From Antedon mediterranea (Eukaryota; Echinodermata; Crinoidea; Comatulida; Antedonidae), in assembly GCF_964355755.1 (NCBI RefSeq), contig NC_092675.1:20412912-20476911 (forward strand): a stretch of DNA of 64,000 bases, written 5' to 3'. Both the position numbers and the translations under genes were made by a program. This document shows, in pieces, positions 1 through 64,000 of this stretch (position 1 is its first letter; every line of letters begins with the position of its first letter). Under the pieces are notes generated by a model. The model made no database searches and had not been told where the DNA came from. It saw nothing but the letters and a program-made list of their open reading frames with translations.

Positions 1-3000
1 TGCACTGTATAAGTAGGGAATTTTAAGTAGGAGTTGTTTTAAATGTCATTGGTCTCGGCTAATCAGTTATTGCCATTTGACTATGATAGGCATCTTTATT
101 ACCAAACAATATTAAAATATAATGACTTCCTTCACTTTTTACAACCTAGTTTGTGTTTTAAAATGTCAATTTAGGATAAATTTACAGATTTTACTATTTA
201 AACTGCGTAAACTTAATGCAAACTTTAAAAAAACACCCACAAACATCATCCAAACAACTTAATATTGATTATACCACTACAAGAACTATAAAAGAGGACA
301 ATTTATGAAATAATTTCATTGAAATATCTCTAGGTTTGAATTTTTAGGGTAAAAGATGTCAATTTTGGATAAATTTACAGATTTTGCCATGTAAACTGTG
401 CAAACTTTTAAAAAACACCCCACAAACATCATCCAAACCACTTAATATTGAGTATACCACTACTAGAACTATAAAAGAGGACAATTTATGAAATAATTTT
501 ATTGAAATAGCTCTAGGTTTGAATTTTTAGGGTAAAAAATGTCAATTTTCGATAAATTTACAGATTTTACCATGTAAACTGCGTAAACTTAATGCAAACT
601 TTAAAAAAAAAAACCACAAACATCATCCAAACAACTTAATATTGATTGTACTACTACTAGAACTATAAAAGAGGACAATTTATGAAATAATTTGATTGAA
701 ATAGCTCTGGTTTGAATTTTTAGGGTAAAAAATGTCAATTTTGGATACATTTACAGATTTTGCCATGTAAACTGCGTAAACTTAATGCTAACTTAACAAA
801 AACACCCCACAAACATTATTCAAACAACTTAATATTGATTATATCACTACTAGAACTGTAAAAAAAGAGAATTTTTGAAATCAATTTATTGAAATAGCTC
901 TGAAGTTTGACTTTTTAGGGTGAAAAATGTCAATTTTGGATAAATTTACAGATTTTACCATTTAAACTGCGTAAACTTAATGCAAACTTTAAAAAAACAC
1001 CCACAAACATCATCCAAACAACTTAATATTGATTATACCACTACAAGAACTATAAAAGAGGACAATTTATGAAATAATTTCATTGGAATATCTCTAGGTT
1101 TGAATTTTTAGGGTAAAAGATGTCAATTTTGGATAAATTTACAGATTTTGCCATGTAAACTGTGCAAACTTTAAAAAAACACCCCACAAACATCATCCAA
1201 ACCACTTAATATTGAGTATACCACTACTAGAACTATAAAAGAGGACAATTTATGAAATAATTTTATTGAAATAGCTCTAGGTTTGAATTTTTAGGGTAAA
1301 AAATGTCAATTTTGGATAAATTTACAGATTTTACCATGTAAACTGCGTAAACTTAATGCAAACTTTAAAAAAAAAAACCACAAACATCATCCAAACAACT
1401 TAATATTGATTGTATTACTACTAGAACTATAAAAGAGGACAATTTATGAAATAATTTGATTGAAATAGCTCTGGTTTGAATTTTTAGGGTAAAAAATGTC
1501 AATTTTGGATACATTTACAGATTTTGCCATGTAAACTGCGTAAACTTAATGCTAACTTAACAAAAACACCCACAAACATTATTCAAACAACTTAATATTG
1601 ATTATATCACTACTAGAACTGTAAAAGAAGAGAATTTTTGAAATCAATTTATTGAAATAGCTCTGAAGTTTGACTTTTTAGGGTGAAAAATGTCAATTTT
1701 GGATAAATTTACAGATTTTACCATTTAAACTGCGTAAACTTAATGCAAACTTTAAAAAAACACCCACAAACATCATCCAAACAACTTAATATTGATTATA
1801 CCACTACAAGAACTATAAAAGAGGACAATTTATGAAATAATTTCATTGAAATAGCTCTAGGTTTGAATTTTTAGGGTAAAAGATGTCAATTTTGGATAAA
1901 TTTACAGATTTTACCATTTACTGCGTAAACTTAATGCAAACTTTAAAAAAACACCCACAAACATCATCCAAACAACTTAATATTGATTATACCACTACAA
2001 GAACTATAAAAGAGGACAATTTATGAAATAATTTCATTGAAATAGCTCTAGGTTTGAATTTTTAGGGTAAAAAATGTCAATTTTGGATAAATTTACAGAT
2101 TTTGCCATGTAAACTGTGCAAACTTTAAAAAAACACCCCACAAACATCATCCAAACCACTTAATATTGAGTATGCCACTACTAGAACTATAAAAGAGGAC
2201 AATTTATGAAATAATTTTATTGAAATAGCTCTAGGTTTGAATTTTTAGGGTAAAAAATGTCAATTTTGGATAAATTTACAGATTTTACCATGTAAACTGC
2301 GTAAACTTAATGCAAACTTTTAAAAAACACCCACAAACATCATCCAAACAACTTAATATTGATTATACCACTACTAGAACTATAAAAGAGGACAATTTAT
2401 GAAATAATTTTATTGAAATAGCTCTGGTTTGAATTTTTAGGGTAAAAAATGTCAATTTTGGATAAATTTACAGTTTTTGCCATGTAAACTGCGTAAACTT
2501 AATGCTAACTTAACAAAAACACCCCACAAACATCATTCAAACAACTTAATATTGATTATATCACTACTAGAACTGTAAAAGAAGAGAATTTTTGAAATAA
2601 ATTTATTGAAATAGCTCTGAAGTTTGACTTTTTAGGGTGAAAAATGTCAATTTTGGATAAATTTACAGATTTTACCATTTAAACTGCGTAAACTTAATGC
2701 AAACTTTAAAAAAACACCCACAAACATCATCCAAACAACTTAATATTGATTATACCACTACAAGAACTATAAAAGAGGACAGTTTATGAAATAATTTCAT
2801 TGAAATAGCTCTAGGTTTGATTTTTTAGGGTGAAAAATGTAAACTTTGGATAAATTGACCATGTAAACTGTGCAAACTTTAAAAAAAAACACCCCACAAA
2901 CATCATCCAAACAACTTAATATTGATTATACCACTACTAGAACTATAAAAGAGGACAATTTATGAAATCATTTTATTAAAATAGTTCTAGGTATAAATTG

Positions 3001-3835
3001 ACACATTTTACCATGTAAACTGTGCAAACTTTTAAAAAACACCCCACAAACATCATCCAAACCACTTAATATTGATTATATCATTATTAGAACTATAAAA
3101 GAGGACCATTTATGAAATAATTTTATTGAAATGGCTCTAAGATTTTTCTAGGAGTGAAAAATGTCAATTTTGGATAATTGACAGATTTTACCATGTAAAC
3201 TGCGAAACTTAATTAAAAAATACCTCACAAACATCATTCAAACAATTGAATACTGATTATACCACTACTAGAACTATAAAAGAAGACAATTTATGAAATC
3301 ATTTTATTAAAATAGTTCTAGGTTTGACATTTTTGGGGTGATTATGAAATAATTTTATTGAAATAGCTCTAGGAATAAATTGACACATTTTACCATGTAA
3401 ACTGTGCAAACTTTTAAAAAACACCCCACAAACATCATCCAAACCACTTTGATTATATCATTATTAGAACCATAAAAAGAGGACAATTTATGAAATAATT
3501 TTATTGAAATGTCTCTAAGATTTTTTTACTAGGAGTGAAAAATGTCAATTTTGGATAATTGACAGATTTTACCATGTAAACTGCGTAAACTTAATTAAAA
3601 AATACCCCACAAACATCATTCAAACAATTGAATACTGATTATACCACTACTAGAAATATAAAAGAAGACAATTTATAAAATCATTTTATTATTAAATAGC
3701 TCTAGGTTTGACATTTTTGGGGTAAAAAACCACTTAATATTGATTATCACTAAAACTATAAAAGAAGACAACTTATGAAATGATTTTATTGAAATAGGTC
3801 AAAGTTTGACCTTTTTGGATAAATTGACAGATTTT
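1..3835. repeat. Satellite A, ~190-bp monomers in a ~764-bp higher-order repeat
   Basis: A tandem array of AT-rich monomers of about 183-194 bp, each containing GAGGACAATTTATGAAAT or a close variant. Four monomer types alternate. Type A has CCACTACAAGAACT (near 262, 1028, 1792, 1985, 2747). Type B has ATTGAGTATACCAC. Type C has CTCTGGTTTGAA. Type D has AGAGAATTTTTGAAAT (near 862, 1626, 2581). Same-type spacing is about 764 bp, with one extra A-type monomer near 1985. Monomers become shorter and more divergent after about 2830. The array is open at the left window edge. No coding potential seen. Confidence 0.93.
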
Positions 3836-3889
3836 AAAGTGTAAACTTTACAATGCAAAAAAGGCCATCTGCAAACATCCTTCAAACCA

Positions 3890-6260
3890 CTTATTATATT
3901 AAGACAATATTAATATTTGAAGCAGATATAAAATGATGCATACTCAGTTATCAAATGACTAGGCCTACACTGATCATATTTGATATTGGTATATAGACAG
4001 TTAATATTAATTATTGTTGAGGTAGTTCAAACTATGATTACACTGATCATATCCAAAATTGTGATATAGAATATTATTAATAGTTATGGAAAAGATAGAT
4101 ATTAAAAAACTAAACAGATCATATCCAACAGTTTGATATAGATTATTAATATTAATTAAGGATGATGCAGATATTAAAAGATTTTTGCTCAGTTATCAAT
4201 TTATGACTACACTGATCATATCCAACTACGTGTTATAGATTATTAATAATAATTATTGATGAAATAGATATTGAAAGATGCGTGCTCAGTTATCAAATTA
4301 TGACTACACTAATCATATCCAACATTGTGATATAGATTATTAATAATAATTATTGATGAGGTAGATATTAAAAGATGCATGCTCAGTTATCAAACTATGA
4401 CTACACTGATCATATCCAACATTGTGATATAGGATATTATTAATAGTTATTGATAAGGTAGATATTAAAAAACCAAACAGATCATATCCAACAGTGTAAT
4501 ATAGATTATTAATATTAATTATTAATGAGGTAGATATTCTTCTTCTTTATTGTATCAAACAAAAACAATTTCAATACAAAAGGTAGCCAAGGTATAGCCG
4601 AAGCTAATCAAGCTTGGTACCTTTTATCTTAACTAACTTAAGCTACGAAATTAACAAATGAATAACAGAACTTAAAAGAAAATAAAAATTTGATAACGTC
4701 AAAAACCAAACAAAAAATGTTGAATAATAAATAAATAACATAACATAACATTAAGTGCTGTATGTACTATACTGTAATAAAAAAAACCATATCAGTTCAA
4801 TAGATCTGATGAATTAACAATATATAAAACATTGTAAATTATAGATTATTCTTTTATATACTTAAATAAAAGTAATTCTAAAGATGTATGCTCAGTTATC
4901 AAATTATGACTACACTGATCATATCCAACAATGTGATATAAATTATTAATAATAATTATTGATGAAATAGATATTGAAAGATGCGTGCTCAGTTATCAAA
5001 TTATGACTACACTAATCATATCCAACATTGTGATATAGGATATTATTAATAGTCATTGATAAGGTAGATATTAAAAGATGCATGCTCAGTTATCATATTA
5101 TGACTACACTGATCATATTGAACAATGCAATATAGATTATTAATATTAATTATTGATGAGGTAGATATTAAAAGATGCATGCTCAGTTATCAAATTCTGA
5201 CTACACTGATCATATCCAACAATGTGATATAGATTATTAATAATAATTATTGAAAGGTAGATAATAAAAGATGCGTGCTCAGTTATCAAATTATGACTAC
5301 ACTGATCATATCGAACAATGTGATATAGATTATTAATATTAATTATTGATGAGGTAGATATTAAAAGATGCGTGCTCAGTTATCAAATTCTGACTACACT
5401 GATCATTATCGAACAATGTGATATAAGATATTAATAATGATTATTGATGAGGTAGATATTAAAAGATGCGTGCTCAGTTATCAAATTCTGACTACTGTAC
5501 ACTGATCATATCCAACGTGATATAATATATTATTAATAGTTATTGATAAGGTATATTAAAAAACTAAACAGATCATATCCAACAATGTGATATAGATTAT
5601 TAATATTAATTAATGATGATGTAGATATTAAAAGATTATTGCTCAGTTATCAAATTATGACTACACTGATAATAACCAACAATGTGATATAGATTATTAA
5701 TAATAATTATTGATGAAATAGATATTGAAAGATGGGTGCTCAGTTATAAAATTATGACTACACTGATCATATCCAACATTGTGATATAGGATATTATTAA
5801 TAGTTATTGATAAGGTATATTAAAAGATGCGTGCTGTTATTAAATTATGACTACACTGATCATATCGAACAATGTGATATAGATTATTAATATTAATTAT
5901 TGATGAGGTAGATATTAAAAGATGCGTGCTCAGTTATCAAATTCTGACTACACTGATCATATCGAACAATGTGATATATTATGATATTAATATTAATTAT
6001 TGATGAGGTAGATATTAAAAGATGCGTGCTCAGTTATCAAATTATGACTAACACTGATCATATCCTACATTGTGATATAGGACATTATTAATAGTTATTG
6101 ATAAGGTAGTTATTAAAAGATGCGTGCTCAGTTATCAAATTTTGACTACAAAGATCATATCCAACATTGTGATGTAGATTTATATTAATATTAATTATTG
6201 ATGATGTAGATATTATAAGATGCATGCTAAGTTATCAAATTGTTACTACACGGATCATAT
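3890..6260. repeat. Satellite B, ~98-bp tandem repeat
   Basis: About two dozen tandem units of about 95-100 bp. Each contains TGCTCAGTTATCAAATTATG, then a TACACTGATCATATCCAACA-like segment and an AT-rich ATTATTAATAATAATT block. Units start near 4187, 4281, 4379, 4886, 4986, 5083, 5181, 5276, 5374 and 5472. The array directly follows satellite A but shares no obvious monomer with it. One foreign segment interrupts it (4540-4868). Confidence 0.92.
4540..4868 (-). mobile_element. Retroelement-like insertion inside satellite B
   Basis: About 320 bp of non-satellite sequence splits one satellite B unit between its GATATT and AAAGATG parts. The left end, CTTCTTCTTTATTGTATC, resembles the reversed 3' end of a LINE or SINE. 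ATTCT is present at both junctions and may be a short target-site duplication. No ORF. The class is inferred only from the ends. Confidence 0.5.
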
Positions 6261-6594
6261 TTGATATTGTGATTGATGATATATTCATATAAAGAGTGTA
6301 CAATACTCACAGTATTTTTTAATCCATCCACATGAAGAAGAGACACAAGAAGAGTTGTTTGAAATTGTGAAGCCTCACAACCTTACTAATTGTGATGACA
6401 TTTAATATAATATTACAGCCATACACAAACAGTAAGGTAGTTAGGGTCACTACAATCTATTAAAATAATTAACATTAATTTAACTGGAAACATTGTTAAT
6501 TATCAGTTTGAGTTTGACTTTTGTCTCTTTTGTTGTAGAATTGAATCTCTGTTTATCCATTGCTTTCAACCTGAAAATAAACAGGCCTAATACC
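6261..6594. other. Unique AT-rich spacer after satellite B
   Basis: Non-repetitive sequence between satellite B and the AGGCCTA-rich block. No ORF, RNA gene or repeat boundary recognised. Confidence 0.5.
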
Positions 6595-7215
6595 TTGGCA
6601 TTAGCAATGAAATCAACTTACACACTATGTGACCCCCCAGCCTATCCCTAGCTAGGCCTATGCCTCTCTAGACCATTCTGCTGGCTAGCTAGCAAGGCCC
6701 TAGGCCTAGTCCTATAATTAATAGCACAGGTCTCATATAGATAGGCCTAGAGTGTTTAGACTGAGCCTGGTGGTTATATGCCTATTTATTTAACTAGGAC
6801 TAGGAGGCAGGCCTAATCAGCCTAAACTAAGGCCTAATAAACTAGTCTAGGCCCTAACTAGAATACATAGAGCTAGCTAGTTAGGCAGCCTAGGCCTAGC
6901 TACTTATTAGCTAGTAAGTAGGCCTAGCTAGCTAGCCTACCAGTTCCCTAGTAGGGCCTAACCAGGTGGGCCTAGCCTAGCCTACTACTCTAAGCTAGAT
7001 CTTTCTATTTCTAGGCCTAGCTAGACAAGGCTAGCCATAGATAGTAGGCCTAGTAGTACTAGGCCTACCTAGTTTTTAGGCCTAAACTATTAGCTAGAGT
7101 AGAGAGATGCTAGCCTAACTAGGCCTAGGCCCTAGCTAGCTAGCTAGGCCTAGACTAGGCTAGCCTATAAATAGGCCTGCCCTCTAGTTAGGCCTAGGCC
7201 TAATCTGCCCTTTTT
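6595..7215. repeat. AGGCCTA/CTAGC palindrome-rich block
   Basis: About 600 bp saturated with short self-complementary words (TAGGCCTA, CCTAGGCC, GCTAGCTAGC). They recur every 10-20 bp without a fixed period. Single copies of the same words are scattered through the window (near 3960, 31075, 35848, 41582). No ORF. It is far less AT-rich than its flanks. Confidence 0.75.
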
Positions 7216-7955
7216 GGAGGCTAAAATATTGTCTGAAATAAGCTATGACCTACAAATATAGCTTAACTATCTGTTTAAGGGTGACACTGATGATGGGTAA
7301 TCAATAAAATATGCTTCTAAATCTACCTTTTTGGCTTGCAATCATAATATCCAGTCTAGCCTAGGCCTAGGCCTGCACGGATCAGGTAGCGAAACGAACG
7401 AAGTGAGAGCAGAGAGCTGAGGAGGAGGAGGAGGCCTCCTCCTCGGCCTAGGTTTCAGGCAGAAAAGAACATCTTGAGTTTGTGTAATTATATATCTATT
7501 TATAGTTATTTTAAAATATATCCCTAACATTTAAAAAATTATATATATTACTGACAATTAATTCTAAGAATGATACTCTATCTAATGATATAATCAATTA
7601 AATGTATTTTCCGTACGAAATTAATTATATACGAGGATGGCATAAGTGATAGTTCTCTGTTATCAAAAAACAACTACATACTATACCTGTACATTTTATG
7701 GCAATACAAACAAATTGTGTCTACTCGTGAAAAATAATATTTCTGAAAAAAAATAACGAAAACAAACAACTATACATTTAATTATTTAATATGTGAAAAA
7801 AGAAAAAAAATCAGTCTTAATTGTATGTAAATTAAATACTATAGTGAGCAAGGATAGCAACCAACCGAAAAAAATATGCGGGACTGTTTACACCGCGAAT
7901 ACGCAAGTACATAAGTTCGTTCCAGGTTGACTTGATGCGGAATACATTGCGCATC
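7216..7955. other. Noncoding spacer with a short perfect hairpin
   Basis: No gene recognised. A purine-rich run with its complement (GGAGGAGGAGG then CCTCCTCC) lies near 7420-7445. A perfect 9-bp stem, CTTGATGCG and CGCATCAAG around a 10-nt loop, lies at 7931-7958, at the outer edge of the long inverted repeat. Confidence 0.45.
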
Positions 7956-8890
7956 AAGGGCCTTTGGCGCTAGTTCCGTTTCGCACCTGTTTTTATTTCG
8001 ACTTCCTTTTGACTCCAAATTGTTAAGCAACTTATTGTGAATACCACACCTTAAAATTGGGCCTCATAAGTACTTTTATGAAGAAGAATCACATAAAAAG
8101 TAACAAATAAATCCTTAAATTGATGATTTTACAGACATGTTTCTCGCATACCGTTCGCGAATTTAGCATACTCGAAGTTCAATATTTTCGTTTCTATGGA
8201 GCGCCAAAAGAGCAACAACAATAGATGGTTAAAACCTGAGTGGAATGCGTCTTCTTTTAATGCATTTATTATTGAAATACACGTTTAATTTTAATATATT
8301 TTGTCAATAAAAATGCTGTAACATTTTACTGCTATTGCTAATAATTTGCTGTTTTCAAATAGCAACCAACCCTAGGCCTAAGAGTAAGACTAAGACTAAG
8401 AGGAATTTTGTTTAGATCAGGTATACCCCTACAGACTACAGTACATGTAATATGATGATGAATGTCAATTTTCATTCCTAAAAGTTCCTGCAAAAACCAT
8501 GTACAGTATCAACAGTAATATTTTTGTTGCATTGACATTGACAAAATATGATAAAATTGAACGTAATATTCACCAATAAATGCATTAAATATACGCAATT
8601 TACTGAGTTTTTAGCCCTCTATTATGATTGCTCTTTTGGCGCTCCATAGAAACAACAACATTGAACATGGAGTACTGGCCTATGCGAAATTCACGAACCG
8701 ATGTGCGAGAAACACGTCTGTAAATTCATCAATTTAAAGGATTTGTTTTTTACTTTTTGTGTGATCTCCTTCGTAAAAGTATTTTTGAGGCCTAATTCTA
8801 AGGTGTGGTACTCACGATAAAGTTACTTAACCAATTTTGAGTCAAAATAAACGACAGGTGCGAAACGGAACTAGCGCCGGGCCTTTCACA
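7956..8890. repeat. Long inverted repeat with ~260-bp arms
   Basis: The left arm (7956-8215) is the reverse complement of the right arm (8632-8890) at roughly 80-85% identity by eye. The arms share GCGCTAGTTCCGTTTCGCAC at their outer ends and GGAGCGCCAAAAGAGC at their inner ends. The spacer of about 415 bp is not repeated. It could be a foldback transposon with long terminal inverted repeats or an inverted duplication. No transposase ORF. It lies about 500 bp upstream of the zinc-finger array. Confidence 0.85.
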
Positions 8891-9042
8891 CCTGTTCCGG
8901 CATGGTTCTGGTTCGGCGAATCGAACGGCAATGTTTCGTTTTCACTATGCTCCACATGGCTATGCGCCAATCGATATGTGCATGGCCGCGTAAAAATGAA
9001 ACATTGGCTTTGCCAGCGCCAGACTGGAACCGTGCAGACGGG
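8875..9042. mobile_element. MITE family 2 copy (GGGCCTTTCACACC ends)
   Basis: The left end, GGGCCTTTCACACCTGTTCC, matches the ends of the copies at 37781 and 48676, and the interior (CGAATCGAAC, TTTCGTTTTCAC, TGGCTATGCG) matches them too. The right end is degenerate near 9036. A 112-aa ORF crosses this region and its reverse, but it is not conserved between the copies and looks fortuitous. The element abuts the right arm of the long inverted repeat. Confidence 0.7.
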
Positions 9043-9377
9043 CCCTTTACCCGTGTGGTTCAGCGACCGGGTTGACATTTTACCTTGTTTAAACCGGCCT
9101 GAATTTCTGCGTCCCAGGAACAATTTGGGTTACTTAATTCTGGATCAACTTGATTTGAGTTGTTATTTGTCCTAGACTCCTACTGTAAATTCAAACTATA
9201 CTTTCAAATGATGTTTTTATTTACAATATAATTTTGTACACAATTTTAATTTCAGTGATTTTTTTTATGAATGGTGGGTAATTTCTTTTTTTCAGTGACT
9301 TCTTGAAAGTGTACCAATACCCAGCGGTGGACAGCCGGGGCAAGTCAGGCTTACAGTACTTATGCCATCTGTGAATA

Positions 9378-10712
9378 ATGAATTTATACAAAAGTGAACA
9401 TTGTGGAGATAAACTTCAAACACACCAAGAGTTTAAATTTCTTCGATGTCAAGTGAACGTTGTCAGACTTTGTCTAGATTTAAATAGTGGATGGAGCAGA
9501 CATTTGGGAGAGTACACAGAAGAGACGCCATATGAATGTGTACATTGTGGAAAGAAATTCAACCAGAATGACGATCTGAAAAAACATATGAGAATACACA
9601 CAGGAGAGAAACCATATGAATGTGAACATTGTGGGAAGAAATTCAACCAGAATGACGATCTGAAAAAACATATGAGAATACACAAAGAAGAGACACCATA
9701 TGAATGTGAAAATTGTGGGAAGAAATTCAAAGACAATGATGATCTGAAAAAACATTTGAGAATGCACACAGGAGAGAAACCATATGAATGTGAACATTGT
9801 GGAAAGAAGTTTAACCAGAGTGACGATCTGAAAAGACATATGAGAATACACACAGGAGAGAAACCATATGAATGTGAACATTGTGGGAAGAAATTCAACC
9901 AGAATGACGATCTGAAAAAACATATGAGAATACACACAGGAGACGAACCATATGAATGTGAACATTGTGGAAAGAAGTTTAACCAGAGTGATGATCTGAA
10001 AAAACATTTGAAAATACACACCAGAGAGAAAACATATGAATGTGAACATTGTGGGAAGAAATTCAACCGGAATGACAGTTTGAAAAAACATATGAGAATA
10101 CACACAGGAGAGAAACCATATGAATGTGAACATTGTGGGAAGAAATTCAACCACATTGGGAATTTGAAAATTCATTTGAGAATACACACAGGAGAGAAAC
10201 CATATGAATGTGAACATTGTGGGAAGAAATTCAACCAGATTGGGCGTTTGAAAATTCATTTGAGAATACACACAGGAGAGAAACCATATGAATGTGAACA
10301 TTGTGGGAAGAAATTCAACTGGAATGACGATCTGAAAAAACATACGAGAATACACACAGGAGAGAAACCATATGAATGTGAACATTGTGGGAAGAAATTC
10401 AACCGGAATGACGTTCTGAAAAAACATATGAGAATACACACAGGAGAGAAACCATATGAATGTGAACATTGTGGGAAGAAATTCAACCAGATTGGGAATT
10501 TGGGAAGACATTTGAGAATACACACAGGAGAGACACCATATGAATGTGAACATTGTAAAAAGAAATTCAACCAGATTGGGAATTTGGGAAGACATTTTAG
10601 AATACACACAGGAGAGACACCATATGAATGTGAACATTGTGGGACGAAATTCAAACAGAATGACGATCTGAAAAAAACATTTGAGAATACACACAGAAGA
10701 GACACCATATGA
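9378..10712 (+). CDS. C2H2 zinc-finger array protein, 13 intact fingers
   Basis: The ORF encodes 444 aa. After about 50 N-terminal residues with no recognised domain there are 13 consecutive C2H2 fingers of exactly 28 aa (C-x2-C-x12-H-x3-H), mostly joined by TGEKP linkers, and a 14th that is frameshifted before its histidines. Such tandem arrays usually bind DNA in the nucleus. Helix contact positions -1, 2, 3 and 6 are repetitive: Q/D/D/K in many fingers, with variants R/D/S/K, W/D/D/K, H/G/N/I and Q/G/N/R. No KRAB, SCAN or BTB domain is visible. An in-frame TGA lies just before the chosen ATG, so any further N-terminus must come from upstream exons. A pyrimidine-tract acceptor occurs near 9294. 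The frame breaks at an extra A near 10671, and homologous fingers continue beyond, so this may be the surviving part of a decaying gene. Confidence 0.75.
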
Positions 10713-12575
<1,863 letters not shown>

Positions 12576-12695
12576 ACATTGTGGGAAGGAATTGTTCATT
12601 GATAATTAAGTTTTGTGATCTTTTTTTTCTTTAATTGTTTTATATTTTCAATATCATTGAATATTATAGTATAGGCCTAACTAAAATATCTTATC

Positions 12696-12748
12696 AGCTC
12701 TGTCTACACTATCAAACTTTATGAGACTAAAACGTGTAGACATAGCTT
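12696..12748. mobile_element. MITE family 1, internally deleted remnant
   Basis: Both ends of the family are present (AGCTCTGTCTACACTATC on the left, GTGTAGACATAGCTT on the right), but almost all of the interior is gone, leaving about 53 bp. It lies 3' of the zinc-finger array. Confidence 0.75.
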
Positions 12749-12905
12749 TAGAGAACTTTTTTGTAATTGTTTTTTTTCTTTTGATGTTTTATTTTCTGTT
12801 TAAAAATAAGTTTTTTGAGCTGTGATCGTTAAAATTTTATATTTGTTGCATATTTTATATATGTTTGTTGAATTCAACATAAAGATATTGTATGATGTGT
12901 TTATG

Positions 12906-12911
12906 AATAAA
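12906..12911 (+). terminator. Candidate polyadenylation signal of the zinc-finger locus
   Basis: AATAAA about 330 bp after the stop that ends the finger array, in AT-rich sequence. It is plausible as the 3' end of a transcript covering the array. No cleavage site can be seen directly. Confidence 0.35.
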
Positions 12912-12929
12912 TATACAGTACCTTGAATT

Positions 12930-13734
12930 ATTATATTGTGGGTTTTTCTCGATATACCTTCATCCTTTAAATCTTTTAGGAAAAAAAAGCACCATTATTA
13001 TAAAGAAGGTCCATCTATTTTTATTTTGTGAATATTCTGTGAGACTCGACTAAAAAACCATGTTTTGTGGTATATGTTGTCATTGTACGTATGGTAAGTT
13101 AAGCTGAGCTTTTTCTCCATGATTACTTTAAGTATGCGAACTCAACCAATCCAAGTCTTGAAATTTAAGAAATTATTGTAAGATATGTAGTAACACTTTT
13201 AAAAAAATTTTTGGAAATTATTTATTACAATTGCATATGTATTTAAACAAATAGAGGGACTAGGCATCGGAATCTTAACACATTTCTATTTATATTTCTG
13301 ACATAACTTAAGTATTCCTAAAATTGAGGGCGCCAAAAATAAAATTTAGGAGATTGAAAGGAAGCGGGAAGCCACAAAGTGGCGTCTGTATCGTGTACAA
13401 ACGAGTCGTAATTATTTGTTTTTAATGAGAGCAATGACGGTGCTACATCCCGATCAAACAAATTATTTATAAAATTCAGACCAGGGACCAGCCCGAAACG
13501 TTTCGGTGACTGCTGCAGCTCAGGGGATGTTAGAAGCTAGACAAGAAATAATGTCATGGCCGCCTCATTTAATGCACAGCTCTCATTTTCTAAAAAGAGA
13601 CAGACGGATCTAAAAAATCGAAAGCCTTTGCGGCAAAATGACATCAAAAGGCGGCCTATCAAGTATCTTGTGTGTACTGTCGTCAAGCCGCTGCTGTTAA
13701 AGTTCCACGTCATTCATGTTGCTGTCATAGTCCT
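12930..13734. other. Spacer with a possible decayed Cys-rich coding fragment
   Basis: Mostly noncoding. Near 13556-13735 an ATG-led frame (KKRQTDLKNRKPLRQN) and a second frame starting at 13642 (QVSCVYCRQAAAVKVPRHSC, then CCHSPECIVPQ) look coding-like. The second has a C-x2-C, H-C-C-C, C pattern that recalls the Cys-rich C-terminus of piggyBac-type transposases. The two frames would need a frameshift to join. It directly abuts a TTAA-type MITE. The identity is a guess. Confidence 0.25.
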
Positions 13735-14080
13735 GAATGTATTGTCCCCCAAAAACATGAAAAATCAAGATTAATTAAATCAGTCTTTGAATAGGTTATT
13801 TTGTAGTTTTAATAAATTTAATCACTTCCGTGGAAAAAAAAAACAAAAATTGTTTCCTTTTTAAAATGACAAACTAAATGGTTAAATTCAACCAAAAATA
13901 CATTGGCTAGCAGTCAATTTGACTAATTTTTGCTTTCAATTTGCAGTTTTTCTTAAGGTAAATACATTTTTTTCGATCTGATTTTTTGGTAAATGTGGAT
14001 AACTATTTTGTGACATTAAAATGGAATATTCAACAACAAAAAATGTCAATAATTATTTTTTTGAGGGGGACAATACATAT
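13735..14080. mobile_element. MITE family 3 (TTAA-type, ATTGTCCCCC ends)
   Basis: Inverted ends ATGTATTGTCCCCC and GGGGGACAATACAT enclose about 345 bp that is palindromic over long stretches. TTAA follows the right end, but the left flank lacks it. The interior matches the copy at 39837-40179 (for example CTTTGAATAGGYYATTTTG). No ORF. Confidence 0.8.
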
Positions 14081-14084
14081 TTAA

Positions 14085-16479
14085 TATGTGAAAAATGTTT
14101 CCAGATTATAATATTTTGGCAAAATTGCCACGACCGGTTCTAAAAAAGTTTTATCAAGTCAACTTTATTCCAGTTTCCGTACCGAACACTAGTGCTGCAC
14201 ACAAACAGTTTATTCCAAAAATAAAACTTTATTTTCAAATACATATATTATATATACAACGATATATTTAGTGTAGACAACACAATAAAACATTCTTAAT
14301 ATCAGGTAAAAAATAATACTGTTTCTTAATTGCTGTCCTAATGCAAATAAACACATAATAATAATTATATACACCCTGTATATTAGTACTTAAAATATCG
14401 ATAGGGGTTTTCAGTTGTTGGAGCATACTGTACATTCTGGAAACATAATTATAAAAAGATTTTTTTAAACACATTTATTATAAATTTGTTCAATACACGC
14501 CCTTATATTGGAAGGTATGCTTGGTTGAATTAATTTGAAAAATCATTTTAAAAATAGGCCACGTACCAAATTATAACATTACATAAACTCATTACAAAAA
14601 TACATTTATAGAAAATATTCAAAATAGCCTATAAGGAAGATTAGGAGCTTTTTTCTGTTAGGGTCCTTTCATGTGACTTATCAGGATTTAATCCAAATAC
14701 TCAAAAAAACTGTTTTTGTCTTTGTGAAATCGTTTAGTCTTAAAGAGATGGATATATTGTTTACTATAATATTTCTGAATACGCAAACATGAATAGTAGC
14801 ATCAAATACTTGGGTAACATATGGTAAGAAATGATTGTTTTAAGAAAAAAAAAAAAAAGGGGGGGGGGTGTATAAAGGTATAAAGCACACATGCAGTGTG
14901 GGTTTTTTGTTCGAATTTAATCTAAAAACCAAATAGTAATAAATAATGTAATTAAAACTACATCACTTGTGTAGTGGCGTGGACGAATGTAAAAATAGGA
15001 AAGTTTGCACTTTGTTCGTTACACAAACTTATACATTTTGCGCATCCACCACGAGTAAAAAACGGAATTGCACTGGGAAGGGTTTTAATACTACATCTAA
15101 ATTAATTAATTATCTGCCATCTTTGATCCAATCTAAATTTTCCACTCTTAGCTGTTCGTTTTACAAATAGTACATATTTTTGCTATCACACGCGCCAATA
15201 CCATGGGGTATCATAAGGGAATCTACCTATAGTAAATCAATGTAGACCTATGGATGACATTTTTCCGAAAGAAATTGATATAGGCTACCACGGTACTCGC
15301 ATCTGGTGTAATATGCCTATTGCGACATTCAGACGGCTTTTTACTATATTGGATAAATGGAACGTGTTTTATTTATTATTATTTTGATTAAACTAAAGCC
15401 ACCCAAAAACTAAAAGCCATCCTGCTATAAAGCACTGATCATTTCTTCGTCGTCTAAGTTTGTAAAGGGGTTCTCAAGTGGTGTAGGCTACATGGGTTCT
15501 CAAGTGGTTAAAACATGTAGCTGTCCCTGCTCAACGCAGAATTGCGACACAACGCGATATCATCACTAGATTGGATTGTCTTAAAGGGTAATTCCAGGCA
15601 TTTTTTTTAAGGGGGATTATTTCACGATGCGCGTTGTTCTTTACCGCTGACGAATAATAAAGTGGGGTTATTTAAAGTTTATATTTTATAAATTTTATCC
15701 CTGGAGTTACTTTAATTTTAATGCTTTTGTGAACGTCTTTCATCGTAGCCTTCGCATTTTATATTTTTACATCAACCCAACCCCTTCCCCCCGCAAAACC
15801 CACGAATTTCCGATGTAACTAGCTAGTCGCAATAAATATTTGTTATTATTAATGCCGCGAAGTATCCGGTGTAATGCACTCGAGGTATCTTCTTCTCTCG
15901 AGTCGATAGGCCTTAGGGTTAATTTTTAAAACAGCAAAGTCGACAACGAAACTCCGCTGAATACATGATATTTAGCAAGTGCCTGGGGAAATTATGATCA
16001 ATTCTGCAGTGTTTTCTATTATTTTAGTTAATTTATAAAGAAAGACACTTTATCTCACAAAAGCCGACTTTTCAACAGTCACGTAAACTTAAAACGGTTA
16101 AAGAAAACTCATTTCCGTGGCCAGCAGGGTGTGTAAAACTTGTAGAATAGGCTTATTATGCTTAATGATGCGCTTTAATATTTGACTTGTACTGAATATT
16201 CGTCGTATAATAGAAAATAATTCGATTCTCAAACAAAATCCGTACGTGAACACGGACCACCACGACACTTAATTTTAGCGGTGGTGGTCTCTAGTCGACA
16301 CTACTCTAACATTTGGCAAGTAGAATTTAAAATACACTGAATCTTTGGTGCGAACAAAATAAAGAAACGGCCTCTATTCTCGTCATCTAACTTGTCTTCA
16401 TCAGTGATAGTGGTTACCTTGATTCTGCTTACCTATGTTGACGTTACTTGAATATTCAAGTACAACATTGGTTCTATTG
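14085..16479. other. Gene-poor region, nothing recognised
   Basis: About 2.4 kb of AT-rich sequence. Short ORFs of 60-70 codons on both strands show no domain, no conserved composition and no plausible splice context. A run of A then G lies at 14847-14869. No RNA gene recognised. Confidence 0.5.
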
Positions 16480-16640
16480 TAATATAATATAATAATATAA
16501 CAATTTATATAGCGCACATATACACTAAAAGTGCTCAAGACGCTATTACAATTGAAGTGAATACGCCCAGAAAATGTAGCACGAGAAAACCGACGTCACA
16601 GTAGAACCTCAAGAGGACTAAAATCTAGGCCAAATTTCAG
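16480..16640 (-). mobile_element. SINE 3'-end fragment (TATATAGCGC family)
   Basis: An AAT-rich microsatellite is followed by ATTTATATAGCGCACATA and GTGCTCAAGACGC. The same order is found at 34189, 37909 and 45136, and as the reverse complement near 24990. In the best copies this segment is the 3' end of a tRNA-derived SINE, so this copy points to the minus strand and lacks its 5' head. Confidence 0.6.
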
Positions 16641-16750
16641 GGGTAGCAAGCGTGTATAAAAATCTGAATGTTCATGCAGTATTATGTTTTACAATTACGA
16701 CGAATAAATTCAAAGTTAGACGATGTATTCCTAGTCCGCAAGTCATATAA

Positions 16751-16894
16751 CTCGGTTCCTATTTTTGGACGAAAGCGCACCGCCAGTAATTTGACCAATC
16801 ACGTCGCGATGGATCATCCGAACTGTCGCTTGTGATTGGTCAATTCACAATCCCGTTACGCCTATGTCACACCTTGCGTTCAAATAGGAACTAA
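16751..16894. repeat. Short inverted-repeat element with CCAAT-like motifs
   Basis: CGGTTCCTATTTTTGGACG on the left pairs imperfectly with GCGTTCAAATAGGAACTAAG on the right around about 105 bp. The interior holds GACCAATCAC and its near-complement GTGATTGGTC. It could be a small MITE or a regulatory palindrome. This is the only copy seen here. Confidence 0.45.
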
Positions 16895-17875
16895 GCTTGT
16901 ACGGTACTTATAGTACTTATTTTGGGTGTATTTATTCCGCATTGCTGTTCGCCTTAAAATGTTGTTCGATCATCTGCGATATGCACAATTATCATAATGG
17001 CATCAAATTTATGAATGTGATCGAGTGGTATACTGTACCTGTGAGTCTTTTTTTTTAACCATAGACCTACATTTCTTCTTTTTTTCTTCGCCGTTTTAAC
17101 TTAATTGAAACAGACTAAAGCTATAACTATGAAATTAATTAATGATAACATTATCGAACTAAAAACCAGAATTAATATTCTTGTAGGCCTTCATACTGTT
17201 GCGTTTGTTGATGCACATAAAACGAAGAAATACGTTTCCAAAAAACATGACGTTAACGTATTGGAAAAACACACCTATTAAAAGTTTTATTCAAAGTGTA
17301 TTGTCCACTAAGCAAATGTTTTATGTCGCGAGAACGCAATTCGTATAAATATTTTCATCTATTGTGCTTTTTGACACGAAAAAATGACATACCGACCTAA
17401 CATCAGAGTTCATATGTTCGATTCGCGGAAATATATCGCTTTGTGAAAAACAGGCTCGAATAGTGAAGGAAGAGGCGATAGGCCTACTAGTGTTGTTAAA
17501 AAATGACATACGATCCATGGATCAATTAATTAATTAATTAAATAAGGAAAAAAGAATATTGTCATCTAAATGAAACAATAAGATAACCGAGAAATGCGGA
17601 AACAGTGTGTATATTGTATTGCCCATAATAGTGGAGCACAAGGATTGTTGGTTGCTAACTAAAACCAGGAAGCAACAAAAAAGAAGAGGAGGAAAACACC
17701 AATGTTGTCCATATGGAGCACGTGTCAGTAGGTCGTAGACCTAGTATTGTATGTTTGTTTAAATAAAACAAGGCAATATAACAACTAAGTATTGCATTAT
17801 TTGTCTAAATATGATGGTGGTTTCTAAAACCAGGAAGTAATATAACATGTGGTTTAAAATTAAGGAAAGAGAATG
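16895..17875. other. Gene-poor region, nothing recognised
   Basis: AT-rich noncoding sequence. One 65-codon minus-strand ORF near 17321-17518 shows no features of a real gene. A short ATTA microsatellite lies at 17523-17541. Confidence 0.5.
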
Positions 17876-17879
17876 AAGG

Positions 17880-18330
17880 TCGTATTCTAATCACATTTTT
17901 CTTAAATACTAAGTCAATAAATATTAAGGATTACAATTAAGTTAATAGATATTAAGGTGATTGAAAAACAAAAAAGACCTTGGATAGAATTCTTAAAGTT
18001 TCCCTTTGCTTAATTTTTATATTACTTACTCAATTAAAGTCAATAAAGTTGTGTTCACTTAGAATTCTTAAATTTTCCTTTCATTGAAAATAAAGTATTC
18101 AAATAAGAATTTAACTTAAGTAAATGAACATTAAGGATTTCAATTAAGTAAATAGATTTGCAGATTTGTGTTCAGTTTAGATAGAATTTTGAAATTTGTC
18201 CTTTGCCTAATTTTATTTTTATTAAGTTAAAAACTAAGTATTCAATAAGGTTAATAGGCCTAAATATTAATGGTTTTCACTTAAATTGTGTTCACTAAAG
18301 AATTGTTAAATTTTCCTTTTAATTTAAGTG
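17880..18330. repeat. Degenerate tandem repeat (AGAATTCTTAAATTTTCC)
   Basis: Versions of AGAATTCTTAAATTTTCCTT recur near 17988, 18060, 18180 and 18297, with AAGTCAATAAA and TTAAGGATT-like words between them. Spacing is irregular at about 75-120 bp, so this is an old, diverged array. Confidence 0.6.
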
Positions 18331-18339
18331 TGAATGGGG

Positions 18340-19727
18340 AACATTGGCCATTAAATTTCGGAAATTGTACTCTTGATGCCTACTGTGCCTGTCAAACCCA
18401 TATATGCAAATAAAAAATTTATATAAAAATGGGAGGGGGGTTGAGATGTACGAGGTAGGAAGATGGTACACAAAAATATAGTACTAAGGATAAATAAAAA
18501 GATGGTACAAAAAAATGTGAAAAACTACTAGCAATAGAATGTAAAAAGAAATAAAAACTTTTAAAAAAATACATAATAATCAAAATCTACATTTCATAGT
18601 GATTAAATATAAATGTCTGAAAGAAATACAATGCCAAGACGCATATCTCAACAATGGAAAAGCGTTTTAATGTATTTTACATTGAACGCAGGCCGAATTC
18701 AACACATTTAATTCAACTTCACATTAAAGTCCCCTTTTCTTAATAAATCAATGTCAATATTCCAACTAAACCAAAATAGAAAATTGTATCAATAAAATAG
18801 GCTCAGCAACTAAAACGACCAAAAACTGTTTTCTTACGGAATCATTTTGCATTTTTAAAAAAACATAGCGCATTATACACAGTTATGGAACATAGGAAAA
18901 TAAAGTATTATGTCGTGGGAACACAAATTATATATTTCAACAATTATAATCGAAGAAATGCATTTATATTTTACAAGTCAAAGAGAATACCTCTAAACCA
19001 ACAAGCTGAGACGGCGACTTTTTACACTTCACTTATTTTCTCATTCTCATCTTATTCAAAATTAGTTTTTCTTAAAACTTTTAAAACCCAAAAATGTTGT
19101 CAAATCTAAATACAATATTTATGAAACAGAGTTTTTAAAAAGTACCACAATACAATGCAGTCTTTTATTTACTGTGAGGGAACTATTTGTATTAAAGACC
19201 TTATACCAACAACATAGGAAACTCATATTTTTCTTCATAGAGCACGGTATACCTTGCACCGAAAACATAGGTAACTTGGTAATAGTAGGTCTACTCTGTG
19301 CATGCTATATTATACATCAAGAGAAATCAGGTTTCGTACCTTGTCGGTTTATGGAGTTTAATACATATACATTTCAAATAAACATAAAACATGGATCATT
19401 GAATTTGTACAAACAATTATGCATATTAACTTAACTACAGTATTAAGCATGTTTTTATTCTGGTGAAAATGGCATTAATTTACAATAAACAAATATGGAT
19501 TAAAAAAAAAGTGTTTACAAATATTGAATTAATTTACATTGATTTTTTAGCCGAAAAAACAATGAAACCTAAAGATGTCAATAGATCATGATTTCATAAG
19601 TATTTTAAAAAAGTAATCAGCTTAGTCCATGCTATTGTTTTGCTATATTTACACTTAATAGTCAGTCACAAATTTACCCTTTGAATGAAATTCTAACCAA
19701 CATTCATTTTTAACAATATTTCTAAGA
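18340..19727. other. 3' flank and likely 3'UTR of the RPRD2-like gene
   Basis: Sequence downstream (on the minus strand) of the stop at 19728. AATAAA on the minus strand occurs at 19454-19459, about 270 bp past the stop, and at 19164-19169. Either could end the transcript. Plus-strand ORFs of 74 and 86 codons here have no recognisable features. Confidence 0.4.
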
Positions 19728-22700
19728 CTAAAAACGAAAGTGAGGAGGGTAACCACCTCGCATCAGTGGGCGGCGTTCTGGAAGCCGACGCGGTGGTGGT
19801 GGTCCATATTCGTGATATGGGTGCCCTCTTTGATACCTGTACGGATGGTCTTGGTATCGGTGCTCTTCATATCGGCTATCCTCATAGCGTGAACCAGCAT
19901 ATGGTGGAGGAGGCCTATGGTGATAATCCGGTACATCCATACGTCGACGCGGTCTGTAATCGTCATAGTGCCCTCTATAGTGGTCATGATCCAAGGAATC
20001 GTACGAGTGATGCTCTTCTCTATAATCATCCCATTCATTAGATTCTTCAGTGTAATTTTTAGCGGGAACAACAACTGAACTTAGTCTGCGCTTCAAAGCT
20101 GGTTTAGCAGGAGCAGGAGCACCGAGTACTGGTATAGCATTTCTGACTGGCTGTTTAACTACAGAAACTATTGACTTAACTGGGCTTGGGAGATCTAAAA
20201 GCGGGACAATCTTTACATTAGATGGAGGTGTACCAGGTGGTGGGCCAGCTCGTTTTGCATTTGGTGGCGGAGGCCCAGGCGGTGGCCCGGGTGGTGGACC
20301 AGCACTACCTATAGTTGTAATAGTTGATATTTTCTCAGTTTTCATTGTGTTAGCAATAGACATGATTGGTTGTGGAGTAACAGGTGAAGCTACAGTAACT
20401 GTGGGGGGCTGAGTGGTTATGTCCTCCTCAGGTACAGATTCTTGAACACTCTCAGGTTTATCTTTTTCACACTTGACCACACTGTCATCTTCTTCGTCAT
20501 CTTCATCATCATCTTGTTTCAGTGAAGACAAAAATGCGCCAAGGGCTATGGAATGAGATGATTTAATTTTAGTTTCTGGCAACTTCTCCCTTTTTGGTGG
20601 TTCTACATCATCAATGTTGTTAGCATCTGGAGCTTGTCGTCTTTTCAATATTGAGCGAGGTTTTGATAATTCAACGTCTTTTGAGGAGTCGGTTGTCATT
20701 TGTTGATCGTCTGTACCTTCACTAGCTTGATCTACATCATTTCTTTGAAGCTTTTCTTCCATTTCAGATTTTGATTTGAATGTTTGATCATCAACAGTTG
20801 GAACAGTCTTTAGAGCCGTTAGGTTGCTGAGCAGATTTGGTCTTTGTACATTACGAGGTTGCTTTGATGCCGTTATAATCCTGGTTAAGAACCCAATTGG
20901 ATTTGTTTTAGCTTGCTGCATTAATTCTTTATCTTCTGCTTCATCTTCAACTGTGTTGTACTCATCTGGGGCACTGTAGCTAGGCTGTGAGTACTCCTTA
21001 CTGTTACCTTCATACGAAGTCCTTTGGTTAACGTATGGTTTGTAACTGTCACTGGTATAACTATTATCATAGCTTTCACTTGGAAAACTTGGCGTCTGAT
21101 ACTCTTGTTGCGGGTCTGAATAATTAACGCCTGACGATGGCTTGTAATCATTCTGTGGCATGGGAGGAGGGACAGATGGGGGGTAATTTGCCGCAAAATT
21201 GGGCGGCGGCACTGTTAGGTCATATGAATTGAGTGCTGAGTAGGCTGATGGCTGAACTGTCTGCTTGGTTGGAGAATATAGATCTGGTGAAGGCGGAGGA
21301 TTATACTGCGCATTGTTTGATGATGTCGGTATTGTTGAATAATTTGCCTCCTGACTGTTTTGTTGTCCATAGAACGGAGGAGCAGTGTACACTGCTGGTG
21401 CGTAGTTTTGCGAATATACACCAGACGATGTTGGCTGTGCTGATGTACCAATAGATGTAGCAGTATAACTTGCGTCTGTGGTTGTAGCATTTTGGAAATA
21501 CGCATTAGAAGTAAATGGAGCATTAGTTTGAGGGGTACTGACTGGTGGCGGTATCTGTGAAGGTACTGGTTGCGGTATTTGTGGAGGGGCTGATGGCGCA
21601 TATGTAGTCGAATACTGCTGTGTTGATTCTGTGTACATGCTGCTGTATGTTGAGGTGTTTGTCTCTGTCGGAAATGAAACGGGTGGAAAATTGGAACTTG
21701 TATCATGTACAGGTGGTACAGGTTGAGGGAATGGAGAAGGGGGAAGTGGGGGTAAAAGATTTTGGGCTGTAGCCTGGTATGAAGGTTGGACTGTGTTGTA
21801 AGTGTCAGATTGACTGTTTGTAATAGGGGAAATGTTTAATCCTTCTGGAGTGCCTTCTGGTGAAGGAGCGGAACCATTTGATTCTGGCGAATAGGATGCT
21901 GGTGCATCATCGGCATACTTCCCAACTTGACCTTCAAAAAAATACAAACAATATTACTGTTAATATTACAGTATGACATAAATTGAAACTCTTCTGTACT
22001 TTCTTAGGCCAGTTTCTGGACCTAGAGTCAGGCAAAACTGTCTCAAGAAATGGAGCGAGGAAACACGTCCCATTGAAAAGTCGCAAAAGGAAAACTCCTT
22101 ATTTAAGGGGCGATTCCAGCTTTAAGGGGCGATTCCAGCTTTAAGGGGCGATTCCAGCTTTAAGGGGCGATTCCAGCTTTAAGGGGCGATTCCAGCTTTA
22201 AGGGGCGATTCCAGCTTTAAGGGGCGATTCCAGCTTTAAGGGGCGATTCCAGCTTTAAGGGGCGATTCCAGCGTTATAGACTTGTGTTTGGGGGGTTCGC
22301 TAAATATTTCATAAATAATAAAACAATCCGTCAGGTTGCAGAAAAATAAAATTAGTCATTATTTTATTTTAAAAAAGACAAAAGATTTTAGGGGGGCTAA
22401 AGCCTGTTTAGTCCCCGCCTAAATCCGCCCCTGCCTACACCAATCAGTACCAACTTTTTAAGTGAAACCATGTCCATATAACATATGCAAGGTCGAAGCT
22501 TTAACAGTAAATAGTATATATTGATAATGATTACCAGCAATGGTTGCAATTGGTTGTCCAATGGTGGGAGGTCCAGGCAATTTTAAAGGTGCTGCTTTCT
22601 TAGACGTCTTCTTTGTTGGTCTGGATGAGGCTGCTGTATAAACAATAAGTAAATATTAAACTATCAGAAATAGTATGACATAAATGACCCTTTAAAAAGA

Positions 22701-25700
22701 AATCATGTAAACTAGTATAAACAAGATGTATATTATTTATTTCAGTTTCCTATGGCTTGGTTGTCTGACTGTGTTTCTATTCTAAATGTACATTTGTAAC
22801 TGTTCTTCAATATAACCGACACACATACGTTAATATAATACAATGTACTATATGTTATAATGATATATAATATCTTTTTACCAAGCTTACTTGTCAGCTT
22901 CTAGTAACGGAATAACAACCCTAAAACTTGGTTCGCACTAGAACACACAATGCAAGCAAGTTGACTAATTACAAGCAACAGTTTGGATAATCAATTTTTT
23001 GTGATTGATCAAATTACTTGTGTTGCCCTTATGTCCCTGCATTGCGTCCTAGTGGGAACAGGCTTAAACTTTTAACCCCATCCTAATTAGTGTGTAGCTA
23101 CATCTGAAAATAATCTTTGAAATATTGTCAAAACCATACACTAATAAAGTTTATAAAAGATACATACCAACAACGGATCCAATATTTTTAGATTCACCAT
23201 CATCATCAGACATCTCCATATCTTCTAATTCTGTTGTGTCTTGGTTTGGATCCCTTGGAGGTGTAGCACCTGTAAAAAAACAAGATAATGCATTTATCTC
23301 TTGCGCCTTTAGTGTACATTGGTGACACATACAGTGGTCATGTTGGAGCTAATCACTCGGGCGTAAAAGGGAAATTTATCAAAACATAAAACAGGAAGAA
23401 TTAGTACTTTTAGATGGGATTTCTTCATTGTTTCACCTACCTTTACTATGCATATTTTGAACCCGCTGCTAAAATATTCATTCTTTGAAATGAACAACTG
23501 CAACCTAGAAATTAAGCTACTGTTTATATTATACTAAGGGATAATGTAAAATACCAATACATCAGTTGCGCAAGTTAGCCACATTTACGCTTACAATTGG
23601 ACAGACAATTGATAAGTAAATACTTAATAAATCAGTACTATATATGATATATGAGTAGAATCGCCCCTCATTGGCTACAACATTTACACTATAGTACGCA
23701 CATCTAATGTTGGTGTACTTTATAATGCAGTAAAACAGTATAAATGCAGTGATATAGACTGATATGTTTCTGTGATTATGCATAGCATTGAAACAACACA
23801 AATACTATACCAGGTGATGGGGCATCAGATGTCGGTGACGGAAGCGGACTTAGTGAATCATCAGGTATTAACTTGCGATATTCGTCTAAACGTTTCTTTA
23901 AGTTACCAACCCTTGTTCCGAAATTCTTATAAGCCTGGAATAAATAAAAATCATAAATGATAAATCTGTATACAATTCTTTATGTTAAACCAGTAATTAA
24001 ATACGTACGTGTCTTCATCAAGACTTTATCTTGCAATGACTGGATGTTAGTGGTTTGCTAGGAGTAGCTTTGCTAGTTATAGAGCAGTACCTCCTATTGG
24101 CAAACTTAGTCTGCGTTTTTCTGAAGTTCTTTGGATTCAGAACTAGTAAAGCAGTCATTGACTTGTTGTCGAAACGTCGCACACGTACATATTTAATTAC
24201 TGGTTTAAACATGAAGATAATTAATATAAAACCGGATGAAAATATTTTTGAATACATGATAAATGTTTTTCAAGTTCCAAAAAAAAAATAATATTTAGAG
24301 TATTAGAAGAATCAACACCTAAGCCTCTTGATACAAATGTTAAGTTCTGTCTACACTATCAAAAAAGTTTGACAAAAAAAGTGTGATGTGCCCAAATATG
24401 GTAGTGATATGCCCAAATATTGTGGTATGACATCATCATGTCTATATATGGGCACATCACATTTTTTGTCACATACAGTTTGATAGTGTAGACATAGCTT
24501 TACTTACATTAGCAACTATTTTAGCTTCACCAAACTGAGCTTCATAAAATATAACACTTTTTTCTAGTAATTCTAGAAGTGTTTGTCTCATCTCAACTTC
24601 TTTGCCTAGGGACTGCACGTAATGATCAAGCTTATTTGTTGCATCTTCAAAATGTTTTGAAAACCGTTTGCCACCAGCGCGATCTGCCGAGAAAATGTTT
24701 TGCATTATATTTATTTATTTATATTTTAATTATCATATTATAATTGAGGGCATATGTTGGACATTGGATTACTGATCGTGAGATTGTTGTCCTAATCTGA
24801 CTCTCACCGCATTGCTAGACGCTTTACTTACATTTGCCTCTGTGTATACAATGGGTACCGGTTAGATCAAGACACGACTGATTACTAGCTGCATTATTAT
24901 GGGAGTATGTTTCCATACGTGCATGATCCAAAATGACCGGGGTAATAATGTGCAGCGCATTGAGAGCTTGCTTATGCGCTATATAAGAATGAACTATTAT
25001 TATTATTGATGATGACAATGATGATTGCTAAACTACAATTTGGGTAAAGAAATAGGTGAAAAATACATTGGTGACAATAAGCCATTATAATTAGGGTTAT
25101 TATAGGCATAGGCAGCGGATTTGTTTGATAAAAACTGACGGGAGGGGAAATATGTGTTTTAGTCTACTGTACATGGAATTCTAAACAGGAAGAGCAGTTG
25201 TTTATTTACTGGTGCAAGTATGGTTTGCCTAACACTGTTATTGGTGAACTGGACTCTAAAAATGATTTCTACCTGTAGGTAATCATAAAACCCTGGCATT
25301 CTAGGCAATTCATCGGCATCCGATTTTAAAAATGCCTTTGCCCTATTTGCTTCCGATAAATTAGGAAAAGGGAGTGGAGTTGGTATAACAGGTGTTATCG
25401 ACTCTATAAATGACTTATACCCAGTGATGTAAAACTGTCTAGGCAGTTATACTGTATGGAATTTTGTATATTTCCTTGTACTACTGTACATGCTTAGTCA
25501 AGGTGTAACACTGTTGTTGTTGTCTTTTACCTTTTAATTGCATTATTGCTTCTGTACTAGTAACATCAACATTTAAACTTGATAGTTGTTTTCTCTTCAA
25601 GTCCACTTCCCCTTCAAATACTACTAATTGCTCCATACTGTCTGGTAATTCATCCGGCTGCATGAATAAAAACAAATTGTATAGTCTAAAACATTCATTT

Positions 25701-28700
25701 TATTTTTTCTTAATGTTCTATATGAGTAAATTGTACTGTGTTTTGGACGCTCCTTTTAAATGTGCCTGGTACTGTACAAATGTAAAGCCTTGTCTACACT
25801 ATCAAACTTTATGTGACAAAAAATGTGATGTGCCCATATATGGACATGATGATGTCATATCACTATCATATTTGGGCATATCACTACCATATTGGCCACA
25901 TCACAATTTTTCTGTCAAACTAGTTTGATAGTGTAGACAGAGCTTTAAAGCATGTGCTAAGAGGAAGAGGGTGAGGATACCATCAAAGTCTTCTACCAAT
26001 CTTATTACCTCCACCAAGAATGTTATGCAATCACCCTGGTTTATTTGTCTGTTAGCAAGAATATACATAATAATTAAAGTAAAATAAATAAATACCTTGT
26101 ATTCAGCCAGAATTTGAGTGTTTGCCTTTGCAATGGCATCTGTTTCTGTAGCTGAGGATGAACAATTTACAAAATGAAAATTTTAGTATTATGTTCTAAG
26201 TCCACAATATATAGGTCTGCAGCCCAACGAACAGCTGTTCAGATTAAGGGTATTTTCAGATACATAGAGTTATGCTTTCGTAACGTAAGCAATGTCATAT
26301 TATAATAGCGTTGTAACAGCAAAGTGTTTTCATTAGAACAGAAGTGTCACCGATTTGGGTGAACATCTGCAGGAGTAAATTTGATTGGTTGGAGGTCCAA
26401 ATCGTTGATGCTTGACTTTCGTATGGTATCCGTTGTTCACTAATCTTGTACCATGAGCTGTCATAACGAACGAAAGATCAGTGTCGTAAGACCTTCAGAC
26501 CTTGTACGCTGCGAAAACATAACTCTGTATGTCTGAACAGGTGCTTAGACTTTATTTACTCGGGTAAGTTGGCTCCCCAAAGTTAGTGATAATTATCCTA
26601 CAAAACCAAATTACCTGGTACTGTAAATAACTAATAAGCCTGTACAGTGTATATATATATAAGGCTGTAGTCACTAATTATTTCATTGTAAAAAAATAAA
26701 TTCAAAGTTATTTGGTAATAGTTTTAATTTGAAAATAAACTTTCCTTCTAGCATCTATCTGTATTCTACAAAGACCAAAGTATAGAACAAAATAAAGAAA
26801 ATAAAATAATAATCAAAGTTTATATAATAATATTCTCTCCATCTCGGAGATATTTTTTCTTACAAATTGCATCCTGAAACTTCTCAACCACCTCACTTTC
26901 ATAGACATTACGTTGTTCCCAAATCTTAAACAGCCTCTCTATGCTTTTTCTTATACTGTCGTCTCTAACAAAATATAAGACAATTTCACAATTAACATAC
27001 GGTAGAAAAGAGCTGGAAATGTTTATATGATAAATTAATAGAACAGTGCTTGATGGTCATATACCATAGACATAATTAAAGCATTGTCTACATTATCAAA
27101 TTTTACAGTATGTGACAAAAAAAAAATAGCACATCACACTTTTTTTTCCAAATTAGTTTAATAGTGTAGACGGTTACTGTATAATTATGAATTGATGCAA
27201 ACAGGGAAGAGACTGCTCAAAATGGTCGCCATAATATATCTGTTCAAAAACATTATTTAGTACATGTAGGGCCTAGGATTGACTATATTGTCAATGGCAT
27301 TGTCAATGGCATTGGGAATTAAATGAATAATTTCTTGGTAAAAGTCTTAAATTTTGGTATACAAGAATCGAGGAAGATCATAGAATAGAAAGTTCTCGCG
27401 TTGATACACGCAAAATGCTGCAACGCAGTTGGTGCACAACTTAGAAGGGAACACAACTCCAAACTGGCGTATTGAAATGTGAAAAATACTGAAAGGAAAA
27501 AAAATGATGTATCAAAAACTATTGCACAAAGCATAAAACATTTTACTACATTGACAATCAAATTAAATATAAACATTGCATCATTGTTTATACTATACCT
27601 GCAAAAAGTAACAGCCTTAGTAATGGCATCTGCAAAGGCTTCTACAAACGTGTCAATTCCTTTCCTCTTACTATTCTGGATTACATCATTCGCAAGGTAC
27701 ATAAGAGTCAGTCGTTTTGAAGTACCAGCTAAAAATAGAAAATCAATTATTTTATTATTGTTCTTCTTACTATAGTTTGTCAATATATTTGATTTAGTTG
27801 ATCGAACTTAATATTTTGTAATGTATTGTATTTTGCGACAAAATAAAAAAAAAGAATCCATTTTCAAATTTTAAAAACCAATAACCAACTTTACTACTGT
27901 AAATAGATGGCAGCAAATATGAGTTGGTTTTTCTTCTGTTTTTTTTTTATTGTATGTATTTTTTATTCTACAAATCTCACAATTTTTTTTTATCTAAATA
28001 AGTTTTTTTTTCAATTTTAACAAACTTTCCAGATTTGTATATTCCAAGATTTCTTTTAGCATCTGCCTCCTTTATTTGTCAGACGTTCCAATCCTCCAAC
28101 TTAACAATTTATCAACAAATTTAATGTGTTTCAACTGATTTTACTGGAGTTTGACCCATTTTAATCGGAAGTTATTATTATTATTATTCCAAAAACAGAA
28201 TTCAGACAGTAGACATGGGTTTGAAAAATGTCTTAAACCTAAATTTCGAGGGATTGTACAGTATTAATAGTCAGGAAATTGGGAGATTGGATGACAATTT
28301 TGGAGAGGCTCCTTAAGAAATCGCAAGGATTGGTCTGGTATTGTAGCTATAGCATCATTTAATTTTTTTTTATTAATCCATGCATAAATAAAAGAATATT
28401 ATCCTTCTTAAAAACAGGTAAAGTGTGACACTACTACAAAACCTACTAAAACACACTAATTGTGCAAAGAATGAATTTTAATAATTTATTTGACTGGTGA
28501 ATATGATTGAAATAACAGAAAAACAAGTTGATTAACCATTCAAGATAGTGAATTATTTAGTGGAACAAGAAGTAGACACAATGGTGAGACAATTCAAGTG
28601 ATTAACTGTATTGTAATTACCAAACCATATTACAATTTAAGCTAGGCACGAGACTACATACAGCAATACAACAATCTAGAGAAAAATTAAAGTTAAACCG

Positions 28701-31700
28701 AATTCTACAACCACATCTCAAAACCCGGAGTTAATATAGTATACTGTATATTCAAGTGTTTTATAAAGATAATTGTCAATTTTATTTGTAGTTGCCACAG
28801 AAACATACACTATTAAAACTGGCAATTGTACAAAAAACAGAATGATCCTTTGATAGTAAACTTTATCATAACTTGGTATTTCATAAACAACTACTATTAT
28901 AGTTCCATGGTATAACATATTTTTCAAGAAAATCTGGTTTTTCTTTAAATCCCTAATATAAGAAAATAGTGTTTATTTAGCATATTTCTAGTTTACCACC
29001 TTTGCAATTGACAAGAAACAATAGTACTGTTACATCTTCTAGCAAAACTACATTCCCTTTTAATTGACTTATTTTTGAATTTCTACATTTAATTAAAGCA
29101 ATACAGAAAATATATTAATAATGAATTTAATAATGTATTAATATTTATACAATTTAATTCCATTTTGATCATTTGCATAAATACGGTATAAATTGTTCCA
29201 AGACTATACAGTAGTATAGCACAATAAAATATAATTAAATAGAAAAGAAAAAAACCGTAACATACATAATTCTCTAACTCTAATGGCAGATGGGTAAAAA
29301 CTATTATGGAATCTATTTTGTATTCCTGAATGCTTGGTACAAATATTTGCACAAAGACGGTGAAAATAGAATACTCATCATCATTATAGAATATTTTTCC
29401 TAAATTTCCCGAAAATGTTGTCATTTGAAGGTTGTGAATGCTTAACAAATGTAATACAGTACTGTAATACAAATTTCACTTGCATACATTAACGAAAAAT
29501 GCACTTTTGATGTTGCATGGGTTCAATGGAGTATAATAATAATAATAATAAATACTTTATTTTAACACGGAAAAGCTTGTGTCACCTTGTGTTACCTTAC
29601 AAGGCCGTGATCAACTAACAGTAGTACATTACACATTTAAAAATAACAAATTTTAAAAATAACAAATTTTTAAAATAACAAATTAGAGAACAAAAATATA
29701 TTAACAGAAACCTTAATTACATTTGTGATAAGAGTACAAAATAAATAATAAATCACACCAATAATTTTTTGAAAGTATATATATATTGAATATCATGTGA
29801 GTCACATGACCTACAATCCTCCAATACAGTAAATAACAAGAAGTACCAGCAGGTATTAATATATAAAAACAGATAAATCGGCAAAGTTCAACCATGTTCA
29901 ACTTTGCCGATTTTGTCGGCGATGAATCGTAATACGCGTACCAAAGAATATTTAGCACTCGCGTACTAGATCCCCGATAAATTCTAGCGTTTCCATAGAA
30001 TCGCTACGCTCTGTCGTGTAGCGATTTTATGGAAACCAGGCTTAAATAACAAGAAGTACCAGCAGGTATTATATAAAAACAGATAAAAAACTACAGTAGT
30101 ACAGATATTAAACATTGTTGTTATTACAAACAATAGTCACTAACTTACTGTAGTATTTTATTATTGTATTTTCATCTATTACAAACTAAATTTTGAATTT
30201 ATCATATCTTGATTAGAAAAAATGAAAGTATTCAAAAGTAAAAATTTAACATTTTGAATTGGGCTGAAGGGAATGGTTACAAATATTATCGCATACTGCT
30301 GTACCCATTAATAAGTATCATCTGTCCCCGCAACAGACTATACCATTTTTGGAATGTTGGTTTTAAATCGCAATCGTACATAGTTTAAACACAAGGTTTA
30401 TTGGAAAATTTAATTCGTATTGTTTATCATAGAATATTAATTTTAAAGTAAATTTAACAGCTTCCGCGGTGGTTTAAAAAAAGTACTGTATGTAATGTGT
30501 TATGTTTTTATAGAAATGTATTATACAATTACAAGATTATTAGAATCTTGTTTAAATACCAACATATTAATGTACACTAGTATCTAGGTCTAGATGTACA
30601 GTACGGTGGTTTTTGAAACCGTTAAATTCAAGCATAGTTTTGCATCTAGCTTTCATAATAAATGGTAGGACAATCAACCACACAAAATTAATATTCACCC
30701 TCGTTACTAATTAAAGGTCGCCAATTATGCACTATGCAAGATATAGAGGCAATCTAATTAATGTTTATTAGAGAATGTTATTACTATTATTAGAGACAAT
30801 AAATAATTAACCACTTATTATTTTTAATTATTACAACCTATTAATATGACTGCTAACTAGGCCTTATTGTATTTTTTTAATATTTTATTAAAGACCCCTT
30901 CCCTGCAATTTTGGACGTTTTTTGGAAAATAATACATATATATCACTTTAAAAACATTAAACCATGTCATTCCTTGTCTTAAATGTACGTTTTATGGTGA
31001 ATTATGATAAAAAGTGAGAAACAATGCACTACCTAAGTAGCTCGCGGCGATCGACCTCTCGTGGACGGTCTTAGGCCTAGCCTAGCTAGGCTTAGTTTTG
31101 TAGGCCTAGCTGGTAAACATCGATAACGTACGAACATCGTACGCTAGCTATATACCTAGCCTGACGTTGTATAGTTGCTGCATTAATTGTCTTTCTATTT
31201 TTGCCAAACTCCGTTGATACAAATTGGGGAAAATCCGGTATTTTCGCTGAAAAGTTAGGAGTCTTCCATTTGTTTTGGCTTCACGATCGATCGAAAAGTG
31301 GGCGAATTACAGGTGAAAAACAAAAATATCAATCCGCGCGCAATGCATTTTGGGATTTATAGCGGGCCGCTATAATTATTAGAATCGATTTATTTTTCAC
31401 ATTTTTAACCGTTTAAAGACGAAAAAAGTTATCGCAATAGGACCATATAGTATTATTTTTACATTAAATATAGTTTGTGATCTTAAATTAGATCTAAAAA
31501 ACGTAGGGAATGGGGCTTTAATTATACATTTTTAATTAGGAAAAAACTAAAATATCAGATATATCCTTCACAAATATTAATAATGAACTTCATTTATGAA
31601 CAAATATATTACAATAAATAAAACATACCTTTTTAAAACATACTTAATAACTAGGCCTATATAAAGGCCTTAAAATATAATAATTAATGACCACAAATAC

Positions 31701-31942
31701 TCACTCTGTTTAACTTCTTCAAGCCAACTGGATGCAATATCCTTAGCATGGTGTTTGTGATGAATAATCCATAAAGATACAGATTGGACACTGTCCTGAG
31801 TGTTATTCAAAGATTTTAATTTATGCTGCAAACTTGCAATATTCAATTTAGTACTTGTTGATGAACCTGATTTAGACTCCTGTTTACTTCTTTTCTTACT
31901 TTTCTTCCTACTGGACCTGTGGTGTTCACGGTCACGGCCCAT
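19728..31942 (-). CDS. RPRD2: RPRD2-like RNA polymerase II CTD-interacting protein
   Basis: Ten coding exons on the minus strand: 31942-31705, 27728-27599, 26964-26864, 26151-26096, 25657-25531, 24683-24508, 23934-23811, 23269-23168, 22633-22535 and 21931-19728. All junctions are GT-AG and in phase, giving 1118 aa. Residues 1-30 are basic and Ser-rich. Residues ~33-158 form a CID fold (SLWIIHHKHHAKDI, LANDVIQNSKRKG, IERLFKIWEQRNVY), which in this family binds the phosphorylated CTD of RNA polymerase II in the nucleus. Residues ~190-305 match the RPRD coiled-coil region (KRKQLSSLNVDVTSTE, FYEAQFGEAKIVANAYKNFG). The 734-aa last exon is low-complexity: Pro/Tyr/Ser-rich, an acidic run near 855-869, PPPGPPPGPPPP near 930, and an Arg/Tyr/His-rich tail. 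The long tail fits RPRD2 rather than the ~320-aa RPRD1 proteins. JTB lies upstream in the same direction. Confidence 0.93.
22105..22272. repeat. Perfect 19-bp minisatellite, nine copies
   Basis: AAGGGGCGATTCCAGCTTT is repeated head to tail nine times without an internal mismatch; the last copy ends GCGTT. It lies in RPRD2 intron 9, about 175 bp upstream of the last-exon acceptor on the transcribed strand. Its perfection means recent expansion or active homogenisation. Confidence 0.95.
24342..24502. mobile_element. MITE family 1 copy touching a splice donor
   Basis: Inverted ends AAGTTCTGTCTACACTATC and GATAGTGTAGACATAGCTT surround the family interior (GTGATGTGCCCAAATATGG, GACATCATCATG). The element ends at 24500 and its TA flank at 24501-24502 overlaps the donor of RPRD2 exon 6, which reads GTAAGTA on the minus strand (24507 down to 24501). 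Confidence 0.9.
24745..25012 (+). mobile_element. tRNA-derived SINE
   Basis: The 5' part (GTTGGACATTGGATTACTG, GATCGTGAGATTGTTG) matches the tRNA-like head seen, in the other orientation, at 34600-34662. The body has CCGGGGTAATAATG-like sequence (reverse of CATTATTACCCCGG at 34230). The 3' end is GCGCTATATAAGAATG followed by an ATT microsatellite. It sits in RPRD2 intron 5, opposite to the gene. Length is about 260 bp. Confidence 0.75.
25785..25945. mobile_element. MITE family 1 copy, full length
   Basis: Ends AAGCCTTGTCTACACTATC and TTGATAGTGTAGACAGAGCT are flanked by TA at 25783-25784 and 25946-25947. The 161-bp interior is itself partly palindromic around CATGATGATGTCATATCA. It lies in RPRD2 intron 4. 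The TA target and inverted ends fit the Tc1/mariner-type mode of insertion; the superfamily is inferred. Confidence 0.92.
26234..26542. mobile_element. Inverted-repeat element (MITE family 6)
   Basis: Left end CTGTTCAGATTAAGG then ACATAGAGTTATGCTTTCG. Right end GCGAAAACATAACTCTGTAT then GTCTGAACAG. The arms pair over about 25 bp, with a 17-nt difference near the left tip. About 300 bp, no ORF, in RPRD2 intron 3. Confidence 0.75.
27079..27172. mobile_element. MITE family 1 copy, shortened
   Basis: Ends AAGCATTGTCTACATTATC and TTTAATAGTGTAGAC remain, with the middle third deleted (GCACATCACACTTTTTTTTC retained). It lies in RPRD2 intron 2 and is more diverged than its sisters. Confidence 0.75.
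29533..29625 (-). mobile_element. LINE-like 3' tail
   Basis: An AAT microsatellite followed by ATACTTTATTTTAACACGG. Reversed, this is a retroelement 3' end with AATAAAG-like signal and an ATT tail. Only the tail is recognisable. It lies in RPRD2 intron 1. Confidence 0.5.
29832..30088. repeat. Hairpin-bearing segment between ~40-bp direct repeats
   Basis: AATAACAAGAAGTACCAGCA plus about 22 following bases occurs at 29832 and again at 30045. The intervening ~165 bp holds two stem-loops: CGGCAAAGTT/AACTTTGCCG (29879-29909), and a 19-bp stem, GTTTCCATAGAATCGCTAC (29989-30007), pairing with 30018-30036 with one mismatch around a 10-nt loop. No ORF. It lies in RPRD2 intron 1. Confidence 0.85.
30892..31517. 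mobile_element. MITE family 5, TTAA-type, long copy
   Basis: TTAA (30888-30891) is followed by AGACCCCTTCCCT. The right end is AGGGAATGGGGCT followed by TTAA (31518-31521). About 626 bp, noncoding, relatively GC-rich inside (GCGGCGATCGACCTC). Its right ~170 bp (31341-31515) matches 61415-61582 at high identity. It lies in RPRD2 intron 1. Confidence 0.85.
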
Positions 31943-32039
31943 TTTCTCTGATCAAAATCGATCTTATTGTGGCACTACCATCCAGGCCTAGCATCTGATA
32001 AAGTCCACGGAGTTGTCACCAATCAACTCGCTTACCTTC

Positions 32040-32300
32040 TCGTCAAGCACATGACGGAACACAACATTGATAAACACAGGCCTAGAGTTGCAACATCGAA
32101 CTCAAATCTTGAGATGAAATATATTATTCCTTCACTCTTTTAAAGTTATTGTTATATTTTGTAAATTTTTGACGGGAGCATAAATATCTTGGCCAAATTT
32201 AATCAATTTTTAATTCTAAAACATGAGATTATTCACCGCCGCCATGTTATCATTTTGCAATGAGCATGCGCAGTTAGTCGCGATCGCTTTAGTAGTAATA
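32040..32300 (-). promoter_or_regulatory. Likely RPRD2 promoter with YY1- and NRF1-like sites
   Basis: GCCGCCATGTT at 32238-32248 is the reverse complement of a YY1-type core (ATGGCGGC). GCATGCGCA at 32264-32272 resembles an NRF1 half-palindrome. Both lie about 300 bp upstream of the RPRD2 start codon and are typical of housekeeping promoters. No TATA box stands out. Inferred from motif and position only. Confidence 0.45.
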
Positions 32301-33020
32301 GAGGGCAGCAAACAATTTTTTTTCTCTTTAGACATGTTGCTTCTTTACAAATAAATTGCTTTCAACACACTGAAACCACCAAATTAAATGTATGTAAGAG
32401 AGATAAATGCAAATGTAAAACAAATCATTCTCGACAAAAAAACCCATTTTATTATCGATCAAATCATCTTTATTTAATAATTAATTATTTTAATCAATTG
32501 CTATCATACTATTATATACATACTTTAAAATACAAAAAAAGTTAAACAATGAATTAAAAGCATTTTATTGTCATCCAGAGAGTTTATTTGCAATCATCGG
32601 TTGAGCATGTCTCATGGAATGCGTTACATACTTGTTGACTGGGTGTATTAAAGATAGTAGCGCCGTTTCTCAAACAGTAATAGAACCGTGATATCTTGAC
32701 AGGACTTTTGAAAATAATATGGTTTCTGGAGCTTCTACCAAATATTTTGACAAAGTATTCGCAAACACAATTCAAGGTTGCAAAAAATTCAGTGATTATG
32801 GGCTGTTTTGAGCAGATAATCAGCAGTCTTAACTACTCAAAATCCTCACTGATTATATGCAAGCAGTGAGAGTAGATCACTGCAAGATGTTTGCGAGTGA
32901 CAAGTTGAAATGCCTGAGCCTTCACAGGCTTCTAACAATAAATAAATCCTCATGGCTGTAGCACAATAAAATCTTTTATATAACAAATACATTAACGAAA
33001 CTAAAATAAAGTAGGAGTCA
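32301..33020. other. Intergenic stretch and likely JTB 3'UTR
   Basis: Lies between the RPRD2 promoter and the JTB stop. A 63-codon minus-strand ORF at 32584-32775 has no recognised domain. AATAAA on the plus strand and TTTATT near 32585 occur, but the JTB 3' end is not settled by sequence alone. Confidence 0.4.
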
Positions 33021-35527
33021 TCATAATGAATTTTCTATTTGTAATCTAACTTTCCGCCTGGTTTCTGCATCTAGTATTCGTCTTCGAAAAAACACAACTA
33101 AACATGAAATGATGCAGAGAACAAACATAACGCCCTCAAACACCCAAAAATGTTTCTCTATAGGCCATCCAGTCAATTCACAGCTGAAAAAAATATATAT
33201 AAATTTGAAAAACATTCATAATAAAAAATGTCATAACAAAATATATATGTCCAGTATCATTAGCAAATTCTGTATACAGTGTGTCATACGTGATACCTGT
33301 ACCACAAGTCATAACCTTTAACATAACATAATACACCACCACTAATAAAAACTACATCCTATTTCAAAATATTACGAAATTGTTAATGCTTGATTTAACG
33401 TAATACAAATATAATAAAGTAGCTAGAGAAATATTAAGGGTGTGTGTAAAAAAGTTACAGGTATATGGGATACTAGTGTACTTTCAGGTACTCATTGGGT
33501 GAGTGCTTTAGGCTACGTGGACAATCTTAAAGGTGGATGTCCCAGCCCACCTCTACCCCACACAATTACATTGATGAAGACACTTACCTTTTATATGTAT
33601 TAACTTTTGATTCTTTGCATTTCAGTAACAACTTATAGCCAGTTATTTTGCAATATTGGAAGACATTCTGTAATGAAATAATGTACCAATGTTACATTTC
33701 AACACATATTCAACAGGGAAACGGGAAAAGAAATTGTTACTTCTGTAACTAAGCCTTGAAATGAAATTTAGGTAGTGACCTAAAAAATGTGGTCAGGTTT
33801 GGGGGTGGGTCTAACCAGAGGACCTCATTGTCATATGTCCGAAGAGTTAATTCAAGTGTATTTATGGTCAAGAATCTCTCGACCATAATTCTGGTGGTAG
33901 AGCAGATATCTGGATTGGTTCACTTTTAAAAATCCCAGTGCATCTTTTTTCTGAAGAGAGGAGGTGTTACCCTTATGTTCTGGTCTATCTCATTAACTCA
34001 GCCCCTATCAACTTGGAAAGATGCATGAATGAGCATCCTTTGATTCCAGCTGAAATTTAGACTATTACAAAAAATATTATTGTTCATGCCATGGAGGTAA
34101 AAATAAATTACACTTTAAAAACATATAAGTTAGGATACGAAAATAAACACTATTACTGTACATAATAATAGTTCATAATAGTTAGTTCATTCTTATATAG
34201 CGCATATAAGCAAGCTCTCAATGCGCTGCACATTATTACCCCGGTCAGTTTGGATCAAACACAGAATGAAAACATACTCCAATAATAATTCTGCTAGTAA
34301 TCAGCGCAAAGTTGTGTCTTGATTTAACCGGTACCCAGGAATTCGTTTTTGCCAGTGGCTATTCGACTCTTAAATTCTTGAACCTTGACTTGACTTTTTT
34401 TCTATTTTGTTCTGTGTATTGTGATATTTTGTATATTTTGTAAGATCATTTTAATCCAGACCTTTTTATTTGAATTGCCCCGTGTGGGATGATTAAAGAA
34501 TTTTGAATTGAATTGAATTGAATTGAATTGTATACACCTGGGTGGAGAGATGCAAATATACGTAAAGTGTAGTTACTAAGGATACAAGCAATGCGACAAG
34601 AGTTGGATTCGAACCACAATCTCAAGATCAGTAATCCAACGTCCAACACACTGCACCACACGTCTAATACATACCGTTTCGTAGTACTCGCACCTTTCAC
34701 AAACTCCCATCACAGTATAGTCTTCCCGATGCCAGCATGGTAATGTACTTTCATCTGTATGCATATTACTACTTTCACGACTCTCAACAGACTTTTTATC
34801 TGAAGTTAAGTCTTCTGATGGAATGACACCCGCATTACACCTTTAATTTAAACAATGTTATAATTTGTTATTGGTTAATTCTTCATGTATAACATTGTAG
34901 GTCACAAAAATGTTTAAAGCTCTGTCTACACTACCAATCTAGTTTAACAAAAAAAGTGTGATGTGCCCAAATATGGTAGTGATATGACATCATTGTGTCC
35001 ATATATGAGCCCATCACATTTTTTTGTCACATGTAATAAAGTTTGATAGTGTAAACAGAGCTTAAGATAACAATTTAAATCAATAAATTTATATTAATTA
35101 TTATAAATATATATTATTTAAAATTTTATGAGGGTGGTCCATCCAGCCAAAGCTGATCATTAGGTACCCTCATAATCTAATCCATAATGTCAGAGTCTAT
35201 CTGACCTATTTAATTTGGTTAATACTTTGGTAAATTCTTTGTTATTACTTTTTGTATTCAAACTAAAATCTCCAATTAGAGATGAGACCATTTTGGAACC
35301 AAAGCTATTTATTAGATATACTATAAAACCTTGAAAAGAAGTCCATGGGCTTCTTTTTTTAGTAATGAGAGATTACAGAATATCATTTTTTTTTATTGGC
35401 TGCACGTGCAGGAGAAAGAAGTGTACGTATTGTTGTAGAGTGTTAAATGTTCTTACCGTAAAAAGAAAAATAGTATAATTAAAAAAATATTATAAAATTC
35501 ACAATTATTTAAAGTTTGTATGTTCAT
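33021..35527 (-). CDS. JTB: JTB (jumping translocation breakpoint) membrane protein
   Basis: Four coding exons on the minus strand: 35527-35457, 34840-34675, 33667-33588 and 33183-33021. All are GT-AG and in phase, giving 159 aa (human JTB is about 146). Residues 1-27 form a signal peptide (hydrophobic IFLIILFFFL). The lumenal/extracellular part has the family cysteines: LPCW (C59), CERCEYYE (C71, C74), C85, C96 and YKSC (C107). HFWVFEGVMFVLCIISCLVV (residues 118-137) spans the conserved FEG motif and most of the transmembrane helix. The tail RRRILDAETRRKVRLQIENS matches the JTB cytoplasmic end. JTB is a small type I membrane protein linked to mitochondria and cytokinesis in vertebrates; its exact role is unsettled. 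An acceptor-like TTTCAG near 35600 suggests a spliced 5'UTR. It is divergent from FKBP8. Confidence 0.9.
34189..34662 (-). mobile_element. tRNA-derived SINE with intact B box, split by a LINE tail
   Basis: Read on the minus strand, the head starts near 34662 with GTGGTGCAGTGTGTTGGAC (A-box region), followed by a perfect GGTTCGAATCC B box (34615-34605). The body is shared with the SINE at 24745-25012. The 3' end is GCGCTATATAAGAATG at 34190-34210. The SINE is interrupted at about 34337-34531. Its 5' end lies 12 nt inside JTB intron 2, in the same direction as JTB. Confidence 0.8.
34337..34531 (+). mobile_element. LINE 3' tail nested in the SINE
   Basis: About 195 bp absent from the sister SINE at 24745. 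It ends ATTGCCCCGTGTGGGATGAT, TAAAGAATTTT and five GAATT repeats, the usual form of a CR1/L2-like 3' end with a microsatellite tail. No reverse-transcriptase sequence is present. Confidence 0.7.
34917..35062. mobile_element. MITE family 1 copy
   Basis: Ends AAGCTCTGTCTACACTACC and TTTGATAGTGTAAACAGAGC, interior GTGATGTGCCCAAATATGG and GACATCATTGTG. TA lies on the left flank. It is in JTB intron 1. Confidence 0.88.
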
Positions 35528-36721
35528 TTTGCTGGTGATGACAAAATCACTGAAACGATCAATAATAATGTAGACGTCACTAAGAAGAAGGTTGCTGAAA
35601 TGAGAAAAAAAAAAGGTGGATTAGTTTTAATTAGTTCTTTATTTTCTCTATTATTGTATACAAAACTGTGGTAAACACATTAGCTGTTTATAAGGCCTAT
35701 ATTTGCTAGTACTTCACGTGATCAGTGCAGTGGGGGAACCCACCTACAGTTGCTAGTAATTCACGTGATAAGTGGACACAGTTGAAACCAATCGGGCCCG
35801 CCTATACTGAGCACAATTTTATAGAGACGGCTGAATTGTGAGTAGGCCTAGCCTAGAGGCTTTGGTGAAACGCCTAAAAATGACTTTAATTAATACTACA
35901 GTGGACAAACTTACCATTTAATTTTAAATATGAAATTTCAACAATGTTTTTATGCGTTAAAATAATGAGAAATCAGCATCATCTTCTTCTACGAATCTCA
36001 ATAACAATAACATGTTGTTAAAAACACAACAAGAAATGACAACAAAACCTCCACGTCGGTTTTCGCGACAAAAATAGCTGTCATCATCAGGATGCAGACA
36101 GACTGTTCCTTTGTTGGAAAGGGGTAGGCCTAGGCTAGTATGTGTTACCAATTAAGTATCATTTGATGTTTGTAGATAATCAAATCATCAAATTTACTGT
36201 CACTTAATATTTTGTATGAAATATCTAAACATTTTTACATGTTTAATACATTTTTAAATAATAACATTGTATATATTTATGTATGCTTCTAAAATATATC
36301 ACCTTAAAATGATGGTCTCTCCCGCAAAAGGGCTTCCCCAAAAATCCATTCTTTCATTACATTTTATTGGCTGCCATTGCTCAGAAGTGTAAGGCCTAAG
36401 GTCTGTAGAGTGTACTAATTTGTTTAGACCCTGTAGGTTTATAAAAACAGGCGAAATAGATAGGTCAACACATAGAATCAAGTTTAATTTGACCGGTAAT
36501 AAAATAAGGTATAATTAATAATGTTTTGTCTAAATTCATATTGGGAAACTGTTTTAATTCTTTGATATTTTGTACTTTTTCTCGTTGAGTGAGGCAGTGG
36601 AAACGTGATCGGCCTACTATCTCTAACTGTAAATGTGAATTGTTTTAATAATATATTTGTTTATGAATTCTATATTTTTCTTTAAAACTGCGCACCAAAA
36701 CAACAGACTGCGAAAAGTATC
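35528..36721. promoter_or_regulatory. Divergent JTB/FKBP8 intergenic region
   Basis: About 1.2 kb separates the start codons of JTB (minus) and FKBP8 (plus), so both 5' ends and at least part of both promoters must lie here. A minus-strand ORF at 35957-36151 (ending FVEEDDADFSLF) may be part of a 5'UTR exon, an unrecognised small protein or chance. No clear TATA or CpG island. Confidence 0.5.
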
Positions 36722-39700
36722 ATGGAAAAACGGATTGAAGAAGTAGATCTGGCCAAAGACGATGTGAAAGATGACGTGATAGATTCAGAAGAAAATAAAA
36801 CAAATATGGAAGGAGAAACAAAACCAAATGATACAAGTTCAGATGAAGTTACACCAGACAAAGTTCAGACTGATGATGCTCCAGTTGATGGCGGCTGGGT
36901 TGACATCATTGGAAGTGGTGATCTGAAGAAGCTGGTGCTTAAAGAGGGCAGTGGTGTTGATAGTAGGCCTCGGAAAGGAGAGATTGTTACCATGAGAACA
37001 AACGGTCAATTGGAAGATGGCAAAATTGTTGATGCACATGAAAATTTTAAATTTTCTGTTGGAGAAGGGGACGCATTGCAGGGTAAAAACTATCATAATT
37101 GATCTCCGTTATTATTAAATGTTTAAAAATCGTAATATAAAAATAACGCTTAAAAAAGAACGACGTTTTGACTCCATCATGGGGTCATTATCAAGTCCAA
37201 TGAATAAAATATAAAACAACAACTAATTAAATAGCACAAGCCAAGGGTCAACGTTTAAATAACAAAAGACCTATTGTCTAACATCCTGTCAAATGAAAAG
37301 CTTAGCTTATACAGAGTCACTTTGTTTATTCAGACTAGGTTTTAATTGTCTGATATACAACATTTCATAGATAACACAGTCAAATTTGTTTTTGCATTTC
37401 CTAAGTATACTAAAACATGAATTAATTTTACTTGGATTAACAATCACGTTATGATCCTTTAAATGCTGTCCTATTAAGCATCTACTATGTTCAACAATGC
37501 GTTGGTAGAGGTGTCGGCATGTATATCCAACATAACATCGCACAAGTCACATTTAAATTTATACACAACACATTGTTGACTTATAATAGTTGGTTTCTTT
37601 TCGACTTTCCTAGGTTGTTTTATTCACATACGTCTTAACATATTCAGTTTTGTTTGTGTTTTTAGCGTGGGAGCTTTGTGTTCCTCTAATGGAATTAGGA
37701 GAAATTTGCACATTGATTACAACTCCGAGGTTTGCTTATGGAGAAGTTGGAAGGTAAATGCCTTTACCCGCTAAATGGTCTTTCACACCTGTTCCGGCAT
37801 GATTCCGGTCCGGCGCCGGCAAATCAAATCGAACATCAATTTTTTTCATTTTCACGATGCTCCACTTGGATATGCACCAAATGCGCCTTGCCATGTGAAA
37901 ACAAAATAATAATAATAATAAGATTTTTATAGCGCACATACCACTCCAGAGTGCTCAAGGCGCATTTAAAAATAAAAAAGAAATAAATCATACAAATTCC
38001 TGACAAATAAAATGCAAAACAGTGACATTCAATTTGATTTGCCGGAGCTGGTGTGAAAGGCCCTTCCTGATTCCTGATTCTTTCCTGAACCATACACTGG
38101 AGTTCTTCAGTGTGATAGATCTACCCATTGTTTGACAGACAAATAAATGTTTAGCATATATTAGATATATCTCCTCTGAAGGTGTTCATTTTACAATTTT
38201 CCTCTTTTTCAGAAAACCAGACATTCCACCAAATGCAACTATTACGTATGAGTTGGAATTATTAACTGTTGAAGAAGCCGTTAATCTTACAACCCTACCA
38301 TTGGAAGGGCTTTGTAAATTAGCGTAAGTATAGTGTTGTACTTTTTGAAAGCTGTTATGATTCTATATTTTTATTATTATTTATTAACTTTATTAATCTC
38401 AATTATTGGAAATTAACATCCTAGTGACTCACTTTGTGTGGTAAGGCCTCACAATATATTATCAATTTCAGAGATGAGAAACGAGAAAGAGGAAATGACT
38501 TATTTACAAGATATGATTATTCTGGTGCTATTAACTCTTATACACGGTAAGTATCTAACCTAGCAAAGATAAAAAAATCACACATTATTTAATACAATTT
38601 TTAAATCTGCAAAATGTAATAACTTGTAACCAGGTTTGCATAGTGTGAAGACAATTTTCTGGAAAATCTCCTGAGATTTTGCAAGGGTCCCCATGTGAAA
38701 TCTCAAAACACAGACGAGATGCCTGTTCTGTTCTTCCCAGATGTCCCGAGTTTGTACTGCGCATGTATGTTGCCCTGGAATTTAACTGACCAATCACAGT
38801 ACACTAATAATTAAATAGCACCTACTATGCAATGACAATACTTTTCAAGATTTTTCATGTATGCGTGTACGAAAGCGTGCAATAAATCTGTAGATCAAAC
38901 CTGGTTACAACTAGTAACAATTTACACCAATGGCTCAGATTCGTTTTTAGTAGTGGGAGGAACGTATAAAATGAAATACTTTAGGCTTGGGACTAGAGGG
39001 CTGCCAAGGGATGAGAGCCCAATTAGAAGGATAATATAGTTGGCTGTAGCCAGTTCGAAAAAACAACCTTTTTTCTGAAGTTCCCCTTTTAAAATAACTA
39101 ACTCTTGACATTTTTTGGCCAATCTTTGTAGGCAAATCTAATATGAGGCCTAAAACAATATTTTCTTTAATAACAATGTTTGTAATTATGCCCCAAGTTA
39201 TTTATTATTGATTATTTACTATTTTATTATTTTTGAAATTGATTTTACTGTTCATACTACATATTTGTATACTATTTATAATTTATATTAATAACTTTTT
39301 CCTTGTTAAATTACAGTGCTCTTCAAATTCTAGAATCTGATGAGGTAAGTCAAATTCATGTGTGCAATAAGTCATCTTCCATGTAGATTTTATTGGTTGA
39401 TTTGTTATCACATGGCATGCATTATTCTCTTCCATTTCAATGATTGAAGGTACTATTTCATGCTCACCTTTTGAAACCACCTGTAGAGTGCACAGTCTAT
39501 AACTGTTGTTCTCTCGCGTCAAAAATCCAAGAAATGTGTTTATGGCTTGGCATTAATACATTTAATTCGAAATTACTGATTAAATAAAAGTTTACTTTAT
39601 TTAATTATTTATTCGTCATTCTTTATATACGATACTAATAAATGAAAAAGACAAATTTTGTTTTACTATATACATTTACATTTGTACCTTTTTTTTAGTC

Positions 39701-42700
39701 CGCAGATGAAGATGGATTTAAACAATTACAACAATCAAAAATAAAATGTTACAACAACTTAGCAGCTGCTCAAATAAAGGTAAAACTTTTTTGTAGTACC
39801 TATTACTTTACCTGTGGGTTTATTTTGTTATGTTAAAGATATATTGTCCCCCTAAAAAAATTTTTTTTAAATTCTTTTGTTGAATATGTTATTTTAATGT
39901 CACATAATAGTTATTCACTCTCACAAAAAATTTGGTCTGAAAAAAATTTATTTACCTGAGAAAAATGTAATTTAAAGCAAAAAATGGTCAAATTGTCTGG
40001 AAGACAACGAGTTTTTGGGTAATTTAACTGTTTATTTTGTCTTTTTATAGGTGAAATAATTTTTTCCCCCGTTTTTTTTCTTATGGAAGTGAACAACTTC
40101 ATTAAAACTGCAAAATGGCCTATTCAAAGTCCAATTTAAATAATCTTTATTTTTCATGATTTTGGGGGACAATATATCTTTAAAGTAAAAAATGTATTTA
40201 TCTCTTTTTAAGACAAGGACCCCAATGGAAATAAGTTTTCTTTTAAACTTTCTTATTCCTTGGTTCATTCTATTAATATTGTTATCTTGTGCTTTTTATA
40301 TTTTATGTTTGTCTTGTATTTTTGAGTGAACCGAATAAAACTTAACTGAACTGAAAAATCTTAGAAAAGAAAACATCATTCAAATCAACTAAACATGCAC
40401 TTCCTTCTTTCTAACTTGCTTTCTTTTCTTAACATAAAATAATTAAGTAGAAACTTCTATTAACGAATATGATTAAAAAATTAAATAAGAAAAGACAAAA
40501 TATTGATACTGTTTTCATAAAAACATATACTTTTTTTAAATGGTGTGCTTCTTTCTGTGATGAAAAAATAACTAAAATGTGTTTCACTTATATTAATTCA
40601 CAAAGAAATAAGACTTAGGTAGAAAGAAACAGTCAAACGATACGATATGATAAGATATTATTGATTGTAATTTTAACAACGAGGTACAAATGAAATTTTG
40701 TTGGTTGGTTTACATTTTACATCCATGCTTATGATTTTATTCTTATTTTATAACTTAACTCAATTTCTAAACTTAAATGTTACAGGTTAAAGCTTATGGT
40801 CCTGCTCTAAAGTCATGTGACTGGGTACTCAACCATGAAAAAGACAACGCAAAGGCATTATTTCGTAAAGGAAAGGTAACTGAACTTTATTTAGTAGCTG
40901 CATCAGTCAGTGTTAAATGAGAGGCTTCTTCACATGGCATATAAAATGACCAATCACAATGCATTATTATAGTTTGATGAAATTAGAAAGCATGTCAGAT
41001 GTACTGTCAGTCGTGTTGAGTTTGCTGTCATAAGGTCATATCAATTAGGAAGTTTTTGATTTGCAATGACATACGACATGACATCTTGCTAGTTTAATGT
41101 GCGCTTGAGTTTGGTTTGACAATTTTTGTCAAGATTGTTTGAAACCCAATTGCATTGATTTTACTGTGATGGACTCTGTATCACAAATATGCACATTTCA
41201 ATCTTTATTGGGTTCGTCAGTTGCGGTGAAAGAAAAATCTATGATTTAGGGGAAAAATGTATTGAAATATTGTTTCTCATTGTCTTTTCTATATTTAAGG
41301 TGTAATAATAGATCTGTATTTACTTTAAGGTTCTTGCTGTACAAGGTGAATTAACAGAAGCATTGATAGTAACAAAAAAAGCTTTGAAATTAGAGCCATC
41401 AAATAAGGCAAGTTGCAATTTTAAAACATACTGTAGCTTACCATAGTCAATATCTTACTAGGGGTTCTTTTTCCCCAAAAAGGGAAGGAAAAGCAACTGA
41501 AGAAAAAATAGTTGATGAAAATAATTTGCCTGCTGGCTACCAGTACTGTATGTAGGATTGGCCTAAACATTTTAATAAGTTAGGCCTACTTACTAGCAAT
41601 TAGCTGCTGGTCTGGTTTCGAACCCTACGAACCCTGCCCCCTAACCCCCATGGCTTTGTAATGTCAAACATAAAGAAAGAGTGAAATAAGTGTTACAGAT
41701 GAGAAATCTGTAGGGTGACCACGAGATCCGACCTCTACCTTCTGCTTTCATGATATGGAGACGCCCTTTAGACCACTGGGATTTTCATTATATGGAGATG
41801 CCCTACCATTAGACTAAACATATTTGTCTGTCAATAAAGTATAAAAATAATTGTAAGAATTGTGAGGAATGGATATAGGTGTTGTGTGAAACCATACAGT
41901 TACTTAACTATAAATATCTATGGTGAAAGAGGACAGTATCTATTATCCAGTAATTATAAGTTATTGTGTTTTTAGACAATACATCAGGAGTTGTCAAGGT
42001 TACTAGCCAAACAAACTGAACAAAAAGAAGAACAAAAGCTATTGTGCAGGAAAATGGTTGGAGATATGGCAAACATGGCAGAGACTACACCACCAAAAAG
42101 CAAGGTGATTAATATGCAGGGTATTGAAGAATAGCTCCCCTATTAAAGATTTATTTTTTTAATTTAATAGATGAACAAAAGTTATGTTCAGACAACCAAA
42201 CATGAAATTATACGTGCGCAATACTTCCGATGAACGTCCACATGATGCTTAATTTTAGGTTCAAAAAAACAAAAATTGCATCTACACAACGCTAATTCGC
42301 TAATTTTCTAATATGAGATAATTGACTATAATACCAGTGTGGTTACATGTTGGTGCATACCACCAATCCCAAATGTACTGACTTTACATTAGGTCATGAT
42401 AATACCAGGATTTGGGCTAGCTGACACCAGGATTTGGGCAAGCTGAAACCAGAATTTGGGCCAGCCGATATTCTTCATGACCAAAAAAGTCCCATTGCCT
42501 AAAAACGTTATAAAATAAAAAACTTTAGAATATACAGTACATATATTCATGTGATCTGCTAATGGTTTGCAGTGGCGATAGTTTAATCACAATAGTTTGT
42601 GAGGTTCTTTGATACCTTCATGTTCTTGAGTAGATGTGCGCCATCTACATATACCTGTAGTATGTGTGTGTTTCTGCTTGTTTTGGCATAAAGACTTGGC

Positions 42701-42874
42701 TAAAATATGTTGGGCAGTTGTCTGAAAATATGTAGTACTTGACCATTTACTTTTTTTACAATGGATTTGATTTCAATTTTGTTGTTTCAGATGAAAAACA
42801 AATATGCAATTCTTGCACTCCTCGCTGGCTTGCTAGCTGTCATCACTGCTGTGTTGATCCAATCATCTGAATAG
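36722..42874 (+). CDS. FKBP8: FKBP8 (FKBP38), membrane-anchored FKBP/TPR co-chaperone
   Basis: Ten coding exons: 36722-37082, 37666-37753, 38213-38323, 38472-38546, 39317-39344, 39699-39779, 40786-40875, 41330-41407, 41976-42104 and 42791-42874. All are in phase, giving 374 aa (human about 412). Residues 1-57 are acidic and disordered. Residues 59-170 form the FKBP domain (WVDIIGSGDLKKLVLKEGSG, AWELCVPLMELGE, PRFAYGEVG). TPR motifs follow at ~187-302 (EKRERGNDLFTRYDYSGAI, KCYNNLAAAQIKVKAYGPAL, KALFRKGKVL). NAYA-like IHQELSRLL and a C-terminal helix (YAILALLAGLLAVITAVLI, 352-370) give a tail anchor. The family sits in the outer mitochondrial and ER membranes and works with BCL2 and HSP90. Intron 8 has a GC donor (AAG then GCAAGT at 41408); the other introns are GT-AG. 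ATTAAA at 43019-43024 is a candidate poly(A) signal. Confidence 0.95.
37110..37655 (-). mobile_element. Penelope-like element remnant (GIY-YIG domain)
   Basis: Read on the minus strand, YKFKCDLC and, after a frameshift, CYVGYTCRHLYQRIVEHS, IGQHLKDHN and IYEMLYIRQLKPSLNKQ match the GIY-YIG endonuclease region of Penelope-like retroelements. Downstream (37155-37200), CTTGATAATGACCCC and GGAGTCAAAACGTCG resemble the stem-loop/GAAACGT end of these elements. It fills almost all of FKBP8 intron 1 in the opposite orientation. It is dead: frameshifted and lacking the reverse transcriptase. Confidence 0.8.
37781..38068. mobile_element. MITE family 2 copy with a nested SINE end
   Basis: Left end GTCTTTCACACCTGTTCCGG; right end GCCGGAGCTGGTGTGAAAGG. 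Interior AATCGAACATCAAT and TTCACGATGCTCCACTTGG match the family. A SINE 3' fragment (AAT repeat then TTTTTATAGCGCACATACC, 37909 to about 37985) is nested inside, so the MITE is older. It starts 27 nt after the donor of FKBP8 exon 2. Confidence 0.85.
38618..38918. mobile_element. Inverted-repeat element (MITE family 7)
   Basis: TAATAACTTGTAACCAGGTTT at the left pairs with AAACCTGGTTACAACTAGTA at the right. About 300 bp, no ORF, in FKBP8 intron 4. Only one copy in this window. Confidence 0.7.
39837..40179. mobile_element. MITE family 3 copy with intact TTAA flanks
   Basis: TTAA then AGATATATTGTCCCCC at the left; GGGGGACAATATATCT then TTAA at the right. The 343-bp interior is strongly self-complementary, so its two minus-strand ORFs are trivial. 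It lies in FKBP8 intron 6. TTAA targets are typical of piggyBac-type transposition; the family link is inferred. Confidence 0.9.
42400..42468. repeat. Three imperfect ~22-bp direct repeats
   Basis: ACCAGGATTTGGGCTAGCTG, ACCAGGATTTGGGCAAGCTG and ACCAGAATTTGGGCCAGCCG follow one another in FKBP8 intron 9. Confidence 0.8.
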
Positions 42875-44841
42875 CATCCTCTACAGTTGAGACGTAAACA
42901 GAAAATAGAATATATTATGCAAACATAGATGTCTAGGGGTGTATGTACTGTACTTTATTGCAATATACTGTACTACTCATTTTGTCAGAATGTGTGTTCT
43001 AATTTACAGTATTTTCACATTAAAGATATTTCCTTTGTCCGTGTAATATGACCTGAACAGGGAAGAGTAAAATTACATTTGTAATACCTTGTAATTTCAT
43101 TCTTCTCTGGACCTTACCTACATATGCATGTACAGTAAGTAAGTGGGATGTCTTTATGGTAGGAAACTGAACGAGTAGCTGGAATAGTGGGTGGTATTAA
43201 GTTGCAAAATTAAAACTGCTCTATTTAAAAAAAAAAAGTTATGATACATTTATAAAGACAATAGATTAGATTTTGTATTAAAACGGCCTCATATATTGTA
43301 GTTAAATTATTAAATAAGACTTGTCTTATTAGGAAGTAAGTAATAATACAAGTGATGTACAAAGTTCAAAACCTAGATGATGATGAACTATAATAGAATT
43401 ACTCAAAACAGTCAGATATGTCTGTCTTCCCCGTGGTCAGCCACACCACCACTACATCTTGTCCTGGAAGTTAATACCAGTAATTTGAATGTGCAAGAAT
43501 TTTACACAAATTTTAGTCAAGTAACCTTACTCTTTCCTATTTAATAGCCATTTTAAAAATCAAGATCTACAAACTGAATCGAATGATTTACATGACATGA
43601 TTTATAGTATGTGGGTCTTTACAATATCGTTAGTAGATTTTCCAACAGGAAACCGACTGCCAGATTCTATCTTCTAATCATCTTACTTCTCTCTGCCCAA
43701 TCTGCTCTTTGGCCTTCAGCTCTATGTTATCGTCTGTGTGTTATCATTGTGGTACAGTAGTACGATGAAAACGTAGATCATACCATCTTAGGTTTACAGA
43801 ACTACAGTACATTCCATGATATACAGTATTTCCTGCACTTTGATATACTTGTTTTATGTGTGCTAAAATTATATTATAAAAAGGTGCATTGATTATAAAA
43901 ACTGATAATCATCCAATTTGTAACAAAGTATAATTATAAAAACTAAAAGCTATAAATATTATTGTTGTATTTTTAGTTTGAACATTATGTTCATGGTTTA
44001 ATTTAAAATGCAGTAAACATGAGGTTAAATAGTTTAAATGTTTTCTTTTTAAATTCATTTTCTTATACGTACCAATAAAAATGTATTTGTCCATGTTAAT
44101 TCATACTAATTTAGTCATACAGTACTAAGCTAAATTTATAATTAAACTTTTAGTATACTCGAACAAACAGTATCTGAATTTTCTTTGCACTGATAAAGAG
44201 TAATTATACGTGACTAGCAATATGACCGTAATATCTCAACTGAATAATTAAAGTGACTTTAACTTTATTTATAGAATTGTGAGCTCCAATAAAACCATAA
44301 TTATAACTAGATCAGACAATAATTGCCTGCGTAGGCTTGAAAAATTTGTTAAGGCCTATTTATGTATTATTTTTGGAAAATTATGAATAATTTCAGTCAT
44401 GTGATATTTCTATGTATATGAGGATATGATTCATAAACATTTGTATTTTCAAAGGTAATGACAATATAATACCAAGTAGGAAATGTATTAAAAATAAATA
44501 TTTATAAATCTACCAGAAATTATTAATAGTTTATTTACTATAATGTGAACCATTTAATTACAAAAATCTAATCCTAATCATTGGTTTCAAAATAATACAA
44601 AAATGAAATACATATTTGTATTAATAAAACAAAATAGTGTACTATATTTTAAATATATTTTACTGTATTCGCCCAATGCTATCTATCTGCTTGACTTGTT
44701 TACCTGTGGTGAGTTCAAGTGGATTGAGGCCCAAAATCAAGAAGTGTTTTGTGGTGGTTTTACCATAGCAATTAGCAGAGAACAGCATTTAAAACAAAAT
44801 GCTTTACCAGATAGACCACAGCGATAGTAGCATAGCACAAC
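42875..44841. other. FKBP8 3' flank, otherwise gene-poor
   Basis: The first part is FKBP8 3'UTR, probably ending after ATTAAA at 43019. The rest is AT-rich. ORFs near 43909 and 44603 have no recognisable domain. The reverse of 44700-44826 (GTGGTCTATCTGGTAAAGC) has a tRNA A-box look and may be a SINE head, with no B box found. Confidence 0.45.
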
Positions 44842-44997
44842 TTGACCTGTTTATACATTATTTGAAGGTTTGCGGTACACCATGTACATTAGTTCTGAAA
44901 ATAACTGTTAAGTTCCTTGATGTTTCGATCAATATGCTTTGATCATCTTCAGGAGTGAGAACCGCAAACTTCATATCAACATTGACCTGTTTATACA
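44842..44997 (-). mobile_element. Small insertion with 16-bp direct repeats and a hammerhead-like core
   Basis: TTGACCTGTTTATACA occurs at 44842-44857 and 44982-44997 and brackets 124 bp. On the minus strand the insert has GTTTGCGGT near its start and the exact complement ACCGCAAAC near its end. Between them lie CTGAAGA (44952-44946), a stem TGATCAA/TTGATC and GAAAC, the CUGANGA...GAAA order of a hammerhead core. Penelope-like elements are known to carry such motifs. Ribozyme activity is not shown. Confidence 0.6.
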
Positions 44998-45135
44998 CAT
45001 GCAGTAACTAGATGTTAATAATGACACCTTATAAACAAATGTGGGGGTGGGGAACAAACCCCATGGACACACCAGCATCATCCATCTGCCAATTAGGGTT
45101 CAAAGGGGTGGTGCACGCATGAGTCAATATAAAGT

Positions 45136-45320
45136 CAGTATAATAATAATAATAATAGATAGATTTATATAGCGCAAATAAACGATGACTCTATGCGCTC
45201 GACAATAAAGAGAAAGAGTGGAAAACAAAAGGAAGAGAACAAAAAGACAAAAACACCAAGCTAGCACCTAAACCGGACTATGGGGATACATCACCGCTAA
45301 CTGCCCAGTTAGCATCGGTT
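45136..45320 (-). mobile_element. SINE 3' fragment (TATATAGCGC family)
   Basis: An AAT microsatellite and GATTTATATAGCGCAAATA, then CTCTATGCGCTCGAC, as at 34189. The downstream part (GCTAACTGCCCAGTTAGCAT) contains a short palindrome. The tRNA-like head is not recognised. Confidence 0.55.
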
Positions 45321-46767
45321 ATATCTTGATCTTTTCAGTGAAAAAGTTGCACTATACTGTATGTGCTGACAGATACTAAACACAATAACAATTGTTTGAA
45401 TATTAGCAAGTAAAACTATGACGACATGAAACAAATAAGAAGGTTCTATTGTTTTGTCTTGGCATTGAATGTCCATGGATTGTCTCGATTTGATTGTTTA
45501 AACTAGACAAATATCTCGTAAATATGAAATACAGTATGTACATATATACATGCATATGTATTTAACATCTGTAAGTGCAGTGAAGCCCTGCAGATTAAAA
45601 AGCACTAAATATTATAAACAAATTACTAAGAAAATATGTTTAATTTTCCTCAAGGGTTTATGTTAATGAAACATTAAAAATTGATACCATATGGTAGACT
45701 CTTGGGGTGGAAATGGGAATCGGCCAAAAGTGGTTTATAAGGTTGGGTTTAAAGATACGGTTTTTATTTAGGCACACTTTCCTAGTAAGCACACGGCTAG
45801 CTCTACTTATTGGAAAATTTCTTTCTGAACTACAGCACTGTATAGAATTGTTATTTAAATTTCAGATGAGGCGAGCACCGAGTCTACCTCATGCTGGCTA
45901 CAGCCCTGTGATTACCGTATTATCGTCCTCAAATTAAACAGGAAACTGGGGCATTTGGACCAATGGCAGCCAGTAGTGCAGCACCCTATGCCAGCAGAGA
46001 TCCCCTACTCGTTTTGTAGTGTACCAAGTTGCACTGTAGTATGAGACCAACAGCTTTACCATCCTTTCTGAAGGACAAGGCAATCATATGAGTAATACGG
46101 ATACAACCCATGACCCAGATGCTTGTTTAATTATAATACTCACTATATCATTAATTATTATACAAATAATATGTTGGAATGGAATGAATATTTTCATGAG
46201 TTGATATTTATGATTTTAATTGTCTCGGATACATAGTATGGCCGATGTGTATAGTATTTGATTGACCTGTCGACATTTATTTTTCTGAAAGAGTTCATCC
46301 CCATCTTGAATTTTTAAGAGCTCATTCTACATCTGAATTTCTATACATCTGCAGTCCACATCGCAAACTTATGGAATTTTAGCCTCGGATCATGCTTCTT
46401 GTTTTTGATATACATGTCCATGCAAAGTGTGATGCCTATTAATATTATGGGAATATACCTGCTTTCAATTCAAATATAAGCTGGAACCAATCGTAATGGG
46501 AATATTGTGGCCAGATAATATGACTAGGTTGAAGTTGTCCGGAGCATATACCAGTACCGGAATATTATGAATATGAATTTTTTCTGATAAGAAAACATGC
46601 CGGTATTGTTTGCACAATATTGCGATAATAAAGCTCTGTTTGAAATTGGTACAATACGAGTGGTATCATTGCATTGTTAGGATAGTTAGGATATGGAGAT
46701 GTAATAATGGTGGGACCAAACCCTGAGATGAGTCATGCTTGTGAGTAACACAGGTGATTCATCCCTT
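45321..46767. other. Gene-poor stretch, nothing recognised
   Basis: AT-rich sequence with one 76-codon plus-strand ORF (45707-45937) that lacks any domain. No repeat family or RNA gene recognised. Confidence 0.45.
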
Positions 46768-46910
46768 AAGCTCTGTCTACACTATAAAAATATTTTACCT
46801 AAATATGGTAGTGATATGCCCAAATATGGTAGTGATGACATCATCGTGTCCATATATGGGCAAATCACATTTTTTTTGTCACATAAAGTTTGATAGTGTA
46901 GACAGAGCTT
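46768..46910. mobile_element. MITE family 1 copy
   Basis: Ends AAGCTCTGTCTACACTATA and TTTGATAGTGTAGACAGAGC. Interior GTAGTGATATGCCCAAATAT and GACATCATCGTGTCC. It is shorter at the left than other copies. Confidence 0.88.
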
Positions 46911-47054
46911 TACCACAGTGTATTCTCACTTATGCCTGGTTAACTTTGAATATTACATTCCTGAGGTGGGTCTTTATCAAGGAAGTCAATCAGAGCATGT
47001 TACCATCAATGAATCACTACCACACACAATGTTCATGTCATTGCTTTTGGTTAA

Positions 47055-47383
47055 AGATATATTGTCCCCCTAAACAAATTATTTTTAAATTTTTTTTTAA
47101 TATGCCATTTAATGTCACAAAATAGTTATTCACTTTGACCATAAACTGGATCTAAAAAAAAAATTATATATCTGAAGAAAATGTCATTAAAAGCAAATAC
47201 TTTTTTGGTTTGGTTTTTGGTTAAAATTAAACGTTTCTTTTGTCTTTTATAAATGAAATAATTATTTTTGTTTTTTATATACAGAAGTGAATATCTTTAT
47301 TAAAACTGCAAAATGGCCTATTTGAAGTCAGATTTTATTATTTTATTATTCATTTTTCATGTTTTTGGGGGAACAATACATCT
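47055..47383. mobile_element. MITE family 3 copy
   Basis: TTAA at 47051-47054 then AGATATATTGTCCCCC. The right end GGGGGAACAATACATCT is followed by TTAT, one base off TTAA. The interior (AAAATGGCCTATTTGAAGTC) matches the copy at 39837. Confidence 0.88.
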
Positions 47384-47704
47384 TTATATACTTATTTCAC
47401 ACATCTAATCATTTTGTCATCGTTACTGTCTTTCCCCTCGACCACATACCACCTCAAAAGCTCATTGTATTGTTAATAACTTCCAAAACCAAATAAGTTA
47501 CTGAACATCAATTTATTGAATATCAGATTATAATATCAATTATAAAATCACTCCAAATTATCATATTTAATATCCAATATATGCTGACACAAGTATATTT
47601 TTGAGATTTTATTTATCACATTGACTAAACATCTACAGTATTAACAAGGTTTAGACTATTAAAACATTACATTTAAGGAAAAAGGAAATATTTGGTGTGT
47701 TATA

Positions 47705-47848
47705 AAGCTCTGTCTACACTATCAAACTTCGAAATGTGATGTGCCCATATATGGTAGTGCTATGCTTAAATATGGTATTGATATGACATCATCATGACCA
47801 TATATGGGCACATCACATTTTTTTGTCACAGAAAGTTTGATAGTGTAT
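47705..47848. mobile_element. MITE family 1 copy, right end truncated
   Basis: The left end AAGCTCTGTCTACACTATC and the interior are typical. The right end stops at TTTGATAGTGTA, without the GACAGAGCTT tip, and runs into unrelated sequence. Confidence 0.85.
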
Positions 47849-48675
47849 GAGTTTGAACTCATAAACATTTTATCCGAATGTAACTCATAAACAATCATTA
47901 TTTTAATACATACCAGTTGCAATTGGTAGGCAAATTATCCATATGGGCAAAATACCTAGTCAATTACAGTTTGTGATTATATGATTAAATATGAACACCA
48001 GTACTAGTAGTGTGGTACTGTGCAGTACTTGGTAGTTTTCATTGGAATCTTGTTACATAAGGATAAGCCTATCTTTATACAACAAGCAGGAAATATAAAG
48101 TTAATAAAACAAAACAAAAACATATTGTGTGATCATAGATCATAATCAGAGTTTATCATCTATTAGTTGCACATACTGTATTTAAATTACATTTAATGGC
48201 CCCACAAATACCAAATATAAGTTACAAATTAAAGGACAAATTTCATTCTAAATCCTGCAATATTTTTTTTTACAATATTTAATAAACCAATACATTTACA
48301 TTTTTGTTCGTTGGAATATACTTGGGTCCACATCAAGTAAATTATTTAAAAGTCTGAAGTAACTTAGATAAAATCATTGTATCTCATATATGGCTTAATT
48401 GGATGAGATTAATGAGGCTAGTTGGGTGATGATTGAGATTAGGCTTACAATATAGTAGTACAGTAGTATTAGTAATTCTCCAAATGAACCCATGCTTTGA
48501 ACTTACAAACTATCTCCCTAATACTTGATTCACACAAGACAAAAATTCAAAAGTCTTACAAAATGTAGCATATGGAAACAAATTGTTACATTGGTAATGT
48601 GTGAAATTGTTTCTGCGTAAAATCTTTGGACAAGTCGGTAATCTTTCCAAGCCTTAGCGAGGCCTGTGTAAAGTG
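47849..48675. other. Gene-poor stretch, nothing recognised
   Basis: AT-rich, with no ORF of note, no RNA gene and no recognised repeat family. Confidence 0.45.
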
Positions 48676-48842
48676 TATTTCACACCTGTTCCGGCACGGT
48701 TCTGGTACGGCGAATCGAACATCAACGTTTCGTTTTTGCGACAATCCATGCGGCTATGCGGCAATCTATAAAACATTGAAGTTTGATTGAATTTGCTGTC
48801 TCCGGACCGGAACCAGGCCGGAGCAGGTGTGAAAGGCCCTTT
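48676..48842. mobile_element. MITE family 2 copy, cleanest
   Basis: ATTTCACACCTGTTCCGGCA at the left and CCGGAGCAGGTGTGAAAGGC at the right, about 165 bp. The inner arms also pair (GGTTCTGGTACGG with CCGGACCGGAACC). It contains no ORF in common with the copies at 8875 and 37781. Confidence 0.9.
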
Positions 48843-49891
48843 AGGGTTACTTCAATGAAATACAGTGGTACCTGTGCATACGCACTTGTCTTGAGATTAT
48901 ATTGCATATGTGTGAACGCATTTTAACTATTAGATATCTATGTACCAATTGCATTTATGTTGTATGTATGAATCAAGTATCCATTTTCCTTGAATTTTGT
49001 TTGTACAATTATCTAAAAATTACAACCTGGGTTTGACTTGGTACAGGATTGATAGGATTCTATCTTGACAAAAAATATCATTATCATCATGCGCTGATCT
49101 ATATTGTTTACTTCACCGTTAATTTCACAATATTAACATCAATACAGTATTCATTAAAATGAATTCTAAGTTTTTTATCTAAATACACAATGTAGGTACA
49201 TTTTGCTGAATACAACGAGGCATACAATACTGAAATTATATTCGGCACTATACTGTATAATAATAATAATAAATATTTATCACTTAGTAAACTCGTAAAT
49301 AACAACTGTACAAAAAACTTAGTGTTGTTCTGCATCAATAACAGATAAAATATGCTCTCTTGGAAAACTAACTGATTGTTACAGAATGAGTTTATCTATA
49401 AAGATATTGAGGATGGTTACAAGGGTAATTGATGTATTTACATACTCAAGTATTCAATTTATGTATACTAAACTCATTCACACTGGACTTTGTTCAGTCA
49501 ATCTAACTGCAACATTCCGTCAAACTAACTGCAAAGTTTGGTCAACTAGTAACAGCAACTTTCTCTCCTGTGGAAAAGTTTATCAACTGAAATTCGATAA
49601 AAGGAAGAGTTAGTTTAACGAAGCTGGAAAACTCAAGCCAAACAAAGTAGGCCTGATGTCGATTATATAGAACTTCTAATTTAGTTGATTGAGGACTTCA
49701 GTTAGCTTGACCATGGTTCTTATCTAGACAATTATTCCAGTACTAAAAACCAGAGAATTTGACTGAACTGTATTACTCAGTGAATAAGGCTTTGGATATT
49801 GTTTTTCTCAATTTACTAGTTGTTGTACAATTTTCCAAAGCTTTGTTGGGGTATATGTCTCACACTTACCCAAGTATAAAATATAAACATG
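48843..49891. other. Gene-poor stretch, nothing recognised
   Basis: AT-rich. Short ORFs (49108, 49386, 49759) look fortuitous. An AAT microsatellite lies at 49258-49272. Confidence 0.45.
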
Positions 49892-50035
49892 CAGTAGAGC
49901 CCCTATTAAGGGGACACTATTGGACCGTTTTAAATAAGCGGTTGGCCTTAGCGTTAAAACATATATTTCCCTGTTGTTCATTTCACAGTATAGTGTTCTC
50001 TTAATAGAGATGTTCCAAAAGAGGTGATCTACCGT
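49892..50035. mobile_element. MITE family 8 (pogo/Tigger-like ends), copy 1
   Basis: Left CAGTAGAGCCCCTATTAAGG; right GAGGTGATCTACCG. The body (GCGTTAAAACATATATT, TTGTTCATTTCAC) matches copy 2 at 50426. CAGTAGA-type ends and TA targets are common in pogo-like elements; this assignment is by resemblance. Confidence 0.75.
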
Positions 50036-50425
50036 ACTTTAAAAAAATGATAAATACTGAATTGGCAATTCATGCCGGTTACTTAATTAATTAACTATCT
50101 ATTTATATTAAAGATGATTTACAAAGAATAAAAAAGTTCAGTAATAACAGTTAACGCCTATTTACAATAAAGTACAACATTATTTATTACTTAGTAAATC
50201 ACTGTACACATAATGTAACCTCTTGTATCATTCAGATTTTTTAATGCTGAATTTTGCGATTTTTTAAAAAGAAAATACTGATTTTAATTCCTTGCTGGAA
50301 AGTTGCTAGCTGCTATAAAGGTAATCTGAAACAAACAGATGATCAAAATCGTATTATAAACTGTTAATAACTAAACTAATAAAATGATTACAATCACAGA
50401 AAAGATAGCGCCATATGGTATAATA

Positions 50426-50586
50426 CAGTAGATCTCCTACTAAGGGGGACACCTCCAGAACCAAATGTCCCATTAATAAGAATGTCTAATGGAATAAGGG
50501 CTGTAGTGTTAAAACATATATTGTACCTTGTTCGTTTCACAAGAAAGTGTTCCCTACAGGGGTGTCCCAAAGTAGGAGTTCTACTG
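50426..50586. mobile_element. MITE family 8, copy 2
   Basis: TA, then CAGTAGATCTCCTACTAAGG at the left; AAAGTAGGAGTTCTACTG, then TA at the right. About 161 bp, with inner GTGTTCCCTACAGGGGTGTC. Same orientation as copy 1 about 500 bp away. Confidence 0.85.
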
Positions 50587-51904
50587 TATTGAATTGGCAA
50601 AATAATAGTACATATAACACACAGAAAGCAAGGTGGTAGTCAACCAAATGAATACAAATATGAGCATACACTGCTGAAATAGCACTCATTTATACGTACA
50701 AACTAGGTGAAACTAGGTGAATTTAGCACAAAAAAATGCGCAGCCAATGAGAGCTCAGGAAATGAGTTATCATGCGTTCATGATCTGCTCAGCATTTGTA
50801 CAAATCAAACAGCTCAGCACATACGCAATCTAAATGAAAATCGCAGCTCTTGTAGTATAAAATAATATACATCACAATTTTTTTCTTTTTGTTGCATAAA
50901 TTCATTTAGTGGAAAACAGGCTTTATGTAATGAATTTAAATTAGGACTCTCTCACATTGAAGGAGTTAATAACAATGACATAAAGAGTTAATTAACAAAT
51001 TTAATGCTGATATTTAATATACATTAAAATATTACTACTAGCCTTAAACAATATTCAATTTCTTTGAGTCTATTATCATGCTAATACCAACTGTACCAAT
51101 TAACTGTGATTATGTAATTAACAAGATTGAAAAACAACTAATTAACATCGTTTATATTATTTAATCATTAACATCAAATTTAACCAATAATCACATACTA
51201 ACATTAAATTTTACAATTAATAATTGGTAAAGATGAACAATTCATAGATAGTCATAGATAGTCAATGATTGTATTTAAACAATGTCATAGTACAAGCCTT
51301 CTCTGTGAAAAAAAAAATACAAAAAGGATCTATTGTTTTGGTAATGTAAAATTAATTATTTAACAGACTTTTGAATCTACAATTGAGCAAATTCAAGCTC
51401 TGATAAAAATATAGAACATGTCAAGTTCTCATTATGTTTCAAATTCATCAAAGGGATAGGAGACAGTTTGTTTACTGACTAAGTATGTTTCACACTGCTA
51501 AATTAGTAAATCACAAAGCTTGTCATTCTAAATTTATTTTTACTGTAAATTAATTTAAACCAAATTAAATCCAACCTATGTGTTTCTTTTATACTCTTTT
51601 AAATACATGTACTATGTGGAGAGAAATTCCTTCATTTTTCAATCGTGTGATTAAACAAGAATGGTTACATGTCTTAATCTCAGTTTACAGTGAACGTATA
51701 TGAAATAAAATGTGTTATTTATTGTGGTATATATTCCTCATCCATTTCAAAAGTGTAATTGGATGGAAGAATTATACATAATACTAAATTATAAATGAAA
51801 ATATATTCAATTAGCATATTTATAAATATAAAAAAAAATAGTAGTATTGGAAAGACATAAAGACATGAAGTTATCTAAAGAATTATTTAGTGTATACCAC
51901 TTTA
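50587..51904. other. Gene-poor stretch, nothing recognised
   Basis: Very AT-rich, with no ORF of note and no recognised repeat. It could be distal 3'UTR or intergenic DNA downstream of ABHD17 (minus). Confidence 0.45.
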
Positions 51905-52530
51905 AGCAGTTAGAAACTAGGTAAGTCTGTGTCACCTGGAAAACGTACTGTAACACCTGTATGTAGAATTGTGTAGGACTTATGTACTTAAGTATACTAA
52001 AGAAATTTTGACTCACATATATACTGTAAACCACCTGTGTAGTGTAACATGTGACACAGAGTATAAGGGTCACTCCTTATTCAAACTGATGATAGGTTCA
52101 TACTGAAGAAAGTCTGTGCCACTTGTGTACATACATAGTGTACATCTGTAAACTTATGTAAAGCCACCTGTTGTGGTATGTGTAAACCCCCTGTGTAGTG
52201 TAACATGTGACACAAAGTAAAACCTTATTCAAACCTTAAGGTCAAACCTTATTCAAAATGATGATAGGTTCATACTTTATAAAGTCTGTGCCACTTGTGT
52301 ACATCTGTAAACTTATGTAAAGCCACCTGTTGTGGTATGTGTAAACCACCTGTGTAGTGTATACATGTGACACAGTGTATAAAGGTCAATCCTTATTCAA
52401 ACTGACGATAGGTTCATACTGAAGAAAGTCTGTGCCACTTGTGTACGTACATCTGTATATGTTAATACATAAAGCCACCTGTGGTTGTATGTATAAACCA
52501 TTAGATGTGGTAGATGTATTTGAATATATA
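51905..52530. repeat. ~150-175-bp tandem repeat, about three copies
   Basis: GATAGGTTCATACT...AAAGTCTGTGCCACTTG occurs near 52086, 52262 and 52408. ACCTGTGTAGTGTAACATG (or a close form) occurs near 52033, 52188 and 52349. A fourth, diverged half-unit starts near 51925. Spacing is about 146-173 bp. Confidence 0.8.
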
Positions 52531-53404
52531 CAGGTCAATCCTTATTCAGACTGTTAATACAGCATTAATGATGTTTATTTCTGCACTCTTTTTTGTGTGT
52601 AGCATGTTTGTTTGTTTGCTCATTTCATTACCTGCAAGAATAAGAAACCATAAGATAGAGTTAGGCGCGCATAGTACACTATAATAAAGCAAGTCAGGTT
52701 GAGATTGTCGTTTCAGATTTTTCTGATTCAGTAGTATATTAAGGTTTAATATACAGTACTATAATCAAGAAAATATTTTTTATAAATATTTATTTTATCT
52801 TATTAACAAAAATACTGAAATTCATCAAGGAACATCATCATTTAAAAGGAACAGGGTAATATAAAGGATGACGATGAAGGTGAGATACAGGGGAATTCCC
52901 TTTTCAAGGATCAATGAGCAACATACTGTACCATTTATGAAAAAATGTGCACTCAGTTCCTTATAAATGTTCCAAAGTATATAATAAAATGACTTAGACA
53001 TACTACTCAATGATATTGTAGCATAGACCACAAGAAACCCAATAAGTTCCTTGTATACATACTGTATTCAATCACAAACTATACTATCAACATTCCAGTA
53101 ATTGATGAATGATTTATTTATTGCTGTACCAAAATATAATGTAAACTACTAGATGGCAAACACAATTCATGTTCTATTCAAGTACTAACTATAAATACAG
53201 CAACATTGTACTGTAATTGAATGATAAATCAATTCTAATATATTATACCCCAAATTAGTATAAACTACTTGTACTACTACTACTACAACAAATCTAATAA
53301 AGCTCTTTGTAATATTTAATACTTGAAACTAAAAACAATAATATACAACCTGTTGAAGAGTCAGACATTATTCAAATACAAACTATGTATGATTGTTACT
53401 GTTA
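52531..53404. other. Gene-poor stretch, nothing recognised
   Basis: AT-rich. A 68-codon minus ORF at 52825-53031 has hydrophobic runs but no splice context or recognised family. Confidence 0.4.
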
Positions 53405-53568
53405 GGCTCTGTCTACACTATCAAACTTTATGTGATAAAAAAGTGTGATGTGCCCAAAGTTGGTAGTGACATGCACAAATATAGTAGTGATATGACATCA
53501 TCGTGTCCATATAGAAACACAGCACACTTTTTTGTCACATAAAGTTTGATAGTGTATACAGAGAGCTT
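53405..53568. mobile_element. MITE family 1 copy
   Basis: Ends GGCTCTGTCTACACTATCAA and TTTGATAGTGTATACAGAGA. The interior is more diverged than average (GTGCCCAAAGTTGG, GTCCATATAGAAACAC). Confidence 0.85.
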
Positions 53569-54180
53569 TTAAGTGTCTGTCAAATGGATGGTTGAATGAT
53601 GCACAATAGTACAGTTACTGTAACACTGCTGACATTTGCACCTGAAGGCAAGGGAAGAGTGGGAAGACCTAAACAAAACTACAGTAGTAGTAGAGAATAA
53701 CATTGAACAGAGAAGGATCAAGTTGGACAGAATCATCGAATGTAGCCTCAAACAGGGAATTGTGGAGGCTATTTATTATTGTCTATGGGGAGAGAAGAAA
53801 TATAATATAATAAGGATAATAATTAATCTACTGTATTTTATAACACACCTCGGTGTATACATGCAATTTGAGTGGTTAATTATGCATCACATGCTGTTCG
53901 GTATTAGTTCGGAAGTGCTATCTAATGGTTGTAATGGACATTCAGCTTAAATGGTAAAAATCTTGAGAATTTTTTGCCATGCAAGGTTGTTGAGTGATCC
54001 GACCATACTCAAAAACCTTTAGTACATCCCTTCTTCTCTGCGTCCAAAATGCGAGTGTTGCCCTTTTTAATGGCCTAGCTTCCCGACAATGATTCAAGAT
54101 GGAAGAAGTAGTTTAGTTGAATAAAACTTTTTAAAAAAAACCACCAATAGATGCACTGATTATGTTTAAATAACAAAGTA

Positions 54181-54800
54181 TAAACTGACTCTAAACAATG
54201 AGAGGCAAGCTCATTAATGAGTTTTATACTTTAGAGAAGATGGATACATGTGGAGTAATCTACAAAGTCACCTGCCGCAACTGTACACAAGTTTACATTG
54301 GGGAAACAGGGAGGGCATTACAAACACGAATTAATGATCACAAAAAAGATGTTACAACAAACACGGGGGGAGTAATGACTAGGGCCTCCAGAACATCCAC
54401 ATCTTTGATCATACACAAATCTGCCATTACAGAACATGTCATAAAACACAATCATGTACCAAACTGGGAGGCTACCATCTTAACCAAAGAGCCTAAACGC
54501 AAAGACAGACAGATTAGAGAATCATTACATATAAGGAGAAATAAGGAGAAGACCATGAACCGGGACACTGGAGCCCACGAACTCTCGCATTTGTACAATG
54601 ATTTGATAGACACATCACCTGGCCGAGCCCCGCACAACCTCCAACCTACAACCGGAGGCGTACGACGTCATCAACAGATGACGTCAAGAATGACTAAGCT
54701 GCATTAACACTCCGCAGTCAGTTGAGAAGGATCTCTGATAGAGATCGAAACGTTCGAGTAAGTACTCCGTTAACTTGTGCTTTTACAAAAACGAAATTTG
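54181..54800 (+). mobile_element. 5'-truncated Penelope-like element with GIY-YIG ORF
   Basis: The ORF 54198-54707 (169 aa) encodes GVIYKVTCRNCTQVYIGETG, ALQTRINDHKKDV, AITEHVIKHNHVPNWEAT and RQIRESLHIRR, the GIY-YIG nuclease found at the C-terminus of Penelope-like reverse transcriptases. No RT domain lies upstream within the window, so it is truncated. The natural stop TAA at 54705-54707 is followed by GATCTCTGATAGAGATCG and AAACGTTCGAG (54730-54757), the stem-loop/GAAACG 3' feature seen in such elements. The ORF is undamaged, so the copy is relatively young. Confidence 0.85.
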
Positions 54801-56868
54801 TCATCTATACAAAATCGAAGCTAAATGAAATTCTTTCAAGACTTTAGAATACAGTTAGTAGAGGTGTGAATAAATAAGGAATGTGCTAAATTTGTTTGAT
54901 TGACTGCTCTACTGCTCAAAGCAGTCAATCTTTCAACGCATAAACATAGTTAGAACAGAGTGCAATAAATGATAAAAGCTACATTATACTGAAACACAAT
55001 ATCCTACAGCCATCCAGTACTGACATTGCTATTCAGTTGGTACAGTTTTACACTTAAACCACTTGAATATATCAATATTTATCAGATACTGTACTGTAGT
55101 TATCTAATACTATACACTAATTATATTTTAGGCAGCATGTATGATGAGTCATCTGTGTGCACAGTGTGTCATAAGCAAAATATTTTGACACCATACATGG
55201 CAATATTCTTGCTCAATACCATTGAAAAATATACTATACAGTATACATTAGAATATTATTACAGATTTACCATAGCACAAATATATTCAAACCTCAATTC
55301 GAAATAAGCAATGTTTAATATTATTAAATTAAAGTCATCTTCTTATTTATAGGTTAATCAAAAAACACATTGATGACACGCCAGAAGCCTACCCTAGTAT
55401 CTGTAATTGGAAATCTTTCATTAATATGAATCTAGATTTGTTATCACTTGTTTATCACTGTGTGTGAATATTAATTTTTAACTAAAACCATTAATAACTA
55501 TAGATAAGGCTTATTATAATGAAATTAACATACTGTAATGCACAAGGCTCAAACGTACGGTATCTCATATTGGAGAAAATCTCATATTTAAACTTTATAC
55601 AGTATACTGTGAATAGACAATACAGCCTACAGTACAGTATCATGCATTTATTTATTTATTTATTATGAATGCAGCACTGCAGTTTGTGAATAGTCTCAGC
55701 AAATTGTACAATAAGCAAATTTGTATGCTTTTAATTGTATTCGCATAAGGCTGATACTTGGTTAAAATCTAATTAGAAAAGTCTGTAAATAAATTATTAG
55801 AAATGTCTGACAGTAGCAATCGTCGTTGTCATTCTATCTGTGCAAATTAATGCATCGGATAATACAGTAGGTGCCACACAATAGCCGGCTTGCACTCATT
55901 AAATCCAAGTTTAGTGCAACTGCAAATTATAATTTTGTACTGTACAGCACAATGTACTGTGTTTTTCTTTTTGTATTTTGAAGGATGCACCTTTGAATCA
56001 TAACCAATTTAAAGGTGATATTGGAATCCAAATAAATAAATAATTGATTGGATGTGGCAGAAATATAATATTAATCAATAATGTTAAATTATTGTATCTA
56101 GGGAAATTTGTTTGTAGTTTTTACTAAAATGATTTTATATTCAATTTATTCTCCTATCCAGTATGCTTCTGTTAAATAATTTTTTGTAATTGATATATAC
56201 TGTTACTGGTACGACTACGAATCACTGCTATTTATACTACAGATAACACATGTATTATATATTTATAGTGAGTTATTGTAATGGGTAATACCAAGAATTG
56301 AAGATCTTAAGAAGTAAACTTTTAAGCAATATTTCTGAATAATAAACCATTATCTTATTTTTGTCCACAGTTGTACTTCTTAAAAACCAATGAATGAAAT
56401 GTTGTTGAAAATAGTGAAAGAAGGCAGAGATTGAATGAAAGATACTGTACATGCAGTAGAGGAAACAAAAGGAAAGCATTCTTAAAAGCTGGAAATAATA
56501 TAAAACAATTGCTGGTTTTCTGGCCTTCCTATTGTTGAATACTCCCTGGTTTTGATGAGTTTGATATAAGTTTGATTGAATAATAGCTTTAAATTCACTA
56601 ATGCCCTCCTCTCAAGAGAACTTATCAGGCCTGCCCATCAACATGTATCATGATATTTGGGTCTCACATTAAGTAGACATGTGATAGTAACAACCTTTCA
56701 TGTTCACGATAAGCCAGATAATACAATGAAGATGCCGAGTCGAAAAGTAATTCTGCACAGAATGACTGTTAGACTCAATAGCTGCATAGCCATATGACAA
56801 GTTATGAAAATGAATTTCGTTATTACAGTATAATATATTGTTTAAAATAGGAAAACATCATTACCATT
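54801..56868. other. ABHD17 3' flank, otherwise gene-poor
   Basis: AT-rich. A perfect 11-bp stem, GATTGACTGCT/AGCAGTCAATC, lies at 54898-54930. The part next to 56868 should include the ABHD17 3'UTR. ORFs of 68-93 codons (55026, 56273) have no recognisable features. Confidence 0.45.
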
Positions 56869-58755
56869 TCATTTTGCATCTGTTGTAGGTTTTTCAGTTA
56901 CATTAGATTGTTCCTTAGGCGGAGGCGGCGGCTGCTGGACTGTCTGTGCGGGTGTCTGTGCGGGTGTCTGTGCTGTCGTCGGATGAGTCGTCTGTTGCTG
57001 TTGTGATTGTTGACTGTGCTGAAGCTCTATTGAGGTAAAGTGTTTCAGTCGTTCCAAGTATTGACTGTACAACTCAACATCGTTGTGTCCAGCGCCCTCG
57101 ACCCATAGAGGATCGACAGCTCGTGGACACTTTTCAAACATTGCAAGCCCGTGAGAGAAATCAATTACTTCATCTTCTGTTCCGTGAATGACTAGCACAG
57201 GGGATGATACCTTGGTTATCTTGTCGATACTAATGTAAACAAAATTATATTAGATCATTTTATGCTCATTGTCAAATATTGTTGAAGACAAAAATGCCTA
57301 AGATTATTAAAGCAGTCATTCTCTGATACCAGTATCCAATAAATTTCATGTAATTATACAGTTAGAAAAAATGTGTTTAAAAAAGTTTACTGTACATTAC
57401 TGTAGTCTATTGTACACATCTTGAATAAAAGTTACCACCAGTCTGTATAGAGTACAGTACTAAGTTTCTTGGCAAACAAATCAGTTTTTATGCAAAATTC
57501 TTTTTACTCTTGCATAGAACATCAGTGTACAGTATTAATGGATGTCAAAGTACAATGGTCTGAGCATGGACCTACAGTAAGGTCCATAGTCAGTCCAGAC
57601 ACTCATGTAACTTGGATGAAGATCCAAATCATAGGATGTTTAGAGTTCATAAAATAGTATAATAATGAATATTTAGTTTTTAAGCATTAGCTGTAGTGTA
57701 TTCTAAATGAAACATCAAAATGAAACTGCAAAATAAATATTTTTCTCTTTTTTCTTTACAGTAATTCAATTGAATATATTAAAACGTGCAGTGTTACCGG
57801 AATTGAGTGTAACAGTACAAAATCAAGGCAAAATATCTTGGTATGAATTAACGATAACATCATTGATTGCTGTCATTGTTAAAGTTACAATAATATGATT
57901 CTTTATTTAATATATAAACACATTATTTAAGTAAAAATTATTTACATAAATGAATAAACAATTGATTGTAGATATATTGTTAAAGTTACACAATATTATG
58001 AATCTTTACGATACTTTAATCTTTATTAATATATAAACACTGTATTTTAAAAAGTAAAAATTATACATAAATTATTATTAAAATATAAATGTATACAATA
58101 CAAACCTTGGGAATGCATCAAAGCACCATGTTCGTTTTGTCTCTGGGAAAGCGACTCTCATGCCAGACATTAACGGGGAATGCAGGATGACAGCGGCGCA
58201 CTCGTATCGGGAAGCTAAATCCACTGTCGGCACCGTACCTATACTCTGTCCATATAAAACTATATGTTCTGGACTAATTCCATAGCGAGTCCTTAACGCT
58301 TGCCATGCAGCATCAACATCTGCATATAAATTTCTCTCCAATGGTTTGCCCGTGCTAGCTCCATACCCAGAATAATCATAGCTAAATATATTGCAATTAA
58401 TTCTGGTACCTAGTCCTAGATAGAAACTGCTCATTTGACCAATATCAACTGCATTCCCGTGACTGAAAAGAATGGTAAAATGTGGATTTTGGGAACAACG
58501 CACAAACATGCAGGCTACTTTATTTCCACGTTTGCTCCTAGTTGAAAATACTTCAATTGATTCTTTTTCCTTTTCTCCGTATTGCCATTCTGCTCGCTCT
58601 GATAATTTTAAAGCAAACTTTGATTCTGTAGTGTCCACAGCAGTGAGTTCATATGTAGGCTCGGGTGGAAGAAAGGCTAACTTCGCTGCGATCCGAGACG
58701 GGCAAGGTGGGCAACAAAAGAGACAACACAACTCACCTACGCTTAGCCCATTCAT
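56869..58755 (-). CDS. ABHD17: ABHD17 protein depalmitoylase (alpha/beta hydrolase)
   Basis: Two coding exons on the minus strand, 58755-58106 and 57229-56869, GT-AG and in phase, giving 336 aa. ABHD17 enzymes remove palmitate from membrane proteins such as N-Ras and PSD-95, and anchor through their own palmitoylated N-terminus. The start [20 protein letters not shown] has the Cys cluster at residues 10-18. I chose this Met over one 13 residues upstream because family members begin MNGLS. The hydrolase core has [23 protein letters not shown] (nucleophile S171), GTEDEVID (D236) and GAGHND (H265), with spacing equal to the mammalian S-D-H triad. After residue ~285 comes a Gln/Thr/Pro-rich tail with TPAQTPAQT and PPPPP that most family members lack or have shorter. 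Orthologous to the ABHD17A/B/C group; which one cannot be said. Confidence 0.95.
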
Positions 58756-60133
58756 ATTGAAAATCGACTCTCTATTCCAAATAATACGACACAATTACTA
58801 TATATTTTAACTTACAGTTAAGATACATAAAATCAATTAAAAATTTAATAGATATAGAAACCCACTTGATGTAAAAAGTTGAAAGTTATAAGGGAGTTTC
58901 TATGTCCTAAAATAAATTGACAAACCGGAAAAGCATGACGTCATTAACAAATAAAACTTTTGCGGCTGCGTAGAGTTTCATTAATCGATTGGTTTTTTGT
59001 TAGTGTTTGTTTCCTCAATGTAATTTATTGCCGCCGCAAGAGGACGTGATCACATTTCGGGGAAACAATACTACTACTGTATTTTATTTGTCCATTCAGC
59101 CATTCACCTTTTGAATCAATCGCACATACAAAATGCGGTATTTATTAAAATATATATATAGAAACTTCGAAAAGAGTATACATACAAGATACAAAGAACA
59201 ATAACAAGTAAAATTCTTTTTTCTAAAGCTAAAAAAAAAATTATTAATCTGTTGCCAATCCGTTATTAATTTCATGATAATAATTCTTTCTTTGATTTTT
59301 ACAGTAACATAATTTTAATCGTATAAGCAGTGTCTTTTTTGTTAAATGTTGAATCAGTTTAACCAAACATTTTAAGTAAATAAACTTCATCCTCAGTCCG
59401 CCTTTCTTAGTTGAAACAAATAGTATCATTTTGAGATTCAGTCATTCAATTGACATTCAATTTACTGCATCTACAGTTATGATCATCTCTGGTGCGTTTA
59501 ATGTTTATTGTATAAGAATACTCTACTCACAAATATAAAAATGAGTCAATAGTCTATACATAATGTTCAGAAATTTATTTAACAAAGAAAAAAATATAGT
59601 TAACATCAGGATTTCATAACCTTAGGCCTATATTCAATTTCATGCAAAATGAGTCATATACCTTGAGATACAAATAGTAATTCCAATACCTATCCATGAA
59701 TTTTTAATGGCAAGGCCTAAATAAAAGTTCAACAAAAATAAAAAATTACAAGTTTTGACATTCAAATATAAGTAGTGGATAATATAAATGTTATCACACC
59801 TAGCATTTTAATTCATATAGTACTGTGCTGTAAATACAATCTATTCTTTATCTATGCAACAGGCAATTGTCCAAAGTTAGCCAGTAGTACTAAATTAAGT
59901 TCAATTCCAACAAAGAAATTGTGTACATATCCATTGACTTGTGAGTTACTGTTTCCATATCCCCCATTAAAATTCACCATAAAATAATTCCTTTTATATA
60001 ACACCTATATAAATTCCTGTCATTTGATTGGACGAATGTGGGTCACATGGCGTGCAATAGTACGCACTATTCAACGATCGTTAAATAGTACTTTTTGAAA
60101 CATTTTTGTGTACGAAAAAAAAACGTCTAGATG
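58756..60133. other. ABHD17 5' flank and spacer
   Basis: ABHD17's promoter and any 5'UTR exon should lie just above 58755. GCCGCCGCAAGAGGACGTG at 59029-59047 is the only GC-richer patch. The rest is AT-rich with no gene recognised. Confidence 0.4.
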
Positions 60134-60310
60134 TTATATAAAACAAATAATGAATGTTTTGTATTCGTGTAATGGTACAAATAATGGCACTTGGTGAATG
60201 ATGAAAGGTTATATCAACTCGGCTTTGCCTCGTTGATATAACCTTTCATCATTCACCTCGTGCCATTATTTGTACCATTGCACTCATAAACATTCATTAT
60301 TTGTATAATA
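60134..60310. repeat. Long near-perfect palindrome, ~80-bp arms
   Basis: The left arm, about 60134-60218, pairs with about 60232-60310 around a 13-nt centre (TCGGCTTTGCCTC). The inner 50 bp are nearly perfect (GGTACAAATAATGGCAC, GAATGATGAAAGGTTATA and their complements). No ORF. Probably a foldback element. Confidence 0.9.
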
Positions 60311-60581
60311 TTCAGTAGTCTACAATAGAACTTTCATATATTACTTGTGATCATTATGAATTGGCGTAATGAAGTTGTTGGTCTAAAAGTGATGCTTTCT
60401 GATTAGGTGATCAACACTAGGCAGATCATCGTTTGTGATATACTAATAATATACCTAATTCTATACTAATTCTGTATTTTTTTCTGTTTGCCTGATATTA
60501 ACATGCATCTACCATTACTACCAGCTGCATATCCTATTGGTCAGGTCAAGAAAAATACATTATGTAATTGTTACCTGTCTA

Positions 60582-60744
60582 AAGCTATGTCTACACTATC
60601 AAACTAGTTTGACCAAAAAAGTGTGATGTGCCCAAATATGGTGGTGATATGCCCAAATATGGTAGTGATATGACATCATCATGTCCATATATGGGCACAT
60701 CAAATTTGTTTGTCACATAAAGTTTGATAGTGTAGACAGAGCTT
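60582..60744. mobile_element. MITE family 1 copy, full length
   Basis: TA then AAGCTATGTCTACACTATC at the left; TTGATAGTGTAGACAGAGCT then TA at the right. Typical interior (GTGATGTGCCCAAATATGG, GACATCATCATGTCC). Confidence 0.92.
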
Positions 60745-61132
60745 TACAGAAGATCCATCAAGATTATGTTAATTCTCATTTTTAGAATCTTGTCAATAGA
60801 GGCAATATTTTCTGTTTACATAATGTAGTCAAAATTTGTAACCTTAAAATCATGATTAATATTTAATAATTAAGTTATAAATCTACAAATAACATTAATT
60901 TAGTCAACTCAAGGTCATAATTTTGGTCAATCAGCATTTCATGTATTGTGTATACAGTACAAAGTTGTTACAGCATTTCATGTAATGTGGTGTATATGAT
61001 AAAGTTATTTTTAGTTGTGTAAATTTTTATTATTTATACAAGTTGACTTTTAAATGCTTTTTTGTCCATAATACTTGTTTTCTTTTTATGTCTAAATGTA
61101 TTGTAAAAATAAGCACTTCTAATATCCTCAGT

Positions 61133-63656
61133 CTACTTTAGTTTGGCAGCTTTCATAGCCTTGCGGGTCTTAGTTGGTTCAGTATCTTGTAATGGTTCCT
61201 TGGTTATGATGCCGGTATACTGGTTACCAAGTAGCTCTACCTGTACCTGTGTACCAATCTCTGTCATGGTAGATGGTAAATATGCGTAACAAATACTCTT
61301 GTTTAAATAGTGACTAAAGCAACCTGATGTGGTATTCCCTACAACCTAAAAAGCGAAAATGTTAGAACCAGTTTACAGAATAGTTTATGACGTTTAAAGA
61401 CCCATTCCTACAATGCGTGTTGGGATTTATAGCGGGCCACATAAATTATTAGAATCTTATTTTCACATTTTAACTATTTAAAGATGAAAAAAGTTATCGC
61501 AATAGGACCATATAGTATTTATTTCTACATCAAATGTAGTTTCTGACCTTAAATTAGATCCAAAAAACGTAGGAAATTTTGCTTAAAATAATTAATAAAT
61601 GACCGATTTGATTTTAATCTACCTTCTTCTTTAACTCACCTCTCCATTTATGCGTATTGTTTCGTTTCCTTCAGGGTCAACGTTGTCCGTATCTACTGTC
61701 AGTAAAACTAACTTCCTCTTTAAGCCTTCTTCCTTGAGTGCTATTAAAGCATCTTTACCAATGAAATCAGCTTCCTGATAAAACATTATTACAATGTAAA
61801 GCTTTGTCTACACCATCAAACTTTATGTGACAAAAAAATGTGATGTGCCCATATATGGACACGATGATGTCATATCATTAAAATAGTTAGGGATATCACT
61901 ACCATATTTAGGTACATCACACTTTTTATGTCGAACTAGTTTGATAGTGTAGACAGAGCTTTAATCGTGGATTTATTACAGTTTAGCATCGTGAGGTAAT
62001 TTCCCGATTGATCGTAATCAAAACGGTACTGTATTGTATGATATTTAGTAATTTAAACAAAGAACTCATATAGCGGCAAATGCTGAAAATAATTGAGTGT
62101 ATAAAAGGCAAAGAGAGAGAAAAAGTCTACATATTATATAGTTTTCCAAGCATACATTTGAGTTTTTTCTAGAATTATTTAACTTTAATTAAATCTACCA
62201 ACCTTTTTTAACTTGATAAATGGTTGCAGACCTGCTTCTAGTGGGTTGTTATCTGTTAACATCTGAACAAAAAAAGAACAATTGTTTGAATTGCTTCACC
62301 ACCTCATATCAACACAGTACTCTTGTTATTTGATTGGCTGATTTTTATATTATGTGCTGTTATTTTCTCTTACTGTAAGTATGCAGTCAGCTTGATATCT
62401 TTGTGCCATGCAATAGGCAGTTACATAAAGATATTACATAGAGATATTTAGTGAACCATAATAACTCTATGATAAAACTAAACAATTGCACCATCTATAA
62501 ATTCTCTGCTTTAATGAGTGATTGAAGGAAGTAGGGTCCCCCCTTGATCTACAGTTACAGAGTATGGTACTTACGCATACTTAAAGATGTATTGTCCCTT
62601 TGTCAAATTCCAAAAAAAAAAACAAACAAAAAAGATTTCGAAAAAAAGTGGCTCATTTTGAAGTATCATAATAGTTGAAAAAAAATCATTTAACTGAAAT
62701 ACAGACGTTTTTTGGTTCAAAAAATAACTTTGACTTCCAGTCAAAGTTTTCTATCAAAACATATCTCATATTATGAAACGCGCTTATTTGGCTACTCTGT
62801 ATGCATAATCATAAACTTCCCTGCGATCTGTGTAAAAACACCTTCTTATCCGTGACGAGTTGTAAACAATCCTAATTAACATCATGCATAATTTATACTC
62901 ATGGTTTCAAATCTTTGTTTACTTTCGCTCGGGATGATTATCCAGACAAAATTAATTTAGCTGTTAATTACGTAAAATTGTTGTTTTTGGCTCGAATTTT
63001 CGACTTAAGGTGAATAACTTTAATATTACTTTGATATGGCCAATTTAAATTTAGAATATTTTGACCTTCATTTTTTTGTGTTTCAAGGGACAATACATCT
63101 TTAAGATAGTGCAAACAGTTATTCAAAATGTAGTGTAGCCTGCAAATGCTTACCTCTGCTCCCCACATCCTAAATCCTTTCTCTAACCTCATCACATTGA
63201 TGGCATACGTTCCAAAATCTCCAATACCAAATGGTTCACCAGCCTTCATCAATGTGTCATACAGTTTCGCTGTGTCTCCTTTATCATGATAGAACTCCCA
63301 TCCAAGTTCACCTAAAAAGAAATAAAAAAAGAAACTTATAGTAAGGTACGATTTTTAATTTTTGAAATGTACAGTATATGTTAATTGACATATTCATATA
63401 AGACACATGTGTTGACAATGATGTTATATCTCTTGTACCTGTATATGATATACGCAGTGCCTTCACTGTGACGTCACCTATCTTAATGCTCTGGCAAGTC
63501 ATAAATTTAAATGCTGCATGACTGACATCGGACTCAGTGACTTTGGCTAGTATATCTCTTGACAGTGGTCCAGCTATACTTAGACAAGCGACATCATCTG
63601 TTACATTCTTAAATTGGACGTCATATTTTCCTGCATAAGCTTTTTCTTCCATCCAT
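61133..63656 (-). CDS. DMGDH: DMGDH, dimethylglycine dehydrogenase, C-terminal exons
   Basis: Five in-phase exons on the minus strand: 63656-63439, 63311-63154, 62262-62203, 61774-61640 and 61345-61133 (stop at 61133-61135), about 261 aa. The N-terminal FAD-binding part lies beyond 64000. DMGDH oxidises dimethylglycine to sarcosine in the mitochondrial matrix, passing the one-carbon unit to tetrahydrofolate. The visible part is the folate-binding GCV_T and barrel domains: [121 protein letters not shown] and [11 protein letters not shown]. The [22 protein letters not shown] and NTTSG segments fit DMGDH better than sarcosine dehydrogenase or PDPR. Three TE copies sit in its introns, one ending 25 nt from an acceptor. 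Confidence 0.93.
61398..61582. mobile_element. MITE family 5, TTAA-type, short copy
   Basis: TTAA then AGACCCATTCCTAC at the left; GTAGGAAATTTTGCT then TTAA near 61583-61586. The 185 bp matches the right part of the copy at 30892-31517 (GGGATTTATAGCGGGCC, AGTTATCGCAATAGGACC), so it is an internally deleted sister. It lies in the last DMGDH intron. Confidence 0.85.
61799..61961. mobile_element. MITE family 1 copy next to a DMGDH acceptor
   Basis: TA then AAGCTTTGTCTACACCATC; TTTGATAGTGTAGACAGAGC then TTA. Its 61799 end lies 25 nt from the start of the exon at 61774 on the transcribed strand, inside the region where a branch point and pyrimidine tract are expected. Confidence 0.9.
62585..63100. 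mobile_element. MITE family 3, long copy
   Basis: TTAA then AGATGTATTGTCCC; GGGACAATACATCT then TTAA. At 516 bp it is longer than the ~345-bp sisters. The centre (GTGACGAGTTGTAAACAATC) is unique here. It lies in a DMGDH intron. The ORF crossing its right end is not genuine. Confidence 0.88.
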
Positions 63657-64000
63657 CTGAAATAGTTGGAACAAATTTAGTTTATTGCATACATCTTATA
63701 CATTGCATGTTGGAAAAACAGATATGCTTTTAAGTATCATTTGAGATCTGGGTAGTGTTGTGCAATCAGCCATGCATTAGCATTAAGTCAGAATTAAATG
63801 CTGGGCCTTGGGTTTTGAAGGTAGGCAATGTATTTCATTAGCGTCCAACAGCGAGTAACATGTCATTGTCAATGACTATTTTATAATTTATGTTGCTTAT
63901 AAACTAAGTCTCATTAAGAAGGCTTAAGGAGTGAAGTTGAAAGAATGAGTTACAACCCTGGCACTATGTCAGGATTGAACCCTGAACCTTGGGATTGGAA
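63657..64000 (-). mobile_element. DMGDH intron with a possible SINE B box at the window edge
   Basis: No further DMGDH exon is recognised before the window ends. On the minus strand, GGTTCAGGGTTCAATCC (63989-63973) resembles a tRNA T-arm/B box followed by GACATAGTGCCAGGG, so a SINE head may cross the edge. Only the short motif supports this. Confidence 0.3.

What the first reader, a model, noticed from the sequence alone, without database searches (positions are those of the whole stretch)
44842..44997. 124-bp insertion with 16-bp direct repeats and a hammerhead-like core
Perfect 16-bp repeats flank a small insert whose ends pair (GTTTGCGGT/ACCGCAAAC). On the minus strand its middle has CTGAAGA, a 6-7-bp stem and GAAAC, the order of a hammerhead core. 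It may be a drastically shortened Penelope-like copy or a small self-cleaving retroelement such as a retrozyme.
Basis: partly seen in the sequence, partly recalled or inferred. Interest (0 to 1): 0.6.

Follow-up and report, generated by a model that had tools for sequence, protein, structure and literature searches.

The report
Tiny Penelope-like retroelement copy with hammerhead
A 124-base insert in an animal genome is a very short copy of a Penelope-like retrotransposon that carries a decayed hammerhead-type ribozyme motif; it is a known kind of element, but its hundreds of sister copies show an unusually strict pattern in how both of their ends were made.

Summary
Perfect 16-bp repeats (44842-44857, 44982-44997) flank a 124-bp insert whose minus strand carries a hammerhead-like core. 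It is a short copy of a Penelope-like element (PLE), not a retrozyme. The genome holds at least 529 copies of the motif (control 0). Longer copies have a 3' UTR, a GIY-YIG endonuclease domain (Pfam 3e-6) and a PLE-like reverse-transcriptase end upstream. The paired ends are not ribozyme stems: they are the same 3' tail inserted twice, head to head. Rfam hammerhead models miss the motif, but six PLE families in this genome share the variant: YUGANRA, one extra base, a varying stem II, GAAAC, no or almost no stem III. The window copy has lost its GUC and a stem I pair through CpG-type changes, so it is probably inactive. In 37 two-ended insertions of the family, 36 have one short and one long (+32 nt) end; the 37th is the window copy, whose long end has a 32-nt deletion. 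A second family shows 6 of 6. This fits two reverse-transcription starts, one per target end, at two fixed sites. The kind is known; the strictness may be new.

The parts
44842..44857 (.). Target-site duplication, left copy (TTGACCTGTTTATACA)
   Evidence: Exact 16-bp direct repeat; sister insertions have duplications of 8-13 bp in 22 of 36 cases against 4% in mismatched controls
44858..44981 (-). The whole 124-bp insert: Penelope-like element, tail end plus hammerhead segment, with an inverted tail fragment
   Evidence: Minus strand 90% identical over 97 nt to the family unit, plus an inverted 23-nt piece at 96%
44858..44868 (-). Remnant of the long tail end (CCTTCAAATAA; family CCTTCAAACAATAT, start of the element's ORF: ATG CAA ACC TTC AAA CAA)
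   Evidence: With its neighbours it reads GCAAACCTTCAAATAAT, 16 of 17 identical to the family's long end GCAAACCTTCAAACAAT
44868..44873 (-). Site of a 32-nt deletion between two GCAAAC repeats
   Evidence: Family units have GCAAAC at unit positions 210-215 and 242-247 (numbering); the joined form occurs in only 11 places at <= 3 mismatches against 757 undeleted tails
44868..44961 (-). Sense segment of the element (unit positions 122-215); its start at position 122 coincides with the preferred 5' end of the family
   Evidence: BLAST alignment; 39 of 91 pieces start at positions 118-124
44919..44955 (-). Hammerhead-type motif: CTC | CTGAAGA | T | GATCAA-AGCATA-TTGATC | GAAAC | ATC
   Evidence: Sequence; same layout in six PLE families of this genome; ATC replaces the family's GTC, a CpG-type change
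44961..44982 (+). Inverted short tail end (ACCGCAAACTTCATATCAACAT), the second reverse-transcription product; causes the terminal pairing
   Evidence: Matches unit positions 207-229 in inverse orientation
44982..44997 (.). Target-site duplication, right copy
   Evidence: Exact 16-bp direct repeat

Best explanation
The insert is a solo, very short copy of a canonical GIY-YIG-containing Penelope-like element (PLE), inserted by two-ended target-primed reverse transcription. Proposed steps: (1) element RNA starts near the Inr-like TTCTCACTC, so its 5' part holds the hammerhead, then the 5' UTR and the ORF start; (2) the PLE protein cuts both target strands about 12-16 nt apart; (3) each 3' end primes reverse transcription inside the RNA, one at the 'long' site (in the first codons of the ORF), the other at the 'short' site 32 nt upstream; (4) the long-site product ran through the hammerhead to the RNA 5' end (unit position 122), the short-site product stopped after about 22 nt; (5) the two products were joined head to head and the gaps filled, leaving the 16-bp duplication. 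Later, or during copying, 32 nt were lost between two GCAAAC repeats, and CpG changes damaged the ribozyme motif. Shown here: family membership, copy number, GIY-YIG and PLE-like RT sequence in longer copies, duplication, inverted tail, short/long ends, piled-up 5' ends. Inferred: transcription start, two-strand priming, the order of steps, former self-cleavage.
For: Sister copies: 79 matches in the first search; 529 places with the motif at <= 2 mismatches, 0 for the reversed control. Longer copies: GIY-YIG domain (Pfam PF01541, 3e-6) about 450 nt upstream of the motif in L041; PLE-like RT C-terminal segment in L108, with the same hammerhead unit downstream. The long end lies in an ATG CAA ACC TTC AAA CAA reading start. 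Ends: 36 of 37 head-to-head insertions have one short and one long end; the exception is the window copy, read by eye as short + deleted long. A second PLE family shows 6 of 6, with ends 34 nt apart. Duplications >= 8 nt in 23 of 37 pairs, 4% in mismatched controls. 5' ends: 39 of 91 at positions 118-124. Published parallels: rotifer Penelope with inverted pLTR, 9-bp duplication and an optional 31-bp tail on one of the inverted pLTRs (PMC3846280); the Anolis PLE protein cuts and extends both strands and starts at two adjacent internal sites that bound the 'tail' (PMC11167929). Six PLE families here share the hammerhead-type layout.
Against: No intact full-length member of this particular family was read; the coding parts seen are broken. 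No RNA data: the transcription start is inferred from 5' ends only, and reverse transcriptase stalling at the structured motif could give the same pile-up. The RT identification of L108 rests on similarity judged by eye to the genome's other PLE proteins; Pfam gave no RT hit for that fragment. No Rfam hammerhead hit in any copy.
Confidence: 0.88

Rival explanations
1. A retrozyme: a small non-coding retroelement spread as a circular RNA made by tandem hammerhead cleavage.
For: Small size, hammerhead order, dispersed copies with target duplications.
Against: Metazoan retrozymes are tandem repeats with canonical type I hammerheads with helix III or loop contacts (PMC7229834, PMC7761336). Here copies are single or head-to-head inverted, not tandem; the motif has no usable helix III; longer copies carry coding sequence. 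If copies came from circular RNA opened at the ribozyme cut, units should begin at position 165; only 6 of 91 begin at 160-171.
Confidence: 0.04
2. A non-autonomous mini-family of its own (a PLE-derived SINE-like element of about 140 nt, from the 5' end at position 121 to the tail at 260) mobilised in trans by an intact PLE.
For: 5' ends pile up at 118-124 and most copies are short; intact PLE ORFs of another family exist (L109); no intact ORF of this family was seen.
Against: The same sequence occurs joined to the family's own 3' UTR and endonuclease, so short copies can simply be run-off products of the mRNA 5' end. A search for the upstream region gave 167 first-look candidates.
Confidence: 0.15
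3. Chance resemblance to a hammerhead in an unrelated duplication with inverted ends.
For: No Rfam model hit.
Against: 529 copies, PLE coding sequence next to it, the same layout with different stem sequences in five other PLE families, 0.24 expected per shuffled window.
Confidence: 0.01
4. The inverted ends arise by self-priming or template jumping on one cDNA (as proposed for rotifer PLEs) and not by two target-primed starts.
For: Head-to-head inverted junctions with palindromes led the rotifer authors to propose self-priming (PMC3846280).
Against: It does not explain why one end is always short and the other long, at two fixed sites that resemble the two in vitro starts of the Anolis PLE (PMC11167929).
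Confidence: 0.2

Closest known systems
Penelope/Poseidon-type GIY-YIG-containing PLEs (Penelope of Drosophila virilis, rotifer Pen families, Anolis Poseidon PAc)
   Same: GIY-YIG domain after a PLE-like RT segment, pseudo-LTR with hammerhead motif close to the ORF start, inverted pLTR, tail of about 30-40 nt, target duplications (PMC3846280, PMC11167929)
   Different: Host species and family not identified by name; target duplications mostly 11-13 (16 here) against 8-9 in the rotifer; every two-ended insertion has exactly one short and one long end, where the papers describe the tail as optional
Minimal type I hammerheads of PLEs and Terminons
   Same: Motif in the pseudo-LTR, helix III missing or minimal (PMC6155905, PMC7761336), catalytic bases in order
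   Different: One extra base between A9 and stem II in all six families here; three families have U3-A8 in place of C3-G8. The original reports (Cervera 2014, Lunse 2017) were not readable here, so these may already be described
Metazoan retrozymes
   Same: Small, hammerhead-bearing, dispersed
   Different: Not tandem, no canonical hammerhead, linked to a coding element

Membership tests
[quoted passage not shown]
   PF01541, E 3e-6, in the long copy L041 upstream of the same hammerhead unit; absent from the short window copy itself
Penelope-like element (GIY-YIG containing) | PLE-type reverse transcriptase in the same ORF | tested here: inconclusive
   L108 holds a segment (FTMEEENDHTLPFLDVFVTKE...YRKPTHTNIYLH) resembling the RT C-terminal part of the genome's other PLE proteins, upstream of the same unit; Pfam gave no RT hit for it and no full RT of this family was read
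Penelope-like element (GIY-YIG containing) | Pseudo-LTRs, with inverted pLTR arrangement and a tail of about 30-40 nt | tested here: met
   37 head-to-head pairs; ends 32 nt apart
Penelope-like element (GIY-YIG containing) | Target-site duplications of variable length | tested here: met
   16 bp at the window copy; >= 8 bp in 23 of 37 pairs against 4% control
Hammerhead ribozyme (PLE-type minimal type I) | CUGANGA - stem II - GAAA(C) - UH order with stem I | tested here: met
   Family unit CTC-CTGAGGA-c-GATCAA..TTGATC-GAAAC-GTC-GAG; the layout recurs with different stem II sequences in six families
Hammerhead ribozyme (PLE-type minimal type I) | Match to a hammerhead covariance model | tested here: not met
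   No Rfam hammerhead model reported in the window or 12 sister loci; expected for a form with one extra base and no stem III, so I file the motif as hammerhead-like only
Hammerhead ribozyme (PLE-type minimal type I) | Self-cleavage | not testable with these tools
   Needs RNA; the window copy has ATC for GTC and lost the first stem I pair
Retrozyme | Tandem repeat of a non-coding unit with canonical hammerheads | tested here: not met
   Copies single or inverted, no helix III, coding relatives
Retrozyme | Circular RNA | not testable with these tools
   No RNA data

The most novel reading that the evidence does not exclude
In PLE integration the two ends are always made from two different, fixed start sites on the RNA, one per target strand, about 32-34 nt apart. 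That would mean the 'optional tail' is not optional but present once per complete two-ended insertion, because a dimeric reverse transcriptase seated on one RNA presents one short and one long start site. The window copy is a minimal example: one product ran off the RNA 5' end, the other stopped after about 22 nt.
Probability: 0.45. Interest if true: 0.6.

Novelty: new member of a known kind. Interest (0 to 1): 0.42.

Why it matters
PLE transposition is poorly understood; the first active PLE protein was studied in vitro only in 2024, and its hammerhead was not needed for insertion there (PMC11167929). This genome holds hundreds of small, well-preserved insertions in which both ends and the target duplication can be read. 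The strict one-short-one-long rule in two families, and the pile-up of 5' ends, turn the mechanism into testable statements: two coupled starts, run-off to a defined RNA 5' end, and no sign that ribozyme-cut RNA (5' end at position 165) is a common template.

Tried and rejected
Rfam at gathering threshold and at E <= 10 on the window, and at E <= 1 on 13 loci: no hammerhead (the miRNA-like hits in L024 lie on its inverted repeat). Pfam accession PF26215 does not exist in the library. A first GIY-YIG search hit other PLE families, not this one; the family's own domain was found from long copies instead. MAFFT alignments of the family motifs misaligned the core, so no covariance model was built. 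Considered and rejected: terminal pairing as a hammerhead stem (it is an inverted duplication); retrozyme; chance. A search by assembly size did not name the host. The key papers on PLE hammerheads (Cervera 2014; Lunse 2017) are not held.

Full report
What is there. TTGACCTGTTTATACA occurs at 44842-44857 and 44982-44997, and the 124 bases between them carry on the minus strand CTGAAGA, a 6-bp stem and GAAAC. A descriptor for this arrangement finds two sites in the window and 0.24 on average in shuffled windows; the second site, at 54722, sits in another Penelope-like fragment.

It is a repeat family. A search of the host genome (354 Mb, 18 contigs) with the insert gave 79 matches from the 40 best candidates. 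The motif alone, with up to two mismatches, occurs 529 times, and the reversed control 0 times. Aligned copies give a unit that I number 1-260...ATTCTCACTC CTGAGGA C GATCAAAGCATATTGATC GAAAC GTC GAGAAACTC ... GGTGTACCGCAAACTTTATATCAACAT, then TTGATTTCGCC ATG CAAACCTTCAAACAATAT.

It is a Penelope-like element. Longer copies extend upstream through about 450 nt without clear coding to a GIY-YIG domain (GVYCIPCECGKVYIGETGRDLQTRLKEH..., PF01541, 3e-6), and one (L108) further into a segment that resembles the C-terminal part of PLE reverse transcriptases. Pfam does not recognise that fragment, and I saw no complete reverse transcriptase of this family. The unit ends within a likely ORF start, ATG CAA ACC TTC AAA CAA, as expected for a PLE pseudo-LTR.

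The anatomy of the insert. Read on the minus strand it is: an inverted 22-nt piece of the tail (about unit 228 back to 207), joined directly to unit 122-215, then the last 11 nt of the long tail. A 32-nt segment between two GCAAAC repeats is missing. The deleted join is rare in the genome (11 places at up to 3 mismatches; 757 undeleted tails), so it looks like a recurrent slip rather than a subfamily.

Both ends tell how it was inserted. Copies end either after ATCAACAT (short) or 32 nt later after TTCAAACAATAT (long). An automatic classification of 37 head-to-head insertions gave 36 with one short and one long end, in both orders, and one short/short. That one is the window copy, whose long end was missed because of the deletion; by eye it obeys the rule (GCAAACCTTCAAATAAT matches the long end at 16 of 17 positions). 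If ends were chosen independently with equal chance, 36 of 36 would have a probability of about 1.5e-11. Duplications of 8 nt or more flank 23 of 37 pairs, against 4% when ends of different loci are compared. A second, unrelated PLE family shows 6 of 6 with ends 34 nt apart. Earlier work describes a 31-bp tail 'optionally' present on one of the inverted pLTRs (PMC3846280), and shows that the Anolis PLE protein cuts and extends both target strands and starts at two adjacent internal sites that bound the tail (PMC11167929). My data fit those reports and suggest the tail is not optional in two-ended insertions. Whether this strictness is already known I could not establish. Copies without a detectable inverted piece also exist; they have a single tail end and a blunt other end, so the rule concerns two-ended insertions only.

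Where the products stop. Of 91 pieces with a tail end, 39 begin at unit positions 118-124, just before an Inr-like TCACT and the hammerhead; a TCACT Inr-like element is also described in a rotifer pLTR (PMC3846280). I infer that this is the RNA 5' end, so that the window copy's sense piece (start 122) is a complete run-off product. Only 6 pieces begin near the expected ribozyme cut (160-171). Stalling at the RNA structure is an alternative.

The hammerhead. In six PLE families of this genome, the motif near the ORF end has the same layout with different stems: CTGAGGA c GATCAA/TTGATC; TTGAGAA g GATCTCT/AGAGATC; TTGATAA t GAC/GTC; CTGATGA t GAGAA/TTCTC; CTGAAGA a GTC/GAC; TTGAAAA t GGT/ACC, each followed by GAAAC and then GTC or GTT, with 0, 1 or 2 bases between. 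Stem II changes on both sides between families, which supports a real structure. The descriptor required C3-G8 or U3-A8, so that covariation is partly built into the search; three families have each. All six have exactly one extra base before stem II, although none or two were also allowed. PLE hammerheads without helix III are known (PMC6155905, PMC7761336), and insertions of up to one or two bases next to CUGANGA are compatible with known alignments (PMC10085705). In the window copy GTCGAG has become ATCAAG: two CpG-type changes that remove the G of GUC and the first stem I pair. Across about 60 copies the CpG positions are among the most variable ones, so this is ordinary decay.

Conclusion. 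Its value is as one of hundreds of small insertions that record the mechanism.

Noticed in passing
window 54195-54850 (+): Fragment of a second, unrelated PLE family: GIY-YIG C-terminal part, hammerhead-like motif at 54722 and a long-type tail end. This family has intact 857-aa ORFs elsewhere (L109).
   Followed up: partly
L033, L109, L111, L112, L114-L116, L120, L121, L123: Three PLE families carry U3-A8 in place of the C3-G8 core pair of the hammerhead, one of them with an intact ORF; the descriptor required a matching pair, so this needs an unbiased check.
   Followed up: partly
G000:C2:15953027-15954187: A PLE reverse transcriptase match lies in a reported open frame of 2453 codons, far longer than the usual 860.
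   Followed up: no
L002, L004, L022: Three loci share about 1.9 kb at 96-98% identity around one copy of the insert: a duplicated segment, with internal repeats of about 320 nt downstream.
   Followed up: no
window 9375-12572: Array of C2H2 zinc-finger coding repeats with long open frames.
   Followed up: no
window 22102-22290: Minisatellite with a unit of about 19 bases (TTTAAGGGGCGATTCCAGC).
   Followed up: no
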